Source: a virus
Length of the DNA stretch: 64,000 bases
Virus record (IMG/VR): IMGVR_UViG_3300042878_000198
Span: 1 to 64,000 of that record
Reading direction: 5' to 3' (one strand)
Shown: positions 1 through 64,000 of the stretch, piece by piece
Layout of the letters: each line of letters opens with the position of its first letter
Numbering within the stretch: position 1 is the stretch's first letter
The notes under the pieces: generated by a model
The model's database searches: none
The model's input: the letters and a program-made list of their open reading frames with translations, nothing else
What the model was told of the DNA's origin: nothing
Position numbers and translations under genes: made by a program

Positions 1-19
1 AGTTGTAAGGATAAGGACC

Positions 20-244
20 ATGAAGACATCATACCCATTGCCGATTACTTTGAGCAAGTTAAACAAGCTCATAGATAAGCGACTCAATCCTGTGATTGTA
101 TGGGCCTGTGACGATGGCATCATCTATGCTGAGGCCACCAAGCTAGAGGGAGTAATAAAGTGGGGAGGTCTTCCTCCCCGTAATGATGAGATGATGGTCT
201 ACTACGACAAGCAGAAGACTATGAAGTATGTGAGATACGTTTAG
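20..244 (+). CDS. hypothetical protein, 74 aa
   Basis: Not recognised. A small protein with a hydrophobic middle (NPVIVWACDDGIIYAEA) but no clear membrane span. An A/G-rich stretch (TAAGGATAAGGA) precedes the ATG. It runs rightward like the early genes and would be the last gene of a rightward block entering from the left edge. Its stop overlaps the stop of the converging giant gene by a few bases, which favours a real, tightly packed gene. Confidence 0.6.
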   Translation: MKTSYPLPITLSKLNKLIDKRLNPVIVWACDDGIIYAEATKLEGVIKWGGLPPRNDEMMVYYDKQKTMKYVRYV

Positions 245-3200
245 TTACCCCTCTTATTTTTCTTAAACTCCTTGTCTTCTCTGGCTGTAGATTCCTTTTG
301 TAATTTACTTTCAACAGCCTCCTTTGCCTTAGTCTTCTTATCCCAATCAGAGTTAGGACCAAATCTTTTTCTCCAAAGAGCAGGATTCAATCGCTTCATG
401 TCACTCTCATTATTGTATCTCCGACCTCCGCTTCTATCATAAAGCAAGCTCTTTTTCTTTGCAGTCAACGCCTCCTTCTGTTTATCAATTGAAGCCTTAG
501 CTTCTTCGCTACCTACAATCTCAACAATCTTTTTGTCTATAGCTCTTCGCTCTTCCTGATTCTTGGTCTTGTTCTTTAGCTCTTTCAAGTCCTTTAGCTT
601 ATCATAATCATCAGGGGTCGTGATGCTTGAGTCAGGAGTATTAGCAGCCTTACGTAGGTCCTTATAAATCTCATCGTTCACAGCCCTCTTCACGTCTTTG
701 TAAAAAGGAATTAGTCCTGCGTTACCAGCTAACTCTAAAGGAATTCTATAATTGATAGTCATATCCTCTCTTCGTATTGCTTCAGGTTCTTTTTTGGTTG
801 TACCCTCACCCATTACTCTGCTAGATAGAGCTCCGAAGTTTTTACCTATCAAGACAGTTGTGTTCAATGCAGGTGTATATGGTCCGGCCATGCTTATCCC
901 CATCTTTGCAACGTCTATGTCTCCTCTGTCTCCAACATTCACATAAGTGTAGGCAATGTTGTCTTTGTAGAAATCATACTCTCCATTTCTTAGGAAGTCA
1001 AGATACTCTTCATTGATTTTTTCAACTCCAAAGTTTATCATTCCTCTTACTCCGTTGCCAAAATTCCTGCCTACGGTGTAGCCAATAAATACGTTAGCCA
1101 ATCCTCTTCCAAGCATTTGAAAGAATGACTTCTCATCTACTTCCTCTTCGTCTTCCCAATCAAATGCAAGTCCAAGAGCAGCTCCAACAACACCCGCCCC
1201 CATGTTGGCAACCATAACCTGATAGATTACAGACCTAGTTGTGATGCCAGCAAGTACAGCAGCAGCCTTTTGCTTAGTCATGTATCCTTCGTTGAACAAA
1301 TTATAGACCGCACTTCTTGCTGCAGCATAATCAAAGTTCATAAAGTTGGTCATGAAAGAATTAAAGTTGTTCCAAGCCTTTTGTGTAAAACTTTGGTCTG
1401 GCTTTAGCTTACCCTTGAGAACTCCCATAAACTCGTTGTTAGCGGCACCTGAGTATACAGACTCTTGGTCAGCCTTTCTTGTAGCCTGCTCAATTGCATC
1501 TGCATTCTTTTGCATATAATCAAGGTCATTATTAATCATCATCTCCTGATTAACTTCTTCCCCTGTTATTCTTTTGAACTCATTCATAAAGCTACCAAAC
1601 CAAAGAGGCATCGAAACAACCTTATCTGGAGTGGTTAGCATGGTATCTGCGATGTATTCAACAGGGTTCTGAACTAACTTTTTTAGAGTAAGATTATAAA
1701 TCTGAGTTGTTCTATTTAGTAAGGCACCTTTTGATACACTGCCCTTTATGCCTGATGTTTGCTTTAGTATTTGAGGGTCAACCAATTTACCAGATAGAGC
1801 ATCTGAAGAGTAAAGTCTAGACGTTTGTTTTGACTTTGCGTTCTTCATGAACTCATACCCATTTGCAGAAGCAATAAGCTTTGCGTTCATAATACCTGTC
1901 CCCAAAGCCTTAGGATTTATAATTAATGCGTTAGCAATGTTGGATAATAACTCACCCTTGAATCTAACAGTTCCTGCCAAAGCAGTTCTATATCCTTGCT
2001 TCTGAATAAAGTCAATCACTTCATTGCCAAGAGCATCCTGAGAAATGCTGTTGGTTAATATATTCTGAAGAGCCTCTTCGTATGCATTGTTAATTGCATT
2101 ATTAATATCTCTCTGCTGCTTAGGAATTATCCCTGTTATTTCATTTAATTTATTTTCATCTGTCACTCCTTTTTTCTTAGCTTCATCTCTTGCTTTTTTA
2201 TCTGCTACTTTTTGAAGATTCTTTTCTGCTTGAATCAAAGTCCTTCTAGCAGTTCGAATAGGAGAGGTCATATTGTAATCCAACAACACAAACTTGGCCC
2301 CCTTTTGAGTAGATGTAAACAAGTCAAAGTTAAGTGGAGTCAAAGCGTCAGTTCGCTCAATTAAAGACTTAGCCTTTGTTGAAGGCTTCATTGATTTACT
2401 GTAGCTGTTAGAGAACTCAGGAGCAGCGGTATCATCCATAGGGCTTTGCTCGTGCAAAACATTGTGGTGAAAATAATTGTCCATCAACTCAACCTTATTA
2501 CCACGTATCACAGACGCAGTATAAGCAGCTTTCTCTCCTAGAGATTCGTTGATTTCAGTCATGACTTTAATGGCATTCTTTTCTGCGTCATTAAATGTAT
2601 TGTAGAATTTGTCCAAGTCAACTTCCCCCTTTGTGGTATAGCTTTCAACTTCTTCAAGTATCTTCTCTAGCTTATCAGCATCAGCATCTTTAAACACTGA
2701 ATTGCCAATTCTTATATGCTTAATAGTAGCTTTAAGATAATCAGCGACAGGCTTAACGCCTTTCTTGCCTACGTTTGACTCGTACTCACGTTGCAACATA
2801 TAGGTTGTCATTCTAAACTTAGACATTAGATACTTGTCAGGGTTCTGAGTAAATGATGCCAACACTTTGTTTTGAGCGGCCTCTATTTTTTGGTCTACTC
2901 TTTTTAACTCTGAGTTAAATCTAGACAAACCCTGAGCAGACTTTTCAAATAATGAGTTAAATATGTCTCTAGTTTTAAAGTCACCAAAGACGTTATCTAT
3001 ATAGTATAGAGGGTTTGCTCTTATCAATTCATCTATTGTCTTTTTAAAAGCACCTAATTTTGAATCCTTTAACTTTTCTTTTGCTCTAGAATATAGCTTA
3101 GAGAAAGCTAAAGGCTTAGCCTTTTCTATGGAGCCAGAAAGAACCTTACCAGACTTGATAGAATTAAGTTTCTCTACAACTATTTTAGCATAATGAGGAA

Positions 3201-6200
3201 GATACCCGTTATTGATGTTGTTGATAACCTTGATTATGTTTTTAAGGTCAGTCAAAGAAAGATTCATCAATTCCTCTACGCTTAACTCTTTGATGAGCTT
3301 TGCTAAATTTATTGCATCTTCTTTCTCATCACGGCTAGGCAATGGGAATTCCTTGTTATCAATCTTTAGAGCCTTTAATATTTCAATTTCCTTCTTTTTA
3401 TCCGCTTCAATTTCCGCATCAGTCAAATCTACTTTTTCTACTTGAGGAAGTATCTCAGACTTGTACTTTCTCATTAGGTCTGCTTCATCTACAGTGATGG
3501 ACCCTTTATCTATCATGCTCTTGATAGTTTCAGAATAGTTAAGTTCACCATCTTCGTTAAAGACTTTGTCGTTGTAGTTATTGAATCTATCGGCAAGAGC
3601 GTCTACTGAAGAACGCTCATTCTTTATTTCATCAAGTATTTCATTGACCTGCTTTAGCACCTTGACTCTGTCAGGGATACTAAGTACTGCTTTTCTTGCG
3701 CTAAAGTCTTCTAAGATACCCAAGTACTTCTCCAATTGATTTAAAGGAATAAGTGTTGGGTTGATTGATAGCAATTGATTCAATGGCTCAAATAGGTCCT
3801 GAGCTATACCAATCTTAGTCTTGATATTTTCTTTGGCCTTTTTGATTTGAGCTAATGCAGTAGTCATTTTACCAACATACTCTGCCTTAGAGAACACCTT
3901 AGCAACGTAGTCCACAAAGTTAGATATGGATGCCTCACTCAATGGATTCATCTTGAGTGCTCTAACAGTAAGGCTAGTGGCTTGATTAAGCGTAATCTTA
4001 CCATCTGTACCCATCTGCTTAATCTCATCTGCCAAGAATTTATTTGCCTCAGCTATAGACTTCTTAGCTGCAACCGCACCTTCAGCAAGTTCTTTGATTC
4101 GCTTTTTAAGAACCTGTGTTTCAGTCATGGTTATCTTAGTGATATCCTTTAGCTGACCAAGTATTCTCTTTGCGGTTGGTGCTGACTTTTGTCTTAGGCC
4201 AAGCATCTTACGGACATCACGTACTAGCTTTTCTTTCTGTACGTCAGTGGCTTCTGTGTATGTTTTTGAGTTCTTGAGCTTGCTTATTACTTCTTTGGAG
4301 TCAACACCATTTATAATAAGGTTCTCAATTCTTCCCATCAAAGAATCATAACCACTAATTGTCTCTTCAGACAATGTTATTCTTCCTGCAGCAGGGACAT
4401 CTTTTGCCATCGCTTTCTTGATGTCAGCCTTAGATACACCCTTTCCTTCAAGGAATGATTTTATTACCTCCTCAGAAAATCCCTGAGCTCTTGCTTGTTG
4501 TACTACCTTCTTTGCTTTGGCCTCAGTATTTAGTTGTGACTTTGATACAGGAAATTCTTTCTTGATATTCTTAACATCCTCTTGAAGCATCAAAGGAAAG
4601 TTGTCAAACATAATTTGGTCTTCTCTTGAGAATCCTTCTGTCTCAGAAAGCAGAGTTTTTCTTCTCTGCTCTGGAGTCATCTTTGCTCTTATCTCAACAT
4701 TTTTAGCCTCAACTTCACCCGATACTCTTCGATAAAGATTATACCCATCTGCTTTTTTATTTAATTTTTTAAATATATCTGCTAATATTTTCTCATCTAC
4801 TTTACCACCCTTTTCCTCTATTCTATAAGTTGCCTCTTTACGTATGTATTCTTTTTCTGCCGTAGTAAACTTTTCCTTTGAAAGCTCAACCATTCTTTTG
4901 TAAGTAGCCAATACGCTCTTATAAGAATCGGTCAATTTATTTAGGTCCTCTTTTACTATAGGTGATACATATTTTTTATATAACTTAATATCTTCTTTTG
5001 TTTTATCTACTAAATTTTTAGAGATATTTACAATTACTTTCATCATTGCTTCAGCATACTTAGGGTTTGAGCCCGTCTCAAATACCTCTATATTCTGAAT
5101 GTAATGCTGAATTTCATGAAGCATTGTCATCTCTGCTTCATTTTTATTTTTATTATAAAGGTCTAAGCTTATATTTATTTTATTTTGAGAAGGAATATAT
5201 TCTCCTAAATCTTCATCATCAAGCTTCTTAAATTGAACGGTTATTTTTTTAGCGTCAGGATATGCAGCGAATAAATCAGGAGCAGAAAATATATCCCCCA
5301 ATATAGCTACTCTAGATTCAGCATCATTATTTTGAATATCTAATTGTTTTTTTAAATCATTAAGGTCAATGTCCTTGAACTTACCATCGGGTATTTCATA
5401 TCTCCATTTACCTTCTTTTCCCTTTTCCCATCCTGTAGAGTTTCTAATAATCTGAGGACTGATTTTATTATCATCCATAGCCTCAGCTTCAATTAATTTT
5501 CTCTTAACTGTAGCAGATAGATTAGCATTCTTGCCAATCAATTGAGCCTTTGATATTGGCATCTCTTTCTCTATAGGCTCATTAAATTCTGCAACTTTAG
5601 GAATAGAACCTGCACTTGATGACACATTCTTTTTCTCAAAATTAGGTTCATCAGCCTTTCTTGAAACCTCTTCACCTGACTTGTTATATTTAACATAATT
5701 GTCAGTTACATTGCTTGAATTATAAAATTGAGTAGGCTGATATATGCCATTTATTTTAGCTAAAATAGACCACCCAAATGATGGGTGATGGTCTAGTGCG
5801 CCTGCTTTTGTTTGAACTATCTGAAATGTTTTGGGGTCAAATTCAACAACATTAATTATCTCCCCCCCCTTAACACCATCATTAAGAGGGTCCATTATTC
5901 TATTAAAGAACTCCTCTTTATTTTTTATACCTATAGCTTTCTGAAACGTCTTGTCTGCAGATATAGCATTGTTTAGAGCCTTCCTTAAGTTGGGTGAGTA
6001 ATTATTTTTAATATCTAGCAGGTCGACTATCTGCTTAGGATTATCCTTGAAGGAATCAAAGTTAGATATATCTTTACCTGCCTTGGTTTTAAATGCATCA
6101 AAAGCCTTTTTGTTATCCTTGTTAGAGCTAATTGTTTTATTAAAAACATCAATCAATTCAGAGTCACTCATTATTTTTTTATCTATAATCAAGTTCACAA

Positions 6201-9200
6201 GTTCTGCAAACGTATGCTGCTGAAATTGCCAAGATTCAGATAATGTTCCTGAGTGTGGCGCAAACAATGACGCTTGCCCTTGTATTGCATTACGTGCAAA
6301 GGATTCCGCTTGTGCCTTATTATTGAATGCGGCTAGATTAGAAACATCGCCTATCTTCTTGTCCTGTAGAGACATCATGTATGGAACATAGTTCTTGCCG
6401 CCAAGCATATTTATAGTAAACCCATTTCCCAAGTCGGTTACACCCGCATTGGTATAGTCATACATATTCGTGACAAACTTTTTTCCGCTAAAATCTCTTA
6501 TGTCAACGTCCTGAACTAAGTCTTTTATAAACGACCTACTATCATTTGCTACACTAGGAGCATCCTTTACATCTACCCTGCTTTTTGAACCAAAGTTAAA
6601 TGTACCTACCTCTCCTCCTCCGTTTAACTCTATGTCCTCTCCTTGACGAATTGAACTAGATATGCTGTTAAAGAAATCAACCAACTGCTTGGTGTCCTTG
6701 ATATCTTGGAAAGGCTTAAATGTTCCATTGGTTAATTTTGAAACCACATCATTTATAATAGCCGCAATTTTTTGAAACGTATTGACAGATAAAGTAGCTT
6801 CCTGTTGCTCTAAAACTGCCGTTAACTCTGCAAGGTATTCTTCGTAAGAAGCATCTTCATTATAGTTCTCAGAAAATTCCATCAACATATTGTTGGAACT
6901 TTCATTTAAAACCTTAGATATCCTGTCTCTAAATGACTTGTATAGTTCAGGCGTACCATTAAACGCCTTAGCCATGATTGCGTGAGCAACCTCGTGAGCT
7001 ACGGTACTGCTATTGGCGCTGTTTAGATTAATGTCAATACGTCCTGAGCCATCTTTATATATGGCAAAATTGCCTCTAGAATCTTTTGCTCCACCTATCT
7101 CATCCATTGCAGTATTAAAGCTTCCCTCCTCATCGTGTAGTACGATGTCAAAGTTTGGAAGTACAGACTTTAATGTCTTTAAAACTCGTTGAGCAGATTC
7201 AATGACCTTGACTCTTTGCTTGTCAGTTGTTTTTGTTTTTATATTATCAACTGCAGACTTGTTAGTTACAGATACCCCTTGGTTAGCAGTTGTAGTAGGA
7301 GCCTCTTCCTCTGCAAACATCTGCTCCATACTAGCCATCTGCTGTTCTTGAGTAAGTTGAGATACAGCCGGAGTAGCCTCAGTCGCTGGAGATACACTTG
7401 AAGATACAGCTGGAGATATAGTCGCCTTAGTTTTTTTAGTTTTAGAGGGAGCCACAGGCCGCATTAATACTCTTCCCTCTCCTAATTTTTGTTTAACTTT
7501 AAATCCCCTTGCCTCCAGCATTTTTTGCATTACAGGATTTACCACATCCACTTCTGTAATTGCCTTTGGATTTTCATCTTTAATATCAGAAGGCATTTTT
7601 AATACAGCATCAAGTAAATTAGAGCCAATACCCGTGCCTTCTTGACCTTCGTCAACCACTACATCAAAAGTATACTTATATCCATCGTACGATGTAAATG
7701 CACCACCAATGACATTGCCATCAGCATCTCTTGCAACATAGGCAATCTCTCTATCTGATGTAATACCAAGGTTTCTTTTCTTAGCTATATCTTTTACCTG
7801 TTCTTCAGCGTCATAATCTATTTCACCCTCTTCAGTTATAGCACTTTCTATTACCACCCCTTCAGGTAGTTGCTTTTTAGTTACTACTTCTTCTTGGACA
7901 CCCGCTTCGGTAGTGACTTGAGGTTCTGCTTGGGGTACTCCTTGCTCCACTTCTTGGCCAACTGTGGCTCCTGACTGAACAGGTACTTCACCTGCTGCTT
8001 GCTCTTGAACGGCATCTTGTTGTATGGTTTTAGGTTTACCAATAATTTTATAAGTAGTAGGCTGATATGGGTCATCAGGTTCTACTTCTTGTATTTGAAA
8101 ATCAATCTTCTTGTATGAATTTGCAAGGTTTCCAACAATACCCTGAGCTTGCTCCTCAGTTAGTGCATCATCTGCATACTCTAAATCACCTTTAGGAGAT
8201 TCAATAAAGTTATAGTCAGCACTACCATAAGATAATTTTCTAAGTTTATTCTCCTCAAGAACTTTTACAGTCTCTTTTAAAGATTCATTATTAGAATCAA
8301 CCTGAGCTATCTTCTTTTCTACATCTTTAATTGATTTGTCAATCTCTTCAATCTCCTCATCAGATGTGGCTCTAGCTCTTCTTCCTAGCAACGCTGTAAG
8401 CACACCGTTCATGATTGCGCCTACTGTACCACCTACAGCAGCAGCCTCGCCTACGCCATCTAAGAAGCCTCTAGTGGTGCCATATATAGCATCTGCTGTT
8501 ACGTTCTCATATACAGCCTGAACGCCTTCAGTGATTAATTCTTCGCCACCACCAACTACTGCTCTCTTTAATATCTCTACCCCTTTGTTACCAACTAAAA
8601 CATTATCCAGTCTCTTAAATAAATTATTTACTGGTAACATCTCTAGAGGAAAGGTCATCACTGCATTTTGAATAGCAAATCCAAGTGCTTCATTTTCCGT
8701 AGCCCCTTCCAGCTTTGCTTGTTTGTATGATGGAGCGGCTACCTGTGAAATAGTTAAAACTCCTTGAGCCGTACCTATTCTAGAGACTATATTTTTACTA
8801 TAGTTAGCAACAGCCTGCATTGAAATCCCTTTCTTTCCAGCCTCCTTAGCAATAGCCATAGCTCCTCCTGACATTCCGCCAGTAAGTATTATTGGAACCA
8901 TTTCACCTAAAGCATTGGAAACCTGACCCCAAAATCCGGACTCAATGTCTTTGTCTGTTGGAATAAAATCATTTATTAAATCCTTCCACTCACTAGCAGC
9001 TTGGTAAAGATTAACATTAGCTCCCAATGGAAGATTCACATTAAGTGCAGAAGTCTCATCAACTAAACCAGTCTTTGCAACTAAGTTTGTTGCTGCAGCG
9101 GTGGCTATTGCGGCAGTCTCTAAAACCCCAGCTGGGGACTTAATAGCTCCTTTAGCCAAAACTTTACCTATCTCTCCAAATACCTTAGGAATACTCTTCC

Positions 9201-9666
9201 CTATAAATTCAGGAGCTCTACCCGTAGTCTTAACCCCAGAGATGCCCATTGGGCCAAACATTACCTCTTCAGTATACGGGGGTTGTGTGGGCTGGTCAGG
9301 TTGAACAGATGGTATTTGCTCAGGCAAAGGCTTTCCGGGTTGATACCCGAACTGAGCCATCTCAGGTTCAACTGATTCGGACGAAGCCAAAGAACCAAGT
9401 GCCGAAGGTAATGCCGTAGTATCTTCTTTTTTTTTTAACTCTGCTGACATTTCAGGTTCTTGACCTGAGGCTTTTATAGGGGATACACCCATCAATATTT
9501 TATAATCGTCTATTGATTTTTTGTATCCATTCTGTACGGATAAATTATAAATATCATTTAAAGCATTTGAATTGGTAGAAAGCAATGTCTTAAATTCATC
9601 AACTGATTTCTTGTATCCATTCTGTACCGCTAGGTTGTACGAGTCTATAATAGCCTGTTCGTTCAT
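241..9666 (-). CDS. giant polyvalent-type virion protein, 3141 aa, probably ejected
   Basis: Last gene of the late block, where podoviruses keep internal or ejected proteins. Two tandem 30-residue units open the protein (residues 10-29 and 40-59, both with VQNGYKKS). A GNAT-like segment lies at about 615-740 with the acetyl-CoA-loop-like GQEGTGIG. A zincin motif HEVAH sits near 890, and a second HExxH motif (HEIQHYIQ) near 1517. Long helical, lysine-rich stretches follow, then a hydrophobic segment near 2800-2835. This mix of enzymatic modules in one chain matches the large polyvalent proteins described for phages and conjugative elements, thought to enter the host with the DNA. Whether any module is active is unknown. 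I saw no DxDGD RNA-polymerase motif. Start chosen at the only sensible ATG after the neighbour's stop. Confidence 0.85.
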   Translation of the reverse strand: MNEQAIIDSYNLAVQNGYKKSVDEFKTLLSTNSNALNDIYNLSVQNGYKKSIDDYKILMGVSPIKASGQEPEMSAELKKKEDTTALPSALGSLASSESVEPEMAQFGYQPGKPLPEQIPSVQPDQPTQPPYTEEVMFGPMGISGVKTTGRAPEFIGKSIPKVFGEIGKVLAKGAIKSPAGVLETAAIATAAATNLVAKTGLVDETSALNVNLPLGANVNLYQAASEWKDLINDFIPTDKDIESGFWGQVSNALGEMVPIILTGGMSGGAMAIAKEAGKKGISMQAVANYSKNIVSRIGTAQGVLTISQVAAPSYKQAKLEGATENEALGFAIQNAVMTFPLEMLPVNNLFKRLDNVLVGNKGVEILKRAVVGGGEELITEGVQAVYENVTADAIYGTTRGFLDGVGEAAAVGGTVGAIMNGVLTALLGRRARATSDEEIEEIDKSIKDVEKKIAQVDSNNESLKETVKVLEENKLRKLSYGSADYNFIESPKGDLEYADDALTEEQAQGIVGNLANSYKKIDFQIQEVEPDDPYQPTTYKIIGKPKTIQQDAVQEQAAGEVPVQSGATVGQEVEQGVPQAEPQVTTEAGVQEEVVTKKQLPEGVVIESAITEEGEIDYDAEEQVKDIAKKRNLGITSDREIAYVARDADGNVIGGAFTSYDGYKYTFDVVVDEGQEGTGIGSNLLDAVLKMPSDIKDENPKAITEVDVVNPVMQKMLEARGFKVKQKLGEGRVLMRPVAPSKTKKTKATISPAVSSSVSPATEATPAVSQLTQEQQMASMEQMFAEEEAPTTTANQGVSVTNKSAVDNIKTKTTDKQRVKVIESAQRVLKTLKSVLPNFDIVLHDEEGSFNTAMDEIGGAKDSRGNFAIYKDGSGRIDINLNSANSSTVAHEVAHAIMAKAFNGTPELYKSFRDRISKVLNESSNNMLMEFSENYNEDASYEEYLAELTAVLEQQEATLSVNTFQKIAAIINDVVSKLTNGTFKPFQDIKDTKQLVDFFNSISSSIRQGEDIELNGGGEVGTFNFGSKSRVDVKDAPSVANDSRSFIKDLVQDVDIRDFSGKKFVTNMYDYTNAGVTDLGNGFTINMLGGKNYVPYMMSLQDKKIGDVSNLAAFNNKAQAESFARNAIQGQASLFAPHSGTLSESWQFQQHTFAELVNLIIDKKIMSDSELIDVFNKTISSNKDNKKAFDAFKTKAGKDISNFDSFKDNPKQIVDLLDIKNNYSPNLRKALNNAISADKTFQKAIGIKNKEEFFNRIMDPLNDGVKGGEIINVVEFDPKTFQIVQTKAGALDHHPSFGWSILAKINGIYQPTQFYNSSNVTDNYVKYNKSGEEVSRKADEPNFEKKNVSSSAGSIPKVAEFNEPIEKEMPISKAQLIGKNANLSATVKRKLIEAEAMDDNKISPQIIRNSTGWEKGKEGKWRYEIPDGKFKDIDLNDLKKQLDIQNNDAESRVAILGDIFSAPDLFAAYPDAKKITVQFKKLDDEDLGEYIPSQNKINISLDLYNKNKNEAEMTMLHEIQHYIQNIEVFETGSNPKYAEAMMKVIVNISKNLVDKTKEDIKLYKKYVSPIVKEDLNKLTDSYKSVLATYKRMVELSKEKFTTAEKEYIRKEATYRIEEKGGKVDEKILADIFKKLNKKADGYNLYRRVSGEVEAKNVEIRAKMTPEQRRKTLLSETEGFSREDQIMFDNFPLMLQEDVKNIKKEFPVSKSQLNTEAKAKKVVQQARAQGFSEEVIKSFLEGKGVSKADIKKAMAKDVPAAGRITLSEETISGYDSLMGRIENLIINGVDSKEVISKLKNSKTYTEATDVQKEKLVRDVRKMLGLRQKSAPTAKRILGQLKDITKITMTETQVLKKRIKELAEGAVAAKKSIAEANKFLADEIKQMGTDGKITLNQATSLTVRALKMNPLSEASISNFVDYVAKVFSKAEYVGKMTTALAQIKKAKENIKTKIGIAQDLFEPLNQLLSINPTLIPLNQLEKYLGILEDFSARKAVLSIPDRVKVLKQVNEILDEIKNERSSVDALADRFNNYNDKVFNEDGELNYSETIKSMIDKGSITVDEADLMRKYKSEILPQVEKVDLTDAEIEADKKKEIEILKALKIDNKEFPLPSRDEKEDAINLAKLIKELSVEELMNLSLTDLKNIIKVINNINNGYLPHYAKIVVEKLNSIKSGKVLSGSIEKAKPLAFSKLYSRAKEKLKDSKLGAFKKTIDELIRANPLYYIDNVFGDFKTRDIFNSLFEKSAQGLSRFNSELKRVDQKIEAAQNKVLASFTQNPDKYLMSKFRMTTYMLQREYESNVGKKGVKPVADYLKATIKHIRIGNSVFKDADADKLEKILEEVESYTTKGEVDLDKFYNTFNDAEKNAIKVMTEINESLGEKAAYTASVIRGNKVELMDNYFHHNVLHEQSPMDDTAAPEFSNSYSKSMKPSTKAKSLIERTDALTPLNFDLFTSTQKGAKFVLLDYNMTSPIRTARRTLIQAEKNLQKVADKKARDEAKKKGVTDENKLNEITGIIPKQQRDINNAINNAYEEALQNILTNSISQDALGNEVIDFIQKQGYRTALAGTVRFKGELLSNIANALIINPKALGTGIMNAKLIASANGYEFMKNAKSKQTSRLYSSDALSGKLVDPQILKQTSGIKGSVSKGALLNRTTQIYNLTLKKLVQNPVEYIADTMLTTPDKVVSMPLWFGSFMNEFKRITGEEVNQEMMINNDLDYMQKNADAIEQATRKADQESVYSGAANNEFMGVLKGKLKPDQSFTQKAWNNFNSFMTNFMNFDYAAARSAVYNLFNEGYMTKQKAAAVLAGITTRSVIYQVMVANMGAGVVGAALGLAFDWEDEEEVDEKSFFQMLGRGLANVFIGYTVGRNFGNGVRGMINFGVEKINEEYLDFLRNGEYDFYKDNIAYTYVNVGDRGDIDVAKMGISMAGPYTPALNTTVLIGKNFGALSSRVMGEGTTKKEPEAIRREDMTINYRIPLELAGNAGLIPFYKDVKRAVNDEIYKDLRKAANTPDSSITTPDDYDKLKDLKELKNKTKNQEERRAIDKKIVEIVGSEEAKASIDKQKEALTAKKKSLLYDRSGGRRYNNESDMKRLNPALWRKRFGPNSDWDKKTKAKEAVESKLQKESTAREDKEFKKNKRGN

Positions 9667-9688
9667 CTTGTATGCTTGTATGTATTAA

Positions 9689-11530
9689 TTAATATCCTCC
9701 CATAACTCCACCTGTTTTTCTGCTTGTCTTAGGAAATAAGCTTAGCACAGCTTCGGCTGCCATTTCTTGTTCCTCAGCAGTTCCTCCCTTAGCATAAGTT
9801 TTAATAATAAAATCCTGCATATTTTTAAGTGCAGTTTTATTTTTAGCTGGGTCTCCTACTTTATATCCTGCTGATTCTACTCCGTTAACATCGACAAAAA
9901 CATTTCCTGCTGCATTATAATCAAATTTAACTCCTGACAGTTTTGGTGAAATAAACTTGTTAAACTGCTCTGTCAAAGCTTCTCCGCTTGTAAGCTTTTG
10001 AAGATACGGAGTTAGTTTAGGAGTCTGAATGCTTTCAGAAACAATTGTATTTAGCTCATCTAATGGGGCTTGGTCGGAAGCTTGTGCTTCAAATCCTGTA
10101 GCCTCTGTAGTCTCATTTAAAGTTGCGCCTTTTGGAAGAAAATTCTGGAATTCTCTAATTAACACATCTTGATTTATATCATATACCCTAGCAAGAGGTC
10201 CAACAAATGATTTCACGAATGAAGTTGGGTCAGCAAGAGTCTTACCATCTGCTCTAAATTTAAATTCTTGAAGATTTCCATTTTCATCTACAATACTAAA
10301 TCCATTTTTTGTTTTATTAAAATCAATTCCTGTTAATCCACTTATAAATTTAGTACCTGAATTTGATTTATTCGCATCTCCAGTAAGAGCAAATACTAAA
10401 TTCTCAGCTATGTTTTTAGCATCTGCTCGTGCTTTTTGCTCAGCATCCTCTCCAGTGCTATCCGCTCTTTGTCTAGAAACCTGACCACCTTGGTCAATAG
10501 TTTCTTTTCTAGTAATCATTCCTAGTAATTGACCTGTCATCCATTTCTCGGCAGCAGCATTTTGAGTATCATTAAATTTATATTCTGCTCTACCTGTGTC
10601 AGGGTCTGTTACTTTAAGAATTAAGTTAGGGTCTTTGGCAGCAGCCTCAGGGTCTGTTGTAGTTGTATAACCCAAGGTATCTCTAAGTAAAGATGCCTTC
10701 TGTAATGGGTTAGCCATAGCTGAATTAACAGAGCTTTTCATTGATGAGTAAAACTCAAATAGCACCTCCTTAGTAGCAGGGTCAATATCATTTCTTAGTC
10801 TAAGGTCTTCTACAGAAGTAATGCTTCCAAGCTTACTCATTGTAGCTGGGTCTATTGAAGCTTGAATCTCTGTACCTAAAGTATCAGCTATGCCAACCAA
10901 TGCTTCTCTAGGTTTGAACTTATCAATCCTTCCAAAGATACCACCTTGTATGTACTGCATTCCTCTAGTACTACCACTCTTTAGACCCATTACTTTTTGA
11001 CCATCAATGTCTTGCTCTTCCTTTAAGCCAACATTAACTCTGCCTGTTGGTGAATCAATAAAGAATCCTGACTGTCTAAAGTTTCCGTATCCTTGAATTT
11101 CTTCTAAGTTTTCTATTTCTAGAAGTGAAGATTTATCAGTCTTTGCTCTTTCCATTAACTCAGCATACTTAGCTTGGAATTCTTTCATTGCACCAAACGC
11201 TTGTCTGGTTCCGTCAGTTAAATTCTGACGAGCAATCATATAGTCTCTAGGGTCTAACAACCCACTCTTTAATAGCTTCTCTTGTTGAAGCATATATTTA
11301 GTTGCTTGGTCAGCAAATCTTAAAGCTTCTGTACTTCCGGGTTCATGCTCTCCTTGAGGGGCATTTGATAACTCTTCGGCATATCTACGTGTAGCCTCAT
11401 CAATAGCCGCCTTCTTCTCTTCTCTTACAGCAACTTCCTGACGGAGCATATCCGTCATATCCTTGCCTATCTCAGCCCAATTGACCTGAGATTCAGCACT
11501 ACGTTCAGCGTATTTATAAAATGTAGCCAT
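9689..11530 (-). CDS. virion protein, probable internal/ejected component, 613 aa
   Basis: Predicted structural protein without a recognised domain. The N-terminal 130 residues are helical and charged, then a mixed region, with Asp/Thr-rich loops (TDPDTGRAEYKF). It lies between the giant protein and a small hydrophobic protein, the place occupied by internal virion proteins in podoviruses. No signal peptide or membrane span is seen. The call rests on position and composition, not on a sequence match. Confidence 0.65.
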   Translation of the reverse strand: MATFYKYAERSAESQVNWAEIGKDMTDMLRQEVAVREEKKAAIDEATRRYAEELSNAPQGEHEPGSTEALRFADQATKYMLQQEKLLKSGLLDPRDYMIARQNLTDGTRQAFGAMKEFQAKYAELMERAKTDKSSLLEIENLEEIQGYGNFRQSGFFIDSPTGRVNVGLKEEQDIDGQKVMGLKSGSTRGMQYIQGGIFGRIDKFKPREALVGIADTLGTEIQASIDPATMSKLGSITSVEDLRLRNDIDPATKEVLFEFYSSMKSSVNSAMANPLQKASLLRDTLGYTTTTDPEAAAKDPNLILKVTDPDTGRAEYKFNDTQNAAAEKWMTGQLLGMITRKETIDQGGQVSRQRADSTGEDAEQKARADAKNIAENLVFALTGDANKSNSGTKFISGLTGIDFNKTKNGFSIVDENGNLQEFKFRADGKTLADPTSFVKSFVGPLARVYDINQDVLIREFQNFLPKGATLNETTEATGFEAQASDQAPLDELNTIVSESIQTPKLTPYLQKLTSGEALTEQFNKFISPKLSGVKFDYNAAGNVFVDVNGVESAGYKVGDPAKNKTALKNMQDFIIKTYAKGGTAEEQEMAAEAVLSLFPKTSRKTGGVMGGY

Positions 11531-11536
11531 TAATTA

Positions 11537-12310
11537 TTAACCAAAATTGCCTCTTACCTTTTTTAATGTTGCTGCAGGAACGCCTAACATAAACTCTTTA
11601 AAAGCCTCTGGAGTTAATGTACCAACTTTACTAAAATCAAAACCATCAACCACACCTTGTGTAGCTAATTTTTGTTGTATACCAGCTTGGTCTAACCCAA
11701 AGCCCTTGCCAGACAAAGTATTTGATATTTGTTGAGTTTGTTTAGCTGAAGCAGTCTTCTCAAATAATGGGGCCTGCTCAGCCAGCTGACTAGCCATACT
11801 AGTGACTCCTTGAAATCCTTGTTGAGTGGCTTGTGCCCCTAGCTCTTGTGCGTTAGCAGCTGCAAGCTGAGCTCCAGCTACTTCTTCAAGGTCTATTTGA
11901 ATTCCAATGTCACGACTCCTTGCGTCCTCCTGTGCACTAATCATATTAAGCTGCTGAAGGTCTTGGTTCACTGCAGATGTAATTCCCTCTTGAGCTTTGT
12001 TTGAGGCCAATAAAACTTTACCTGCAGTAGCAGTAGCACCCCTTACGCTCTCAACACCAGCTTGAATAGCTTCAGATGCCGCAGCAGAGAAAGCCTCTCT
12101 CTGGTCTCTATATATGTCTTTGTTAATCCCTAACTTATCATATACGTTAACGTCAAGCTCTTTACGGGCCAATTGCATAGCTTCGTCCGCTTTTTTATTG
12201 GCATCGTTCATATCGTTTCGCATTTTTGCTGCCTTACCAAAAGACATTGCGGTCGTGCCTGCGGTTACAGCTAATCCAATTCCTGCCGCTACTGTTGTAA
12301 ATGCTGCCAT
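11537..12310 (-). CDS. virion protein with hydrophobic N-terminus and long helix, 257 aa
   Basis: Begins with an apolar Ala/Gly/Thr-rich segment (residues 3-25), followed by a long Ala/Gln-rich, probably coiled helical region from about 27 to 170. This layout resembles small internal virion proteins of podoviruses that insert into the host envelope during DNA ejection (T7 gp14 type), but there is no sequence identity I can claim. It is packed between the acetyltransferase-like gene (1-base gap) and the 613-residue virion protein. Confidence 0.6.
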   Translation of the reverse strand: MAAFTTVAAGIGLAVTAGTTAMSFGKAAKMRNDMNDANKKADEAMQLARKELDVNVYDKLGINKDIYRDQREAFSAAASEAIQAGVESVRGATATAGKVLLASNKAQEGITSAVNQDLQQLNMISAQEDARSRDIGIQIDLEEVAGAQLAAANAQELGAQATQQGFQGVTSMASQLAEQAPLFEKTASAKQTQQISNTLSGKGFGLDQAGIQQKLATQGVVDGFDFSKVGTLTPEAFKEFMLGVPAATLKKVRGNFG

Positions 12311-12311
12311 A

Positions 12312-12722
12312 TTATAAGACTTTTATCATTTCACTTGTGTATGAGTCTCCTTTGATATAGCCAAGACCCGCATAAGTATTTATTAAACTTTGATTTTTGA
12401 TTAGTGCATAGATGTACTTACACCCAGCTAATCCACAGATTTCAGTCAATTTAAACACCAATAATTCAATGGCGTCTTTCCTTAGTTCCTTGTTGGTATA
12501 ATACCTATTAGATATTATCCAGTCTACCCATCCAACCTTAGAGTTAGTAAGGTACATAAATCCTGCACAAACAGGAACATCACCGTCATAAACTATGATG
12601 CCACCTTTACCATTGTCAGGAAGGAAGTCCCTTTGAGGAGGAATCCATTTCCAGTCCTTCCACCACCCTACAAGAATGTCTTCGTAATCTGCTTCGCTTA
12701 ACTCTCGTATTGTTAGTGCCAT
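12312..12722 (-). CDS. GNAT-family N-acetyltransferase-like protein, 136 aa
   Basis: Length and pattern fit the GNAT fold: N-terminal IRELSEADYEDIL, a central strand DVPVCAGFMYLT, then helices, and a C-terminal YALIKNQSLINTYAGLGYIKGD that corresponds to the usual N-x-x-x-x-x-Y-x-x-x-G-F region. The canonical Q/R-x-x-G-x-G/A acetyl-CoA loop is poorly conserved. Small GNAT proteins are common beside internal virion genes in uncultured phages, so a virion-assembly or modification role is possible; the substrate is unknown. A host-type promoter box lies just upstream. Confidence 0.7.
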   Translation of the reverse strand: MALTIRELSEADYEDILVGWWKDWKWIPPQRDFLPDNGKGGIIVYDGDVPVCAGFMYLTNSKVGWVDWIISNRYYTNKELRKDAIELLVFKLTEICGLAGCKYIYALIKNQSLINTYAGLGYIKGDSYTSEMIKVL

Positions 12723-12729
12723 GCTATAA

Positions 12730-12737
12730 CAAAGATA
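12730..12737 (-). promoter_or_regulatory. TATCTTTG -7 box
   Basis: Perfect match to the Bacteroidota TAnnTTTG element on the minus strand, 8 bases upstream of the acetyltransferase-like start. Transcription from it would give an almost leaderless mRNA for the internal virion genes. No good -33 TTTG was confirmed. Confidence 0.5.
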
Positions 12738-12743
12738 TTAATT

Positions 12744-13520
12744 TTAAGGGAAACTTTTCATTACGTCAGACTCGACAGTAAATAGCTCAATCTTTTCTGT
12801 GTCAGTATTCTCTAAGTTAAATACGCAGTAATGTCCTAGCACACCATGAGACTCAGCAATTGAGTTTTTAATGTAAAGAAAATACGCATCCTGCACAGCA
12901 ATAGGAGTGGTCCCAGATATCGTTGTATTGATAGTTATTTGGTTCACCCCATTTGGTAGGTCAACTGTAATTGCCGTCACCTGTCCCCCAAGTAATGGGT
13001 CTCCTGTAAAGTTAGGGGCCAGTAGGAAATAAAATAAGTCTCCAATACTTATGATGCTACCAATAGAAATGGTTAATGGAAACTTGATAACATTACCACC
13101 GACAACTTGTGAGCTTCTTCCTATACCATTTACACTTCTTAGATTTAGCTGACCAACGGTATCGTTTCTAACAAAAGCAAAGAAAGTCCCCTCCTTTTTC
13201 TCAAAAAAATTGGCGCTAATAAATCCTGATACTTGTATGTCAGTTTGTAAAGTTACTGCCCAAGGAGAGTCTCCCTTTAGTGCTATGGTTTTAAATAGCT
13301 TGTTCTCCAATGGTGATACATTGAATACGCTTTGCAATGTAGATGTGGACTGAGTACCATAGAAGTTGTTTCTGGTCTCATTCACATTGTGACGAAACAA
13401 GTTGCCTCCACTGAAAGTGTAGAAATAGTTATTCATTCCTATCATCCAATCAGGATAGTAAGAATAGAAGGACACCCATCCGGGTGCCGCTTCGCTGTAT
13501 GTTAGTGTATAATTTGCCAT
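12744..13520 (-). CDS. virion-associated protein, 258 aa
   Basis: Not recognised. Beta-rich, with many Asn/Gly/Ser turns and aromatic residues at the N-terminus (PGWVSFYSYYPDWMIGMNNYF). It is followed by strand-forming segments typical of phage tail or spike components. It sits between the 402-residue beta-rich protein and the GNAT-like gene in the late operon, so I infer a structural role. Confidence 0.55.
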   Translation of the reverse strand: MANYTLTYSEAAPGWVSFYSYYPDWMIGMNNYFYTFSGGNLFRHNVNETRNNFYGTQSTSTLQSVFNVSPLENKLFKTIALKGDSPWAVTLQTDIQVSGFISANFFEKKEGTFFAFVRNDTVGQLNLRSVNGIGRSSQVVGGNVIKFPLTISIGSIISIGDLFYFLLAPNFTGDPLLGGQVTAITVDLPNGVNQITINTTISGTTPIAVQDAYFLYIKNSIAESHGVLGHYCVFNLENTDTEKIELFTVESDVMKSFP

Positions 13521-13523
13521 AGT

Positions 13524-14732
13524 TTAACAAGGTCCCCCATAAGTTGATATAAATCCTAATGCGTCTACTTGAAAAGAATCTCCACTAGCAGGAGCTGACA
13601 CAGTCTTATAGTGTGTATTGTTACCATTCAATGGTGTAGTAAGTCCCACGTTTGTGTATAACACCTTGCCTGCAAGAAAAACAGCATATAATGATGCTTC
13701 TGTTCCTACAATGTATACGGTCAAAGGAGTTCCTGTTCCTGCACAAGCAGCTACAGAACTTCCCCATCCGTAAGTATTAGGAGTTGTAGTCACATCAAAA
13801 TATACTATGAATTGACTATACAAGCAATCACCAAAAGCAATGATAACCCCGTTGGCATCTACTTGAAACCACTCATTGGTACCTGCATCATTAGTCTGAT
13901 AGTAGCCTACACCAAGTTTAAACTGCCCATTAACATCACTAAAAACCAAGTCATACAAACCTAAAGTACCGCCTGCTCCATTAACGTGAGCCACGTAGTA
14001 CGTTTGGTTTATAGTAGCTGAACAAGCCGTTGAGCTATCAACATTAACTGTGCTTGATGAGAATGATGTAAGTGCAGCAGGGCATAATACAGACACATTA
14101 AATACCGTGCCTGAGCATGGACCTATAAAAGTAAGATTTAGAATAGATGGAGATGCCGATATCTTAGGTATAACCATTACACAATTCCCCGGTGCTGAGG
14201 CAGTAAGCTGCATTTGACCTGCAGCTACAGATACGCTCTCTGTAGTCCCTAATGAAGCAAATATTGTCCCATTATACTGAAACTCATTAAGGGTATAAGG
14301 AGACCCTGCTACTATACCGCAATCAAAAGTTGTGTCACCAACGTAAGTAGGCAATCCCGCAGTCCCTTGTCTCCAGCCAAATGAAGGTGAAGAAAGACCG
14401 TTATAGATGACACTATTAAATAAAGCACTAATCCCATCAGGTACTGACAGTGGTTCAAACTCAACAATTACAGCTCCTGTGGGAGCACCAAGGTTTACGT
14501 TTAAATAGTATACACCTTGGTTCCCACTAGCACTTATACTTCCTCCACAAACAATTGAACAAGAAGGACAGGTCTGCTGGGGAACAAGTACACATGACAC
14601 TTGTTCTCTGACTATTACACCGTCCGAGTAGAAACCATTGGCGGCACATACCGTTAAAGCTGCGTCTGTAAACACAGCCGTAGCGGAGCCTAGTGATGGG
14701 CCATTTAAATAATACATTGAACTTGTAGCCAT
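13524..14732 (-). CDS. beta-rich virion protein, 402 aa
   Basis: Serine/threonine- and cysteine-containing beta-rich protein with at least two copies of a short module of the form L-Y-T-N/D-x-x-L-T-x-P/A-x-x-G (near the N-terminus, AVFTDAALTVCAANGFY, and near the C-terminus, VLYTNVGLTTPLNG). It directly follows the long tail protein gene. Modules of this type are common in receptor-binding or tail-surface proteins. Role inferred from context. Confidence 0.55.
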   Translation of the reverse strand: MATSSMYYLNGPSLGSATAVFTDAALTVCAANGFYSDGVIVREQVSCVLVPQQTCPSCSIVCGGSISASGNQGVYYLNVNLGAPTGAVIVEFEPLSVPDGISALFNSVIYNGLSSPSFGWRQGTAGLPTYVGDTTFDCGIVAGSPYTLNEFQYNGTIFASLGTTESVSVAAGQMQLTASAPGNCVMVIPKISASPSILNLTFIGPCSGTVFNVSVLCPAALTSFSSSTVNVDSSTACSATINQTYYVAHVNGAGGTLGLYDLVFSDVNGQFKLGVGYYQTNDAGTNEWFQVDANGVIIAFGDCLYSQFIVYFDVTTTPNTYGWGSSVAACAGTGTPLTVYIVGTEASLYAVFLAGKVLYTNVGLTTPLNGNNTHYKTVSAPASGDSFQVDALGFISTYGGPC

Positions 14733-14750
14733 TATATTTTATTTTTTATT

Positions 14751-17700
14751 TTAAACTACTGGACATCCACAGCAAGCATCTAGTGTAGTTGTACTAGAAT
14801 AACACAATGTCAAAGGCACAGAATCTCTAAAATCCCAAATAAGATATAGGTAATCATCTAAAGCAGGGACAGTAAAATTCGCAAAGTTATTAATTCCACC
14901 TCCTTGATTTGGTGTCGCTATAGTAGACAGTCCTAGCAAAGTAGATATGTTTGCAGATGTGTTGGTGTACAATGTATTTGACATTAAATATCTAAACTTG
15001 TCTGTAGCAGGATTAAATACAAATGTGTCTGTAGATAACTTGTTAGCAATGATACTCAATGTGCTTCCTGCAGGAGGAAATGCTCCGGGACCCACAGCTC
15101 CTGTCAAAGAGCTATATCTTGATACCAATGGATTATCGTTAGAAGATAAGAACGTAGTGCCAACAGACTGCAATGGAGAAGTATAAGTTCCATTAACATA
15201 TCTGTACTGCGTCTGAATAGTCTCTCCTGATTGGAAGTCATTTGTCACAACCACTTGGACAATTGTCAAGTTAGTAGTAATTGTACATTCAGCCAGTACT
15301 GAAAGAACTATATCTCCAGTATAATCTATTGTTATTGTAGCTGTTTCAACAGAAATATTATCTTTAGTAAATGTCAGCGTTCCACTAGTGGTCTCAACTC
15401 CGGTGGCATAAGTGGTTCCATCGTAGACCACAGTAATTTCAAATGATGAACCAGCACTAATTGTTTCAACTGTGTAATTAATATCAGAGGTTCCAATAAC
15501 AGCACCTAAGTCTACGCAGTATTCAAAGCTATTTGATACAGATGGTAATGTGCTAAGAGTAAAAGTTTGTGATACCCCACAAGCCAAGCACTGAGGATTT
15601 GATGGAAGGTCTATATCGTTTGTAGATAACACGTACTCGTTCATGTATGGGTCAAACCCACCTAGCTTCTGAGTAGCGTATGACCTATTGAACTCGTCTC
15701 TAAACCATGTTCTCATTCCTAGTTCAGAAATAACTGCAAGCTGGTCATTACTAGATGAGTCTCCTACAAGTTGAATAACAACTCCTCTCTTTATGTCAGT
15801 AAAGAATCTATTGAATCCCCACTGCACATAGCTCTCAGGATTAAAGCTAATTCCATATCTTTCAGTTCTTGCAATCTGAGTTCCTAATATTTCAGGTACA
15901 GAAGATATTACACCACCACCTGTAGAGTCTGAAATCAAGTTCTTACTTGCAAGGACGTATGAAATCTTATCTTCTTGAAGCACTAACACATCAGTATTCC
16001 TACCATCCATTACGTAGATGTCTCCGAATGATGGCTCCAATACTTTATAGTTAAGCAAGCCAAGGTTAAACTCATTGAGCTTGTTTACGTTTGACTCTGC
16101 GCTATAGACACCACTATAGGTAATATCTGCAAATCTATCTGCGGCTTTGTAGTCCTGAGCAGAAACACTAGTCACTCTGTTGCCAAAGTTAAAGAAGTTG
16201 CCAACCAATGAGTCTCTAATCTTATAACTCTCAGCACCGTTTCCAAATGCAAAGCAGTTAAAGAACTTAGTGTCAACTATTGCAGGAGTACCCGTAGCAA
16301 TGTTTTGGTTCTGAATATTTCCTTGATGGTTTCCATTCACAATAGCGAATGACATCTCGTTCTCAAAGAATACATCAGGCAAAGACTCAGATGGTTCGGT
16401 CTCAAAGATTATAACTTTATCAGAACGGAACACAGTAATGTTTACCGATACGTTTGAATCTCTTGCTCTTGGTTTAAATCCTGCCCCTGTACAAGCCTCA
16501 GTTCCTGTCACCATTAACTGAAGCTCATTAGTCACAGGGTCTCTATAGAACTGATAGTAGTTTGTGCAAACAGCTGAAACAATAGCTGGAGTAATAGCTG
16601 GTGTAGCTGAAATTGCTGAATAAAATACATTTTGAATAGGACAACCGTTACCACCAACAATCTTTATACCATCGTTTAAATACTGCTGAATATTTTCACC
16701 TACAAACCAATCATACATATTGTTGTATACGTTTGGAGATATAAAAGTTTGTTCAAAAGTATTTCTTCTTTCTTCACATCGACTACCCTCTCCTCCTCTG
16801 AATTGCTTTATTGACATTACAATTCTACTTCCCGCAGGAACATTGTAGTCTACAAAATCCCAAGTAGGATTTGATGGGTCGGTTCCAGCTATATTCATAG
16901 GGTAGAATAGAATAGGATAATCTCCGCCTTGCTTCTCCTTTATCGTTATAGTTCCCGGAGCAATAATTGCATTTTCATCTTGAATAACATTAAAGCTATT
17001 TGGATTAATCTTAGCATATACTCCAGCAGGAACAGATATAAAAATCGTAGAGTCATTTTCACTCGGTATCTCAAGAAAACCTTCGGCCTGAGAAGACTTC
17101 TCAAGAACAGTGGCATAAACACAACTAGTAGTTGGTCCTTCTGAGTCTGCCTTCACGATAAATCTATCTCCAACCTCTACCTTTCTAGAGTTCTCTCCTT
17201 CCAATAAGAAGTAAGCATTATTACTATTTGGGTCTTCAAAAAATATGTTGCAATAAATCACCTCATAGTTCTCTTGGTCAGGCTTGATGACAAACTTGTA
17301 TCTAGTAGCCCAAGCAGGAGGAGCCTGCTCAAAAGGTATTGTAACCTGAATAGAGTTCTTGAAAGAAGACAATCCACAAGCCACGTGCTCAGTATTGTTT
17401 GGACTAACTAAAGCTGTTGAGGCCCTGTTAAAATCATCCATATAGACAATACCAATCTCGTAGTCTCTATTACTATGAAGGCTTTGAGTATTTGCTATTT
17501 CTTGGAAAGATGCGTTAGCAAATGTGATGCTATAGTATTCGTATACTGTCTGAGTTGGAGTTGCAATATTGTTAACATATTTCATTGCCGGAATCTGAAG
17601 GCCAATCTCACTGCTAGCAGGAGATGTTAATATCCCAATAGCTTGACCAGCCGCACTAATTCCACTAGCTGTTTTAAACAACCCACTCAAAGTGTTTGGT

Positions 17701-19193
17701 AAATCACAGTTGAATTGGTCTGTAAGTGTAACTCCATCGCAAAAGGTTGCAAGAGGCTGAATATTCCCATCGGTCCCTATGGCCTCCTGAAACTCTGCAC
17801 TAGACCCCAAATCATAGACCGAAGTAAAATCTCTAGGTAAAAAGAAAACAAAATTTAATCTTATGTTTTCTGTAGTTTCAGTTGGAAATGGAGAGTCTCC
17901 AGTGAATTGGGCGTGGTCTATAGTCAAATCCAAACTTATTGCTGAACCTGCAATCAATACCTTATCCACTAAATCAATATTGACTATTGAGTCAGGAATA
18001 TTTTCAGCTCCATCAATAGAGTAATTCCCTGCCTCAACGCTAGTGTCTGTATCTGTTAAGCCAATATCCTCAGATACTAATGACGTAAAGTACTCAAACA
18101 TTATTGGCACACCGTTTTGGTCTACTAAGTCATATCCCTCCACGTAGTTGCCATACATCAATCTGTTGCCCATAATAGTCTGAGCCTTTGCAAATCGAGG
18201 CACATTATCGTACAGCCTTAATAGCTCTGACTCAGAAAGAATGGTAAAGATTTTACTGTTTGTAAATGTGTATGGTTGTAGGACATTGTCAACCAATCCT
18301 AAGTTTTGCTTATCAAGCTTCTCAATTACTTTAATAATATTCCCATCAGACCTCTTAAACAATAAGTCAATTCCAGTAACTAAAGAGCTTCCTGTATTAT
18401 AAGTGATGACTGCTGAATTGCATAGATTAGTCATGCCCTCATTTAGATAGCTGTCAACACTAAAGCTAAAATTCTTAGGTATGAATGCAGGCTGAGACCA
18501 TTGAGAAGTAGCACTATACTCTCCATCAATGTATCTGTATCTATAAGCGAAGCAAATGAATCGTGTCTCTAAGAAATTCTCTTGACCATTATTTACTATA
18601 GGCTGAACTGCAGGGGCCTCTAAAGGTGGCTTCTTTATTACCAGCAAAGACTCAGCACTAACTTGGTCTATGTTAGCAACTGGATTAGGATAGTTTCTTT
18701 GAACATTTATTGTCCTTGGAGCATTGTAGTCGTCCGTAAAGAACAGCAGTTTATTATCCAAAATATCTACCCCTGTAATAAGGTAGCTTGGATTAAAATT
18801 CAAAATGGTATTGACACCACCCCCATCATTAATAGAGATGACATGGTAGGTCAAAATATTTGTGCTGACATTAAAAGAAACAATTAGGTCTAACTTACCT
18901 GTAGCTCCAACTGGAAAGTCAGGGTCATGTACAAACCAATAAAGTGTTTCAGTAACACTATTTTCAATAGCCCCTATACATCTTGCAAAAGCACTAAGAG
19001 GAGTCCCATCAAGATAAGACAGAGAAGTCAATGGTAGATTTCCCTTTGTATTTTCAATAACACCAATTTCAGATTCTTCTGTAGAACCCATTCTGATGTT
19101 CATAGCATCAATGTATTCTCCGTCAGGAATGACTCTTTCGTCATAGACTTTATTCATCCTTCCTTTTACGAAGTTTCTGCTAATCTTTGCCAT
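14751..19193 (-). CDS. large tail hub/stabilisation-type protein, 1480 aa
   Basis: The N-terminus (KISRNFVKGRMNKVYDERV followed by IPDGEYIDAMNIR) matches what I know of the very long stabilisation or tail-nozzle proteins of Bacteroidota and uncultured podoviruses. These close the short tail and carry spikes. The rest is beta-rich with many Asn/Ser turns and scattered cysteines. The C-terminal CxxC-like end (DACCGCPVV) is unusual. The gene lies directly downstream of two ring/adaptor genes, the expected order in short-tailed phages. Family assignment is by N-terminal resemblance; exact function is inferred. Confidence 0.7.
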   Translation of the reverse strand: MAKISRNFVKGRMNKVYDERVIPDGEYIDAMNIRMGSTEESEIGVIENTKGNLPLTSLSYLDGTPLSAFARCIGAIENSVTETLYWFVHDPDFPVGATGKLDLIVSFNVSTNILTYHVISINDGGGVNTILNFNPSYLITGVDILDNKLLFFTDDYNAPRTINVQRNYPNPVANIDQVSAESLLVIKKPPLEAPAVQPIVNNGQENFLETRFICFAYRYRYIDGEYSATSQWSQPAFIPKNFSFSVDSYLNEGMTNLCNSAVITYNTGSSLVTGIDLLFKRSDGNIIKVIEKLDKQNLGLVDNVLQPYTFTNSKIFTILSESELLRLYDNVPRFAKAQTIMGNRLMYGNYVEGYDLVDQNGVPIMFEYFTSLVSEDIGLTDTDTSVEAGNYSIDGAENIPDSIVNIDLVDKVLIAGSAISLDLTIDHAQFTGDSPFPTETTENIRLNFVFFLPRDFTSVYDLGSSAEFQEAIGTDGNIQPLATFCDGVTLTDQFNCDLPNTLSGLFKTASGISAAGQAIGILTSPASSEIGLQIPAMKYVNNIATPTQTVYEYYSITFANASFQEIANTQSLHSNRDYEIGIVYMDDFNRASTALVSPNNTEHVACGLSSFKNSIQVTIPFEQAPPAWATRYKFVIKPDQENYEVIYCNIFFEDPNSNNAYFLLEGENSRKVEVGDRFIVKADSEGPTTSCVYATVLEKSSQAEGFLEIPSENDSTIFISVPAGVYAKINPNSFNVIQDENAIIAPGTITIKEKQGGDYPILFYPMNIAGTDPSNPTWDFVDYNVPAGSRIVMSIKQFRGGEGSRCEERRNTFEQTFISPNVYNNMYDWFVGENIQQYLNDGIKIVGGNGCPIQNVFYSAISATPAITPAIVSAVCTNYYQFYRDPVTNELQLMVTGTEACTGAGFKPRARDSNVSVNITVFRSDKVIIFETEPSESLPDVFFENEMSFAIVNGNHQGNIQNQNIATGTPAIVDTKFFNCFAFGNGAESYKIRDSLVGNFFNFGNRVTSVSAQDYKAADRFADITYSGVYSAESNVNKLNEFNLGLLNYKVLEPSFGDIYVMDGRNTDVLVLQEDKISYVLASKNLISDSTGGGVISSVPEILGTQIARTERYGISFNPESYVQWGFNRFFTDIKRGVVIQLVGDSSSNDQLAVISELGMRTWFRDEFNRSYATQKLGGFDPYMNEYVLSTNDIDLPSNPQCLACGVSQTFTLSTLPSVSNSFEYCVDLGAVIGTSDINYTVETISAGSSFEITVVYDGTTYATGVETTSGTLTFTKDNISVETATITIDYTGDIVLSVLAECTITTNLTIVQVVVTNDFQSGETIQTQYRYVNGTYTSPLQSVGTTFLSSNDNPLVSRYSSLTGAVGPGAFPPAGSTLSIIANKLSTDTFVFNPATDKFRYLMSNTLYTNTSANISTLLGLSTIATPNQGGGINNFANFTVPALDDYLYLIWDFRDSVPLTLCYSSTTTLDACCGCPVV

Positions 19194-19194
19194 A

Positions 19195-20118
19195 TTATTT
19201 AATCATCTTGTCTAGACCTCTCATGTTCATCAATAGTCTTCCGGGATGGATATTGCTAATTCTTATTTTAGCATTCCTCAATAAGGCAGACCTTTCTTTA
19301 CGAGCACGGGTAACAATATATTCCTGAACCCCCAACTTGCTACTTAAAATCTCACACTGAATGTAAGCATAAATGTACTTTTCAAATAACTTATTAACGG
19401 TAATCTTAGAATTATCTCCTTGCTCCATGCCGTCTGACACATACTCAACAACACAAGACTCTCCTGCCATTGGTGAATCAAAATTAATTACTCCTGCTTT
19501 CCTGTCAATATTAAAGGTAGGATTAAAGTTTGCCGTCTCCGTGTTAAGACCATAAGCCGCACCGATGTTGCCCTCAAAATACCACATTCCATCGTAGTTA
19601 AAGCCTTCGTTGCCATCAAACTGATTTGCTTGGTTCAAATAAATGCTCTTCTTAATTTTGCTTAATCTATCAAAATCAATATTAGAGTACTGAGGACTCA
19701 ATGCATTTCCATCCTCGTCAAATAAAATGCGACCTGTATTGTCTTGAAGATATGCTCTAGATGATAACGTCTGAATATTCTCAGTCAATGGCCTTAACCA
19801 TCCATCCTTATACATAGAAACTCTAACCCAGTTGACATAGTCAGATGGTAATATAAATATCAAGTTGTCTGGAACGGTAAGCTGAAGAACTTTTATTTCT
19901 TTGAACGCATCGTAGTTAAGCTCTTGAACCGCTCTCTTTGCATGAAACAATATCTTATACCGCTCCTCATTGTTTACCAATGAGTGATTGCCTGAGTACA
20001 TCAACAAGAAGTTGTTGACAACGTCCTGAAGACTGATATATTGATACGAGCCCCAATTGGCATCCTCAGGTGCCGCTCCTTCGTTCTCGTAGTATTGGTA
20101 TTGTGATAAGTATGCCAT
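19195..20118 (-). CDS. head-tail ring/adaptor protein, 307 aa
   Basis: Mixed protein with N-terminal helices (ISLQDVVNNFLLMYSGNHSLV; HAKRAVQELNYDAFKEI), a central beta segment beginning LTVPDNLIFILPSDYVNW, and a C-terminal basic helix region. The pattern fits ring or tail-tubular proteins of crAss-like and related podoviruses that join portal and tail. It follows another ring-type gene and precedes the large tail protein, which supports the connector role. The stop is followed after one base by the next gene's start region, so the genes are translationally packed. Confidence 0.65.
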   Translation of the reverse strand: MAYLSQYQYYENEGAAPEDANWGSYQYISLQDVVNNFLLMYSGNHSLVNNEERYKILFHAKRAVQELNYDAFKEIKVLQLTVPDNLIFILPSDYVNWVRVSMYKDGWLRPLTENIQTLSSRAYLQDNTGRILFDEDGNALSPQYSNIDFDRLSKIKKSIYLNQANQFDGNEGFNYDGMWYFEGNIGAAYGLNTETANFNPTFNIDRKAGVINFDSPMAGESCVVEYVSDGMEQGDNSKITVNKLFEKYIYAYIQCEILSSKLGVQEYIVTRARKERSALLRNAKIRISNIHPGRLLMNMRGLDKMIK

Positions 20119-20128
20119 GTGTTATTTT

Positions 20129-21067
20129 TTATGGATTCTGCTCCTGTTGTTCTTTAGCCATACTGAATTGAGTAACCTCTGACTCTCTAATTGAAACTCC
20201 ACAGTATTGAAGTATTCTTGAAATCAACTTATACTCATCCTCAAGTGGCAACTCAAAGTCCTGATAGTCACCTTGTGATTGGTCAAATACAGGCTCTCCA
20301 TTTGTCAAAGTAATATATGTCCATTTTGGTGGCTCAGGGAATCTGAAATAAGTACACTCAACTTGTCCTTTGTTTTGAATAGAAGAAGGATACAATGTAA
20401 TTACTTCTCCTTGCAACGTATAAGCAGGAAATTGAATTGTTGGGGCTGTAAGATTAGAATTATTTAAAAGTGCAATCTTTCCAACATTAACTTTTTCAGC
20501 TTGAACAATTGTAGCTGAAGAAATTATAGTGTATGAATTAGCAGACGCCAAGAATATGTTCGATTCTAATTGTATGGTGGTATTGCTGGATACTAAAACT
20601 ACAGTGCTAACCAATCCTGTCGTAAGGTTGGTGACAACATCTCCCGGTACTATACCCTTTGATAAGAATGCTCCTGCACTGTTGACTAAGTTACCTGCAG
20701 ACACAGACGTGTTAGTTCCTGTCGCAAGAATAACTGGCTTACACTGTACGTCTAATATGTAGTAAGGGTAATATCCTGTAGTAGTAGGAGTTGGTGATGA
20801 GAACTTGTTGGCTGTAATCTTAGTAAGATAATCTGTTCTTAGAAAACCCTCCATTGTTTCTGACATAGGTTGCTCCAAATCAGCGTAGTCGGTGCCTGCC
20901 GTTCGAGTGTTCTCAGCATTTATTATTTTATTGTAGGCATCAAAATACTCTTCAAAGATTTGCATTTGCGCATTTAGAGCAAACAAATTAAAATCTGAAG
21001 GGGAGATGTAGCCGTAGTTGTTCTTGTTCAAAACGGATAGTACCGTGTTTCTAACAGAGTTTATCAT
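20129..21067 (-). CDS. head-tail connector/ring protein with inserted beta module, 312 aa
   Basis: N-terminal helical region (VLSVLNKNNYGYISPSDFNLFALNA) typical of connector proteins. At about residues 125-185 there is a beta module (GIVPGDVVTNLTTG ... SNTTIQLESNIF) that also occurs in the decoration-like protein at 43044-43529. The C-terminal LEDEYKLISRILQYCGVSIRESEV is helical and again connector-like. It opens a new transcription unit behind a terminator and carries its own host-type promoter. Confidence 0.65.
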   Translation of the reverse strand: MINSVRNTVLSVLNKNNYGYISPSDFNLFALNAQMQIFEEYFDAYNKIINAENTRTAGTDYADLEQPMSETMEGFLRTDYLTKITANKFSSPTPTTTGYYPYYILDVQCKPVILATGTNTSVSAGNLVNSAGAFLSKGIVPGDVVTNLTTGLVSTVVLVSSNTTIQLESNIFLASANSYTIISSATIVQAEKVNVGKIALLNNSNLTAPTIQFPAYTLQGEVITLYPSSIQNKGQVECTYFRFPEPPKWTYITLTNGEPVFDQSQGDYQDFELPLEDEYKLISRILQYCGVSIRESEVTQFSMAKEQQEQNP

Positions 21068-21082
21068 TTTTTCGCCTTTTCA

Positions 21083-21090
21083 CAAATATA
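21083..21090 (-). promoter_or_regulatory. TATATTTG -7 box for connector/tail genes
   Basis: Perfect TAnnTTTG on the minus strand, 16 bases upstream of the 312-residue connector gene and immediately after the T-tract of the preceding terminator. The terminator-promoter pair isolates tail genes from the capsid unit. Confidence 0.6.
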
Positions 21091-21093
21091 AAC

Positions 21094-21121
21094 AAAAAAA
21101 AGGAGGCATTACAACGCCCCC
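21094..21121 (-). terminator. rho-independent terminator after the 246-aa gene
   Basis: In the minus-strand RNA, GGGGGC and GCCUCC pair (one G-U) around an 8-base loop and are followed by eight U residues. It lies 24 bases past the stop of the 246-residue gene. Confidence 0.75.
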
Positions 21122-21145
21122 TTCTCCTCCAATCAATCAATCATT

Positions 21146-21886
21146 TTAAGCTAAAATTGCTTCTAACATTTTCAATGAATCAATCCCTTCATCGCTTTGC
21201 AAGAATCCTCCTGCTATTTCGTAAGGGTCTTCCCCGTAAGGAATAGACATCATCTTCTTTTTGTTAGTCGAGGTGTTAAACCAAATCTCTTTGTCTCCGT
21301 TTCTCAAAACCAATAGTTTGTTTTCAAAAAACATTCTAATCTTTGCCTGATACTTTAGTTCAGGGTCATTTAATATATTTAGGAACTCTCTAGGGTCAGT
21401 CTTAGCAAACACTAAGATATCACGTCTCAATTCAGCAGTAGACACCATTGATGGGTCCTTACCAAACATTACTCTAGTTAGAGTTTCAATCTGGTCAATA
21501 GTTAATTGACGAGCTTCTATTAACGCTTCTACTTCTAGGTTCAAATCCTCAACCTCTTCAGCTGCTTCCTTTTCCTTATCTACTTCATTAAATATAATAC
21601 CACTCAATGGGTGATAATGAAGGAATTGTTGCAGTACAGGGTTTTGTTTTGGAACCCTTAAAAACCCATCTTCAAAAATGATAGGTTCAATAATTGCATT
21701 CCCATCTTGCTCATCTTCAAAAGGAGACTTTTGATTAATGGAATATCTGAGAGCACGATTAACATTGTTCTTCTCATCAAACCACATTAGAGGAAATCTA
21801 GGGTGATTTCTTGAAGCCAATGTATAAGACAGTGGGCTTCCTATTTTTAGTTTGTAGACTTTGTCTACAGGGATATTCTTTGCCAT
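21146..21886 (-). CDS. conserved-type virion/head protein, 246 aa
   Basis: Not recognised by family. A basic N-terminus (NIPVDKVYKLKIGSP) leads to a loop region with HPRFPLMWFDEKN, an acidic coiled helix (KEKEAAEEVEDLNLEVEALIE), and a C-terminal half with DPREFLNILNDPELKYQA. It is located between the major capsid gene and the connectors and separated from the capsid gene by a terminator. Location suggests a head completion or internal head protein. Confidence 0.55.
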   Translation of the reverse strand: MAKNIPVDKVYKLKIGSPLSYTLASRNHPRFPLMWFDEKNNVNRALRYSINQKSPFEDEQDGNAIIEPIIFEDGFLRVPKQNPVLQQFLHYHPLSGIIFNEVDKEKEAAEEVEDLNLEVEALIEARQLTIDQIETLTRVMFGKDPSMVSTAELRRDILVFAKTDPREFLNILNDPELKYQAKIRMFFENKLLVLRNGDKEIWFNTSTNKKKMMSIPYGEDPYEIAGGFLQSDEGIDSLKMLEAILA

Positions 21887-21917
21887 TTTTTAATTAATTT
21901 AATTTGATTTAAAATTT

Positions 21918-21948
21918 AAAAAAAGAGAGTGTCCCTAAAGACACCCTC
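21918..21948 (-). terminator. strong terminator after the major capsid gene
   Basis: Minus-strand RNA GAGGGUGUC pairs with GACACUCUC (one G-U) around a short loop and is followed by seven U residues. It starts 13 bases beyond the capsid stop codon, so it may uncouple high capsid expression from the downstream gene. Confidence 0.8.
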
Positions 21949-21961
21949 CCTTTATTTATTA

Positions 21962-23380
21962 TCAACCGAATCTGAACAATACGAAGTTGTTTGCACCAAG
22001 GGTACATACACAACGCTCAGATAGGAAGTTAACCTCCATTGCATCAAGGTCGCTCGTAGCGGCACCACCGGCAGAACCTGTAATCCAAGTCTTGTAACGT
22101 CTGTCTTCAGCTTCAGAAGCTCTGTAACGTACGTGCAAGAATGGACGCTTAGCGTTCTTACCCATGATTTGGTCATACACTGAAGTAGAACCTGCAGGAA
22201 CCAACAAACCAGTGATGGTCCCTGTTGCAGTAGCAGCAGCAGAAGCCAAACCACCCCGCATAGTTGGGTCGTTCAAGTACTTCCAGTCAGACTTGTAGAA
22301 GTCATAACCTCTACGGAATCCTGTGAATCCAAGGTTTAACGCCATGTCAACATCATTGTCAAATAGACCATAAGATGCAGCACCTGCAGCACTACCTCCA
22401 TTGTATCCATTCAAGGTAGCCAACATATTGTCGATGTCGAAGCTAAGACCACGGTTAACAAATACTACGTTCTCTTCGATAGCACCTTGCTTGTCAAGAC
22501 GAGAAACGATAGTATCCCAATCAGGAAGAGTAGTTGGAGTTCCACCACCCCATACGTTACCTCTTGCGTTAACAACGTAGAAGATACCTTCAGAACCCAT
22601 CATTCCAGCAACTTTAGCACCTGAAGCGGTAGCAGCAGGAACAGCTTCAATCATTGCAGTCTCAAGATAATCTTCGAAACGAAGACGAGTCTCGTGCTCA
22701 GATTTCAAATACCAAAGATATCCAGTTGCTCCGTTCTCAGTAGTAACTTCAATCCAACCGATTTGAGCCATGTCAGAACCGTTAACCGCATACTTATCTT
22801 TGATGATAATAGGGTTGTTAGAATAGATGTCATCCTCAGATTCCAAAGAGCCAACCATTCCAGTAGTACCTTTCTTAAACTCAGAACCGTAAATGAATAC
22901 AGTACAAGCAGTAGATACAGCGAAAGCTTGACCTGCAGCCTCATAGTAAGCAACTGTAAAAGTAGTTGCAGAAGGAACAGCAGTAACGATTGCCTTGTTG
23001 AACACCCCTGAAGAGTTGTTCTGAATCATTAAAGTTTGTCCAACACGAATTGCGATATAAGTAACACCTGAGTCAGCAACTGTAAAGGTAGCTGTATTAG
23101 AAGCAGCAGCAGCAGCTGAAGTACAAGAGGTATACTTAATGTGTAGACGACCTTGTTCTGCCCACTTAATCTGGTCAGAGTTAGAAGGCATCTCAGCTCC
23201 AACCATTCTTAGGAAGGAAGCGATGGTTCTATTACCATAACGCTCAAATTCTTTCTCGTAGGTATCAGGTAGATACTGGTTCAAGAAATCGAAGTTGGTA
23301 ATGTAGTTTGTTTGCAACGCCACTTGCTCAGCACTCGGCTGTAGAGCGAAGGTGGGGTTGTTTAATAATGCACTTGCCAT
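21962..23380 (-). CDS. major capsid protein, 472 aa
   Basis: Length, position after a scaffold-like gene and flanking terminator mark this as the major head protein. The N-terminal half carries YGNRTIASFLRMVGAEMP and IKWAEQGRLHIKY, motifs I associate with capsid proteins of uncultured aquatic phages with the HK97 fold. An inserted beta segment (VGQTLMIQNNSSG, residues about 100-165) may be a surface domain. The C-terminus RCVCTLGANNFVLFRFG is typical of a buried final strand. Codons are relatively GC-rich compared with neighbours, as expected for a highly expressed gene. Confidence 0.85.
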   Translation of the reverse strand: MASALLNNPTFALQPSAEQVALQTNYITNFDFLNQYLPDTYEKEFERYGNRTIASFLRMVGAEMPSNSDQIKWAEQGRLHIKYTSCTSAAAAASNTATFTVADSGVTYIAIRVGQTLMIQNNSSGVFNKAIVTAVPSATTFTVAYYEAAGQAFAVSTACTVFIYGSEFKKGTTGMVGSLESEDDIYSNNPIIIKDKYAVNGSDMAQIGWIEVTTENGATGYLWYLKSEHETRLRFEDYLETAMIEAVPAATASGAKVAGMMGSEGIFYVVNARGNVWGGGTPTTLPDWDTIVSRLDKQGAIEENVVFVNRGLSFDIDNMLATLNGYNGGSAAGAASYGLFDNDVDMALNLGFTGFRRGYDFYKSDWKYLNDPTMRGGLASAAATATGTITGLLVPAGSTSVYDQIMGKNAKRPFLHVRYRASEAEDRRYKTWITGSAGGAATSDLDAMEVNFLSERCVCTLGANNFVLFRFG

Positions 23381-23400
23381 TGTTTTTTAGTTTTTAGTTT

Positions 23401-24492
23401 TTACATTTTTTTTGCGCTGCGAATTCTCAGATTTCTTCCTGAGTCAGGGTTTATCGCTTTCACCTGCATTCCTCCTGTAAACTTGCCAACCTCTGGAGCT
23501 CTACGCTCCGTCATGTTTATGTTCTTGATTTTACGAGTAACATCGTCAGTAGCATCTGACAATCCTTGCTCATAAAAGAACTTGGCAAACTTCTCAGGGT
23601 TCATAGCCATGGCTAGTGACCTGTGGTATCCCGATGCGTCTTTGACCATTCCGCTTTCGTCCAAGAATTTGTTTATAAAATTCTGTGGGGTAGATTGAAT
23701 GTTTTTTAACTCATTGGCATCTCCCGGTGAAAACATGATTTTCTTATCGTTGATGTTGAACTCAAATCCCTTGAAATCTTTACTAAAGACCTCATCTGTT
23801 TTTTGGTCAAACCATCTACGCTTTCTATTAGTTTCCTCCTCTATAGTCTTCGCCTCTTTAACATATTGCTTATAGCTTTCGTAAATTTCTTTTTCTTCAT
23901 TAGGAACAAATGCCGAACTTGACTCAAGTGGCACGTTATATTTTTCCTTCTGAGCGTTAAAGTATTTCTTGGCCTCAGCAATTATTTTTTTTCTAGCAAT
24001 CTTAACTTTCTTAACGGTAGACTCATCATCTAAATCTTCATCAAATGAATAGTCATCCATTAAAGCCTCAATATCCTCACTGTCTAATCCTTCTTGAGTA
24101 GAGGTAAGGTAATCTTTAAGAAGCTGCTCTGGGTTCATTGAATCGAAATCCTTCTTCAATTGCAAGAAATCCTCAAAGCCTCTGCCTGTTTCTTTTTTAT
24201 ATTTCAAATAAGCAGACACATCATCAGGAAGGGGCTCTGCGTTACTACGCTCCGAAACCAAATCATCAAGAGAATTTATCTGCTTGTTATATCTTTTACC
24301 AAGGTATGAAAGAACGTCCTCATCTTTTAAATCAACCCCAGCAGGAACTGCTTCATTAGGGATGTTTTGACCAGATGATAAGTCATTGCCATTGTTTAAC
24401 AGCGACTCCTCATGCTTTTCAATCAACTCATTCTCTACCTCTCTTACCCCTTTGGGCTCGATAACGTCTAGTGACCTTACTTTGATTTCCAT
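23401..24492 (-). CDS. probable capsid scaffolding protein, 363 aa
   Basis: Highly charged, helical protein directly upstream of the capsid gene, with long acidic runs (DSEDIEALMDDYSFDEDLDD) and a basic C-terminal tail (NLRIRSAKKM), the layout of scaffold proteins whose C-terminus contacts capsid subunits. No protease motif was seen in it. It follows the portal gene across a short intergenic stretch carrying a host-type promoter box, so scaffold and capsid can be expressed as their own unit. Confidence 0.75.
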   Translation of the reverse strand: MEIKVRSLDVIEPKGVREVENELIEKHEESLLNNGNDLSSGQNIPNEAVPAGVDLKDEDVLSYLGKRYNKQINSLDDLVSERSNAEPLPDDVSAYLKYKKETGRGFEDFLQLKKDFDSMNPEQLLKDYLTSTQEGLDSEDIEALMDDYSFDEDLDDESTVKKVKIARKKIIAEAKKYFNAQKEKYNVPLESSSAFVPNEEKEIYESYKQYVKEAKTIEEETNRKRRWFDQKTDEVFSKDFKGFEFNINDKKIMFSPGDANELKNIQSTPQNFINKFLDESGMVKDASGYHRSLAMAMNPEKFAKFFYEQGLSDATDDVTRKIKNINMTERRAPEVGKFTGGMQVKAINPDSGRNLRIRSAKKM

Positions 24493-24512
24493 TTTATTAG
24501 ATTTTATTTTTA

Positions 24513-24520
24513 CAAACTTA
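24513..24520 (-). promoter_or_regulatory. TAAGTTTG -7 box for scaffold-capsid
   Basis: Perfect TAnnTTTG on the minus strand in the 46-base gap between portal and scaffold genes, 21 bases upstream of the scaffold start. Confidence 0.55.
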
Positions 24521-24538
24521 ATTAATTATTTTAACATT

Positions 24539-26974
24539 TTATCGAGGTTCAAATTCTGCCAAATCAAAGCCATCCAAACTGTCCTCGTTTGATTCAAAAC
24601 TCAAAGGAGGAAGATTATTCTTTCTTTGATTAATTAATTTTGATTGCTCTGTGTTCTGCTGACTAATTCTTTTACCCTTAGCATCCTCCTTCATCTTGTC
24701 CCGCTGATTGAAGTCCTGAATTTCCATGCTTCTTAATTGAAGAGTATAGTTAAACTCTTCTCTCATTAACTGAGATTTAAGCATGGCCTCATTCTTGCCC
24801 TTCTCAATATCAAATGCCACCTCAGCTTGTTTGATTTGCATTTTAGCCTGCGTTTCCATCTCTATGGTCTTCATAGCTGTTTCTGCTGCCAACTGCTGGG
24901 ACTGCATTTGTTGCTGAGCAATCATGGCCTGCTTTTGCATAGCCATCTTTTCCTCACGCTCTTGAGTTTTTACTCTCTTCAGCTTTAGCAATTGATTGGC
25001 AAGTTTCAAATTACGAATCTCACGAATATCAATTGCATCCTCAAGGTTAATGTCTCCCTTAGACAAAGCTATTTGAATGTTGGCTTCAAGCTGAGACTTC
25101 TGCTCCTCATCAGGAGAAATCTCAATGAATATACCAAAGTCATAAATATACAAGTCCTTAATCTCATTAAGGATTGATACGTTATACTTTCCTATTTGAT
25201 TTGCAAACTCATCTGCAAAGTCAGAGTACTCTAATATGTCAGCTACTCTGTATGTCAATGCTTCTGACATTGACCTAAACATATAGATAGAACCATCAAG
25301 GATGTGTCTTGTCGCTGTGTTCGAGTTAAGGGCCGCCAACTTCTGTAGACCAACCAAAGAATTCGGGTCAGGCATAGAGCCATCTCTTGCTTCATTAAGT
25401 CCTGTTACAGACCTAATCATATCAATGTAGTGGTTCATGTTGGTAATCAACATCTGCGTTTTAGCAGAGCCTGAATTAGATGTGAGCTGCTGAATAGGAA
25501 CTCGTGCATTGTTGAACTCTCCGTCTTGAGTATAGCTACGACCAATAACACTACCGGTCTGGAAGTATAGTCGTAGAGCATCCTCAGGATTGTAGGCGTT
25601 GCCTGTTCCCAAGTCAATCTCATTAAGACCATCGGCATCAATGAATACACCATCAGGCACAGTACGTGCAATGACCTGCTGTAGTTTTAGGTGGGTGACT
25701 TGAATCAAATCCGCAAAAGGAATCATCCTTCTACACAATGACTCAATAGCCCCCTTATACATACGAGGAGCACAGGCCACATAGTTTGGTAATGCGTGTT
25801 GCGATGCTGAAGTAGGACGAACCATGTTCTCAGACATCCTCCATTGCAACAACATATTGGTACCCATTACCATGATACCTTCGTACCATACGTCAATGGT
25901 CTTCTCAATCTTCTCGAAAGTCCCTTCCTCCATCATTTCTGGCGGAGGATTAAAGGTGTCGTCCTTCTCAATTACTCTAGAGCCACCGCCTTCAAAATTC
26001 TTTTTCTTATAGACAATCTTTTTGGTGGTCTTGTAATTGAAATACAATAATGTACAGGTGTCTCTGTAGAACATACTGTTCTCATAAAACTGAGCGACAT
26101 TATAGTAGTCATACCAAGATTGACTGTACTGCGTTATTTGTTGTAAGTCTTCATTCGTGAGCGATTGGTCAATCTTCATTAGCTCACCAATAGGAAGGGT
26201 CTTTATTTCTCCCCAATAAAAACAATCTTTAAAGTATGGGTCTTCAGTATAACTGTAAACCACATTTGCTGGGTCCACATAAGAAATCTTAACACCAGCC
26301 CCCTGAAGGAACTCATGCTTAGCTATACCAATTCCAATTACAGTTAAGTCATAGTCTATTCTTTTTCTGATGTCATCGTAATGATTCTCATCAAAGATTG
26401 TGTTGATGGCTTCTTCCTCAGCTATCTCAATTGCAGGCTTATAGTTAAGCTGCATAAAAAGTGATAGCTCATCATCTGTTTGAGGTAACTGGTCAGGCTC
26501 CATCATAAAAGGATTTGCACCTGACTCCTCTTGAATAATCTCAAGTATAGGCTTTGCTATCATCTGTCCCTCAATCAGGTCCTGATACTTGCTTCTCTTT
26601 GCTTGAGACATAGCGTCTTGAGCGTATGCCTTAACCTTGAATAAACGGTCAGACATACCATTGACAACTACATCAATAAACTTTGGTATAATAGGAACAG
26701 GAGTCCAATCTAAATTTAAATAAGATAGGTCTCCATCAATTGCTAACTCGTTTTTATATTTGCCAATTGGCTGCTCACCTCTTGCGTATAATCGTAATCT
26801 TCTAAAATCTTGCCATTGTCCGTAGTACCTACATGAGTTTCCGTCCTTACGAAACCACTCATATTGTATAGCTTGACCTATTTGTAAACCAAAGGTATCA
26901 GATGCCTTCTCAGCATCCGTAGCTATTTGACTAGGAAAAGACACTGAATTAATTTGGATTGTTATATTCTTCAT
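24539..26974 (-). CDS. portal protein, 811 aa
   Basis: Large portal of the type found in crAss-like and related podoviruses. The N-terminal region has YYGQWQDFRRLRLYARGEQPIG, split here by a turn. A core helix region (VTGLNEARDGSMPDPNSLVGLQ, broken by DG) matches the clip and stem part of portals. A long Gln/Met/Glu-rich coiled C-terminus (from about 660) could form the crown or barrel in the head. The start overlaps the terminase stop by 4 bases. Identification rests on position between terminase and scaffold plus these motifs. Confidence 0.8.
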   Translation of the reverse strand: MKNITIQINSVSFPSQIATDAEKASDTFGLQIGQAIQYEWFRKDGNSCRYYGQWQDFRRLRLYARGEQPIGKYKNELAIDGDLSYLNLDWTPVPIIPKFIDVVVNGMSDRLFKVKAYAQDAMSQAKRSKYQDLIEGQMIAKPILEIIQEESGANPFMMEPDQLPQTDDELSLFMQLNYKPAIEIAEEEAINTIFDENHYDDIRKRIDYDLTVIGIGIAKHEFLQGAGVKISYVDPANVVYSYTEDPYFKDCFYWGEIKTLPIGELMKIDQSLTNEDLQQITQYSQSWYDYYNVAQFYENSMFYRDTCTLLYFNYKTTKKIVYKKKNFEGGGSRVIEKDDTFNPPPEMMEEGTFEKIEKTIDVWYEGIMVMGTNMLLQWRMSENMVRPTSASQHALPNYVACAPRMYKGAIESLCRRMIPFADLIQVTHLKLQQVIARTVPDGVFIDADGLNEIDLGTGNAYNPEDALRLYFQTGSVIGRSYTQDGEFNNARVPIQQLTSNSGSAKTQMLITNMNHYIDMIRSVTGLNEARDGSMPDPNSLVGLQKLAALNSNTATRHILDGSIYMFRSMSEALTYRVADILEYSDFADEFANQIGKYNVSILNEIKDLYIYDFGIFIEISPDEEQKSQLEANIQIALSKGDINLEDAIDIREIRNLKLANQLLKLKRVKTQEREEKMAMQKQAMIAQQQMQSQQLAAETAMKTIEMETQAKMQIKQAEVAFDIEKGKNEAMLKSQLMREEFNYTLQLRSMEIQDFNQRDKMKEDAKGKRISQQNTEQSKLINQRKNNLPPLSFESNEDSLDGFDLAEFEPR

Positions 26975-29220
26975 TTGTCCAATTGACTTGTTACCCCTTC
27001 GTTCTTATATTTAGCGAAGTTAATAATTAATTTCGATTCTTTTTTTTCAGGAATGTAGAGGTGTTTTTGATTTGCCATGATAGCCAGCCCTGAGCTAATA
27101 CAGGCATCAAATTTAGTTCTATCATTTATGTCAAACTTAGCCCAATCCTCAAGTGTTCTGGTGAATGGCATCGTGCCCATCAAGTCTGACTCCCTGTACT
27201 TGCCCTCTGAGTCTAAGCCTACGAATTTCTCAATGTAAGACTCAATAGCTGATGCGTGTGATTGTTTGACATCTTCAGATGAGTTTGGTATTCCGCCTAA
27301 CTCTCGTTCAGTCTTTGTCAGTTTAGCAAACTGTTTGTCCGGTCTGTTAATTGAAAAACCTCTGTAGCCCCTGTTTTTTAAGTGATACAATAATCTTGGC
27401 TTATTGTTTTCAACCAAGATAGGCATCCCGTAAAACACGCAGGCCATCAGCACTTCTTCGAAAAATATCTCAGCAGTTTGCGGTCTTGCAATGTACTCTA
27501 GAAAGAACTCATTTACAGGGGCATCGTCCATGTGAAACTTAGTCATTCCATGTAGCGCTCCGTTAGAACCACGTCCGCCAACCACAGCAGATATATCGTA
27601 TGAATCACATCCAAATGACCCAAGATGTTCATTTCCGGGGTAGTTAATTCCATTACGTACATGAACATTGTTTTGCATGTGTTTAGGTGGTGCCCAGCTC
27701 ATAGTAAATCTACCTCTTTGGTCGGGAGTCCAAATCACCTGAGTATCCTTAATCCCATCCTTCCATGAGAAAGAACCTCTAGTAATATAGTGCTCCTTAA
27801 TCATTGAGTCGTTGTAATCAATCTGCTGATATATCTTGGTCAGGTTAAATATGGATGACTTGCTCTCGTCTCTAAATGCGTGCGACTCTGTGCGTGGAAA
27901 CTGACGATAGAATTCATTCAATGCATCTGCGTCACTCTTTAATGAATCAACCTCAGCATCCCAATAGTCTATTGCACCGTTCTTAATTAGATTGCCGTCA
28001 ACGCCTTTTATAGGGGCCGTGGGCTTCTTAAATACAGGATGACCATAGATGTCAATGAAGCCTTCCATGTTCCACTCCATGGGTATAAATAAGGCGTAGA
28101 GCCCGCTCTTAGTTTGACCGTTAGCGTTCCTGTATTTTACGTTTGAGTCTTCGTAAATGTCTTTATAGTTCTGTCCACCTTTTGAAAGCGCATTGGATGT
28201 TGAGCCCATCATGCACTTGCCAATAATCTTACTACCTAATCGTAGACAGGTCTTGGTTACACGCCAATTCTCTTTGATGTTTACAGGCTTAGTCCATTTT
28301 GCAGATTCGTCATGGGCCAAGAACAATAGCTTCTCGCCATCATAAGAGTTGTCTTCAGTGTTCTTCCAGTCTATTGATGTATCAAGTCCATCGACATCAG
28401 TATCGTCAGTCTCGTACATATTCTTTTTAGTAATCTTTGCTGCCGGAACTCTGTATGCCAACTCAGTCTTTGGCTTATCCATTCCATCCATGATAGGCTT
28501 AAAAAAGAACGGAAGACGGCTATTGATTGGAACCACCTTGTCGGTAAACATCTTCTTTGCATCAGCACCTGTCTTTGACAAGATGCCTATACGTGCGTCC
28601 CGGGCAAGAGTACCTATGTTCACGCATTCAGATGATGACATAAAAGAGAATCCTGAACGTCTAATCTTTAGGTATATCATGCCAAAACTTCTATTGTCGG
28701 CTCTGCAGGCTTCCCAGAATATCCAATAGATTCGATTGGCTTCACGGAAGTCGGGGTATCCAATGTCAATACTAGACCACTGTAGATACATATAATGGGA
28801 GCCTGTGATGTAGGTTTTTACTCCATTGTTCATATACCAAAATCCTTGCTCTCTTCGGTCAAACTCCTGCTCAATGTAATCCACCCACTGGTCTTTAAAC
28901 TCCTTTGGTTTTTCATTCCATTGAAATATAGACTGAATCTTAAATAAATCTCTTGGCAAATCTTCTCTCTCCCAGTGCTGCTCAGCTTTTGATGCGTGTC
29001 TTTCAAAACATTTATCAGGTGTAGGCGGAAGAGCAATTTTCAATCCTGATATCTCTACTACCTGTCCTATCTTGCCGCTCTTAGATATCACAATGACATC
29101 GTACTGCTCGTTATACCCGTACAGCCAAGACATCACTCTATTCTTGTTAGAGATAACTGCAGGAGGAATGTAATCCTTTACTACCCTACACAGACTATTG
29201 TTTTGACCTTCGCTCTGCAA
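26971..29220 (-). CDS. terminase large subunit, 749 aa
   Basis: DNA-packaging ATPase and nuclease. The Walker A region is atypical (IKIRRSGFSFMSSSE, about 183-197), without the usual GKT. The Walker B-like strand is LLFLAHDESAKW (about 295-306). An RNase H-type nuclease starts with FGCDSYDIS (about 537) and a second acidic residue occurs in PILVENNKPR (about 603). Deviant Walker A loops with R-x-G are known in some podoviral terminases. The gene overlaps the small upstream gene and the portal gene, which supports coupled translation. Confidence 0.85.
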   Translation of the reverse strand: MQSEGQNNSLCRVVKDYIPPAVISNKNRVMSWLYGYNEQYDVIVISKSGKIGQVVEISGLKIALPPTPDKCFERHASKAEQHWEREDLPRDLFKIQSIFQWNEKPKEFKDQWVDYIEQEFDRREQGFWYMNNGVKTYITGSHYMYLQWSSIDIGYPDFREANRIYWIFWEACRADNRSFGMIYLKIRRSGFSFMSSSECVNIGTLARDARIGILSKTGADAKKMFTDKVVPINSRLPFFFKPIMDGMDKPKTELAYRVPAAKITKKNMYETDDTDVDGLDTSIDWKNTEDNSYDGEKLLFLAHDESAKWTKPVNIKENWRVTKTCLRLGSKIIGKCMMGSTSNALSKGGQNYKDIYEDSNVKYRNANGQTKSGLYALFIPMEWNMEGFIDIYGHPVFKKPTAPIKGVDGNLIKNGAIDYWDAEVDSLKSDADALNEFYRQFPRTESHAFRDESKSSIFNLTKIYQQIDYNDSMIKEHYITRGSFSWKDGIKDTQVIWTPDQRGRFTMSWAPPKHMQNNVHVRNGINYPGNEHLGSFGCDSYDISAVVGGRGSNGALHGMTKFHMDDAPVNEFFLEYIARPQTAEIFFEEVLMACVFYGMPILVENNKPRLLYHLKNRGYRGFSINRPDKQFAKLTKTERELGGIPNSSEDVKQSHASAIESYIEKFVGLDSEGKYRESDLMGTMPFTRTLEDWAKFDINDRTKFDACISSGLAIMANQKHLYIPEKKESKLIINFAKYKNEGVTSQLDK

Positions 29221-29488
29221 ACCCTTGTTTGGTATCTGTTCTACTTATGCCTTTGTCAATTGAATCTAAGTTTTCCTTCTCTGATTCTATTCTGTTTAGA
29301 ATCTCAAAGGCATCGAATATAGCTAACTTTTTGGTGGCGGCTGCATTCTTTAATCTGTCAGCAGCAAGCTCACCTTCCTCATCCTTACTTTTTACTACGG
29401 TCTCTTCAGCAACCTTGATTAATTCATCAACGGCCTTATATCCTGCAGCAATAATTCTGAGCTTTATTTCTTTGATATCTTTCATCAC
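29195..29488 (-). CDS. probable terminase small subunit, 97 aa
   Basis: Short helical protein immediately upstream of and overlapping the large terminase gene. Helix-rich core IIAAGYKAVDELIKVAEE and ELAADRLKNAAATKKLAIFD, acidic/basic alternation and a basic tail fit a DNA-binding small subunit. There is no clear helix-turn-helix, so the call is mainly positional. Start may be the first or second of two adjacent ATGs. Confidence 0.55.
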   Translation of the reverse strand: MMKDIKEIKLRIIAAGYKAVDELIKVAEETVVKSKDEEGELAADRLKNAAATKKLAIFDAFEILNRIESEKENLDSIDKGISRTDTKQGFAERRSKQ

Positions 29489-29958
29489 TTAGACTTTAAG
29501 AACGCAACCTGAATTAATCTAGCTGACTCCTCTTCTCCAAAGTTTTCAAATATGTTTCTGGAGTGCAATAGGTTTGATTCAAACGCAACCATACGATTGA
29601 ATTTAGAATAGACCCTGATTAGCGGCTTCTTCTCTTCATCGTATATTGTTGTTCCGTCTTCACTTGGAGACTCCTCATTCAAATACAATATGCAAGTTAG
29701 GTCTCCCATCATTTCATCGCTATGGATAAAGTTAGGTTCCTGCTGATTTAACGGGGACTTCCTTACGAAGTTAAGCTCTACCTTATAATCAGGAAATAGT
29801 TTAGATACAAATTTGGCAAAGTCATCGTTGTCTCCTCTAGGCTGTATGTTTCTGAATATGTGCTGCTTATCGGCCACGTCCTGAAAACCGTGTAGGTGAA
29901 TGTCTGATACATAATCTTTTGGATTTTCTAATACGTTATCAAATGTGATTAGGCTCAT
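29485..29958 (-). CDS. 2-oxoglutarate/Fe(II)-dependent oxygenase-like protein, 157 aa
   Basis: Contains the double-stranded beta-helix signature: H-x-D in NFIHSDEMMGDL (about residue 81), then LTCILYLNE, a distal histidine in NLLHSRNIFENFG (about 131) and a downstream arginine in ARLIQVAFL (about 145) for 2-oxoglutarate. Such enzymes hydroxylate proteins, nucleic acids or small molecules; the substrate is not evident. Prolyl-hydroxylase-like oxygenases are known in phages. Start overlaps the upstream gene by 4 bases; it is in the late unit next to terminase. Confidence 0.75.
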   Translation of the reverse strand: MSLITFDNVLENPKDYVSDIHLHGFQDVADKQHIFRNIQPRGDNDDFAKFVSKLFPDYKVELNFVRKSPLNQQEPNFIHSDEMMGDLTCILYLNEESPSEDGTTIYDEEKKPLIRVYSKFNRMVAFESNLLHSRNIFENFGEEESARLIQVAFLKSK

Positions 29959-30518
29959 AATCTGATTGTTATTTGATGGTCATACATCCGATAAAGCTTT
30001 TCCTCATCCACAGTAAATTCATATTCACTGTCAGGGCTAAAGCAAACCGTGTCCCCAGCTTTGATGCCTTGCGTTAAGAGGTACTCATTTGGGTACTTCA
30101 TAATGCCCATGAGAGGCTCTTCACTGAAAGGTTTTTTGATGTAGCTTTCTGTAGCTGCTATTGGCTTAATAAAGCAGTAGCGGTCATAGGCGTTCCAGTT
30201 ACCATTCTGCTTGTACATAAAGAACTGCTCAGTTTCTATAAAAAATAAATCATCCTTAAAGAATGACTTACCACTTTTCTGACGACCCTTTATGTCGTTG
30301 TAAAACTTAAATACATTATGATGAACTAGTAGGGTATCTCCAATTTCAATTGGGCCCTTGTATTGCAATGGAAGCTCAACGACTTCTGCAAACCGATTGG
30401 AGAACTTGTGGTCCTCTTCAGAGGTACTAACAATAAAATCAATCCCTCCTATCTCTTTTGTGTTATCGTACCGCTTTCCATTCACAGGTTTTGCTATGAA
30501 ATAGAACGGAGACCTCAT
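29955..30518 (-). CDS. phage protein with GroES-like barrel features, 187 aa
   Basis: Two segments have the feel of a chaperonin-10 barrel: PIEIGDTLLVHHNVFKFYND and IKAGDTVCFSPDSEYEF followed by a short hairpin ending LYRMYDHQITI. Both repeat the strand-GDxV-strand pattern. This could be a diverged co-chaperonin-like or capsid-assembly protein, but length is twice that of GroES and the mobile loop is not obvious. Its neighbours are small late genes upstream of terminase. Confidence 0.4.
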   Translation of the reverse strand: MRSPFYFIAKPVNGKRYDNTKEIGGIDFIVSTSEEDHKFSNRFAEVVELPLQYKGPIEIGDTLLVHHNVFKFYNDIKGRQKSGKSFFKDDLFFIETEQFFMYKQNGNWNAYDRYCFIKPIAATESYIKKPFSEEPLMGIMKYPNEYLLTQGIKAGDTVCFSPDSEYEFTVDEEKLYRMYDHQITIRL

Positions 30519-30745
30519 TAGATATTTATGTTATATTCAATAGAAATGGGAATAGTAGAGGTGAACTCCTTCCAGAGTACCACCTCTAACTTGTCGTTTA
30601 TAATGAAGATTTGAATAGAATTCTTATCAGAGTTGACCCTGATTAAATGGATTTCGTTGCTATCACCTAGAACCTTCTGCCCTACGAGGTAGTGCATAGC
30701 ACCACCTTTGTAGTCAGGCCCTATTGATATTTTACGAATTTCCAT
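30518..30745 (-). CDS. hypothetical protein, 75 aa
   Basis: Not recognised. Short beta-rich protein (SIGPDYKGGAMHYLVGQKVL), coupled to both neighbours by 1-base overlaps of stop and start. The tight packing in a run of late genes supports that it is real. Confidence 0.6.
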   Translation of the reverse strand: MEIRKISIGPDYKGGAMHYLVGQKVLGDSNEIHLIRVNSDKNSIQIFIINDKLEVVLWKEFTSTIPISIEYNINI

Positions 30746-31143
30746 TACAGTTCTTCTTCCTGCTCTTCAATAAATGGAATCCCTGTAGTCCAATCCTTGA
30801 GGAATAAAAATCCCTCTAGACCATTTGTATTGATAACTTCAATAGGCTTGAAATCAAATTCCTTCTCATTCAAGTCTTGAATGTTTTTGGTCAAGTTTTT
30901 AAGCCCTTCCTTATTGAATTTGTATTCTCCCTTTTCGTCTAACAGCAAGATGCCCTTGTCATCAGTTGCTGCGTTGTCCAATCGAAACTCATCACGCTGA
31001 GCGCCATAGGACTCATGATGAGCCTTGAACTTCTCATAGATTTTAAAGAGCTTCTTCTGGATTTTTGTTTCCTGACCACCAATGACTGCATTGATTGAAC
31101 CTACTAGAAGGTTGAGGTCCTTGTACTTTTTCTTGATTTCCAT
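30745..31143 (-). CDS. conserved-type phage protein, 132 aa
   Basis: Helical N-terminus with repeated lysines (KIQKKLFKIYEKFKAHHESYG) and an acidic C-terminal tail (EEQEEEL). Family not named; I recall similar small proteins near terminase genes in uncultured phages. Possibly a fibre or packaging accessory. Its stop overlaps the next gene by one base. Confidence 0.6.
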   Translation of the reverse strand: MEIKKKYKDLNLLVGSINAVIGGQETKIQKKLFKIYEKFKAHHESYGAQRDEFRLDNAATDDKGILLLDEKGEYKFNKEGLKNLTKNIQDLNEKEFDFKPIEVINTNGLEGFLFLKDWTTGIPFIEEQEEEL

Positions 31144-31170
31144 ATTTAATTTGATTTAAGTTTCGTAAAG

Positions 31171-31518
31171 CTAAACAATCTCTCCTTCTTCTGCAATAGC
31201 CTGTTCAACAATCGGAGTAGGCTCAGGAGATGGTGGTACAGGCGGTAGATAGTCACCAGTGATGGTTAGGTTCAGCTGTGCTGCTACCCAACTCCATGCA
31301 TAGGCATCGATTTCCCATTGAGTGTATGCTTCACCAGTCATGCTCAAGTTTCCTTGTGCCACTTGTTGAGATACATACCCCTCTGCTGTTTGAGAAAGTA
31401 GTTGATAATAGAATGTCGCACTTGTTCCTAGTGTAACATTTACAGCGTAAGCGTTCAAGATTGTAGCTTCTACTGTTTGTCCGTTGTCCCAGATTGCTAC
31501 TGGAGAGATTGTTTTCAT
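31171..31518 (-). CDS. fibre-adjacent protein, 115 aa
   Basis: Beta-rich body (AVNVTLGTSATFYYQLLSQ) with a proline-rich linker (PPVPPSPEPTP) and acidic end. It directly follows the second fibre gene in transcription order, where fibre-assembly chaperones or accessory fibre subunits often lie. Function inferred only from location. Confidence 0.6.
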   Translation of the reverse strand: MKTISPVAIWDNGQTVEATILNAYAVNVTLGTSATFYYQLLSQTAEGYVSQQVAQGNLSMTGEAYTQWEIDAYAWSWVAAQLNLTITGDYLPPVPPSPEPTPIVEQAIAEEGEIV

Positions 31519-31550
31519 TTGTTTGTTGTTTATAATTATTTAATCATTTA

Positions 31551-31579
31551 CGATGTCCCCGTATTCTTGCTCATTAGTT
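31551..31579. repeat. 29-bp direct repeat, copy 1
   Basis: Identical to 34226-34254. This copy covers the stop of the 891-residue fibre gene and leaves a vestigial start (Met-Ser-Lys-Asn-Thr-Gly-Thr-Ser then stop) that duplicates the start of that same gene. Confidence 0.9.
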
Positions 31580-34249
31580 AATATTGTTTTTGTCTAACTT
31601 TTCGTTTAGTTCTTGTATTGCTTTTACTAAAACAGGTATTAATTCAGTATACTTAACACCTAAAGTCTGCATATCATCTCTTCCTACATCAATCAATTCA
31701 GGTAGTATTTCTTGAACATTTTGTGCGCTTAAACCAAAATATGCTTTTTTGTTTTCTAATTCAGAATCATATTTCCAATTAAACTTTAAGGTTTCTAATT
31801 TCAAAATAGATTCTAAAGCATTATCAATATCACTAATTTTATTTTTTAATCTAATATCAGAATCTGAAACAAAAGAAGTTGCGCCAATAGATAATTTAAC
31901 ACCACCAGTTGAACCTGCTCTAATATGAATATCAGCGTTATTACTTTGAATATATGGGTCATCTACAATATATGGGCTTGATGCTCCAATAAACAATAAA
32001 AGTCTATCAGCAGTAGTACCTCTTCGTAATGTTAACCCACTATTATTATTGTCTGAAACAATTAAATTACCTGAGCCACTTGTATCTGTACCTATTAAAA
32101 CCTTTCCCTCCGAAGTGATGCGCATTCGTTCGGTTGGTGCAATACTTGGGTCTGTTCCATCTGTAGGGTTAGTACTAAAGGTAATTACACCTTTAAACCA
32201 ACTTATTGGGTCATTTCTAAATAATATAGATGCCATTTGTGCAAGGTTATTTCCATAACCTCTCGCTTGCCCAATTATACCGCCTTGTATTGCGTTTACC
32301 ACTCCATCAGCAGCGGTATTGGTTAAAAGAATATAGTTAGGTGCGCCATCTTGTAAATGTAATCTAGTTAATGGGCTAACTCCAATTCCAACGCTATTTG
32401 AAAAAGTAGCAACGCCTGTGGAGGCTAAAGTAAAAGTGCTTAAACTTCCTTTGTTCCTTATTGTTAAACTTCTACTCGATGGATAATCAATAAATCCATT
32501 AAAGGTTGATGGACTTAAAAACAAGTCTAATGTTTCAGCGTTAGCACTATTTTTTATTTCGTGGTCATTGCTTCTCAAAGTTCCACTAAACCGCCCAGTT
32601 CCGTTAACGTCTAGCTGATAACCAGAGTCCGTAAAAGTTCCAATTAATAATCTACTATTATTTATTAATCTTAATCCATTCCCTGTTGATGTATATACTT
32701 GAAATGCTGATTGATTAGAGGTGCTACCACTCATATCAATAGAAACACCATAAGACGCACTTCCACCATAATTCTTAAATGTTGCTACCCATTCGCCATC
32801 AGTTGTTTGGGTTGCAAATAATCTTGCTAATGTAGGAGCATTATTAATTCCAATATGTGTAGCTTGTAATGTACTACTAAAGGTAGCTGCGCCACTAGGA
32901 GCAATTGTTAAAGCATCTATTGAATTAGTTCCATCACTTCTTTGGGTGTTAAATAAAATACCTCCATTTGTTGAAGTATTAGCACCATAAGAAAAAAATC
33001 TTGAATAACCTCCTGAAAAATCAACTACATATCTACTTGCACCTAATCCACCGGGGTTTGTTCCTTGGCCTGTTAAATACCCTCCAACTGTCACGCTACT
33101 TGAAAAGGTAGCTGCGCCACCTGTTGTTATTGATAAACTGCCTCCATCTGTTTTTAAATGTAAGCCTTTACCTATTCCTGAACGCATTTCAAAGTCGTCA
33201 AGAATACCTACGCCCATAACTCCAGAGTTTCCAATTGCTCCTATACTTACTCCGCTTCTTCTTAAACTTATAGCAGCACCTATGACACTTGTAGAATCAA
33301 AAGTTGCATAAAGAGTAGTTGTACCACCAACTTGTAATCTTGCTCCATTGTCGGCAGCAGATACTCCAACCAGTAAATTGTTTGTATCTCCTTTAACAAG
33401 TAAAGAAGCGGATAGTAGTGCGTCATTATAAATAGTAAAGTCACTTGTCGTACCAAACATTGCAAAAGAAAACTTCTGCACTCCATTGGCATATAGTCCA
33501 ACTCCAGCATTTGGCGTAGCTTGTGTTGAATCTATTCTTATTCTTGTAGCGGCAGCAGATGTTACAAGTAGCGGAAAACTAACTCCAGCGACTGGTGTAG
33601 GTGTAGCTGAGCTGCCTATTCCTAGTCTATCGTTTGTAGCATCCCAAAATAAATTACTCTCTCCTGTTATGGCTGAGCCTGATGACCAATAAGCTACCTG
33701 TCCCGCTGCGCCTGTTCCTGTTACTGGGTTTGTGATTGTACTCTGCTTGTTATTAAAAGTTGTCCAATCTGCCGAACTTAAAACTCCTCTATTGCTTGCA
33801 CTTGCCGTAGGCACGTTTAGCGTTATTACAGGAGTTGTAGTGCCTGTTGCAACTGTACTTGATAGGTCTGTACCTGTTGTGCCTAGAGTTAAAGCAGCCA
33901 CACTTGTAACTGTTCCTACTCCAGACCCTCCAACAAGAGCTACAGTTCCTGATGAACTTGGGAAAGTATATGTTCTGCCGCCGCCCGGATTGTTAAATGC
34001 AAATTCACAATAGCCTTTACTGTTGCCAGAAAAATATAAATTATTATTCCCATTGAATCCTAAGAAATTTGAACCAAAACTAACTATGCCAGCACCACTA
34101 ACATTTTTTAAATTCGTTGGCGCTCCAGCCCCTACTTGTGGTACTTGTACTCCATCATTGGCATATATTATCCCTGCAACGCCTATAGCACCAAGTGAAT
34201 ATAAGTCAAAGTAGTTTATTAATTCCGATGTCCCCGTATTCTTGCTCAT
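31574..34249 (-). CDS. tail fibre/spike with S74-type C-terminal domain, 891 aa
   Basis: Beta-rich host-recognition protein. The C-terminal 100 residues (SDIRLKNKISDIDNAL ... FGLSAQNVQEILPELI ... YTELIPVLVKAIQELNEKL) form a peptidase S74/intramolecular chaperone domain that trimerises the fibre and is cleaved off. The Ser and Lys of the expected dyad are in SDIRLK. A module TDLSSTVATGTTTP ... VLSSADWTTFNNKQ near residues 120-170 is shared with the 2001-residue fibre. Start overlaps the upstream stop (TAATG). The gene is bracketed by 29-bp direct repeats, suggesting an exchangeable cassette. Confidence 0.85.
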   Translation of the reverse strand: MSKNTGTSELINYFDLYSLGAIGVAGIIYANDGVQVPQVGAGAPTNLKNVSGAGIVSFGSNFLGFNGNNNLYFSGNSKGYCEFAFNNPGGGRTYTFPSSSGTVALVGGSGVGTVTSVAALTLGTTGTDLSSTVATGTTTPVITLNVPTASASNRGVLSSADWTTFNNKQSTITNPVTGTGAAGQVAYWSSGSAITGESNLFWDATNDRLGIGSSATPTPVAGVSFPLLVTSAAATRIRIDSTQATPNAGVGLYANGVQKFSFAMFGTTSDFTIYNDALLSASLLVKGDTNNLLVGVSAADNGARLQVGGTTTLYATFDSTSVIGAAISLRRSGVSIGAIGNSGVMGVGILDDFEMRSGIGKGLHLKTDGGSLSITTGGAATFSSSVTVGGYLTGQGTNPGGLGASRYVVDFSGGYSRFFSYGANTSTNGGILFNTQRSDGTNSIDALTIAPSGAATFSSTLQATHIGINNAPTLARLFATQTTDGEWVATFKNYGGSASYGVSIDMSGSTSNQSAFQVYTSTGNGLRLINNSRLLIGTFTDSGYQLDVNGTGRFSGTLRSNDHEIKNSANAETLDLFLSPSTFNGFIDYPSSRSLTIRNKGSLSTFTLASTGVATFSNSVGIGVSPLTRLHLQDGAPNYILLTNTAADGVVNAIQGGIIGQARGYGNNLAQMASILFRNDPISWFKGVITFSTNPTDGTDPSIAPTERMRITSEGKVLIGTDTSGSGNLIVSDNNNSGLTLRRGTTADRLLLFIGASSPYIVDDPYIQSNNADIHIRAGSTGGVKLSIGATSFVSDSDIRLKNKISDIDNALESILKLETLKFNWKYDSELENKKAYFGLSAQNVQEILPELIDVGRDDMQTLGVKYTELIPVLVKAIQELNEKLDKNNIN

Positions 34250-34254
34250 TAGTT
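34226..34254. repeat. 29-bp direct repeat, copy 2
   Basis: Perfect copy of 31551-31579. It includes the stop codon of the 2001-residue fibre and the first eight codons of the 891-residue fibre. Confidence 0.9.
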
Positions 34255-37200
34255 CTTACTTTTTAATTCGTCTAACTCTGATTTCAACTCTTGAATAGCT
34301 TTAATTAATGGTACCACTATTGTTGCATATCTTACGTTTTCTACTTGACCAGTCCTGTCTTCATTTTCGTAATCCGCTAAATATGGGGACACTTGCGCAA
34401 CATCTTCAGCTATTAATCCTAAAAAGTCAATGTCTGCTTTATTATAATAATCTTTTTTATACTTAAATGTTTTTGGTTTTAATGCTAGGATTGTATCCAA
34501 GCCATTTCCATCCCAATTTATAATATTTTCTTTAAATCTTCCAGAAGACGCAGTGCCTCTCTCTAATGTTCCACCTGCACTAACATAAAGGTTTGGAATT
34601 TGTGCAGATGTATTATTGTATGGTGACCCAGCAAGAGTACCAGTATTAATTACTCCATCTCCTCTTACAAGAAAAGCGTTGGCCCCTGAACTATTTAAGC
34701 AATACAATGAAGATGAAAATGCAGTGTCAGTACTTGAATATACGGATAACCTTGTTGCGCCTGAAGCAGGTGATGTATTACCTATGGTTACAAGACCACT
34801 CGAAGTGATTGTCATACGAGGACTTGTAGTAGTTGGAGATGAAGATGTCCCTTGATTAGCAGTTCTAAAAATAATATTTCCTGCAAATGCTGACTCTATT
34901 GAAAGGCTATTCCCATCATTATATAAGCCCCATATATAATAGGTATTAGTGTATTGGTAAACATTTTCACCACTAGCAGTGATTTGAAATCTACTGCCAC
35001 TTGGATTACCAAAATACTTAGTACCATCACTAGCAATAGTCATTCTGCTATTCCATCCATTAGTAGGATTGTAAGTCCAAGTAGCTAATCCACCACTAGC
35101 GTCTAATTGTTGATTTGCTAAATATAAAGTGCCGCTTGTTGTCTCTAATAAATAACCTGCTTGTACTGTATTTAAGCCATTTCTAGTTACGTTAAAATTA
35201 GAAGAACTAGTCACACTACTTGAAAAGGTAGCTGCTGCACCTGTCAAAGTACCTACTACTTCAGCCCCTGCTGTAAATCTAAAATTTGCACCCGTAAATC
35301 TTACAGCACCTGCACCTGTAATTGACCTTTCAAGGTCACCATAAGTAGTCCCGTCAGCATTTAAAAACCTTAAATAACTTTCGCCATCCGCAGTTCTTAT
35401 ACTCAATGGATTTGTAGCACTTGCACCACCTAAAAGTGCGGTACCTGTGAATGTAGCACTAGTCCCGTTTAAAGCACCTGTCAAAGTTACTGCACCTGCA
35501 CCTGTAATGGTAACTCTAGTACCTCCACCTCCGCCTACATTTGTCCCAAAAGTGATGGGTGTATTCCCTTGAGAATTTATGTCAAAAGATGTAGGGCTAG
35601 CTTGAATTGTATTATATGCTCCACCTCCTGTATATGCTCCAAATCTTATTTGGCTTACATTGTCTGAAGTCCTTCCATTTAATAAAACACCAACTGCATT
35701 CGCTGGAGTGTTTAATGTAGCACTAACTGCTATTAAATCCCCGCTAAACGTAGCACTAGTCCCGTTCAAAGCACCCGTCAAAGTTCCACCTGCTAGGGGA
35801 AGGTATGCAGCTAAAGCAGCCGTTGAGGCCTTGTTATTAAAAGTTGTCCAATCAGTTGAAGACAAATAGCCATTAACAGAAGTAGTAGCCACAGGAATAG
35901 AAATGGCAGGAGTTGTACCACCACTTGAAACAATTGGACTTGTACCTGTAACACTTGTAACATAAGTACCTGCCGCCTGCTTCCCATTCAGCTGAGTCTG
36001 TATAGAGCTTGTCACTCCCTTAACGTAGCTTAGCTCAGTCAGTGATGGGTAGGTAGCAGTGGTTAAGCTCGCTATAGTCGTGGAGGCTGTGAAGTATGCC
36101 AACTCATTAGTCGTACCGCTTCCTGAGATGCTGTTCACAATCCCAGAGGTGTACTTAATAATGTCCACAATGTTGTTTACCATTGTCCCTACAGCAAGCA
36201 CCACGGTAGTGCCGTTAGTAGCTGTATAGTCAGACGATGTCAATCGAACACCGTTAATGAACACATCTACAAGCCCAACAGTATATCCACCTGTTACAGT
36301 GAACGTAGTCTGTGAAGCCGTAGCTATAAACGTCTCTATCTCTCTAGCAGATGGGTTGACTGTTCCTGCATACTCAGGGATATTAAAAACTCCCGTGGTG
36401 TTATTATAAGTAGCAGGGCCACTAGACCCTGTAGTTGTTAAACTAATTGCTAGTCTACTTGTAGATGTTGCTTGGCTAAGCGTAATAAACTCATTGCTGT
36501 TGACAGCATTGCTACCTATCACACGTCCCTTGAAGTTAGCAACCACACCTGCTGGTAGGTCCGCAATCGCTCCAGTTGCAGCGTTAACAACACCGTTAGT
36601 CTCGCCAACAATAATGCTTGAAGCAAACTGCTGTACGCCTGTGTTGTATGCGTAGATAGGATATCTGCCACTAGGGTTATTACCGTAGTAGTCTAGAAGG
36701 TTTGTGTTTACAGATACAGATAGAAGTCTCTCGCCTGTAACAAGCACACCTCTAAAGAAAGATATAGGGGTTGTTTCAAGCCCTGTACCGCTACCGTTAT
36801 TGAATGTATTTACAAAGCTCCATGTAGCCTCACCTGCTGGAACTAACTCATTTTGATTGTAAGCTATCCTCAACCCATAAAGGGTGTCAACTCCAATCTT
36901 AAAGTTTAACACATCACCACTCCTAAGAATAGTCTTTAAAGCTGTAATGGTTTGAGTTGTATCAAGGGTAACATAGTTGCCAGCTGGCTGCTTACTATTG
37001 AACGTAGTCCAGTCCGCAGCACTTAGAGCACCTCTGTTAGTAGCAGAAGCTGTCGGTACATTTAAAGTTATTGCAGGAGTAGTAGTGCTATTGGTTACAC
37101 TAGATGATAAGTCAGTACCACTTGACCCTAAACTAAATGAAACACTTGTAACCGTTCCAGTCCCGTAAACAGTAGAATCTACACTACCATCAGCCTTTAA

Positions 37201-40200
37201 AAACTGAGAAGACGTTCCTCCCGATTTGATGAAAGCACCGCCATAAATATTCCCTGTGAAGTAATTTTGAGTTGTTAATGAATTGCCTATTGTTACAGTG
37301 TTGCTGCCAGACCCCGTTCCATTGTTACCAATGACAATCTCGTTTGAACCTCCGTTGGAATTAGGTCTTGAATTATTACCGATGTAAATAGATGAATTGG
37401 AGGTAGCATTTGCAGAACCAGAAATCACATCTAGTTTTCCTGCTGTACTACCTATGGCAATATTGTTTGCTCCTGTAGTGATGTTTCTCAAAGCCTCACT
37501 TCCTAGTGCAGTATTTGGGAATCCTGTAGTGATTGACAACAAAGCCTGAGAACCTACAGCAGTATTTCCTCCTATGCCTGCAAACACATCTCCACTACTT
37601 GCACCTCTGCCAACCATTACACCATTCACATCAATGTTTGAAGTGGTGGTTTTATTACCTGCAATAGTCTGTGACCCTGTAGTTACTAGCCCTCGATTTG
37701 TAGCTGAGGCACTAGGAATATTGAAGGTATGAGTAGCTACAGAACTTGATATATTAAAATCAGTTCCTGAAGTGCCTGTAGCTAAATATTGAACCTGCTT
37801 AGTAAGTCCGTTAAGAGTAGTCAACCCTGTAGTGAACGTAGTAATGATTTGGCAAAGGTGACTATTCTCAGTATGTAGCGTAATTGTTCTTCCTGAGTTA
37901 TTGACATACACTCTAATAGCAAGTCTATCAGTAATAGCCAACACAGTCTCAGGAACAGCCAGTGGTGAGAAATAAGGATTGATGATAGTTCCAAAAGCAA
38001 TCAACTCAGGGTTAGCAGAATTGCTTGCAATCAAAGTAAATGTAGTACCATCGTACTTATACAGCTCAACATAGAATGTTGGAGTCCCACCTGAACTTGA
38101 AGCAGAAAAATAAAACTCAAAGTTCCAGTTCCCTGCTGGAATTAATAATGATTCAGGGTCATTAGCATTAGTAATAAACTGAGAAATGTATCCGTTTGTA
38201 GCAATATTAAAATCAGTTCCAGCTCCAAATATTGGAACCTTACTCATCTCATAGTATGTGTTACCTACAAATGTCCCTTGATTTACAGAACCATTTAAGT
38301 AGTAAGATACAGATGAGCCTCCGCCTCCACCCCCACCGGGGAAGTCCCCAAGGCTACCATCACCTCTAACATACTGAGAGGCTAAACCTGCACCTACAAC
38401 AGTAAGTGTACCAGCACTTGTTACAGGGCTGTTTGATACAGTAAATGCAGATGGCATACTAATCCCTACACTCGTAACCGTACCTACAAATTGGTCAGTA
38501 TAAGCAGGAATATTTAATGTGTTACCAATTAATGTAGATGCACCACTAGAGCCTGTAGTTGTAAGCGTTAACGCTCCTTGTTTATTATTAAATGTATTCC
38601 AATCAGTTGAAGAAAGATATCCATCTGTAGCTGCACCTGATTGACTAATGCTAAACGCTCCTGTCGTATTGTTATATGACAATGGAGCAGAAGCACTAAG
38701 TGAGCCTAGTACTATGTATGCGCTTGAATCAACACTACCATCAGCCTTTAGAAACTGAGATGATGTCCCTCCATTTTTAATTAACGAAGATGCTGTTAAG
38801 CTGTATATGCCTAGATTAACATTTTGAGTTGCTCCTGTATATGGTACGTATCCTGTTAAAGAAGGGAACGTCTGTAGAGCTCCTGTGCCATCAATGTACT
38901 GAAGCGAATTCCCTGAGCCAGTAATAGCTATCGTGCCATTTGAAGTCAATGGAGAGTTTGTAACAGTAAATGCCGTAGGCATACTTACCCCTACCGATGT
39001 TAAACCTGTATCAATGTCGGACCAACTTGCAGTAATCGTTCCTCCGTCCTGCTGATTAAGCGTTAATGTCTTTGTTGCTGTGCCCGTAACTGCAGCACTT
39101 ACAATTGAATCATTGTATGCTGTGTTCCAATTAGCTGAGTTGTCAGTGATATATGAAATAGTTCCTCCAACAGACTTAACTAATCCAGTACCTCCTAATA
39201 ATGCTTGCTTACTATTAAATATCAACCAATCAGCACTTGACAAGTATCCATCTAAGCTGCTGCTTGACTGCTGTATTGATATGTCAGGAGTAGCTCCTCC
39301 TGTTGAAAACAATGGACTTGTTGCTGTAACAGATGACACACCTGCTGAAATAGTCCAAGACCTATCAGCCGATAAATCAAAAGTAACGCCATTAATGGTA
39401 AGAGTCCGTGTCTGTGGTACCCCACCAAGCCCTGATAGCGTGTAGTTAGGGACATTGATTGTAGAACCAATAAGAGTAGATGGACCGCTATTACCTGTTG
39501 TTGTTAAGATTATAGCAGTTTGCTTACCATCAAATGTTATCCAATCAGCAGCAGACAGAAATCCGCCCTGAGAAGCGTTTGCTTGCTGAATGCTAAATAC
39601 GCCCGTCCCTGAGTTGTACAACAACGGTGAAGCAGCACTGTAAACAGGTAGATTTATCCATCTAACACCAGTTACATTTGAAGATAATACTTGATTGTTA
39701 GTGCCAGCAGAGCTTAACCCATCTTTTAAAGTCCCAAGCAAAGTAAGGCTTGTGGAAATGGTAGATGTTAATAAGGCTGCGTTGTTAGCACTTAAATTAC
39801 CTGTAAGGATTATGTTGTTTACAGCTGTATTCCCAGATGTTAATACCTGTTGTAGGTTGGGAATAATGGTTGGGATAGTGTACCACTCTACTTGAGTACC
39901 TGTACTTGTTAATACCTGACCTGCGGTTCCAATAGAATTTAATCTATCGAATAACCCACCAGTAATTTTAGTTTGACCTGTTAAATTACTGTTTAATATA
40001 TTTGCGGTACTACCTACGTTTAAGGTAGTGGTAGTAATAATTCCTGTAAGATTAATGTTTTGAGTTGCCGTATTGCCAAAATCCAATACCCCCTGTAGCG
40101 TGTTTCCCGGAATATTTGGGATAAACAAGTTCAATAACTCAGCTAACGTAAAGTTATATGTTAAATCCTCGGGGTCTCCACCTACACTTGTGCCAATTAA

Positions 40201-40254
40201 TTTATCAGCTAGTTTAGGTACAGGGACAACATCGTATATACTAATCTTGGACAT
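34249..40254 (-). CDS. giant tail fibre with S74-type C-terminal domain, 2001 aa
   Basis: The N-terminus (PKLADKLIGTSVGGDPEDLT) is a putative virion-anchoring domain shared with the 89-residue protein upstream. The shaft is built of repeated modules ending in S-x-x-D-W-x-x-F-N-x-K-Q (at least six copies) and of repeats with SSQFLKADGSVDS. The C-terminus (SSGRFKENIINWDGNGLD ... FLGLIAEDVAQVSPYL ... LIKAIQELKSELDEL) is an S74-type autoprocessing chaperone. It probably forms a long trimeric receptor-binding fibre. The shaft repeats make length variation by recombination likely. Confidence 0.85.
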   Translation of the reverse strand: MSKISIYDVVPVPKLADKLIGTSVGGDPEDLTYNFTLAELLNLFIPNIPGNTLQGVLDFGNTATQNINLTGIITTTTLNVGSTANILNSNLTGQTKITGGLFDRLNSIGTAGQVLTSTGTQVEWYTIPTIIPNLQQVLTSGNTAVNNIILTGNLSANNAALLTSTISTSLTLLGTLKDGLSSAGTNNQVLSSNVTGVRWINLPVYSAASPLLYNSGTGVFSIQQANASQGGFLSAADWITFDGKQTAIILTTTGNSGPSTLIGSTINVPNYTLSGLGGVPQTRTLTINGVTFDLSADRSWTISAGVSSVTATSPLFSTGGATPDISIQQSSSSLDGYLSSADWLIFNSKQALLGGTGLVKSVGGTISYITDNSANWNTAYNDSIVSAAVTGTATKTLTLNQQDGGTITASWSDIDTGLTSVGVSMPTAFTVTNSPLTSNGTIAITGSGNSLQYIDGTGALQTFPSLTGYVPYTGATQNVNLGIYSLTASSLIKNGGTSSQFLKADGSVDSSAYIVLGSLSASAPLSYNNTTGAFSISQSGAATDGYLSSTDWNTFNNKQGALTLTTTGSSGASTLIGNTLNIPAYTDQFVGTVTSVGISMPSAFTVSNSPVTSAGTLTVVGAGLASQYVRGDGSLGDFPGGGGGGGSSVSYYLNGSVNQGTFVGNTYYEMSKVPIFGAGTDFNIATNGYISQFITNANDPESLLIPAGNWNFEFYFSASSSGGTPTFYVELYKYDGTTFTLIASNSANPELIAFGTIINPYFSPLAVPETVLAITDRLAIRVYVNNSGRTITLHTENSHLCQIITTFTTGLTTLNGLTKQVQYLATGTSGTDFNISSSVATHTFNIPSASATNRGLVTTGSQTIAGNKTTTSNIDVNGVMVGRGASSGDVFAGIGGNTAVGSQALLSITTGFPNTALGSEALRNITTGANNIAIGSTAGKLDVISGSANATSNSSIYIGNNSRPNSNGGSNEIVIGNNGTGSGSNTVTIGNSLTTQNYFTGNIYGGAFIKSGGTSSQFLKADGSVDSTVYGTGTVTSVSFSLGSSGTDLSSSVTNSTTTPAITLNVPTASATNRGALSAADWTTFNSKQPAGNYVTLDTTQTITALKTILRSGDVLNFKIGVDTLYGLRIAYNQNELVPAGEATWSFVNTFNNGSGTGLETTPISFFRGVLVTGERLLSVSVNTNLLDYYGNNPSGRYPIYAYNTGVQQFASSIIVGETNGVVNAATGAIADLPAGVVANFKGRVIGSNAVNSNEFITLSQATSTSRLAISLTTTGSSGPATYNNTTGVFNIPEYAGTVNPSAREIETFIATASQTTFTVTGGYTVGLVDVFINGVRLTSSDYTATNGTTVVLAVGTMVNNIVDIIKYTSGIVNSISGSGTTNELAYFTASTTIASLTTATYPSLTELSYVKGVTSSIQTQLNGKQAAGTYVTSVTGTSPIVSSGGTTPAISIPVATTSVNGYLSSTDWTTFNNKASTAALAAYLPLAGGTLTGALNGTSATFSGDLIAVSATLNTPANAVGVLLNGRTSDNVSQIRFGAYTGGGAYNTIQASPTSFDINSQGNTPITFGTNVGGGGGTRVTITGAGAVTLTGALNGTSATFTGTALLGGASATNPLSIRTADGESYLRFLNADGTTYGDLERSITGAGAVRFTGANFRFTAGAEVVGTLTGAAATFSSSVTSSSNFNVTRNGLNTVQAGYLLETTSGTLYLANQQLDASGGLATWTYNPTNGWNSRMTIASDGTKYFGNPSGSRFQITASGENVYQYTNTYYIWGLYNDGNSLSIESAFAGNIIFRTANQGTSSSPTTTSPRMTITSSGLVTIGNTSPASGATRLSVYSSTDTAFSSSLYCLNSSGANAFLVRGDGVINTGTLAGSPYNNTSAQIPNLYVSAGGTLERGTASSGRFKENIINWDGNGLDTILALKPKTFKYKKDYYNKADIDFLGLIAEDVAQVSPYLADYENEDRTGQVENVRYATIVVPLIKAIQELKSELDELKSKN

Positions 40255-40266
40255 CCACTATGAGAT

Positions 40267-40536
40267 TTAAACGTGAACTATCTTCAATGCATCTCCTGTT
40301 CTGTAAAGGTTTCCTACCAACAATCCTGCTGCAACAGCCGCTGCGTTATCTGCATAGACAGGAACACTGGCTATCACTATAGCAGCAGCACTAAAATTGG
40401 CTTGATACAAAGCCAATAGTAATGCAGGAGTAAAATTAAAAGTAGCATTCTCGGGACTGCCTCCTGTTCTTGTTCCGATTAATTTATCATTTAATGCAGG
40501 AGTACTAATAACGGTGTAATCATTTATCTTTGACAT
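40267..40536 (-). CDS. short fibre-anchor-like protein, 89 aa
   Basis: Its first 40 residues (PALNDKLIGTRTGGSPENAT then FNFTPALLLALY) repeat the N-terminal domain of the 2001-residue fibre with near identity of key positions (DKLIGT, GG-x-PE, FT-x-A-x-LL). The rest is a short Ala-rich segment. It could be a free virion anchor, an adaptor for another fibre, or the remnant of an older fibre whose shaft was lost. Confidence 0.7.
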   Translation of the reverse strand: MSKINDYTVISTPALNDKLIGTRTGGSPENATFNFTPALLLALYQANFSAAAIVIASVPVYADNAAAVAAGLLVGNLYRTGDALKIVHV

Positions 40537-40541
40537 AATAT

Positions 40542-40787
40542 CTATTTTTCTTTTTGAGTCACCTCTCCGGTTTGCATATTTATTACTGAATCAACACCGT
40601 ACTTTTCAATGAGAATCTTTTCATTGGTAGTGAAAGCTTCAATGATACTGTTTGCGTGTTTAATTAATCCTTGCTTTTGTAGCTCAAGTTCTCCAAGGCT
40701 AATCTTAATCTTGGTGTATTCTGCTGAGCCGTTCTTGATGAAATCTAGTTCTTCGCTAGTCAATTTTAAGGATTCTTGAATTTTCAT
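40542..40787 (-). CDS. small helical phage protein, 81 aa
   Basis: Predicted coiled-coil protein (KLTSEELDFIKNGSAEYTKIKI, broken by Gly; ELELQKQGLIKHANSIIEAF). Similar short proteins are frequent near fibres in many phages, with no known role. Its start overlaps the stop of the spanin-like gene by 4 bases. Confidence 0.65.
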   Translation of the reverse strand: MKIQESLKLTSEELDFIKNGSAEYTKIKISLGELELQKQGLIKHANSIIEAFTTNEKILIEKYGVDSVINMQTGEVTQKEK

Positions 40788-41299
40788 TTGATTCGATTTT
40801 TAAGTGTTCGACAAATATAGCTAATAATTGAATATGGATTTGGTAATAATCTCCTGAACTTGTAAGCCAAAAATAAAAAAAGTAGAAGTATCGGTAGCCA
40901 AAAATATTCAAAATAATTTATTTTCTTTTCTACCGACTTATCGTAAGTCTCTGTACTCTGCTCTTTGCTTACCTCAGTTTGCTTGTAGTCGCTAACTGCA
41001 ACCGCAATTTTTGTAGAGTCCACAACCTCACGCTTAGTCTTTTTAATTTTAACTGCAGCATTGAAGTACTCCTTGCCTGCAATGACTATAGGCTTTGTGT
41101 TATCTATTGGGACAACCTCAATCTCGTCAATGTCCTCCTTTATGCTAATAGCGTTCTGCTGAAAAGCTACGCTGTCCCTCTTCTCTACGACAACACTGTC
41201 AACCTTTGTCTCAACTAGAGACTTAGATATGGCTACTTTCTTCGTGGAACACGAGAAGACTAAAAGACTAAGGAATATTAATGTAAGAAGTCTTACCAT
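40784..41299 (-). CDS. probable unimolecular spanin (lipoprotein with C-terminal membrane span), 171 aa
   Basis: A lipoprotein signal (residues 1-17, lipobox VFSC) would anchor the N-terminus in the outer membrane. A strong hydrophobic span near the C-terminus (YFWLPILLLFLFLAYKF) would anchor it in the inner membrane, with about 110 periplasmic residues in between. This is the architecture of u-spanins such as T1 gp11, which fuse the membranes at the end of lysis. It follows the endolysin gene with a 32-base overlap. Confidence 0.75.
   Translation of the reverse strand: MVRLLTLIFLSLLVFSCSTKKVAISKSLVETKVDSVVVEKRDSVAFQQNAISIKEDIDEIEVVPIDNTKPIVIAGKEYFNAAVKIKKTKREVVDSTKIAVAVSDYKQTEVSKEQSTETYDKSVEKKINYFEYFWLPILLLFLFLAYKFRRLLPNPYSIISYICRTLKNRIK
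40812..40819 (-). promoter_or_regulatory. TATATTTG -7 box inside spanin-gene 3' end
   Basis: Perfect TAnnTTTG on the minus strand, 25 bases upstream of the 81-residue gene, lying within the last codons of the spanin-like gene. It could start a fibre-gene transcript. Confidence 0.45.
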
Positions 41300-41732
41300 T
41301 GGTGCGTACAGCTTTTAACTTTTGCTTTCTGTTCTTGCCTTTAGTATAAGAAACGTGTACCCAATCCGGGTTGGAATCCGTCCCAAATTCATGTATGCAT
41401 TGGTCCCATTCTAAGTTAGCAACAATAAAGTCAAAGACCATCTTATTAGTAACGCCACTGCTGCTTCCATCCATGTCGATGTCAATCGCTTCTCCCTTAC
41501 AATGTTGGGAGGACGAACTTCCCTTAATCAAATCATTGAGAGCCTTGCTTCTGTACCCAGAGCTGATAAAAATAGGAACACCAAAGTGAGCACGGATAGG
41601 CTCGAATACTTTATCGGCCAATAGCTTAAAGTTTTCTAAATGAGCAGCAGTAGGAGTATTGTCAATTCCTTGACGCTTAGCCGTATCACTTCTAGTAATT
41701 TCGGCTAGATTAAGATTCGGGCTGATTTTCAT
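41268..41732 (-). CDS. endolysin, M15-type L-alanyl-D-glutamate-like peptidase, 154 aa
   Basis: Peptidoglycan endopeptidase. VPIFISSGYRSKALNDLIKG and SSQHCKGEAIDID (about 71-85) supply the first zinc histidine and aspartate. PDWVHVSY (about 125-132) gives the last zinc ligand, all typical of Peptidase_M15_3 phage lysins. There is no signal peptide, so it needs the neighbouring holin. It lies between spanin candidates in a compact lysis cassette. Confidence 0.88.
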   Translation of the reverse strand: MKISPNLNLAEITRSDTAKRQGIDNTPTAAHLENFKLLADKVFEPIRAHFGVPIFISSGYRSKALNDLIKGSSSSQHCKGEAIDIDMDGSSSGVTNKMVFDFIVANLEWDQCIHEFGTDSNPDWVHVSYTKGKNRKQKLKAVRTNGKTSYINIP

Positions 41733-41736
41733 TTAC

Positions 41737-42096
41737 TTAGTTGTTAAGTGAGTCTAATCCAATAGAATCTATGCTTACTTTCTTCTTTCCCCAAAAATTC
41801 TTCTCCTCTTTTATGAAAATAGTATCTCGAATATAAACAATTGTTTTTTCAGCCTTAGCCAACTCAACCGCTTTCTTTGCTACAATTACTTCTGTCTTTA
41901 GCGTTTCAATTTTCTTGTCTACTTTTTCGACCATTTTTGTAAACTGTTTGTCTGACTTTGGTAATGTAATAGTAGCTTGCTTGAATAGGCTATCGCTTTT
42001 AACAAATAAGCTATCCGTTACCTGCTCTTCGATTACTTCTTCTTTTTTACCGCAAGAAGTCAAGACAAGTAGGAATAAAATAGGCAGATATTTCAT
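41737..42096 (-). CDS. outer-membrane lipoprotein, candidate o-spanin, 119 aa
   Basis: Signal sequence with lipobox LTSC (Cys about 15), then an acidic and helical periplasmic domain with coiled-coil character. The length is in the o-spanin range. It is preceded by a one-span membrane protein that could be its inner-membrane partner. It is unusual because a unimolecular spanin candidate lies two genes downstream. Confidence 0.6.
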   Translation of the reverse strand: MKYLPILFLLVLTSCGKKEEVIEEQVTDSLFVKSDSLFKQATITLPKSDKQFTKMVEKVDKKIETLKTEVIVAKKAVELAKAEKTIVYIRDTIFIKEEKNFWGKKKVSIDSIGLDSLNN

Positions 42097-42097
42097 C

Positions 42098-42388
42098 TTA
42101 TTTGATTTTACCTAGTTCCTGTAAGGTTGTCAATTTTGCAAGTGATGCAGACAACAAAGAATCTGAACGCTTTAGATTCATCGTAGCATTGTCAATCTTC
42201 AACTCCAATGCATCAATTTTTACTCCTTGCTTCTCAATTTGGCTAGTATAGTTTATTTTGCCATCAATATATAAGTAGCCGATTGCAATAATCACTAGGA
42301 ATAGCATACCTTTTACCGGCTCTTTTGCAAATTCAGCAAAGCTAATTGGCAAAGGGTTTGCCTTAATCTCTTTTTTTTCTTCAGTCAT
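42098..42388 (-). CDS. single-span membrane protein, candidate i-spanin, 96 aa
   Basis: One hydrophobic segment (MLFLVIIAIGYLYIDGKI, about 29-46) followed by about 50 residues of coiled-coil-like sequence (SQIEKQGVKIDALELKIDN). N-in/C-out topology would fit an inner-membrane spanin subunit; a holin partner or antiholin is an alternative. It overlaps the holin gene by 8 bases and the lipoprotein gene follows after 1 base. Confidence 0.5.
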   Translation of the reverse strand: MTEEKKEIKANPLPISFAEFAKEPVKGMLFLVIIAIGYLYIDGKINYTSQIEKQGVKIDALELKIDNATMNLKRSDSLLSASLAKLTTLQELGKIK

Positions 42389-42623
42389 TTTCTTTTTTAT
42401 TTGGGGTTTTAAATATCTTCTCAGCTGCCGTAATGCCTAAAGCAGCAGCGGATAAAGCCGCAACAGAATAAACTAAAGCCTCTGATGGTTCGTTAGCCGA
42501 ATCATGATTGGCGTACAAAGTGTAGCACAAAGCTATTGCAGCAAATACACCAACAAATCTTTTAGAAGATGCTTCTCCATTTTCAGATAAGAAGCCTTTT
42601 AACCAATCGAATAATTTTTTCAT
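42381..42623 (-). CDS. holin-like protein, 80 aa
   Basis: Small protein with two apolar helices (FVGVFAAIALCYTLYA and YSVAALSAAALGITAA), a basic and amphipathic N-terminus (KKLFDWLKGFLSENGE) and a charged tail, like class II holins. The SSKRFVG run before the first helix is a feature I recall from Bacteroidota phage holins. It opens the inner membrane for the M15 endolysin encoded nearby. Confidence 0.75.
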   Translation of the reverse strand: MKKLFDWLKGFLSENGEASSKRFVGVFAAIALCYTLYANHDSANEPSEALVYSVAALSAAALGITAAEKIFKTPNKKEND

Positions 42624-42757
42624 CTCCCTTGACCCTTATATGACTTCTTGTACAACTTGCTTGACTTATTATTGCTAGTCTTGGTTTTGGCGGCTACGCC
42701 TTTACTATTCGACTTCTGAACGTATGAATTTGCAATTGAAATCTTCGCCTTCGCCAT
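42620..42757 (-). CDS. small basic protein, 45 aa
   Basis: Begins MAKAKISIANSYVQKSNSKG and ends LYKKSYKGQGR. Very rich in Lys/Ser, no membrane segment. Short Lys-rich proteins ending in K/R-G-Q-G-R are, as far as I recall, common in phages of Bacteroidota. The stop overlaps the holin start (ATGA), which supports translation. Confidence 0.7.
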   Translation of the reverse strand: MAKAKISIANSYVQKSNSKGVAAKTKTSNNKSSKLYKKSYKGQGR

Positions 42758-42758
42758 C

Positions 42759-43043
42759 CTACTTTAATATTTCAATGATTATTTTTAATGACCCCAATCC
42801 CACAAGTGTAACTAGTGCGTAAAAATAATTCTTGTATTTCTTTAATTCAGACTTCAGCTCGTAAACTTCCTTCTTCATTGTCCTCAAATCTCCAATCATT
42901 CCATTAGAGTCCTTGTCAATAGGATTGCCTGAGAGTAAAGTGTGCATATCTTTGACGATAGCTTTCACTTCAGCAACGTCATTTTTCAACGAGTCCAATT
43001 CTGCTGCCATATAATCAAGCCTACTATTCTCGTGAGGGTTCAT
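42759..43043 (-). CDS. coiled-coil protein with C-terminal membrane span, 94 aa
   Basis: A heptad-like coiled region (DYMAAELDSLKNDVAEVKAI; MKKEVYELKSELKKYKNY) precedes a C-terminal hydrophobic helix (FYALVTLVGLGSLKIIIEIL). This topology fits tail-anchored lysis or superinfection-control proteins, for instance haemolysin-XhlA-like holin partners. It sits next to the lysis cassette. Confidence 0.6.
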   Translation of the reverse strand: MNPHENSRLDYMAAELDSLKNDVAEVKAIVKDMHTLLSGNPIDKDSNGMIGDLRTMKKEVYELKSELKKYKNYFYALVTLVGLGSLKIIIEILK

Positions 43044-43529
43044 TTACCAGAGAGCATTAATAAGTGTGGCCGTTGTCCCTGTTGACCTAAGTTTTACAAC
43101 TTGAATAGGAAGTGTTGTGCCTGCAGGTACCCCATTAAACACAATAATATCCCCTCCTAATGTAACAACAGACACGTTGCCAGTCCCACCTACATACAAA
43201 AAGCAACCCGGATTACCCATGCCTGTTTGAGAAGACATTGCATAAACTGCATAAACTTGAGCAGTTGATGTAAAGATGTCTGCATTTAAAGTAAGTTGAG
43301 TCTGACTATCAACAGATACTACAGTCGCTGCTGTTCCTGCCGTGTCATTGTGAACCACATCACCTGTCTTTACATTTTTTGTAATATATAGGGCAGCTGA
43401 ATTAATTAATTTAAAAGCAGTTGTTGAAGTGTTTGACCCTCCTGCAATTTGATTAGGGTAAGCAATATCAGCATTATCCGAAGGATGGGCTCTTAATGCT
43501 CTTGAGAAAGTTGTTTTAAAAACTGACAT
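43044..43529 (-). CDS. capsid decoration/spike-like protein, 161 aa
   Basis: N-terminal beta module (VKTGDVVHNDTAGTAATVVS then TQLTLNADIF) shared with the connector at 20129-21067. The C-terminal beta domain ends in PIQVVKLRSTGTTATLINALW-like sequence (split: IQVVKLRSTG, TTATLINALW), a finish I associate with phage head-surface proteins. It probably assembles on the virion. It lies between the small basic genes and the lysis cassette. Confidence 0.6.
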   Translation of the reverse strand: MSVFKTTFSRALRAHPSDNADIAYPNQIAGGSNTSTTAFKLINSAALYITKNVKTGDVVHNDTAGTAATVVSVDSQTQLTLNADIFTSTAQVYAVYAMSSQTGMGNPGCFLYVGGTGNVSVVTLGGDIIVFNGVPAGTTLPIQVVKLRSTGTTATLINALW

Positions 43530-43534
43530 ATTTT

Positions 43535-43696
43535 TTATTGATTGTCTTGATATGGAAATGCTCTGTTTAATGCGTCTCTTCTAGCTTTACAGCCACAGTC
43601 TTTACCTGTTGCCTTTGATACGGCCTCTACTACTCTCTTGATTCCTGTCGCCTTTGTGACTTTCTCAATACTGTCTCCTAGCCCTTTGCTTTTCAT
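43535..43696 (-). CDS. small Cys-motif phage protein, 53 aa
   Basis: Starts MKSKGLGDSIEKVTKATGIK and carries KDCGCKARRDALNRAFPY. The C-G-C-x-x-R-x-x-x-L-N-x-x-F-P-Y signature marks a small family I recognise from phage genomes without known function. It is preceded 10 bases upstream by a host-type promoter box, giving a near leaderless transcript. Confidence 0.75.
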   Translation of the reverse strand: MKSKGLGDSIEKVTKATGIKRVVEAVSKATGKDCGCKARRDALNRAFPYQDNQ

Positions 43697-43705
43697 AGAT
43701 TTATA

Positions 43706-43713
43706 CAAATATA
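43706..43713 (-). promoter_or_regulatory. TATATTTG -7 box
   Basis: Perfect TAnnTTTG on the minus strand in the 18-base gap between two small genes. The predicted start site is only a few bases before the 53-residue gene. Confidence 0.5.
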
Positions 43714-43714
43714 A

Positions 43715-44053
43715 TTAAACTTTTGATACTCTATTTCCCATGCCAACTCTAGACTTCTCTGACTTCTTTGCAGATAATTTAGCTGGGCTAATCTCACTCT
43801 TGGTCTTCGGTGTCTTAGAAGACACTCGTGTAGTTGGTCTGCAGTATTCGTTCTTACCGCCAGCACCGCAAGCCTTACCGCTCTTGGTGTCTTGCCAGTT
43901 CTCCTTGTCCCAGCGTTTTAAGCTGGAGCCCTTCTCAGACTTAATAACATTGCCAGAAGACTTACGGCACTTGGCTATAGCCTGAGAGGCCCTAGCTGAA
44001 GGGAACACATCGTACGATGCCTTTACCTTTTTATAACAAGCATCCTTAGGCAT
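43715..44053 (-). CDS. DUF5872-like basic protein, 112 aa
   Basis: Lys/Ser-rich protein starting MPKDACYKKVKASYDVFPSA, with a KRWDKENWQDTKSGKACG segment and CRPTTRVSSKTPKT. This pattern fits the DUF5872 family seen in phages and large viruses. Basic charge suggests nucleic-acid contact or a place inside the head. Function is not known. Confidence 0.7.
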   Translation of the reverse strand: MPKDACYKKVKASYDVFPSARASQAIAKCRKSSGNVIKSEKGSSLKRWDKENWQDTKSGKACGAGGKNEYCRPTTRVSSKTPKTKSEISPAKLSAKKSEKSRVGMGNRVSKV

Positions 44054-44054
44054 C

Positions 44055-44180
44055 TTACTTCTTTTTGATAGCTATAGAATTCTTCTTGGTCTTGCCTACG
44101 TTTCCTTTAAGAAACTTCATAGGCCCATCTAAGGACTTCTTAGATTCATACTTAGCCGCTTCCTTGATACCGTATTTCAT
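44055..44180 (-). CDS. small basic protein, 41 aa
   Basis: Sequence runs MKYGIKEAAKYESKKSLDG to NSIAIKKK. Lys-rich without hydrophobic segments. One of a run of five or more short, basic late proteins, perhaps packaged or DNA-associated. Its stop is one base from the next start. Confidence 0.65.
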   Translation of the reverse strand: MKYGIKEAAKYESKKSLDGPMKFLKGNVGKTKKNSIAIKKK

Positions 44181-44181
44181 A

Positions 44182-44307
44182 CTATTTTTTCTTTTTAGGA
44201 AGAACTCCCTTAGCAATCAACACATCCTTCTTGGTAACTTTACCGTCTCCACTAACATCAGGGAATCCCTTCTTCTTGATAGCAGCCTTCTTAATGATAT
44301 TTTTCAT
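44182..44307 (-). CDS. small protein with dockerin/EF-hand-like loop, 41 aa
   Basis: MKNIIKKAAIKKKGFPDV is followed by SGDGKVTKKDVLIAKG. The D-x-S-x-D-G-x-V-T-x-x-D spacing is that of a calcium-binding EF-hand/dockerin loop. The reading frame is open further upstream to 44430 (82 aa), with CKGWFLEDFDFNSSF in the extension, so a longer form is possible. I prefer the inner ATG because the core alone matches known short phage proteins. Confidence 0.6.
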   Translation of the reverse strand: MKNIIKKAAIKKKGFPDVSGDGKVTKKDVLIAKGVLPKKKK

Positions 44308-44463
44308 AGTTTTTCTTATTATTTTTGAATTCTTATAGAAACTTGAGTTAAAATCAAAGTCTTCTAAAAACCAACCCTTACAAGACTTTCTTTCTTTGCT
44401 CAGAATGAACTCCAATGTAGTACTTGCCATTTAAAATGCAAGTAGTCCTGTAAACAAAGTATC

Positions 44464-44736
44464 TCACTTTTTAGTGTTTGTTATTTTAGGACTGCTAGGA
44501 CTCCATAATGACTTACAAGCCCAATGACGAGCGCTAAGTTTATCATTAGCTGTATCGCAACTATGTCTTGCTCGAAATGACTTTCTTGCCTCAGAGCTAT
44601 AATTTGATTTATAGCCCTTTGCCCCAAAGTGGAGGAGCTTCTCCTCCCCTCCAGAACAACCCTTAACCATCTTCTTCTTTCCAGCTTTATCGGAAGGAAC
44701 AGGACGGTTACACTGCATCTTTGACTTGTCAGCCAT
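44464..44736 (-). CDS. Cys-containing basic phage protein, 90 aa
   Basis: MADKSKMQCNRPVPSDKAGK, then MVKGCSGGEEKLLHFGAKGY and KSFRARHSCDTANDKLSARH-type sequence (ending WACKSLW). The cysteine/histidine pattern could bind zinc. This is a family I recognise from many environmental phages, always small and near structural genes, without assigned function. Confidence 0.75.
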   Translation of the reverse strand: MADKSKMQCNRPVPSDKAGKKKMVKGCSGGEEKLLHFGAKGYKSNYSSEARKSFRARHSCDTANDKLSARHWACKSLWSPSSPKITNTKK

Positions 44737-44741
44737 TTGTT

Positions 44742-44894
44742 TTATTTGCTTCTATAGGCTCTAGTAGCGTGACCCGGAGATACAGGTGCTTCCTCTACCT
44801 TCTCTTCCTGAACAACAGGAACATCTTTTACAACGGGAGATTTTACAACTACCTCTTCCTCAATAAGCCCTGACTTTACTTCTTGCTTTGACAT
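44742..44894 (-). CDS. small Val/Glu-rich protein, 50 aa
   Basis: MSKQEVKSGLIEEEVVVKSP continues with alternating Val/Glu/Lys and ends PGHATRAYRSK. Low complexity and probably disordered. It fills the gap between two clear genes, in the same direction and with short spacers, which favours expression. Confidence 0.6.
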   Translation of the reverse strand: MSKQEVKSGLIEEEVVVKSPVVKDVPVVQEEKVEEAPVSPGHATRAYRSK

Positions 44895-44896
44895 GA

Positions 44897-45085
44897 TTAC
44901 TTAGCTTTCTTAACGATACTAGCTACACCACCTGCTTTGATTGCAGAATTAGCGCTCTTAGAAGGAACCCCACCTGACATTGTCAACGGCTTTGCTTTCA
45001 TTGGGTTCTTAATTGATGGACCCCCTCCACCTGCTGGTGGCTGCAATCTTGAAGATGCGGGAAGATTTGGAACTGATTTTTTCAT
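44897..45085 (-). CDS. Pro/Gly/Lys-rich small protein, 62 aa
   Basis: MKKSVPNLPASSRLQPPAGG and a following low-complexity basic region. No fold or motif recognised. Position 2 bases from the next gene supports an operon member. Confidence 0.6.
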   Translation of the reverse strand: MKKSVPNLPASSRLQPPAGGGGPSIKNPMKAKPLTMSGGVPSKSANSAIKAGGVASIVKKAK

Positions 45086-45107
45086 TTTCGTTTTTGTTTT
45101 AAAGTTA

Positions 45108-45359
45108 TTAATAATCTTTGTATTTCTGTTTAAATGTTTCCAGACGACCTAGTTTACCCAGTCCTGAGATTTTAGTAGTGCTACCAACTCTTCGCTCTCT
45201 GTTTTTGGAAAGCTTATCTTTAAGTCTTTGCTCACCCTTTTGCATAGCAGCAATGTCCTTGGCTTGCTTGTTTTTAAAAGTAATTGAATCCAATTCACTT
45301 CGAAGACTTTTTACCTCCTCTTCAGTGGTTTTTTCCTCAGGTTTCTTATTAGCCGCCAT
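45108..45359 (-). CDS. charged helical protein, 83 aa, first gene of the late block
   Basis: Glu/Lys-rich helix (EEKTTEEEVKSLRSELDSIT; KNKQAKDIAAMQKGEQRLKD) and basic tail. A host-type promoter box starts 28 bases upstream. It overlaps no other credible gene and is the first reading frame of the long leftward late block. Function unknown. Confidence 0.6.
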   Translation of the reverse strand: MAANKKPEEKTTEEEVKSLRSELDSITFKNKQAKDIAAMQKGEQRLKDKLSKNRERRVGSTTKISGLGKLGRLETFKQKYKDY

Positions 45360-45373
45360 AATTATAATTTATT

Positions 45374-45381
45374 TACCTTTG
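45374..45381 (+). promoter_or_regulatory. TACCTTTG -7 box for the winged-helix gene
   Basis: Perfect TAnnTTTG on the plus strand, 27 bases before the winged-helix ATG. It lies between the opposite promoter and the late gene, so the two promoters overlap head to head. Confidence 0.55.
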
Positions 45382-45386
45382 CTTTA

Positions 45387-45394
45387 CAAATGTA
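45387..45394 (-). promoter_or_regulatory. TACATTTG -7 box for the late block
   Basis: Perfect TAnnTTTG on the minus strand, 28 bases upstream of the 83-residue gene. Within 15 bases of the plus-strand box, implying mutually exclusive initiation. Confidence 0.55.
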
Positions 45395-45408
45395 ATAAAA
45401 TAAAATCA

Positions 45409-45873
45409 ATGAAATCAAGCCCTTCAGACTACCTAAAGTTTTGGCGTGTAATCAGATATTACGTAAAAGCCAAGCACCAAATAAGTCAGGCAGACCTTGA
45501 CATTATCCTATTCCTATACACCGAAGGATATTTTGGTAAAGAAAAGTTTGAGCAATATGTGCAGCTAGTTAGCTGGGACAAAGACCGCTTCAACGACCTA
45601 CTAAGAAACAAGTGGCTTGAACGCTTCAGAAGAAGAGGCACTGATGGCCGAGCCCTGTACTCTTTAAGCGACAAGGCAAAAAATTTAGTAAGAGACATCT
45701 ATAGAAAACTTGAGGGAGAAGAGATTCCAACAAGCCTCTCCTTTAACCCCATGTTTTTAAAGAACGTCTCCTACAATGATAAGGTCTATCGAAATATGAT
45801 TCTTGAAATGAATGCCTACAACAGAGCAAACAAGTATCATACGCCAATCAAAGAGGATGACAATGATGGTTAA
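45409..45873 (+). CDS. winged-helix (MarR-like) DNA-binding protein, 154 aa
   Basis: Core VIRYYVKAKHQISQADLDII, LFLYTEGYFGKEKFEQY and a recognition-helix/wing region (RFNDLLRNKWLERFRRRG, then GRALYSLSDKAKNLV) give the winged-helix pattern of small MarR-like regulators. The start was taken at 45409 because the open frame upstream is antisense to another gene and a promoter box precedes it. It is the only rightward gene inside the leftward region and converges on groES, with a 4-base stop overlap. It may switch late or chaperonin transcription. Confidence 0.75.
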   Translation: MKSSPSDYLKFWRVIRYYVKAKHQISQADLDIILFLYTEGYFGKEKFEQYVQLVSWDKDRFNDLLRNKWLERFRRRGTDGRALYSLSDKAKNLVRDIYRKLEGEEIPTSLSFNPMFLKNVSYNDKVYRNMILEMNAYNRANKYHTPIKEDDNDG

Positions 45874-46127
45874 ATCACCACCACTACGTCACGCTCAGAA
45901 ATAATTGTGTACTGCTTCTCGTTGATTAGCATGGTAAAGCTGTGCGACTTGTCATAGTACAGCTCATCACCCTCATCAATTACGTCAACATCAGTGCCTG
46001 TAGCCACCACCTCAGCTCTTTTGTATCGCAGTTGATTGGTATCTTCTCCCGATAGTATAAGCCCGCTATGGGTCTTAATCTCCTCCTGTATGTCTTTAAT
46101 AACAATGTACTTGCCGATGGGCTTCAT
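45870..46127 (-). CDS. groES: phage GroES (chaperonin-10), 85 aa
   Basis: Cpn10-type co-chaperonin. MKPIGKYIVIKDIQEEIKTH opens the barrel. The mobile loop keeps K-T-x-S-G and a hydrophobic tripeptide (LIL, for IVL of bacterial GroES) that binds GroEL. The middle (RAEVVATGTDVDVIDEGDEL) and end (EKQYTIISERDVVVVI) match the family layout, only a little shorter than bacterial GroES. The start is Met 16 of the open frame because the family begins there. It is the last gene of an operon started by groEL, so both chaperonin halves are phage-encoded. Confidence 0.88.
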   Translation of the reverse strand: MKPIGKYIVIKDIQEEIKTHSGLILSGEDTNQLRYKRAEVVATGTDVDVIDEGDELYYDKSHSFTMLINEKQYTIISERDVVVVI

Positions 46128-46138
46128 AGATTTTATTT

Positions 46139-46645
46139 TTATTTCCAATGATTGTTCTCTCTCTCCCACCAAAATGTTAGGTCATGAGTCTCGTTGTTGT
46201 AGTACTTACCCACGTAGTCAGACTTATAAACTGAGCCTGTGTTCTCAAACATGGACACAGAGTAAATGTCAGTAAGTCCACGATGTTTTAAGTGATTCTC
46301 TAAGAAGGTATAGTTGCCTCCTCGGATAACACCTGCCTCAACCATCAAGATTCTCTTGTTGCCAATCTTATCTTGATAGATGTATAGTATTCTATTAAGC
46401 TCAATTACATAAGTTTCGTCCCAAATTTCGTCAGGATATGGGACATCTACCCCAAAGCCATCACAAATCTCACCATCAGCACTCAATAGGTGCCTAAGAG
46501 TCTGACCAATAATTGATGAGTAGTCTGTCGACACCGTTATGATGACAGTGTTATTGGCATTGAACCCATCTGTGATAAGCTCTGCCGCAATGTCCTCTAT
46601 CAACAACTGCTCGTCATTGAAGGATACATTAAGTAGCTTTCTCAT
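46139..46645 (-). CDS. phosphoribosyltransferase-like protein, 168 aa
   Basis: Alternating strands and helices, with a RILMVEAGVIRGGNYTFLEN segment placed like the PRPP-binding loop of type I phosphoribosyltransferases (hydrophobic strand, acidic pair, then T/G-rich turn), although the second acidic residue is missing. NTVIITVSTDYSSIIGQTL may be the substrate-side loop. It lies between groES and a small gene in the chaperonin operon. The assignment is structural guesswork; a nucleotide-related or regulatory role is possible. Confidence 0.4.
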   Translation of the reverse strand: MRKLLNVSFNDEQLLIEDIAAELITDGFNANNTVIITVSTDYSSIIGQTLRHLLSADGEICDGFGVDVPYPDEIWDETYVIELNRILYIYQDKIGNKRILMVEAGVIRGGNYTFLENHLKHRGLTDIYSVSMFENTGSVYKSDYVGKYYNNETHDLTFWWERENNHWK

Positions 46646-46893
46646 ATTGTTCTTACAAATAAAGGAGTCTTTTCACCAACGTATGAGTTTAGAATATTGT
46701 AATCATAAAACTCAGAAGCCTCATCATAACTCATCCCGTCTTCCATTAGTATTCTTATGATTTTGTCAACGTCATACACAAGTCTACCACTAGCATCGTC
46801 AAGGCCAATTATAGCATCATCATAACCGTCAGCTATCAAGAATTCCTCATCAGGCCACAACTCAATCATTTGCTCAATCTTAGTTCTGCTCAT
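46642..46893 (-). CDS. conserved small phage protein, 83 aa
   Basis: Starts MSRTKIEQMIELWPDEEFLI and continues with DGYDDAIIGLD, YDEASEFYDYNILNSYVG and EKTPLFV. This pattern (pairs of aromatic and acidic residues, Y-V-G-x-K-T-P) is a family I recognise from many phages, function unknown. The inner ATG at 46893 was preferred over 46947 because the upstream part overlaps groEL too far. It overlaps groEL and the next gene by a few bases. Confidence 0.75.
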   Translation of the reverse strand: MSRTKIEQMIELWPDEEFLIADGYDDAIIGLDDASGRLVYDVDKIIRILMEDGMSYDEASEFYDYNILNSYVGEKTPLFVRTI

Positions 46894-48505
46894 AGCTACG
46901 TGCCATTGTAATGATGGCGTTAGTGGATAGAATTGTGACAGCAACACTGACAGCGTTCTGCAATGCAGACCTAGTTACCTTTAATGGGTCAATAACACCC
47001 ATGTCAATTAGGTCACCCATCTGCCCTGTCTTCAAATTGTAGCCATGTCCCACCTGAACTGCATCTTTGTAGACATCACTCGGCAACAACCCTGCATTTG
47101 CAAGGATTTGTTGGAATGGAGCCATCATTGCGTTGACCATTATCTTTAATGCCGCCTCATGCTCATCACTAATGTTGAGGTCAACCATCTCAGCAAGCAA
47201 AGTAGCGCTCTCATCTACCAATGCTCTGCCAGCTCCGGGTAATATACCCTCCTCAAGTGCTGAACGCACCGCACAAACAGCGTCATCGACCCTGTCATAC
47301 AGCTCCTTCTGCTCCAAGTCAGTCTGGCCACCCACAAATATGACCCCAATGCCGCCCGTTAATGACGCAATGCGCTCCAAAATAAAGTCTTTGTCCGCTT
47401 TGCGTGTACTTTGCTCATGTGATTGCCACAATTGTGCTACTCTCGAATCAATTGACCCTTGGTCAACTTTAGCTGAGCTACGAATAATGATGGTTTTGTC
47501 CTTTGACACAATGACTTTTGCTGCATGACCCAAGTCACCATAGTTAATATGGCTCAAATCGTCACCAGTCTTCTCACTGAAGTAGGTTGCACCTACACTA
47601 ATCGCAATATCTTGCATCAGCTCGTGCTGCTTGTAACCAAAATTAGGCGGAGCAACAGCACAAACCTTTAAATTACCCTTCATGCTGTTAGCAGCAAGCG
47701 TGTTTACCACGTTCACATTGCACGGTGAGATAATCAATAGCTTCTTACCCTCTGAAATGATGGGCTTCAACACGTTCTCAATCTGCAATATGTTCGCAAT
47801 CTCCATGTCAGCCACTAATACCATCACATCATCGAAGATGCACTCGTCCTTCTTCATGTCATTAATGAACAGATTGCTCAAATAGCCCCTGTCAATCTTT
47901 AATCCCTTCGTAGTCTGGGAATATGTCTCACTAGTTTGGCTTCGCTCAACAGTAACTACACCGCTCTTGCCAACCTCCTTGTAAACCTCAGATATAATCT
48001 TCCCAATCTCCCGGTCGTTGTTAGCACTAAGAGCAGCAACATCCAATAACATTGAAGTGCTTACCTTCTTGGACTTCTTGCGAAGCTTCTCCACCACCTT
48101 ATTGCTGATGTCCACCATGTGTCTTAACACCTCGGTCCTATTCATTACCTCAGTGATATGCTCAAGCCCTCCAAGCACCAATCCTTCTGTCAATACAATC
48201 GCAGTTGTAGTACCGTCACCAGCAGTAGTAGCAGTGCGGTCAGCGGCCTCCTTCATCATCTTAACCGCAAGGTTCTCAACCGGGTCAATCAAGTCAATCG
48301 ACCTAGCGACAGTTACACCGTCCTTAGTTACTGTGATACCATGCGTGTGATTGGGGCTCTCTATTAACACCGTATTACCCGAAGGGCCTAGTGTTGACTT
48401 TACAGCCTTGGACATCTTTACGATGCCACTAATTAGTTTGGTTCTACCCTCGGTACCAAACTTTAAGTCCTTGGGCGAATAACCCAGTCCTGATGTCTCT
48501 ACCAT
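46880..48505 (-). CDS. groEL: phage GroEL (chaperonin-60), 541 aa
   Basis: Full-length chaperonin. ATP-site motifs are present: TLGPSGNTVLI (about 38), KDGVTVA (about 61), GDGTTTAIVL (about 96) and RVDDAVCAVRSALEEGILPG (about 400-420). The catalytic Asp equivalents of E. coli Asp52, Asp87 and Asp398 are kept. The middle apical segment FINDMKKDECIFDDVMVLVA fits substrate/GroES binding. The C-terminus ends ARSYEQN without a GGM tail. The ring-forming protein would work with the phage GroES encoded three genes downstream. A promoter box and an inverted repeat precede the start, suggesting separate control. Confidence 0.95.
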   Translation of the reverse strand: MVETSGLGYSPKDLKFGTEGRTKLISGIVKMSKAVKSTLGPSGNTVLIESPNHTHGITVTKDGVTVARSIDLIDPVENLAVKMMKEAADRTATTAGDGTTTAIVLTEGLVLGGLEHITEVMNRTEVLRHMVDISNKVVEKLRKKSKKVSTSMLLDVAALSANNDREIGKIISEVYKEVGKSGVVTVERSQTSETYSQTTKGLKIDRGYLSNLFINDMKKDECIFDDVMVLVADMEIANILQIENVLKPIISEGKKLLIISPCNVNVVNTLAANSMKGNLKVCAVAPPNFGYKQHELMQDIAISVGATYFSEKTGDDLSHINYGDLGHAAKVIVSKDKTIIIRSSAKVDQGSIDSRVAQLWQSHEQSTRKADKDFILERIASLTGGIGVIFVGGQTDLEQKELYDRVDDAVCAVRSALEEGILPGAGRALVDESATLLAEMVDLNISDEHEAALKIMVNAMMAPFQQILANAGLLPSDVYKDAVQVGHGYNLKTGQMGDLIDMGVIDPLKVTRSALQNAVSVAVTILSTNAIITMARSYEQN

Positions 48506-48532
48506 TTGATTTGATTTTATCTTTACACTTAA

Positions 48533-48560
48533 CCTATACCATCCCTTGGGGTGGCATAGG
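48533..48560 (-). promoter_or_regulatory. inverted repeat in the groEL leader
   Basis: In the minus-strand RNA CCUAUGCCACCC pairs with GGGAUGGUAUAGG (one G-U and one bulge). It starts one base after the -7 box, overlapping the expected start site. It can act as an operator in DNA or as a stable 5' hairpin in the mRNA. Confidence 0.6.
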
Positions 48561-48561
48561 G

Positions 48562-48569
48562 CAAATATA
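48562..48569 (-). promoter_or_regulatory. TATATTTG -7 box for groEL
   Basis: Perfect TAnnTTTG on the minus strand, 57 bases upstream of the groEL ATG and directly in front of an inverted repeat. Confidence 0.6.
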
Positions 48570-48576
48570 AGTATGA

Positions 48577-48850
48577 ATGTCGATTTTACAAGCCCATGTC
48601 GGTTTTATGCAGGTAATTCCAGACTAATGTCGATTAAGATGTTGATAAACAACACGTTGTCAATAATGTCAGTTTATTTTCCCTACTTTCTCTATATATA
48701 TATTCCTCCTTTATATTTTTTTTCCCCTTATATTTTCTCTTAAAATTCGACATTTTCGACATTAAAGAAATAAAGTATTAATAATCAATAAGTTAAGAAA
48801 AAAAAATCGACATAAAAATCGACATAAAACCATGTCAATAATGTCGGTTT
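48577..48850. repeat. iteron array around an AT-rich tract (element A), candidate origin
   Basis: About twelve copies of a unit like ATGTCGRTTTTA. Six read forward before the AT tract (48577, 48596, 48627, 48639, 48657, 48666). Four read in reverse after it (48746, 48754, 48805, 48818), and two forward at 48832 and 48841. Several neighbours are about 9-12 bases apart, near one helical turn. The AT tract (48686-48745) contains CTCTATATATATA. Element B at 58044-58182 repeats the design. Iterons plus a melting tract suggest an initiator-bound origin; an operator cluster is the alternative. Confidence 0.65.
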
Positions 48851-48855
48851 CAACC

Positions 48856-48895
48856 GTAGACAGATTGTCTACAGTATATTGGGCATATTGTAGAC
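48856..48895. promoter_or_regulatory. GTAGACA/TGTCTAC inverted repeat with a third half-site
   Basis: A perfect 7-3-7 palindrome (48856-48872) is followed at 48889 by a further TGTAGAC half-site. ATTGGGCA occurs twice between 48877 and 48910. This looks like a protein-binding site distinct from the iterons. Confidence 0.5.
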
Positions 48896-48922
48896 TATCT
48901 ATTGGGCAGTATACAGACCAGT

Positions 48923-48957
48923 AAAAAGAAAAGGGTGACCAATATGGACACCCCTTT
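48923..48957 (-). terminator. terminator for the small leftward gene at 49028
   Basis: In the minus-strand RNA GGGGUG and CACCC pair, followed by a U-rich tail (UUUUCUUUUU). Another perfect hairpin (GGCAATTT/AAATTGCC, 48992-49013) sits between it and the stop codon and may reinforce termination. Confidence 0.65.
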
Positions 48958-49027
48958 CTGGTACAAACACCCAAAACACTATGTGAATATCGGCAATTTA
49001 TTTCAAAATTGCCATAATATAGTAGAC

Positions 49028-49258
49028 TTAATATTCTCCTTCCATCATGTCTTCTCTCATGTTGCCCATGGATACACCAGCAGCAATCACGTCAATCTTA
49101 TCCATTCTCTTCATGGCCTTCTTGGCCACAGCAGCCTGAGCAATGCCAGACATACTATCAGGCCTGTTGTTAATCAGTCTGCCCCCTTGGACATCTAGTC
49201 CTTTGCCAATCATCATCTTGCTGGCATAAATCGAGTTACTCAATTTCAATCCTTTCAT
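49028..49258 (-). CDS. small protein at the divergence region, 76 aa
   Basis: Starts MKGLKLSNSIYASKMMIGKG and includes DSMSGIAQAAVAKKAMKRMD. Methionine/lysine-rich and helical. The first ATG of the open frame (49279) is possible, but 49258 follows a TAAT-rich leader and has a promoter box 27 bases upstream. No family recognised. It is the first gene left of the long non-coding divergence region and could be a regulator of it. Confidence 0.6.
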   Translation of the reverse strand: MKGLKLSNSIYASKMMIGKGLDVQGGRLINNRPDSMSGIAQAAVAKKAMKRMDKIDVIAAGVSMGNMREDMMEGEY

Positions 49259-49285
49259 AATTATTTTTTTTAGTTGCAACTTCCC

Positions 49286-49293
49286 AAAGATAA
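49286..49293 (-). promoter_or_regulatory. TATCTTTG -7 box with TTTG -33
   Basis: Perfect TAnnTTTG on the minus strand, with a TTTG (49310-49313) about 16 bases further upstream. It is the best two-part host-type promoter in the window and serves the 76-residue gene. Confidence 0.6.
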
Positions 49294-49326
49294 TAACTTT
49301 TAGATTAACAAAACTCTCACAAATAC

Positions 49327-49496
49327 CAACCTATAGGTTGTCACAATTTTTTATAAACCCGTGACAAATTGGAACGCCTTGTTCGGATTAATTCCGATAA
49401 GGTTAAAGATATTTTACAAAAAGTATGATAATGTGCAATATATCGCACATTAGAAGCGTGTTCACGTAACATGAACGAGAGTCAAAAATGAACACG
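49327..49496. promoter_or_regulatory. cluster of palindromes in the divergence region
   Basis: Perfect palindrome CAACCTATAGGTTG (49327-49340). TTGTCAC with GTGACAA (49338-49344 and 49361-49367). CGGATTAATTCCG (49384-49396). ATGTGC with GCACAT (49431-49436 and 49445-49450). CGTGTTCA with TGAACACG (49457-49464 and 49489-49496), with an inner GTTCA/TGAAC pair. These look like several different operators. No gene is seen here. Confidence 0.55.
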
Positions 49497-49554
49497 AGAT
49501 AAATGTGGCCAAAACCTATTTTAATATTGACTTTTGGCAAGTTATAAAATATCA

Positions 49555-49820
49555 GATAATTAGAGTGTGGGGGCTATATAGCAGTTTGACGCAGCGAGCT
49601 TGCTGCAGGAAACGACTTTTTTTTGATGGGGTGGGGGTCGGATTTGGTCGGCCCCTGTCCGATTTTTTGGCGTTTTGCCTAGCCTCTGGATAGCCCCGGG
49701 GCAGGGCCCGAGGCTCCCCCGGGGCTCCATGGCCCGAAGGCCCGAAGGCCCTAGCTACCTGCCTGCCTGCCTGCTTGCGCCATGGGGAGCACACGCCATG
49801 GAGAGTACAGGAGAGACAAC
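49555..49820. other. GC-rich non-coding island
   Basis: A run of strongly GC-rich DNA in an AT-rich genome. It holds AGCCCCGG with its complement (49692-49699 and 49719-49726), GGCCCGAA twice in tandem plus a half (49731-49751), CTGC four times (49759-49774), and a hairpin GTCGG/CCGAT followed by six T residues near 49650-49675. Reading frames across it are low-complexity and unlikely to code. It could be a structured RNA, an origin part or acquired DNA. Confidence 0.6.
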
Positions 49821-49850
49821 AAGAGGGGTCTCTTTATACGTGCCTATTCC

Positions 49851-49892
49851 TTGTCACGCTAAAACTTCGTGCCCTAATAGTTGTCACGCTAA
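49851..49892. repeat. TTGTCACGCTAA direct repeat
   Basis: Two exact copies (49851-49862 and 49881-49892), 30 bases apart, about three helical turns. The TTGTCAC half is shared with the inverted repeat at 49338, so the same protein may bind both. Confidence 0.55.
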
Positions 49893-49956
49893 CTAATTGA
49901 CTATAAAAAAATTACAGGGATATTTAAAAAAAATTTAAAAATATTTTACAAAATGC

Positions 49957-49985
49957 TTGCATATGTACTAGTAATGTGCTAGAAT
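49957..49985 (+). promoter_or_regulatory. sigma-70-like promoter for the structured leader
   Basis: TTGCAT, 17-base spacer, TAGAAT. It is embedded in near-perfect inverted arms TGCATATGTAC (49958-49968) and GTACATGCA (49987-49995), so a bound repressor would cover it. It is likely the first early promoter, reading through the structured RNA. Confidence 0.5.
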
Positions 49986-50010
49986 TGTACATGCATTCAG
50001 CGACAGACCC

Positions 50011-50139
50011 AAACGGGGCCCTAGCGTGCACGGGTGTTCGGCACTCTCCCGCGTGTAGTTACGTAGGGCAACCGACAGCTCCAAAGAGGGAGCATATATA
50101 GGGCGTGCTGGCTTATATGGGTTCGATTCCCAACGCCCT
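50011..50139 (+). ncRNA. structured leader RNA ending in a tRNA acceptor/T-arm mimic
   Basis: Three successive helices: CACGGG with CCCGCGTG (50029-50055), GCTCC with GGAGC (50078-50093), and CATATA with TATATG (50093-50119). The 3' end is a minihelix: AGGGCGT (50100-50106) pairs with ACGCCCT (50133-50139), with a T-arm-like GGGTTCGATTCCC stacked on it. D- and anticodon-arm positions are missing, so it is not a normal tRNA. The last helices are mutually exclusive with CATATA/TATATG. It may be an RNase P substrate or a leader that folds into two states. Confidence 0.5.
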
Positions 50140-50176
50140 GCTATTCAATCAATAATCAATCAAAACCCCTAAAAAC

Positions 50177-50446
50177 ATGGAAAATGTATCTTTTGCTTAC
50201 CTAGAATCAATTGGAAAATCTAAAATTTGGCAAGCCTATGCCGACAACTTCGCAGGCGAGGAAATCATGCAAGAAGGCTTCAATCCAAATTCTGGCTATG
50301 TATACATAGCTTTAGAAAATGGGATTTCGATTTGCAGTTTATTAGGTGGGAACGTGGAATTTCTAGTTTCAGAACATGAGAACGGTGAGGAACTATTTTT
50401 TGATAGTTACCAAGAGCTAGAAAAATACCTTAATCCAGAAGATTAA
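50177..50446 (+). CDS. hypothetical early protein, 89 aa
   Basis: Acidic protein (MENVSFAYLESIGKSKIWQA ... HENGEELFFDSYQELEKYL), no family recognised. It is the first gene after the structured leader. Early phage proteins of this size often interfere with host functions, but nothing in the sequence shows the target. Confidence 0.65.
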   Translation: MENVSFAYLESIGKSKIWQAYADNFAGEEIMQEGFNPNSGYVYIALENGISICSLLGGNVEFLVSEHENGEELFFDSYQELEKYLNPED

Positions 50447-50450
50447 TAAA

Positions 50451-50555
50451 ATGCGAAAAGCTACTAAAGTACTCGGACAAATTATTTACACCATTCTAGC
50501 ACTTAGCCCAATTTTATTTTTGGGCTACTTGCTAGGATTAAAAATACTTAACTAA
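50451..50555 (+). CDS. mini membrane protein, 34 aa
   Basis: MRKATKVLGQIIYTILALSP continues into FLGYLLGL, a single hydrophobic span with a basic N-terminus. It is positioned 4 bases after the previous stop. Small one-span proteins in early regions can act in host takeover or superinfection exclusion; the role is unknown. Confidence 0.55.
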   Translation: MRKATKVLGQIIYTILALSPILFLGYLLGLKILN

Positions 50556-50577
50556 ACCCCCAACCCCCCCCCAGAAA

Positions 50578-50796
50578 ATGGAAAATTTTATTAACACCGT
50601 TCTAATTATTGAGAAGTATTTTAAGCCCTCAATAGGCGCTTATACCTGTGCCTGTATGGCCATGGAGTTGGCACCATATTACGAAAAATTAGCCCTCCTA
50701 GAAGTCAATAATCCTAGCCTAGTACATGAAACAATTCTACACGATTACGAGGGGCTGAGAAGTGACAACGACTATTTTATTCCAAGACTAGCATAA
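50578..50796 (+). CDS. hypothetical early protein, 72 aa
   Basis: Begins MENFINTVLIIEKYFKPSIG, with CACMAMELAPYYEKLALLEV in the middle. Helical, mildly acidic. A C-rich leader (AACCCCC and a run of nine C) precedes it. Not recognised. Confidence 0.6.
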   Translation: MENFINTVLIIEKYFKPSIGAYTCACMAMELAPYYEKLALLEVNNPSLVHETILHDYEGLRSDNDYFIPRLA

Positions 50797-50803
50797 AAAA
50801 ATA

Positions 50804-50844
50804 CTCCCGCCACTAAGGGCGTGGCCTTCGATGGCAAGCGGGAG
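50804..50844 (+). ncRNA. three-way-junction RNA element in a 5' leader
   Basis: CTCCCGC (50804-50810) pairs with GCGGGAG (50838-50844). Inside, CCAC pairs with GTGG around TAAGGGC, and GCC pairs with GGC around TTCGAT. The compact 41-base fold stands 36 bases before the next start codon. It could protect the mRNA end, regulate translation, or be an unrecognised ribozyme. Confidence 0.45.
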
Positions 50845-50880
50845 CAAACAATTTTAATTTCTAACCAAAACACACACACC

Positions 50881-51411
50881 ATGAAAACTCGTTTCAGTTC
50901 AAATTCAGCTCTTGCCCAAGCATGGGCGACCCAAAGCCAACCCGAAGGTAAGGGTAATTCGATGTTTTTTGTCAATGAGAACGTATACTCCTACGGCTAC
51001 CACTATGTGGCGGGCACTATTCTAGAAGCCAAGGATGGCCAAAAGGTTGCCATCATCAATGGCACGCCCAATAGCATTACCACGGCCAAGCATGTGGGTG
51101 AAGTAATGTCGGCTTCAATTAAGATATACCACACCTTCAAAATCCCATTTGGCCGTTCATTTAGTGTAGACAAGTTGCCAGCCATCTTGGAAGTGATGAC
51201 CAAGGATGTGGAGAAGTTGTCCGAGAAGCAATTGCGAGCACGTACATCAACGCATAACTTCTACATGGCCTTGCACAAGGTGGATGACATTAAAGAGTTA
51301 AGCAGGCTCTTTGACCTGCCAGTGCCCAATACGTCAAGTTTTAAATACTTTGGTGAGGCATCTGCAAATGCATTTAATAAGCGTGCCAAAAGGTTAACTG
51401 ACGAGTCCTAA
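50881..51411 (+). CDS. hypothetical early protein, 176 aa
   Basis: Starts MKTRFSSNSALAQAWATQSQ and contains NVYSYGYHYVAGTIL, GEVMSASIKIYHTFKIPFGR and a C-terminal RTSTHNFYMALHKVDDI region; beta then helical. The family is not certain. The start at 50881 was chosen over 50821 because it follows an AACCAAAACACAC leader, also used by the next gene. The final codons form part of a hammerhead ribozyme. Confidence 0.75.
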   Translation: MKTRFSSNSALAQAWATQSQPEGKGNSMFFVNENVYSYGYHYVAGTILEAKDGQKVAIINGTPNSITTAKHVGEVMSASIKIYHTFKIPFGRSFSVDKLPAILEVMTKDVEKLSEKQLRARTSTHNFYMALHKVDDIKELSRLFDLPVPNTSSFKYFGEASANAFNKRAKRLTDES

Positions 51412-51443
51412 TTGGACGAAAGCCCCCTCGGGGGTTCTTAACC
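51392..51443 (+). ncRNA. hammerhead ribozyme, type I
   Basis: Complete three-stem hammerhead. Stem I GGTTAA (51392-51397) pairs with TTAACC (51438-51443) and is open. The core is CTGACGA (51398-51404). Stem II is GTCC/GGAC with loop TAATT (51405-51417). GAA plus A follows (51418-51421). Stem III is AGCCCC/GGGGTT with loop CTCG (51421-51436). The cleavage triplet is TTC, so the cut falls after C 51437. All conserved core positions (CUGANGA, GAAA, UH) are present. Stem II contains the stop codon of the preceding gene. Cleavage leaves a 22-base leader for the next gene. Confidence 0.9.
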
Positions 51444-51459
51444 AAAACACACACACACT

Positions 51460-51672
51460 ATGGGAAGATTTATCACCGCCAGATTCAAAAGCGCTTGCGC
51501 TGAGACAGGCAAAACAATCAACAAAGGCGAGTCCATCTACTTTGATGGCAAGGCCTATTGCGTGGATTCTAAGGCCTACAGGGACAGAAAAGAGGCCAAC
51601 CAGACCTTTGCCCACATCAAGGCAAATGAGGACGCTTACTATGACAATTTCTGTATTCAAAACAACATCTAA
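51460..51672 (+). CDS. small conserved-type phage protein with Cys motif, 70 aa
   Basis: MGRFITARFKSACAETGKTI, then NKGESIYFDGKAYCVDSKAY. The C-A-x-T-G-K-x-I-x-K-G-E-x-I pattern resembles small proteins with a treble-clef-like cysteine start. Family not named. It begins 23 bases after the type I hammerhead cut and uses the AACCAAAACAC leader. Confidence 0.65.
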   Translation: MGRFITARFKSACAETGKTINKGESIYFDGKAYCVDSKAYRDRKEANQTFAHIKANEDAYYDNFCIQNNI

Positions 51673-51689
51673 CCAAACCCCTTTTAACT

Positions 51690-51884
51690 ATGTTTTACCA
51701 AATCAATTTCGAAAAGAGACGTGAGTTAATCCAAGACGTAATCGACCGCTTGACCCGTCTAAATGCCGAGCAAGGTGCTCAATATCTGCAGGAGTTAGAA
51801 AGCTTGCACGACAGGTTCAACCTAAATTTAAAAACGAACGCCATGGGTGTCCGACACTATCCAATTAACCAAAATCTAAAATAA
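51690..51884 (+). CDS. hypothetical early protein, 64 aa
   Basis: Helical, with a basic-acid alternation (EKRRELIQDVIDRLTRLNAE). A leader CTAACCAAAC lies upstream. Not recognised; short spacing to both neighbours supports an operon gene. Confidence 0.6.
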   Translation: MFYQINFEKRRELIQDVIDRLTRLNAEQGAQYLQELESLHDRFNLNLKTNAMGVRHYPINQNLK

Positions 51885-51885
51885 G

Positions 51886-52071
51886 ATGACCGACCTATTT
51901 GAAACAATGGAAGAACTACCTGAGCGAGTTCAAAAAATCCTGTGGGAATATGCTTGGGAGGAAAAAAGCTATGAGGCGTGTGAGAGAATGTTAATCGACC
52001 TAGAAGCCGAGGGCTACACGTTTGAGTTTGGCCTAGATGCCGAGCCGTTTAATCTAACTAAAATGGACTAA
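51886..52071 (+). CDS. hypothetical early protein, 61 aa
   Basis: Acidic, aromatic-rich small protein (MTDLFETMEELPERVQKILW, then EYAWEEKSYEACERMLIDLE). It starts one base after the preceding stop. No family recognised. Confidence 0.6.
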   Translation: MTDLFETMEELPERVQKILWEYAWEEKSYEACERMLIDLEAEGYTFEFGLDAEPFNLTKMD

Positions 52072-52075
52072 GCAG

Positions 52076-52237
52076 GTGGAAAAGAAAATTTATTTCAGCG
52101 TCTGGATAAGCAAGGAATTGATTTGGGAGGGCTTAGCGTCCTCCTCATTTGAGGCAATTGACAGGGCGTACTCAAAATACGCCCACCTTGAGCCCCCTAT
52201 AAATCGGTCCCAATTGTACGCAAAAGTAAAAAAATAA
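52076..52237 (+). CDS. small protein with GTG start, 53 aa
   Basis: A GTG-initiated frame 4 bases after the previous stop encodes MEKKIYFSVWISKELIWEGL and continues to YAHLEPPINRSQLYAKVKK. There is no ATG in frame; GTG is the only start. The balanced composition and position make it likelier than chance, but it could be non-coding. Confidence 0.45.
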   Translation: MEKKIYFSVWISKELIWEGLASSSFEAIDRAYSKYAHLEPPINRSQLYAKVKK

Positions 52238-52256
52238 AGCATTGCGCTTGGATAAG

Positions 52257-52286
52257 TTCATATCTGGCACTATGTTCGCTTATAAT
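52257..52286 (+). promoter_or_regulatory. sigma-70-like promoter inside the early operon
   Basis: TTCATA, 18-base spacer, perfect TATAAT, 31 bases before the next ATG. It may refresh early transcription within the ribozyme-flanked segment. Confidence 0.45.
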
Positions 52287-52317
52287 TAGTTCAACATCCA
52301 ATAAATCAAACAAAATC

Positions 52318-52518
52318 ATGGAAATCAAAATTATTGACGGCTTCGTCTGGTTAATCGTAACCCGACAGGCAAAAGAAGTATTCGAGTCAAACCTATTCGA
52401 GTTGTATGCAGTCTATGAAGATGGCTCTGAAGGGTTAATTTTCGACCTTGAAAGTCTAGAAAAGTGCATTGCAAACGGCACTAATATTGGTATCGAAGGA
52501 GGATTCATCAACACTTAA
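52318..52518 (+). CDS. hypothetical early protein, 66 aa
   Basis: MEIKIIDGFVWLIVTRQAKE, beta-rich and acidic, then a short Gly-rich tail. It follows an ATAATTAG region and an AAATCAAACAAAATC leader. Not recognised. Confidence 0.6.
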   Translation: MEIKIIDGFVWLIVTRQAKEVFESNLFELYAVYEDGSEGLIFDLESLEKCIANGTNIGIEGGFINT

Positions 52519-52522
52519 AACT

Positions 52523-52756
52523 ATGTACGCATACAAAATCAACACCACGCCATACAGCGAGGAGGGCTTCTTGCTTATTACAGACTTGACAGGACCAGAG
52601 GTCGAGGATGTAATTTATCCCATCGTACTAGCCGAGCGGGAGCAGGGCATAGACTATACCAACGAGCAGTTGGTTAAGGAGCTCAAGAAGAAATATCCAA
52701 AGAGTTCTATCAAGGCTTACTATTCGTCTCAAGACTTTATGGAGCTATCTTTCTAA
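52523..52756 (+). CDS. paralogous small early protein A, 77 aa
   Basis: Starts MYAYKINTTPYSEEGFLLIT and ends with KSSIKAYYSSQDFMELSF. It is about one third identical to the gene at 53512, with matching blocks (K/E-I-N-T-T, F-L/I-L-x-T-x-L-T, Y-T-N). The upstream ORF start was rejected because it lies inside the previous gene. Paralogy with short genes in the same operon suggests duplication. Confidence 0.7.
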   Translation: MYAYKINTTPYSEEGFLLITDLTGPEVEDVIYPIVLAEREQGIDYTNEQLVKELKKKYPKSSIKAYYSSQDFMELSF

Positions 52757-52765
52757 ATTACGGGA

Positions 52766-52787
52766 GGGGTGTCTTCAAAGACACTCC
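52766..52787 (+). other. hairpin abutting the type III hammerhead
   Basis: GGGGTGTCT (52766-52774) pairs with AGACACTCC (52779-52787), one G-U, tight loop. It begins 10 bases after the stop codon and ends one base before ribozyme stem III. It may block 3' exonucleases on the upstream cleavage product. Confidence 0.65.
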
Positions 52788-52788
52788 C

Positions 52789-52841
52789 TTCAGTCCATGG
52801 GTGTGTGCCCATGCTGATGAGACTAAAAAGTCGAAACTGAA
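52789..52841 (+). ncRNA. hammerhead ribozyme, type III
   Basis: Complete hammerhead with open stem III. TTCAGT (52789-52794) pairs with ACTGAA (52836-52841). C 52795 is the cleavage base (GTC). Stem I CATGGG/CCCATG has loop TGTGTG (52796-52813). The core is CTGATGA (52814-52820). Stem II is GACT/AGTC with loop AAAA (52821-52832). GAAA follows (52833-52836). Every conserved core base is present and all three stems pair perfectly. It lies wholly between two early genes, so it would cut the polycistronic mRNA there. Confidence 0.95.
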
Positions 52842-52863
52842 ACCAAAATAAACCATTTAACAC

Positions 52864-53103
52864 ATGAACAAACAAACAAAAGCAACCCATTGGGTACTCG
52901 CATACGGAAGGGATTGCGATGGCTACAATTCAGGACACATTTATGCATTCGACAACGAGAAGGATGCCAATGATTGCGAGCGTGAATCGAACTATTCTTC
53001 TGATGGCCTAAGGTATTTTGCCACTAGCGTCTGGTCGGATGTCGAGGAGTACTGCGATGATTACAACAAGGACTCATCAAGATACAAAACCATTACAACA
53101 TGA
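52864..53103 (+). CDS. hypothetical early protein, 79 aa
   Basis: Acidic, aromatic-rich (MNKQTKATHWVLAYGRDCDG; DNEKDANDCERESNYSSDGL). No family recognised. First gene after the type III hammerhead. Its leader AACCAAAATAAACC overlaps the 3' strand of the ribozyme, so cleavage or refolding could change its translation. Confidence 0.65.
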   Translation: MNKQTKATHWVLAYGRDCDGYNSGHIYAFDNEKDANDCERESNYSSDGLRYFATSVWSDVEEYCDDYNKDSSRYKTITT

Positions 53104-53375
53104 AAAAAGAAATCAATTTCGACCACGATGCCAAGTCCCTAGTGGATGCGCTTGGCATTGAACCGCACGCATTTGCAACCCAGCTGGCAGCCGTGATGGC
53201 TATCTACGAGGCCAATGACGAAAACAAAGTGAGTAAACTTAGCCATCTGGTGCACTCATGCATTGACTACAAAATTATTTTGTTGATGGCCACTACCCAA
53301 CTGGTTGGTGTTGTTGAGCGCTTCAACAACTCAAATGACATGGATGACTTGTTTAACACCCTATCAAAAAACTAG
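53100..53375 (+). CDS. hypothetical early protein, 91 aa
   Basis: Helical protein (VDALGIEPHAFATQLAAVMA; IYEANDENKVSKLSHLVHSC). Start overlaps the upstream stop (ATGA). No family recognised. Confidence 0.65.
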   Translation: MKKEINFDHDAKSLVDALGIEPHAFATQLAAVMAIYEANDENKVSKLSHLVHSCIDYKIILLMATTQLVGVVERFNNSNDMDDLFNTLSKN

Positions 53376-53377
53376 CC

Positions 53378-53515
53378 ATGAATCGGTTCATGGCAATTAC
53401 AGGGGAGTTGGCCAAATTCTTTTTTGTGTCACTTCCCTTGGCCATTGTGGTTTACATTGCGTTGCATATTGGCTTTATATTTTACATCATTTATAAAAAA
53501 ATCAAACAATTATGA
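53378..53515 (+). CDS. mini membrane protein, 45 aa
   Basis: MNRFMAITGELAKFFFVSLP followed by a hydrophobic span (LAIVVYIALHIGFIFYIIY) and a basic tail. It starts 2 bases after the preceding stop and its own stop overlaps the next start (ATGA). A small envelope protein of unknown role. Confidence 0.6.
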   Translation: MNRFMAITGELAKFFFVSLPLAIVVYIALHIGFIFYIIYKKIKQL

Positions 53516-53736
53516 AAGCATTCGAAATTAACACTACGGCATGGGATGAGGAGAACTTTATCCTATTCACAAACTTGACTGATAGTCAAATAAAAAAAAT
53601 AATTGAGCCAATCGTTTTTTACGAGAGGGCAGGCGGTGACGAGTATACCAATGACTCACTAGTGGATGCACTCATAGATGCCTATCCAGATAATCAAATT
53701 TATTATTACACAACACCTAAACGAATAGAGATATGA
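53512..53736 (+). CDS. paralogous small early protein B, 74 aa
   Basis: MKAFEINTTAWDEENFILFT then NLTDSQIKKIIEPIVFYERA. Paralogue of the protein at 52523: the same order of motifs and equal length. Overlaps both neighbouring genes by 4 bases. Confidence 0.7.
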   Translation: MKAFEINTTAWDEENFILFTNLTDSQIKKIIEPIVFYERAGGDEYTNDSLVDALIDAYPDNQIYYYTTPKRIEI

Positions 53737-53939
53737 AATTTACACCGACAAGCGAGGCTGCAAGACAAGAGGTCTTGGAGTACGCAATTAAAGAGATGGC
53801 TAACAACGAACATCAAGCCATTAAAAGAATGATTATTGAGAACTTTATGCTTTGGTATACAGGAGAGTTGACTGAAGAAATGCAGTGTTTTATTAATGAG
53901 TATGTAAAAGATGACCATGTAAACGAACTAACAAAATAA
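53733..53939 (+). CDS. hypothetical early protein, 68 aa
   Basis: Helical, acidic (KFTPTSEAARQEVLEYAIKE; MIIENFMLWYTGELTEEMQ). Not recognised. Overlaps the previous stop by 4 bases, so translation is probably coupled. Confidence 0.65.
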   Translation: MKFTPTSEAARQEVLEYAIKEMANNEHQAIKRMIIENFMLWYTGELTEEMQCFINEYVKDDHVNELTK

Positions 53940-53943
53940 CTCT

Positions 53944-54378
53944 ATGGACATCACTAGACTCAGAACCCTTACTTTAAAAAGTAAGGCGTTCTTTTACAAC
54001 GACCCAAATTGGAGCGTTGAGAAACTGATTACTGATAAATCATTCATTGTTTTAAAAACATATTACGAGCAAGAAAAGATATCGTTTAATCAAGAGGTGC
54101 TTGATATTCTCAAGTCGAAGTATTCAAATTTTATTGAAATAGATAAGCCTTCAAAACTGAAAGGATGGCATGATATTATATTTAAAAACAACTATCATGA
54201 AATGACCTATGACAGGTTAAAAAAAATATGCATATACTATCGAATAAAATACGGACGAGCCAATAAAGAAATATGGCTAATAATGAAAAAGAAAAAAAGC
54301 GAAATGATTAACACAGAATCAAAATCAAGAATGGTAATTTCAAAAAAAGATTTACAGGGAAAAAATCACGGAAAATAA
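53944..54378 (+). CDS. hypothetical early protein, 144 aa
   Basis: Lysine-rich, AT-rich gene. MDITRLRTLTLKSKAFFYND, a central KLKGWHDIIFKNNYHEMTYD and a basic C-terminus (KKKKSEMINTESKSRMVISK). Base composition is more AT-rich than its neighbours, which could mean a later arrival. No family recognised; a nucleic-acid-binding role is possible from charge alone. Confidence 0.6.
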   Translation: MDITRLRTLTLKSKAFFYNDPNWSVEKLITDKSFIVLKTYYEQEKISFNQEVLDILKSKYSNFIEIDKPSKLKGWHDIIFKNNYHEMTYDRLKKICIYYRIKYGRANKEIWLIMKKKKSEMINTESKSRMVISKKDLQGKNHGK

Positions 54379-54380
54379 TT

Positions 54381-54542
54381 ATGAAAATCAAAATCGAAAT
54401 CGAGGTGCCCGAGGACATGGACTTGGAGCATACATTGGAATGCCTCACAGATGCAATGTACTACGCTGACTGCGTTACAATCAAGGAGGAGGACCTAGTC
54501 ATCCAAATCATTCAAGAGCTACAAAAACAAAAAGAGAAATGA
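54381..54542 (+). CDS. small acidic protein, 53 aa
   Basis: MKIKIEIEVPEDMDLEHTLE, a short strand then helices ending ELQKQKEK. Its stop overlaps the next ATG (ATGA), and a 2-base gap separates it from the previous gene. Not recognised. Confidence 0.65.
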   Translation: MKIKIEIEVPEDMDLEHTLECLTDAMYYADCVTIKEEDLVIQIIQELQKQKEK

Positions 54543-54928
54543 AATTAGAAATCGAATTGAATCAAGAAATCTTAGAAGATATTTTTGTTACCGCACTAGA
54601 AGGCGGTAGCAACTATTGGTACTATATAGGCGAGGATACTTACAATCGAATTAGAAAGGTGGTAAGTAAAGAAGATGAGCCGTACCTAGCCGTAGCAATG
54701 TTGAAGGCCGTGCTAGACCATGGTGTTGAGGTAGCAATCAACGATGTTGAGAGTGAGGAGGAGGAGATTGGTTGGATTAGCAAAGAGACCATGCAGGAGC
54801 GCCTGCAGGACCTATACAATAGCGAATACAGGTGGGCATTGGAGGCCCACATGAATGAGGAGGGTGACTCCGAATCGGCTGACATCGTGTTTCAATACAT
54901 AGTAATCGGAGAGGCCATATACGGATAA
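54539..54928 (+). CDS. conserved-type phage protein, 129 aa
   Basis: Acidic protein with a characteristic IFVTALEGGSNYWYYIG segment, which I recognise from small proteins of many phages. Then helical, highly acidic sequence (NDVESEEEEIGWISKETMQE). No catalytic motif seen. Possibly an anti-host or DNA-mimic protein by charge; function unknown. Confidence 0.7.
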   Translation: MKLEIELNQEILEDIFVTALEGGSNYWYYIGEDTYNRIRKVVSKEDEPYLAVAMLKAVLDHGVEVAINDVESEEEEIGWISKETMQERLQDLYNSEYRWALEAHMNEEGDSESADIVFQYIVIGEAIYG

Positions 54929-54963
54929 TAAATATTTAAACAAAATTTAATCAATTTAAAACT

Positions 54964-55206
54964 ATGGAAAATTTCAAAGATTGGCAAGACTCTGGTCGTT
55001 GCTACACCAGAAAACACTTTCTATCCCTTTTCCCGACAGCTGAATTGCTAGGAGCCTGTGATGAGGTGATGCTATACGATGGTGATTACTACATTCAAGG
55101 CTTATTCGGGGGCTCTTACTACTTTAGCAACACCAATCGGAGCAAGAGCATCGAGGAGGTGGAGAAGAATTTATTTTTGGAAAAAGTCATGCAAAAGATA
55201 GACTAG
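54964..55206 (+). CDS. hypothetical early protein, 80 aa
   Basis: MENFKDWQDSGRCYTRKHFL, aromatic/Gly-rich middle (YDGDYYIQGLFGGSYYFS). A TTTAAAAC leader precedes it. Not recognised. Confidence 0.6.
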   Translation: MENFKDWQDSGRCYTRKHFLSLFPTAELLGACDEVMLYDGDYYIQGLFGGSYYFSNTNRSKSIEEVEKNLFLEKVMQKID

Positions 55207-55250
55207 TATTAAACATTTTAATACCTTTACAATTCATTAAATACAATCAA

Positions 55251-55553
55251 ATGAAACACGAAGTTTTTAATCAATACGTAGAAAGGGTAGTCAACCTCTT
55301 TGGGATAACCAAGGAGGCTTTCTTTTCGAAAACAAAGAAGCGAGAGGTAGTCGATGCTAGGCAATTGATTTACTACCTGTGCGCCAAGAGGCCGATGCAA
55401 ATCACTTACATCGAAAGGTACATGAATGAGTCTGGATACGAAATCAAGCATTCAACAATCATCCATGGCATAACTGCTGTAGAGAAAAGGATAGCAGAAG
55501 ACAAGGACTACGTGTCAGTTGTAAAAGAAGTTGAGCGAGCAGTTTTTATCTAG
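55251..55553 (+). CDS. stand-alone DnaA domain-IV-like DNA-binding protein, 100 aa
   Basis: Resembles the C-terminal domain of DnaA. The first helix contains YVERVVNLFGITKEAFF, followed by KREVVDARQLIYYLC (the K/R-x-x-x-x-x-A-R basic loop and helix). The signature helix-turn-helix is MNESGYEIKHSTIIHGI (with H-S-T, as in DnaA H-T/S-T). The AAA+ domain is absent, so it cannot act as an initiator alone. It may bind DnaA-like boxes in the phage or host origin, as an initiator partner or inhibitor. A near-consensus TACCTTTA box lies about 15 bases before the start. Confidence 0.8.
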   Translation: MKHEVFNQYVERVVNLFGITKEAFFSKTKKREVVDARQLIYYLCAKRPMQITYIERYMNESGYEIKHSTIIHGITAVEKRIAEDKDYVSVVKEVERAVFI

Positions 55554-55558
55554 GAATC

Positions 55559-55819
55559 ATGTACAATTCAGAAGAGTTTTACGATGAGACGTTTGAGTTC
55601 AATTATGAGGACTCAGACTACATCTGGAAGGGTGACTACAGGGTCGAGTCCTACGATGAGGATGGAGACTACGATAGCCCTCCTGTTGGAGAAACAAAGG
55701 TTAAGCTAATCTATACCACAGAATTGCTTAAAACAAACAATGAGGGCGAGTATGAGGCATTTGTGCTCGACCATGATTTAAAATATTTTATTACAGAATA
55801 CATCAAAGAATCACTTTAA
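55559..55819 (+). CDS. acidic hypothetical protein, 86 aa
   Basis: Very acidic with many Tyr/Asp (FYDETFEFNYEDSDYIWKGD), low basic content, no known motif. The charge resembles DNA-mimic inhibitors, but that is only a composition-based guess. It lies between the DnaA-like and annealing-protein genes. Confidence 0.6.
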   Translation: MYNSEEFYDETFEFNYEDSDYIWKGDYRVESYDEDGDYDSPPVGETKVKLIYTTELLKTNNEGEYEAFVLDHDLKYFITEYIKESL

Positions 55820-55833
55820 ACACCCAAACAAAA

Positions 55834-56457
55834 ATGGAAAAGAAAAAATCAGTATTTGACAGGCTAAGTGCCATCAACGTCAATGAGCACGTTGAAAAGA
55901 AAAGCAACCTAACCTACCTATCATGGGCATGGGCATGGTCAGTAACAAAGAAGGAGTGCCCAGATGCAACCTACAAAATCCTGCCTACAGACTACGATGA
56001 TTCTCTGGGCTTCATGTGTCAGACAGAGGTGACCATCGAGGGCGAGACGCTAGGTATGTGGCTTCCTGTCATGGACGGAGCAAACAGGTCAATGAAGAAG
56101 GGTGAGTATACTGGTAAGTACGGGAAGACAGTTGATGGAGCTACTACGTTCGACATCAACAAGACCATCATGCGCTGCTTGGTTAAGAACCTAGCCATGT
56201 TTGGCTTGGGCATCTACATCTATGCAGGTGAGGACGTTCCTGAGGGTGAGACAATAGCGCCTACGCCTGCTCCTGCAAAGGCTAAGGTAAGCACAGGGCT
56301 AATTGACTTGTCGGTTGATGATTCCAATTGGAACGGAGTTGTCAAGTATGCCAAGGACAACAAGGCACTAGGATTTGACAAGATAGGTCAGCAGTTGGGC
56401 AGGAAGTACAACATGAACAATGAAGTGAAGCAAGCAATCGTAAACCTACTGAAATAA
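55834..56457 (+). CDS. DUF1071/Sak-type single-strand annealing protein, 207 aa
   Basis: Recombinase of the Rad52-like type. FDRLSAINVNEHVEKKSNLT and YLSWAWAWSVTKKECPDATY match the start of DUF1071 proteins. GMWLPVMDGANRSMKKGEYT then FDINKTIMRCLVKNLAMFGL with GIYIYAGED completes the fold. The C-terminal 60 residues form a separate tail after a Pro/Ala linker. It likely anneals homologous single strands with the exonuclease encoded next, whose start shares a base with its stop. Confidence 0.85.
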   Translation: MEKKKSVFDRLSAINVNEHVEKKSNLTYLSWAWAWSVTKKECPDATYKILPTDYDDSLGFMCQTEVTIEGETLGMWLPVMDGANRSMKKGEYTGKYGKTVDGATTFDINKTIMRCLVKNLAMFGLGIYIYAGEDVPEGETIAPTPAPAKAKVSTGLIDLSVDDSNWNGVVKYAKDNKALGFDKIGQQLGRKYNMNNEVKQAIVNLLK

Positions 56458-57227
56458 TGAAGACACTACTGGAGACAATTGACCTAACAGGGGAGCCGAA
56501 TATCTTGGCTCTCCTTACTGACGACAAGGAGTACTACAGCGGTATTGGAAAGAACTACCTATCCAACTCGGACATCGGAACGCTATTAAACAATCCAAAG
56601 GATTTTGGTAAGCCAAGAGAGGACAGCAAGGCATTCATGGATGGCAGGTACTTCCACCAATTGATTCTGGAGCCCGAGAAGGCTAAGCTAACTCCATCCG
56701 TGGATGTGAGCACCAGAACCACCAAGGAGTACAAGAACTACTGCGAGACAAATAATCTTCCGTTCTGTATGCTCAAGAAGGAGCAGGAGGAGGTAGAGGA
56801 ATTGGTTGACATCATCAAGGGCAACATCACATTCTACGATGAGATTTTCAGAGAGGGCAATCAGTACGAGGTCCCTGCTGTAGGTAAGATTCAGGGCATG
56901 ATGTGGAAGGGTAAGGCTGACATCGTTGGATGGGACTTCTTGATTGACCTGAAGACCACAGGAGACATCCAGAAATTTAAATACTCAGCCAAGGCATACA
57001 ACTACGACTCGCAGTGCTATATTTATCAGCAATTATTTGGCAAGCCCTTGGTGTTTTACGTGATTGACAAGACCTCTGGTGTATTAGGCATTTTTAAGCC
57101 CACTGAGGACTTTGTACGCTCAGGTGAGTCCAAGGTAGCCAGAGCCATAGAAGTCTTCTCTAAGTACTTCGGAAGCACTCCTACGGACAACATCGAGAAC
57201 TACTACATAGATGAATATTTACTTTAA
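56457..57227 (+). CDS. RecE/exonuclease-VIII-like PD-(D/E)XK nuclease, 256 aa
   Basis: Phage exonuclease of the DUF3799/PDDEXK_1 type. NYLSNSDIGTLLNNPKDFGK (N-terminal helix of the family), FMDGRYFHQLILEPEK, then the catalytic GKADIVGWDFLIDLKTTGD (about 150-168: Asp, Asp, Lys), and a final YNYDSQCYIYQQLFG helix with Tyr/Gln typical of these enzymes. It digests a strand so the adjacent annealing protein can work. The pair is a two-gene recombination module. Start-stop overlap with the annealing protein (TAATG). Confidence 0.85.
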   Translation: MKTLLETIDLTGEPNILALLTDDKEYYSGIGKNYLSNSDIGTLLNNPKDFGKPREDSKAFMDGRYFHQLILEPEKAKLTPSVDVSTRTTKEYKNYCETNNLPFCMLKKEQEEVEELVDIIKGNITFYDEIFREGNQYEVPAVGKIQGMMWKGKADIVGWDFLIDLKTTGDIQKFKYSAKAYNYDSQCYIYQQLFGKPLVFYVIDKTSGVLGIFKPTEDFVRSGESKVARAIEVFSKYFGSTPTDNIENYYIDEYLL

Positions 57228-57238
57228 TCAATAAAAAA

Positions 57239-57418
57239 ATGAAAATCAAAATAGAATTTACAAATGATGGGTATGATTGGGAGAAGGGTGATAAAGGAAT
57301 GCTTGTTAAATTAATTAATAAAGATTTTGTAATCCTTGCAGTAATTATCCTAAATAAGAATGGAAAATTTGTGACCTCTCATTTACACGAAAACAATTTT
57401 AAGGGGTTTGTTTATTAG
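57239..57418 (+). CDS. hypothetical protein, 59 aa
   Basis: MKIKIEFTNDGYDWEKGDKG, then a beta-rich section (FVILAVIILNKNGKFVTSHL). AT-rich and short. It begins 11 bases after the exonuclease stop. Not recognised. Confidence 0.55.
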   Translation: MKIKIEFTNDGYDWEKGDKGMLVKLINKDFVILAVIILNKNGKFVTSHLHENNFKGFVY

Positions 57419-57429
57419 AGTAAGAGTAC

Positions 57430-57491
57430 GGGAGGCTAAGGGACCCCACCTGCCTGCAATTGGGGTGTGAGGTGTTAGCAGGTAGTCTCCC
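57430..57491 (+). ncRNA. pseudoknotted RNA element before the tRNA-like gene
   Basis: GGGAGGCT (57430-57437) pairs with AGTCTCCC (57484-57491, one G-U). Inside, ACCCCA (57443-57448) pairs with TGGGGT (57461-57466), and ACCTGC in that loop (57448-57453) pairs with GCAGGT (57478-57483), an H-type pseudoknot. The outer helix is followed by CTTTT, so termination or processing is possible. A competing CACCT/AGGTG helix exists. It stands between the last recombination genes and the tRNA-like locus. Confidence 0.5.
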
Positions 57492-57500
57492 TTTTAAAAT

Positions 57501-57608
57501 AGTCAGGTGGCGGAATTGGTAACGCACATATAACTAGAGTCCTGCAGGCTCGACCATAAAGATAATTATATGGTGGTATAAATACAGGTTCGAATCCTGT
57601 CCTGACTA
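57501..57608 (+). tRNA. tRNA-like gene with Leu-type D-arm and enlarged anticodon arm
   Basis: Acceptor AGTCAGG pairs perfectly with CCTGACT, with A discriminator and no encoded CCA. The D-arm GCG-GAATTGGTAA-CGC is leucine-like. The T-arm ACAGG-TTCGAAT-CCTGT is perfect. In the anticodon position, CATATAA (57527-57533) pairs with TTATATG (57566-57572) around a 32-base loop, holding GAGTCCTGCAGGCTC, instead of a 7-base loop. No 5+7+5 arm fits. It could be an interrupted tRNA, a long-variable-arm tRNA misread by eye, or a tRNA mimic. An mRNA hairpin follows. Confidence 0.6.
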
Positions 57609-57625
57609 CAACTAACATTCACTTA

Positions 57626-57662
57626 GCCTCAGAGGTAGGTGTTGGTTCAAATAGACTGAGGC
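57626..57662 (+). promoter_or_regulatory. GCCTCAG/CTGAGGC hairpin in the SSB-like leader
   Basis: Perfect 7-base stem with a 23-base loop that contains GGTTCAAAT, similar to a T-loop. It lies 20 bases before the SSB-like start and may be a leader structure or a degenerate tRNA part. Confidence 0.5.
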
Positions 57663-57682
57663 ATACAAAAACAATTTACACA

Positions 57683-57982
57683 ATGGCACAAGACGAAAAA
57701 ATCTTTGCAGACGGCTTCTCCTTCAAGAGAAGCGAAAAGGCTCCTGAATTTGTAGTAGGGAGACTATCTTTAAAAGTTGACGATGCGGTATTATTCCTCA
57801 AGGAACACCAGAGGAACGGATGGGTCAACCTTAACGTGAAGACCGCTCGTAGCGGTAACCACTACGTTGAGCTGGACACGTACGAGTCACCAGCAGGAGC
57901 TAAGCCAACAGAAGTAAAGGCTAAGCCACAAGCAAAGGTTGTACTACCAGAGCCTGAGGATGATGGTGAGCTACCATTCTGA
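57683..57982 (+). CDS. SSB-like protein with acidic C-terminal tip, 99 aa
   Basis: Compact beta domain (residues 8-70, FSFKRSEKAPEFVVGRLSLK) followed by a Lys/Pro/Ala-rich linker and an acidic-hydrophobic tip EDDGELPF like the DDDIPF end of single-stranded DNA-binding proteins. The domain is shorter than a classical OB-fold SSB. It sits directly before the primase-helicase and after the recombination pair, which suits a strand-binding replication protein. Function inferred from tail and position. Confidence 0.65.
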   Translation: MAQDEKIFADGFSFKRSEKAPEFVVGRLSLKVDDAVLFLKEHQRNGWVNLNVKTARSGNHYVELDTYESPAGAKPTEVKAKPQAKVVLPEPEDDGELPF

Positions 57983-57996
57983 TGTAGCTAAAACAA

Positions 57997-58023
57997 GGGG
58001 GAGACAATCTCTCCCTTTTTTTT
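57997..58023 (+). terminator. rho-independent terminator after SSB-like gene
   Basis: GGGAGA pairs with TCTCCC around a 5-base loop and is followed by eight T residues. It begins 15 bases past the stop and separates the recombination unit from element B and the primase-helicase gene. Confidence 0.85.
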
Positions 58024-58043
58024 GGCCTTTGTGCCTGACGAAA

Positions 58044-58182
58044 ATGTCAACACGAAACCCCCATATTCTCTATATATATAATTTCTATTCTTTTATTTTT
58101 TTTTAATTAAAATTTAAGAAGAAAATTGACATTATTGACAGTAGTTTGATTACCAGTAACTTACACGACATAAAATCGACAC
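58044..58182. repeat. second iteron/AT-tract element (element B), candidate origin
   Basis: Five copies of the same unit as element A: ATGTCAA (58044), ATTGACAT (58125), ATTGACA (58134), CGACAT (58166) and ATCGACAC (58175). An AT tract containing TTCTCTATATATATA (58066-58080) then T-runs matches the tract of element A almost base for base at its start. It ends 13 bases before the primase-helicase ATG, so it may be an origin, an operator for that gene, or both. Confidence 0.65.
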
Positions 58183-58195
58183 CCATTCAACATTT

Positions 58196-60604
58196 ATGAC
58201 ACAAGAAATAACCATATTTAAAAGTATCAAGGATACTGACACTCCGTTCCACAGGGACGTGAGGATAATCCTTAATAGAATCAAGGATGGCACTGAGGCC
58301 ACTAGGGACTTGGTTAAGCGCATTCGCTCAGAGAAGCGCAAGCCCGAGAGACAGGAACTGAAGAAGCTACTGCCAGCAATATGCTTCAGTGGTACATTCA
58401 ACAAGAGAACAGACGCATCCCTGATGCAGCACTCAGGTTTGATTTGCTTAGACTTCGATGGATATACTAAATCCAAGGACTTGCTACAGGACAAGGAGAC
58501 CTTATCCAAGAACAAGTACGTGTTTTCGGTGTTTGTCTCACCCTCTGGCAATGGCCTAAAGGTATTGGTAAAGATTCCACAAGACGCTGATAACCACACC
58601 AATTACTTCAATAGCTTAGAGAAATACTTTAACAGCACATACTTTGATAAGACCAGCAAGAACATCTCTCGTGTATGCTATGAGTCTTACGACCCACTCC
58701 TGCACATCAACGAGAACAGCAGCATCTGGGACTTGATTGAGGAGCCTGAGTATACCGAGGTAAGCAAGACAAGAGACCATCCTACGATTCCAATCACGGA
58801 TGAGAATAAGATTGTGGACATACTCATTAAGTGGTGGACAAAGAAGTATCCAATGAGTGAAGGACAGCGCAATCAGAACTGCTACGTTCTATCCATGGCA
58901 TTCAATGACTTCGGCATCAACAAGGGTCTTGCATCCTATGTACTAAATCAATACGCCTCTCAGGACTTCTCAACCAGTGAGATTAATCAAACTATTGACT
59001 CAGCATACAAGAACACCGCAAACTTCGGGACCAAGTACTACGAGGACGAGGAGCGGATAAATAACATCAGGGCCAAGCTCAGACGTGGTGTGTCAAAAAA
59101 AGAGATTCGCATCCAACTGCAGGACTCCCACTTGGAGAGCGATATCATCGAATCAGTACTCAATAAGGTAGAAGAAGAGAACGCTAAGCAAACTTTCTGG
59201 GACAGAAACGATAAGGGAGTAGTAAAGATAATTCATATTCAGTTCAAGCAGTTCCTTGAGGACAATGGCTTCTATAAGTTCTGCCCTGAGGGAGGAAAGA
59301 ACTACGTGTTTGTCAAGGTCACCAACAACTTGATTGACCATACATCTGACAAAGAGATTAAGGACTTCGTGCTGAACCACCTGCTGGAGCTGGATGACAT
59401 TGGCGTATACAATTACTTTGCGGACCAAACTAGATTCTTCAAGGAGGAGTTCCTCTCTTTGCTGTCCACGATTGAGATTCACTTTATTGCAGATACCAAG
59501 GACGCATCATACCTGTACTACAAGAACTGCGCTGTAAGGATTACAAAGGATGGAGTTACACTATTGGACTACATTGACCTTGGTGGGTACGTCTGGAAGG
59601 ACCACGTGATTGACAGGACCTTTGTCAAGTGTAGCGTGTCTGAGTCGTTTGATTTCAAAAAGTTTGTCAGCAACATCAATGGTGGTGACGAGGGAAGGAT
59701 TCAATCTATGGAAAGTACGATGGGCTTCATGCTTCACGCATACAAGAACCTTGGCTTCTGTCCTGCAGTGATACTAAACGATGAGGTAATCAGCGACAAC
59801 CCTGAGGGAGGCACAGGAAAGGGATTGATTATGAATGCCCTGAGCAAGATGAAGAAGCTAGTGGTGATTGATGGTAAGTCATTTGCTTTCGAGCGTAGCT
59901 TCGCCTATCAGCTCGTGTCAGCAGACACCCAGATACTATGCTTCGATGATGTGAGAAAGCACTTTGACTTTGAGAGGCTATTCAGTGTCATTACTGAGGG
60001 ATTAACCTTAGAGAAGAAGAACAAGGATGCCATCAAGATTCCGTTCGCTAAGTCTCCAAAGGTTGCCCTGACAACTAACTATGCTATCAAGGGGGCAGGT
60101 AACTCATTCGCAAGACGTAAGTGGGAGCTGGAGCTACACCAATACTACAGCAAGGACTTCACGCCACAGGATGAGTTTGGCAGACTTATGTTTGGTGACT
60201 GGAACGATGACGACTGGTGTGAGTTTGACAACTACATGATTGGATGCTTGAAATCCTACCTGAGGACAGGACTAGTGAAAAGCAAATTCGTTAACTTGAA
60301 AATACGTCAGCTGTCTGCAGAGTCATGCCATGAGTTTATTGAGTGGTGTGGATTGGTTGATAGTGCTGAGCGAAATGTGATGCTACAGGTTGACACTAGG
60401 CTGTACAAGAACGAGCTGTACTCAAACTTCGTGGAGGAGTACCCTGACTATGGGCCTAGAGGAAGGATGAGCATCAGTAGGACTAAGTTCTACAAGTGGT
60501 TAATTGCTTACGCAATTTACAAGGAAGGGACGATGCCTGAGGAGGACAGAGACCAACAAGGACGATGGATAATTATTAAAAGCAAAAAAGAAGATGAAGA
60601 CTAA
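58196..60604 (+). CDS. primase-helicase: BT4734/VirE-like N-terminus with SF3-type helicase, 802 aa
   Basis: Replication protein. N-terminal domain (residues about 1-180) has MQHSGLICLDFDGYTKS and SGNGLKVLVKIPQ, the BT4734/VirE primase-like pattern of Bacteroidota elements. A linker (PriCT-like, VDILIKWWTKKYPMSEGQRN) follows. The helicase part has Walker A NPEGGTGKGLIMNAL (about 534-548), Walker B DTQILCFDDVRKHF (about 579-592) and ALTTNYAIKGAGNSFARRKW (sensor plus arginine), as in SF3/DUF5906 helicases. The chain likely primes and unwinds phage DNA. It is preceded by iterons, not by another gene. Confidence 0.88.
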   Translation: MTQEITIFKSIKDTDTPFHRDVRIILNRIKDGTEATRDLVKRIRSEKRKPERQELKKLLPAICFSGTFNKRTDASLMQHSGLICLDFDGYTKSKDLLQDKETLSKNKYVFSVFVSPSGNGLKVLVKIPQDADNHTNYFNSLEKYFNSTYFDKTSKNISRVCYESYDPLLHINENSSIWDLIEEPEYTEVSKTRDHPTIPITDENKIVDILIKWWTKKYPMSEGQRNQNCYVLSMAFNDFGINKGLASYVLNQYASQDFSTSEINQTIDSAYKNTANFGTKYYEDEERINNIRAKLRRGVSKKEIRIQLQDSHLESDIIESVLNKVEEENAKQTFWDRNDKGVVKIIHIQFKQFLEDNGFYKFCPEGGKNYVFVKVTNNLIDHTSDKEIKDFVLNHLLELDDIGVYNYFADQTRFFKEEFLSLLSTIEIHFIADTKDASYLYYKNCAVRITKDGVTLLDYIDLGGYVWKDHVIDRTFVKCSVSESFDFKKFVSNINGGDEGRIQSMESTMGFMLHAYKNLGFCPAVILNDEVISDNPEGGTGKGLIMNALSKMKKLVVIDGKSFAFERSFAYQLVSADTQILCFDDVRKHFDFERLFSVITEGLTLEKKNKDAIKIPFAKSPKVALTTNYAIKGAGNSFARRKWELELHQYYSKDFTPQDEFGRLMFGDWNDDDWCEFDNYMIGCLKSYLRTGLVKSKFVNLKIRQLSAESCHEFIEWCGLVDSAERNVMLQVDTRLYKNELYSNFVEEYPDYGPRGRMSISRTKFYKWLIAYAIYKEGTMPEEDRDQQGRWIIIKSKKEDED

Positions 60605-60761
60605 TGTAATCATTTGGAACTACGTGTTCCATTTCAATGAGTATACCAACAAGTGGTATGCGGTACACAGGGATAGCTACCTTGAATACTGGAGCGATAA
60701 GAAGGGCAGCTTCCTGAGTGATGATAGCCTAGATGAATTGATTAAGAAAATAAAAGAATGA
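60594..60761 (+). CDS. small hypothetical protein, 55 aa
   Basis: MKTNVIIWNYVFHFNEYTNK, aromatic- and Lys/Asp-rich, ends DELIKKIKE. It overlaps the primase stop by 11 bases in another frame and its own stop overlaps the next start (ATGA). Not recognised. Confidence 0.65.
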   Translation: MKTNVIIWNYVFHFNEYTNKWYAVHRDSYLEYWSDKKGSFLSDDSLDELIKKIKE

Positions 60762-61159
60762 CAGAAGTTGTTACCAGAATACCTGCATATAGTAACAATT
60801 CAATGTTGCACTATTGTGAAACTCTTCTGTCAATACTTTCTAAGAGCCACAACACTAAGGTTGGTCGAGGGAAAAAGGTAAAGGTTACTAAGGTATTCAA
60901 GCACAAGCAAGACCCAGATGTTATTGATAGATTAATCAATAGCATAGAACACTATAAAAAATTAAATCAAATGAAAAATAGAAAAGTAGGAAGTTTCGAG
61001 ATTATAAAATACAAAATTGTTATCCAATCAGGTAACCCCAAAATAGAAATCGAAATGATTAAGGTGCTGGATGAGGATGGTGAGTACATTAAGTTTGCTA
61101 GACTTAAAGATGTGATTGGATACTTATCCAAGTATCCCGTTACATTCAGGCCGATATGA
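60758..61159 (+). CDS. hypothetical protein, 133 aa
   Basis: Basic middle (KVGRGKKVKVTKVFKHKQDP) then helix (DVIDRLINSIEHYKKLNQMK) and a beta-rich C-terminal half (FEIIKYKIVIQSGNPKIEIE). It sits between the primase and the helicase and shares 4 bases with each gene boundary. Nucleic-acid binding is plausible from charge; no family recognised. Confidence 0.65.
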   Translation: MTEVVTRIPAYSNNSMLHYCETLLSILSKSHNTKVGRGKKVKVTKVFKHKQDPDVIDRLINSIEHYKKLNQMKNRKVGSFEIIKYKIVIQSGNPKIEIEMIKVLDEDGEYIKFARLKDVIGYLSKYPVTFRPI

Positions 61160-62391
61160 TAACCTTCAGAGATTATCAGGCAGACATAATCGAGAGAGGC
61201 TCTAAGATACTTATCGAGCACGATTTACTGTACCTAGCCATGGAGGTGAGGACAGGCAAGACCCTGACGAGTCTAGGTATTGCCGAAAGTATAAATGCAG
61301 AGAATGTTTTATTTGTTACCAAAAAGAAAGCAATCAGTACTATTGAGGCTGACTATAAATTGCTTAGTCCATCCTACAAATTGACCGTTATTAACTACGA
61401 GAGCCTTCACTTGGTAATGGATAACAAGAATTGGGACCTATTGATTTGCGATGAGGCGCACAGCATGGGAGCTTTTCCTAAACCCAGCGGTAGAGCATCT
61501 TTAGTTGCTGAGGTGATAAGAAAGTATGTACCAATGGTGATACTGCTATCGGGAACACCAACCCCTGAGAGCTACTCTCAGATGTACCATCAGGTCTATG
61601 GGATACATAGTAATCCTTTCAAAGAGTTCGCAAATTTCTACAGATTTTGCGACAAATATGTTAACGTAAAGCAGAAGATGATTAACGGCAGGCCAATGAA
61701 TGACTACAGCCATGGGATAGATGCCATCATCGAGGATATGAAACCATACACAATTAAATACACGCAAGCAGAAGCAGGGTTTAAGTCTAAAGTAAAAGAG
61801 GAAATCCTTTATGTTACCATGAAGGACTCAACCTACAGCATGATTAAGAGACTCAAGCGAGACTTGGTTGTAGAGGGCAAGGAAGAGGTCATACTTGCGG
61901 ATACTCCTGTGAAGTTAATGATGAAGGTGCACCAGATGTGCAGTGGAACAGTTAAGTTTGAGAGTGGCAACAGTATGGTGATTGATACCACCAAGGCGGA
62001 GTTCATTAAACAAAAATTTAAAGGAAGTAAGATAGGCATTTTCTATAAATTTAAGGAAGAGTACAATGCCCTGAAGCAAGTGTTTGGTGATGAGCTGACT
62101 AACGAGCTTAGTGTCTTCGAGGACACTAAAAAAAACATAGCTCTCCAGATAGTATCTGGGAGAGAGGGCATATCTTTACGTGACGCTAACTTCTTGGTGT
62201 ACTACAACATTGACTTCAGTGCTACAAGCTATTGGCAGAGCAAGGACAGGATGACAACCAAGGAAAGGCTAGAGAATCAGGTCTACTGGGTGTTCTCAGA
62301 GGGAGGTATTGAACGAGACATATACAAAGCAGTATCAAATAAGAAAGATTACACACTTAATCACTTTAAAAAAGACTTCTATGACACCTAA
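61156..62391 (+). CDS. SF2 DEAH/SNF2-like helicase, 411 aa
   Basis: Motif I LAMEVRTGKTLTSLG (about 27-41), motif II LLICDEAHSMG (DEAH, about 95-105), motif III LLSGTPTPESYSQMYHQ (about 131), a second RecA lobe with IGIFYKFKEEYNAL, and the motif V/VI region SGREGISLRDANFLVYYN and YWQSKDRMTTKERL (about 357-370). Short phage helicases of this kind assist replication, recombination or transcription. The stop overlaps the next small gene. Confidence 0.85.
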   Translation: MITFRDYQADIIERGSKILIEHDLLYLAMEVRTGKTLTSLGIAESINAENVLFVTKKKAISTIEADYKLLSPSYKLTVINYESLHLVMDNKNWDLLICDEAHSMGAFPKPSGRASLVAEVIRKYVPMVILLSGTPTPESYSQMYHQVYGIHSNPFKEFANFYRFCDKYVNVKQKMINGRPMNDYSHGIDAIIEDMKPYTIKYTQAEAGFKSKVKEEILYVTMKDSTYSMIKRLKRDLVVEGKEEVILADTPVKLMMKVHQMCSGTVKFESGNSMVIDTTKAEFIKQKFKGSKIGIFYKFKEEYNALKQVFGDELTNELSVFEDTKKNIALQIVSGREGISLRDANFLVYYNIDFSATSYWQSKDRMTTKERLENQVYWVFSEGGIERDIYKAVSNKKDYTLNHFKKDFYDT

Positions 62392-62626
62392 AGAAAAAGC
62401 AGAAGAGTTATTTGAGAAATTTAATAATCCTGACACCACACATCACCCATATGTTCATAATGCTCAGCAATGTGCATTGATAGCAGTAGATGAGATAATA
62501 AATAGTAGAAATGATGATAGAGGATTTGACGATACTTTATCATCTGTAAGTAATGAATACTATACTTTACATCCAATGTATTTTACTTATTGGAAAGAAG
62601 TTAAACAAGAACTAGAGAAACTATGA
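62381..62626 (+). CDS. hypothetical protein, 81 aa
   Basis: Starts MTPKEKAEELFEKFNNPDTT; the open frame begins earlier (62309), but 62381 is the likely ATG because it starts 11 bases before the helicase stop. Helical, with NAQQCALIAVDEIINSR, a motif I recall from small proteins of Bacteroidota phages. No function known. Confidence 0.7.
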   Translation: MTPKEKAEELFEKFNNPDTTHHPYVHNAQQCALIAVDEIINSRNDDRGFDDTLSSVSNEYYTLHPMYFTYWKEVKQELEKL

Positions 62627-62826
62627 AACAGACAGCAGTAGAATGGTTATATGACCAGCTAACGTCAACTTGGTTTGACAAAGCAAGTGGTACAGATATT
62701 TTAAAGAAGGCCAAAGAGATGGAGAAGGAGCAAAGAATAATGGATTATAATGTGGGCCATTCTGATGGTCTATGCAATCACATTAATGATGCAGATAATT
62801 ACATAAATGAACAAAACTATGCCTGA
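62623..62826 (+). CDS. hypothetical protein, 67 aa
   Basis: MKQTAVEWLYDQLTSTWFDK, then a Lys/Glu helix (ILKKAKEMEKEQRIMDYNVG) and Asn/His-rich end. The AVEWLYDQL start resembles small proteins found in many phages. Overlaps both neighbours. Role unknown. Confidence 0.7.
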   Translation: MKQTAVEWLYDQLTSTWFDKASGTDILKKAKEMEKEQRIMDYNVGHSDGLCNHINDADNYINEQNYA

Positions 62827-63031
62827 TGTAACAATGTGCCCGGGGACAGATTGTCCCCAGAAAGAAAAGTGCTATAGGTTTACAGCTAAGCCTAGCGAAT
62901 ATATGCAATCCTATTTCATGAAAGCCCCAATCAAGGATGGCAAGTGTGAATACTACTGGGGTGAGAATGCAGAAAGTATTTGGAATCAACTAAAAGACAT
63001 AATGAAAGATGAAAGCGAAACTAATCTTTGA
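62807..63031 (+). CDS. small four-cysteine protein, possible zinc binding, 74 aa
   Basis: MCPGTDCPQKEKCYRFTAKP and DGKCEYYWGENAES give four cysteines (C-x4-C-x5-C and a later C), as in small zinc-binding phage proteins. The start could also be 62819. It overlaps the preceding gene by 20 bases. Could bind nucleic acid; not established. Confidence 0.65.
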   Translation: MNKTMPDVTMCPGTDCPQKEKCYRFTAKPSEYMQSYFMKAPIKDGKCEYYWGENAESIWNQLKDIMKDESETNL

Positions 63032-63230
63032 TTTACCCGAAGAAAGCCACGAGTGGGAAAACGCTCTACAAGGGTCTAAGATGCGCTCAACCCTATGGGA
63101 GTACGACCAATGGCTACGCAGCAAGATAAAGTATGAGGACCTGAACGATGAGCAGTATCAGGTATACCAAGGATGTAGAGACCAGCTGAGGACATTACTG
63201 ATTGAGAACAGCTTAGATATAGACAGCTGA
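63009..63230 (+). CDS. conserved-type phage protein, 73 aa
   Basis: MKAKLIFDLPEESHEWENAL, SKMRSTLWEYDQWLRSKIKY. The beta strand followed by an L-W-E-x-D-Q-x-L-R helix is a pattern I know from small proteins of many phages, without function. It overlaps the four-cysteine gene by 23 bases. Confidence 0.7.
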   Translation: MKAKLIFDLPEESHEWENALQGSKMRSTLWEYDQWLRSKIKYEDLNDEQYQVYQGCRDQLRTLLIENSLDIDS

Positions 63231-63231
63231 T

Positions 63232-63450
63232 ATGGAAATTTATTTAAGAGAGTCGGCTAAAAAAATATTCTACAGTAGAGACATACCTATTAAATCAATG
63301 GGAATCTTTGAGTCTAACAAAGATGAGTGGGTATACTGGTACAAGGATGAAAAGATTTATGACACTGGTTTTGCCGACACAGAGGCAGAGGCAATTCAGA
63401 AAGCAAAGAGATACATTAAAATAATCAATTTAAATCTATTTCTTGAATGA
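63232..63450 (+). CDS. hypothetical protein, 72 aa
   Basis: Aromatic-rich and acidic/basic (MEIYLRESAKKIFYSRDIPI; ESNKDEWVYWYKDEKIYDTG). One base after the previous stop. Not recognised. Confidence 0.65.
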   Translation: MEIYLRESAKKIFYSRDIPIKSMGIFESNKDEWVYWYKDEKIYDTGFADTEAEAIQKAKRYIKIINLNLFLE

Positions 63451-63809
63451 AGTACTCAAGGAGCTTCAAGCATGACGTAAAGGTTGGACAATTGGGGGAA
63501 GATTGGGCAAAACAATTTTTCTCAGGAGAGTTTAAGCTTGAAGTTAAGTTTGACTCCATGGCCCACGCCTCAGGAAAGGTATTTATAGAGTACTATTCTA
63601 GGGGCAAGCCATCTGGGATAGCAGTAACAGATGCCGAGTATTACTTGTACATAATAGCTGAGTTTAACTACGCTATTATATTGAACGTAGAGAATCTGAA
63701 GGAAAGGCTCAGGTATTACCACAAGCACAAGATGTACATAAGAAATGGAGGGGACGATGATACCTCAGTTGGCTTCTTAGTCCCTATACAAGAACTATTA
63801 ACGGTATAA
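63447..63809 (+). CDS. PD-(D/E)XK-like nuclease-fold protein, 120 aa
   Basis: LGEDWAKQFFSGEFKLEVKF then DSMAHASGKVFIEYYSRGKP and SGIAVTDAEYYLYIIA. The E-V-K, D, F-I-E-Y plus S-G-I-x-x-T-x-A-x-Y-Y pattern resembles short phage restriction-endonuclease-like proteins. The catalytic set (Glu, Asp, Glu/Lys) is plausible. It may be a resolvase or DNA-degrading enzyme. Overlaps the previous stop by 4 bases. Confidence 0.7.
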   Translation: MKYSRSFKHDVKVGQLGEDWAKQFFSGEFKLEVKFDSMAHASGKVFIEYYSRGKPSGIAVTDAEYYLYIIAEFNYAIILNVENLKERLRYYHKHKMYIRNGGDDDTSVGFLVPIQELLTV

Positions 63810-63827
63810 AAAGGGTATGAAAAATCA

Positions 63828-64000
63828 ATGACCGAACAGCAGATACAATCAAAGCTAATTAAGGAGCTAGAGGGTAAGGGATACTATGTTATCAAGTTGA
63901 TTAGCACCAACAAGAACGGTATCCCTGACCTGATAGCTATACCAAAGGACTCAGGCGTTGAGTTCTACGAAGTGAAGAGACCCAAGGGTAAGGTGTCAAA
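63828..64000 (+). CDS. VRR-NUC-type nuclease, 5' part only
   Basis: MTEQQIQSKLIKELEGKGYY, NKNGIPDLIAIPKDSGVEFY and EVKRPKGKVSK carry the VRR-NUC features: G-x-P-D-L and later E-V-K. The gene runs off the right end of the window, so length and end are unknown. Two nuclease folds in a row close the visible part of the early region. Confidence 0.8.
   Translation, partial: MTEQQIQSKLIKELEGKGYYVIKLISTNKNGIPDLIAIPKDSGVEFYEVKRPKGKVS

Follow-up and report, generated by a model that had tools for sequence, protein, structure and literature searches.

Hammerhead ribozymes at early gene junctions of a phage: two layouts and a possible role in forming hairpin-capped mRNA ends

What does a hammerhead ribozyme do between two small phage genes? 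The role of bacterial and phage hammerheads has been called an open question (PMC6155905). The question is raised here by a virus record from IMG/VR. The DNA analysed, hereafter the window, comprises 64,000 of the record's 64,951 bases. Between 50 and 64 kb the + strand encodes small ORFs, a Sak-like annealing protein, exonuclease VIII, a primase and a helicase. We call this block the early region, a label chosen by analogy. The left part of the window runs in the opposite direction, with long ORFs and a GroEL-like gene. The latter, a phage-encoded chaperonin at 46880-48505 (-), matches PF00118 (E 7e-56); GroEL-like genes also occur in the related locus L002 and in MW202828. Where the + strand block begins there is a non-coding G+C-rich stretch (49570-50140). 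The stretch closes with a short tRNA-like acceptor/T-arm element, AGGGCGT...GGGTTCGATTCCC...ACGCCCT (50100-50139), and the first small gene follows closely.

Among named records, relatives of the primase come mostly from phages of Flavobacterium, Polaribacter, Cellulophaga and other Bacteroidota; an uncultured spring podovirus has the best match, at 76.6% identity. When the last 24 kb of the window were compared with 50,697 phage records by megablast, nothing matched, and protein searches of viral contigs with two flanking genes found no relatives. A primase search led to 80 viral contigs, each taken with up to 10 kb on either side. The features relevant here are as follows.

50881..51411 (+): gene upstream of the type I hammerhead, 176 aa; ORF with stop codon TAA at 51409-51411, in ribozyme loop II
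51392..51443 (+): type I hammerhead ribozyme, predicted cut between 51437 and 51438; descriptor match, covariation and fold
51460..51672 (+): gene downstream of the type I hammerhead, 70 aa; common to loci L004, L005 and L006
52523..52756 (+): gene upstream of the type III hammerhead, 77 aa, family c1, function unknown; ORF with stop codon at 52754-52756
52763..52791 (+): hairpin between stop codon and cut site, with palindrome GTGTCTTCAAAGACAC (52769-52784); folding
52789..52841 (+): type III hammerhead ribozyme, predicted cut between 52795 and 52796; RF00008, own model R1 and covariation
52864..53103 (+): gene downstream of the type III hammerhead, 79 aa, function unknown; ORF, no relative found in viral contigs
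53100..53375 (+): next gene, 91 aa, family c3; homologues in related loci

Identity of the two hammerheads

The initial annotation described a type III hammerhead between two early genes, with a perfect core, a GUC triplet, three paired stems and small loops. All of these are present at the coordinates given, and the two neighbouring genes run in the same direction. Stem III (52789-52794 with 52836-52841, six pairs) is open-ended. Stem I has seven pairs (52796-52802 with 52807-52813) and loop GUGU; stem II has four (52821-52824 with 52829-52832) and loop AAAA. The core, CUGAUGA at 52814-52820 and GAA at 52833-52835, is canonical at every position. H17 of the GUC cleavage triplet is C52795. The Rfam family Hammerhead_3 (RF00008) matches with 46.9 bits (E 3.9e-7 for 64 kb and 4227 families), 1.6 bits short of its gathering score of 48.5. 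Five other loci with type III copies likewise gave no match at that score. The shortfall is a matter of threshold rather than structure; our own covariance model, R1, scores the element at 72.0 bits. The hammerhead fold (-15.6 kcal/mol) is separated by no more than 0.6 kcal/mol from the minimum-energy fold, in which UCAG is instead paired with CUGA. Among 197 type III copies, 92% have a hammerhead fold within 2 kcal/mol of the minimum. With respect to a possible tertiary contact between loops I and II, unpaired loop nucleotides are invariant or nearly so in the type III alignment.

Compensatory change, on which the initial annotation had made its reading depend, is found in all three helices. 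Among 31 related copies, standard pairs fill 98.6% of the paired cells, and double changes affect 13 of 17 pairs. The covariation score of this alignment is 0.673, compared with 0.05-0.14 for slid versions. The 31 rows were picked by a descriptor that demands stems. Hence, the pair counts are partly circular and the test was repeated with stems left free. With only the core and loop II fixed, 185 hits with distinct flanks were obtained. Stems I and III are present in 183 of these, compared with 9 of 925 shuffled flanks, and the free stem II is complementary in all 185. At the level of sequence, 52789-52841 (+) is confirmed as a canonical type III hammerhead ribozyme structure, a known kind.

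A covariance model built from 31 descriptor-scan hits identified 49 type III hammerheads in 82 fetched loci (E <=2.7e-10), all on the + strand. It also identified 53 in 23 of 44 whole related records, with 0-4 copies per record. Copies within one phage differ strongly in sequence. In the 44 whole records, no type III hammerhead was found off the early-gene strand. In record G012, the three copies are at one end of the contig; in a circular genome, this end would be continuous with the early block.

The second hammerhead, at 51392-51443, is 1.35 kb upstream. It has the core CUGACGA, an open-ended stem I and the NUH triplet UUC, as expected for type I. Stem III (GCCCC CUCG GGGGU) would form a 3' hairpin on the upstream product. 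Covariation is evident in six relatives. In the orthologous copies of L004 and L006, stems II and III have changed, and the first pair of stem II is C.A. With free-stem patterns for type I, stems II and III are complementary in 129 and 135 of 140 hits, respectively. The relatives of the window's copy have the downstream gene in common, not the upstream one. From Rfam it has no more than a below-threshold match to the RAGATH-1 hammerhead (30.2 of 56.3 bits, E 0.52). Membership of that family (RF03152) was rejected; the gathering score is missed and the 5' hairpin is not evident.

Stop codons, hairpins and gene junctions

Survey loci were gathered with hammerhead patterns, including wide scans of viral contigs for type III-like cores and GGUUAA/UUAACC type I elements, from which loci among the matches listed were taken. 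Hence, the counts below describe variety, not frequency. A stringent descriptor, run on 363 fetched loci (3.9 Mb), matched 227 hammerheads of each type, I and III. None were found in a Markov-shuffled control, which excludes a chance origin. Both types occur together in 27 loci. Where a locus has several hammerheads, all copies are on one strand in 108 of 109 cases.

The two types differ in how they meet the upstream gene. For type III, the upstream stop codon lies a median of 32 nt before the ribozyme (quartiles 26-38). For type I, the stop is at a median of +6 and inside the ribozyme in 67% of cases. In the wide set, 63% of the gaps before type III fold below -12 kcal/mol, compared with 10% when shuffled; the equivalent values for the stretch before type I are 4% and 1% (type III versus type I, p 2e-42). 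For the 40 nt that precede type III in the phage group, the median is -14.7 kcal/mol, compared with -3.55 at 348 control leaders (p 2.5e-26). The effect is weaker after thinning to one copy per sequence cluster, when 17 of 29 are below -8 kcal/mol, a mark that is also passed by 39% of shuffled stretches. The hairpin is not universal. In the window, 52757-52795 folds with -18.3 kcal/mol (z -4.2). The 3' arm of the hairpin extends into the stem III strand that cleavage would free, with 52789-52791 and 52793-52794 paired. Most type III relatives have a hairpin at the equivalent place. The window's hairpin was considered as an intrinsic terminator and rejected because no U-run follows; it is also missing from the list of terminator-like structures.

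We compared the predicted cleavage products. A paired element lies 8 nt or less from the 3' end of the upstream product for 94% of type III and 100% of type I hammerheads. A strictly 3'-terminal hairpin is predicted for 69% and 63%, respectively, compared with 14% and 11% after shuffling. Type I has no extra hairpin because its own stem III already is one, and this caps the upstream product; type III needs a separate hairpin. In 128 of 195 type III copies, the upstream product has one or more paired nucleotides in H17 or the freed stem III strand.

The window's junction can be followed in relatives. The c1 gene at 52523 has homologues in 32 related records and no Pfam match. In L005, its orthologue is followed by a hairpin and a type III hammerhead, which separate it from the orthologue of the gene at 53100 (c3). 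In the window, the hairpin, the hammerhead and one extra gene lie between the two. In L003 and L004, whose primase is 94% identical, the orthologues are joined directly with a 12-nt gap. Hence c3 is immediately 3' of c1 in these loci; it is immediately 3' of the hammerhead in L005 and L006. The hairpin-hammerhead module is dispensable at some junctions. Among larger genes, family c4 (366 aa, with a gamma-glutamyl cyclotransferase-like domain) has a type III hammerhead right behind its stop in 14 of 27 homologues. Family c0 (290 aa) has one right behind the gene in 13 of 23. This indicates that ribozyme positions behind c0 and c4 homologues have been retained over longer times. The c4 homologues of L020 and L046, which have no ribozyme, retain the hairpin and nothing more.

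Other RNA-like elements were seen in this phage group. All 45 tRNA-like shells, in which acceptor and T-arm are paired, lie on the + strand; shuffled sequence gave one. Examples are window 57501-57608, L004:8578-8685 and 9291-9415, L020:1644-1686 and L034:2685-2727, among many others. Often the D-arm is Leu-like, and 11-127 nt of variable sequence replaces the part from D-arm to variable arm. ARAGORN reported 5 tRNAs in 20 loci. The shells may be RNase P/Z processing signals or decoys. Immediately before the window's shell is a G+C-rich self-complementary element at 57430-57491 (GGGAGGCTAAGGGACCCC...GTAGTCTCCC), which has no Rfam match of its own. Near-identical copies are found in L003 and L004, again in front of a tRNA-like element.

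Many contigs of Patescibacteria (CPR; L322-L362) also have type III hammerheads whose loops are the same, for instance L360:2693-2741, L333:6285-6333 and L337:1073-1125. In the two CPR loci inspected, the neighbours look chromosomal (MgsA/RarA-like ATPase, TrmB regulator, glycosyltransferase). A boxA-like GTTCTTTGA (up to one mismatch) follows 20 of 53 CPR type III elements, mostly 0-5 nt past stem III. It follows 0.2% of shuffled and none of 142 viral type III elements. A leader made of a ribozyme and an antitermination box is possible in CPR.

Proposed function and its rivals

Ribozyme identity, placement, layouts and covariation can be read from the sequences themselves. From these, we infer cleavage in cells, the chemistry and protection of the ends, and separate control of neighbouring genes. 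The reading that we consider probable is punctuation: the ribozymes would cut polycistronic early RNA and leave hairpin-capped 3' ends. Briefly, the type III element is predicted from structure and covariation to cut in cis between C52795 and C52796. The upstream message would then end in the stable hairpin 52763-52791 and a short tail with a 2',3'-cyclic phosphate. The downstream message would start in the stem I hairpin with a 5'-hydroxyl. Folding suggests that the upstream hairpin can take up the strand released from stem III by pairing with it, so religation should be disfavoured. At the type I element, the upstream gene stops inside the ribozyme, and stem III itself would be the 3' hairpin. 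The ends would be shielded from exonucleases and from 5'-end-dependent decay. The likely purpose would be to uncouple decay and expression of adjacent early genes without host nucleases or terminators. In the haloviruses HF1/HF2, the major early transcript starts no more than 3 nt from a hammerhead cut site (PMC3088659); we count this as a precedent that supports punctuation.

The scheme may extend further. Many tailed phages would use two interchangeable cassettes: a stop codon, hairpin and type III hammerhead, or a type I hammerhead that includes the stop and its own hairpin. The shared product would be a ribozyme-made, hairpin-capped upstream 3' end, and cleavage would replace termination plus trimming. 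We give this generalisation an even chance. A stronger rule, that hammerheads always belong to the upstream gene, is weakened by the window's type I copy, where it is the downstream gene that is conserved.

The ribozyme could instead serve the gene that follows. Its 5'-hydroxyl, together with the structured 5' end in the case of type III, would stabilise the mRNA or regulate translation. The hairpin would then be a spacer only, keeping the terminating ribosome and upstream RNA away from the ribozyme. Consistent with this, type III remains on the downstream RNA and starts it with a hairpin in 177 of 197 cases, and the first ATG is a median of 22.5 nt (type III) or 17 nt (type I) past the ribozyme. 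The conserved neighbour of the window's type I element is the downstream gene, and in HF1/HF2 the hammerhead precedes an early helicase gene by 13 nt (PMC3088659). Conversely, type I would leave a naked leader, with a paired start in 8 of 211 cases. Hence, no downstream end is common to both types. Furthermore, upstream genes c0, c2 and c4 recur before type III, whereas the genes after it are often different. Short genes in that position are, however, harder to match. We regard service to the downstream gene as unlikely. A role at the DNA level is improbable. Here, the hairpin before type III would be an operator-like site of a phage protein, and its proximity to the ribozyme incidental to RNA ends. 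A GTGTC palindrome forms most hairpins in the phage group and is often present without a ribozyme, including inside genes; 36 ribozyme-linked hairpins contain it, and the fetched loci have about 130 other copies of the palindromic core. Hence, the palindrome may be a DNA site itself. The idea that the hairpin is merely this palindrome holds only in part, and against a DNA-level role, hairpins without it, many with CUUCGG loops, fill the same place in this phage group and in other phages. Type I junctions also have no such hairpin. The 16-base palindrome, GTGTCTTYRAAGACAC, is repeated between and within genes of L008, L009, L010, L046, L056, L070 and others, and MW202828 (L083) has its own version, GTGTCGTTAACGACAC, in about 12 copies. 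These look like a phage-specific binding or regulatory site.

Could the hairpin and hammerhead be a selfish or neutral cassette, moving between junctions and persisting without benefit? Its presence or absence at one junction among close relatives, the 0-4 copies per record and the repetition of the GTGTC palindrome elsewhere are in keeping with this. However, many diverged phages retain the ribozyme behind c0 and c4, and its copies show compensatory changes. Copies inside one phage differ strongly, and the gene array is used on one strand only. We consider such a cassette very improbable. Barely credible is excision, in which two successive hammerheads release 51438-52795 to be ligated to a circle or spliced out. 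The two ribozymes are on the same strand, 1.35 kb apart, and hammerheads bound circular RNAs in retrozymes and satellites (PMC7761336). Yet the two ends derive from unlike ribozyme types, which leaves no complete hammerhead across the junction for self-ligation. The stretch is full of ORFs, and Perreault et al. did not detect such products for other clusters (PMC3088659). No RtcB or RNA_ligase family was found in 20 records, in which searches detected positive controls; the host may have RtcB. Mismatched bounding types and the lack of an RNA ligase family in those records also led us to reject a retrozyme or viroid-like circular RNA.

If punctuation is correct, phages can produce mRNAs with defined ends and need neither host nucleases nor terminators to do so. 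The convergence of two regular layouts on one kind of 3' end would provide a specific, testable mechanism for phage hammerheads. Routine annotation would overlook such ends because the tested copies score below Rfam gathering scores.

Comparison with known systems

Hammerhead clusters around small phage ORFs, possibly involved in mRNA processing, have been described (PMC3088659; PMC6155905; PMC10085705; PMC7761336). Perreault et al. (2011) show clusters labelled I, II or III (PMC3088659). According to a 2017 review, different hammerheads are found near one another around small ORFs and are persistently linked to phages (PMC6155905). In these phage and prophage clusters, as in the window, hammerheads flank single genes or short blocks of small ORFs, and mRNA processing was suggested there. 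With these reports, PaP3 and the 27 loci that hold both types, the initial annotation's view that type I and type III in one operon is unknown to the literature does not stand. A hairpin abutting type III, a stop codon inside type I and a tie to the upstream gene found no mention in the main text of PMC3088659 or the other searchable papers, a limited negative. If they hold, the hairpin and stop-codon rules appear new.

The Pseudomonas phage PaP3 (Bruynoghevirus), whose hammerhead was tested by Perreault et al. (PMC3088659), is a close parallel. It has a type III hammerhead and, ~1.3 kb further, a type I right behind a stop codon. Its type III has loops I and II of the same kind and stands before the first of a small-ORF array, which also holds the type I. 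Conversely, its stem II starts with U-A, compared with G-C in the window, and the short upstream stretch folds weakly. In Clew-1, the sequence allows an upstream AAAGGGG/CCCCUUU hairpin with a long loop. Unannotated type I hammerheads between small ORFs were seen in records of cultured phages: in PaP3 (L363, ~1393-1468), in Cellulophaga phi18:3 (L364, 1495-1549; KC821620 near 21.93 kb; stem I GAUUAA/UUAAUC, just behind gp050) and in Agrobacterium OLIVR1 (L365, 1498-1547).

RAGATH-1 (RF03152) and Hammerhead_1 (RF00163) share the type I topology of the 51392 element, which differs from RAGATH-1 in its score (30.2 bits versus 56.3) and in having no evident 5' hairpin. Theta ribozymes are also self-cleaving RNAs of Bacteroidota and Bacillota phages, in the gut, with a role in RNA maturation (PMC10879173). 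However, they have an HDV-like fold and trim tRNA 3' ends; they are neither hammerheads nor located at mRNA junctions (PMC10879173). The hammerhead of tobacco ringspot virus satellite RNA (sTRSV; RF00008) shares the type III topology, the start of loop I and a 4-nt loop II with the window's element. Loop I of the sTRSV hammerhead starts UGUGU. It processes rolling-circle RNA, whereas the window's hammerhead would cut a linear phage transcript once per junction.
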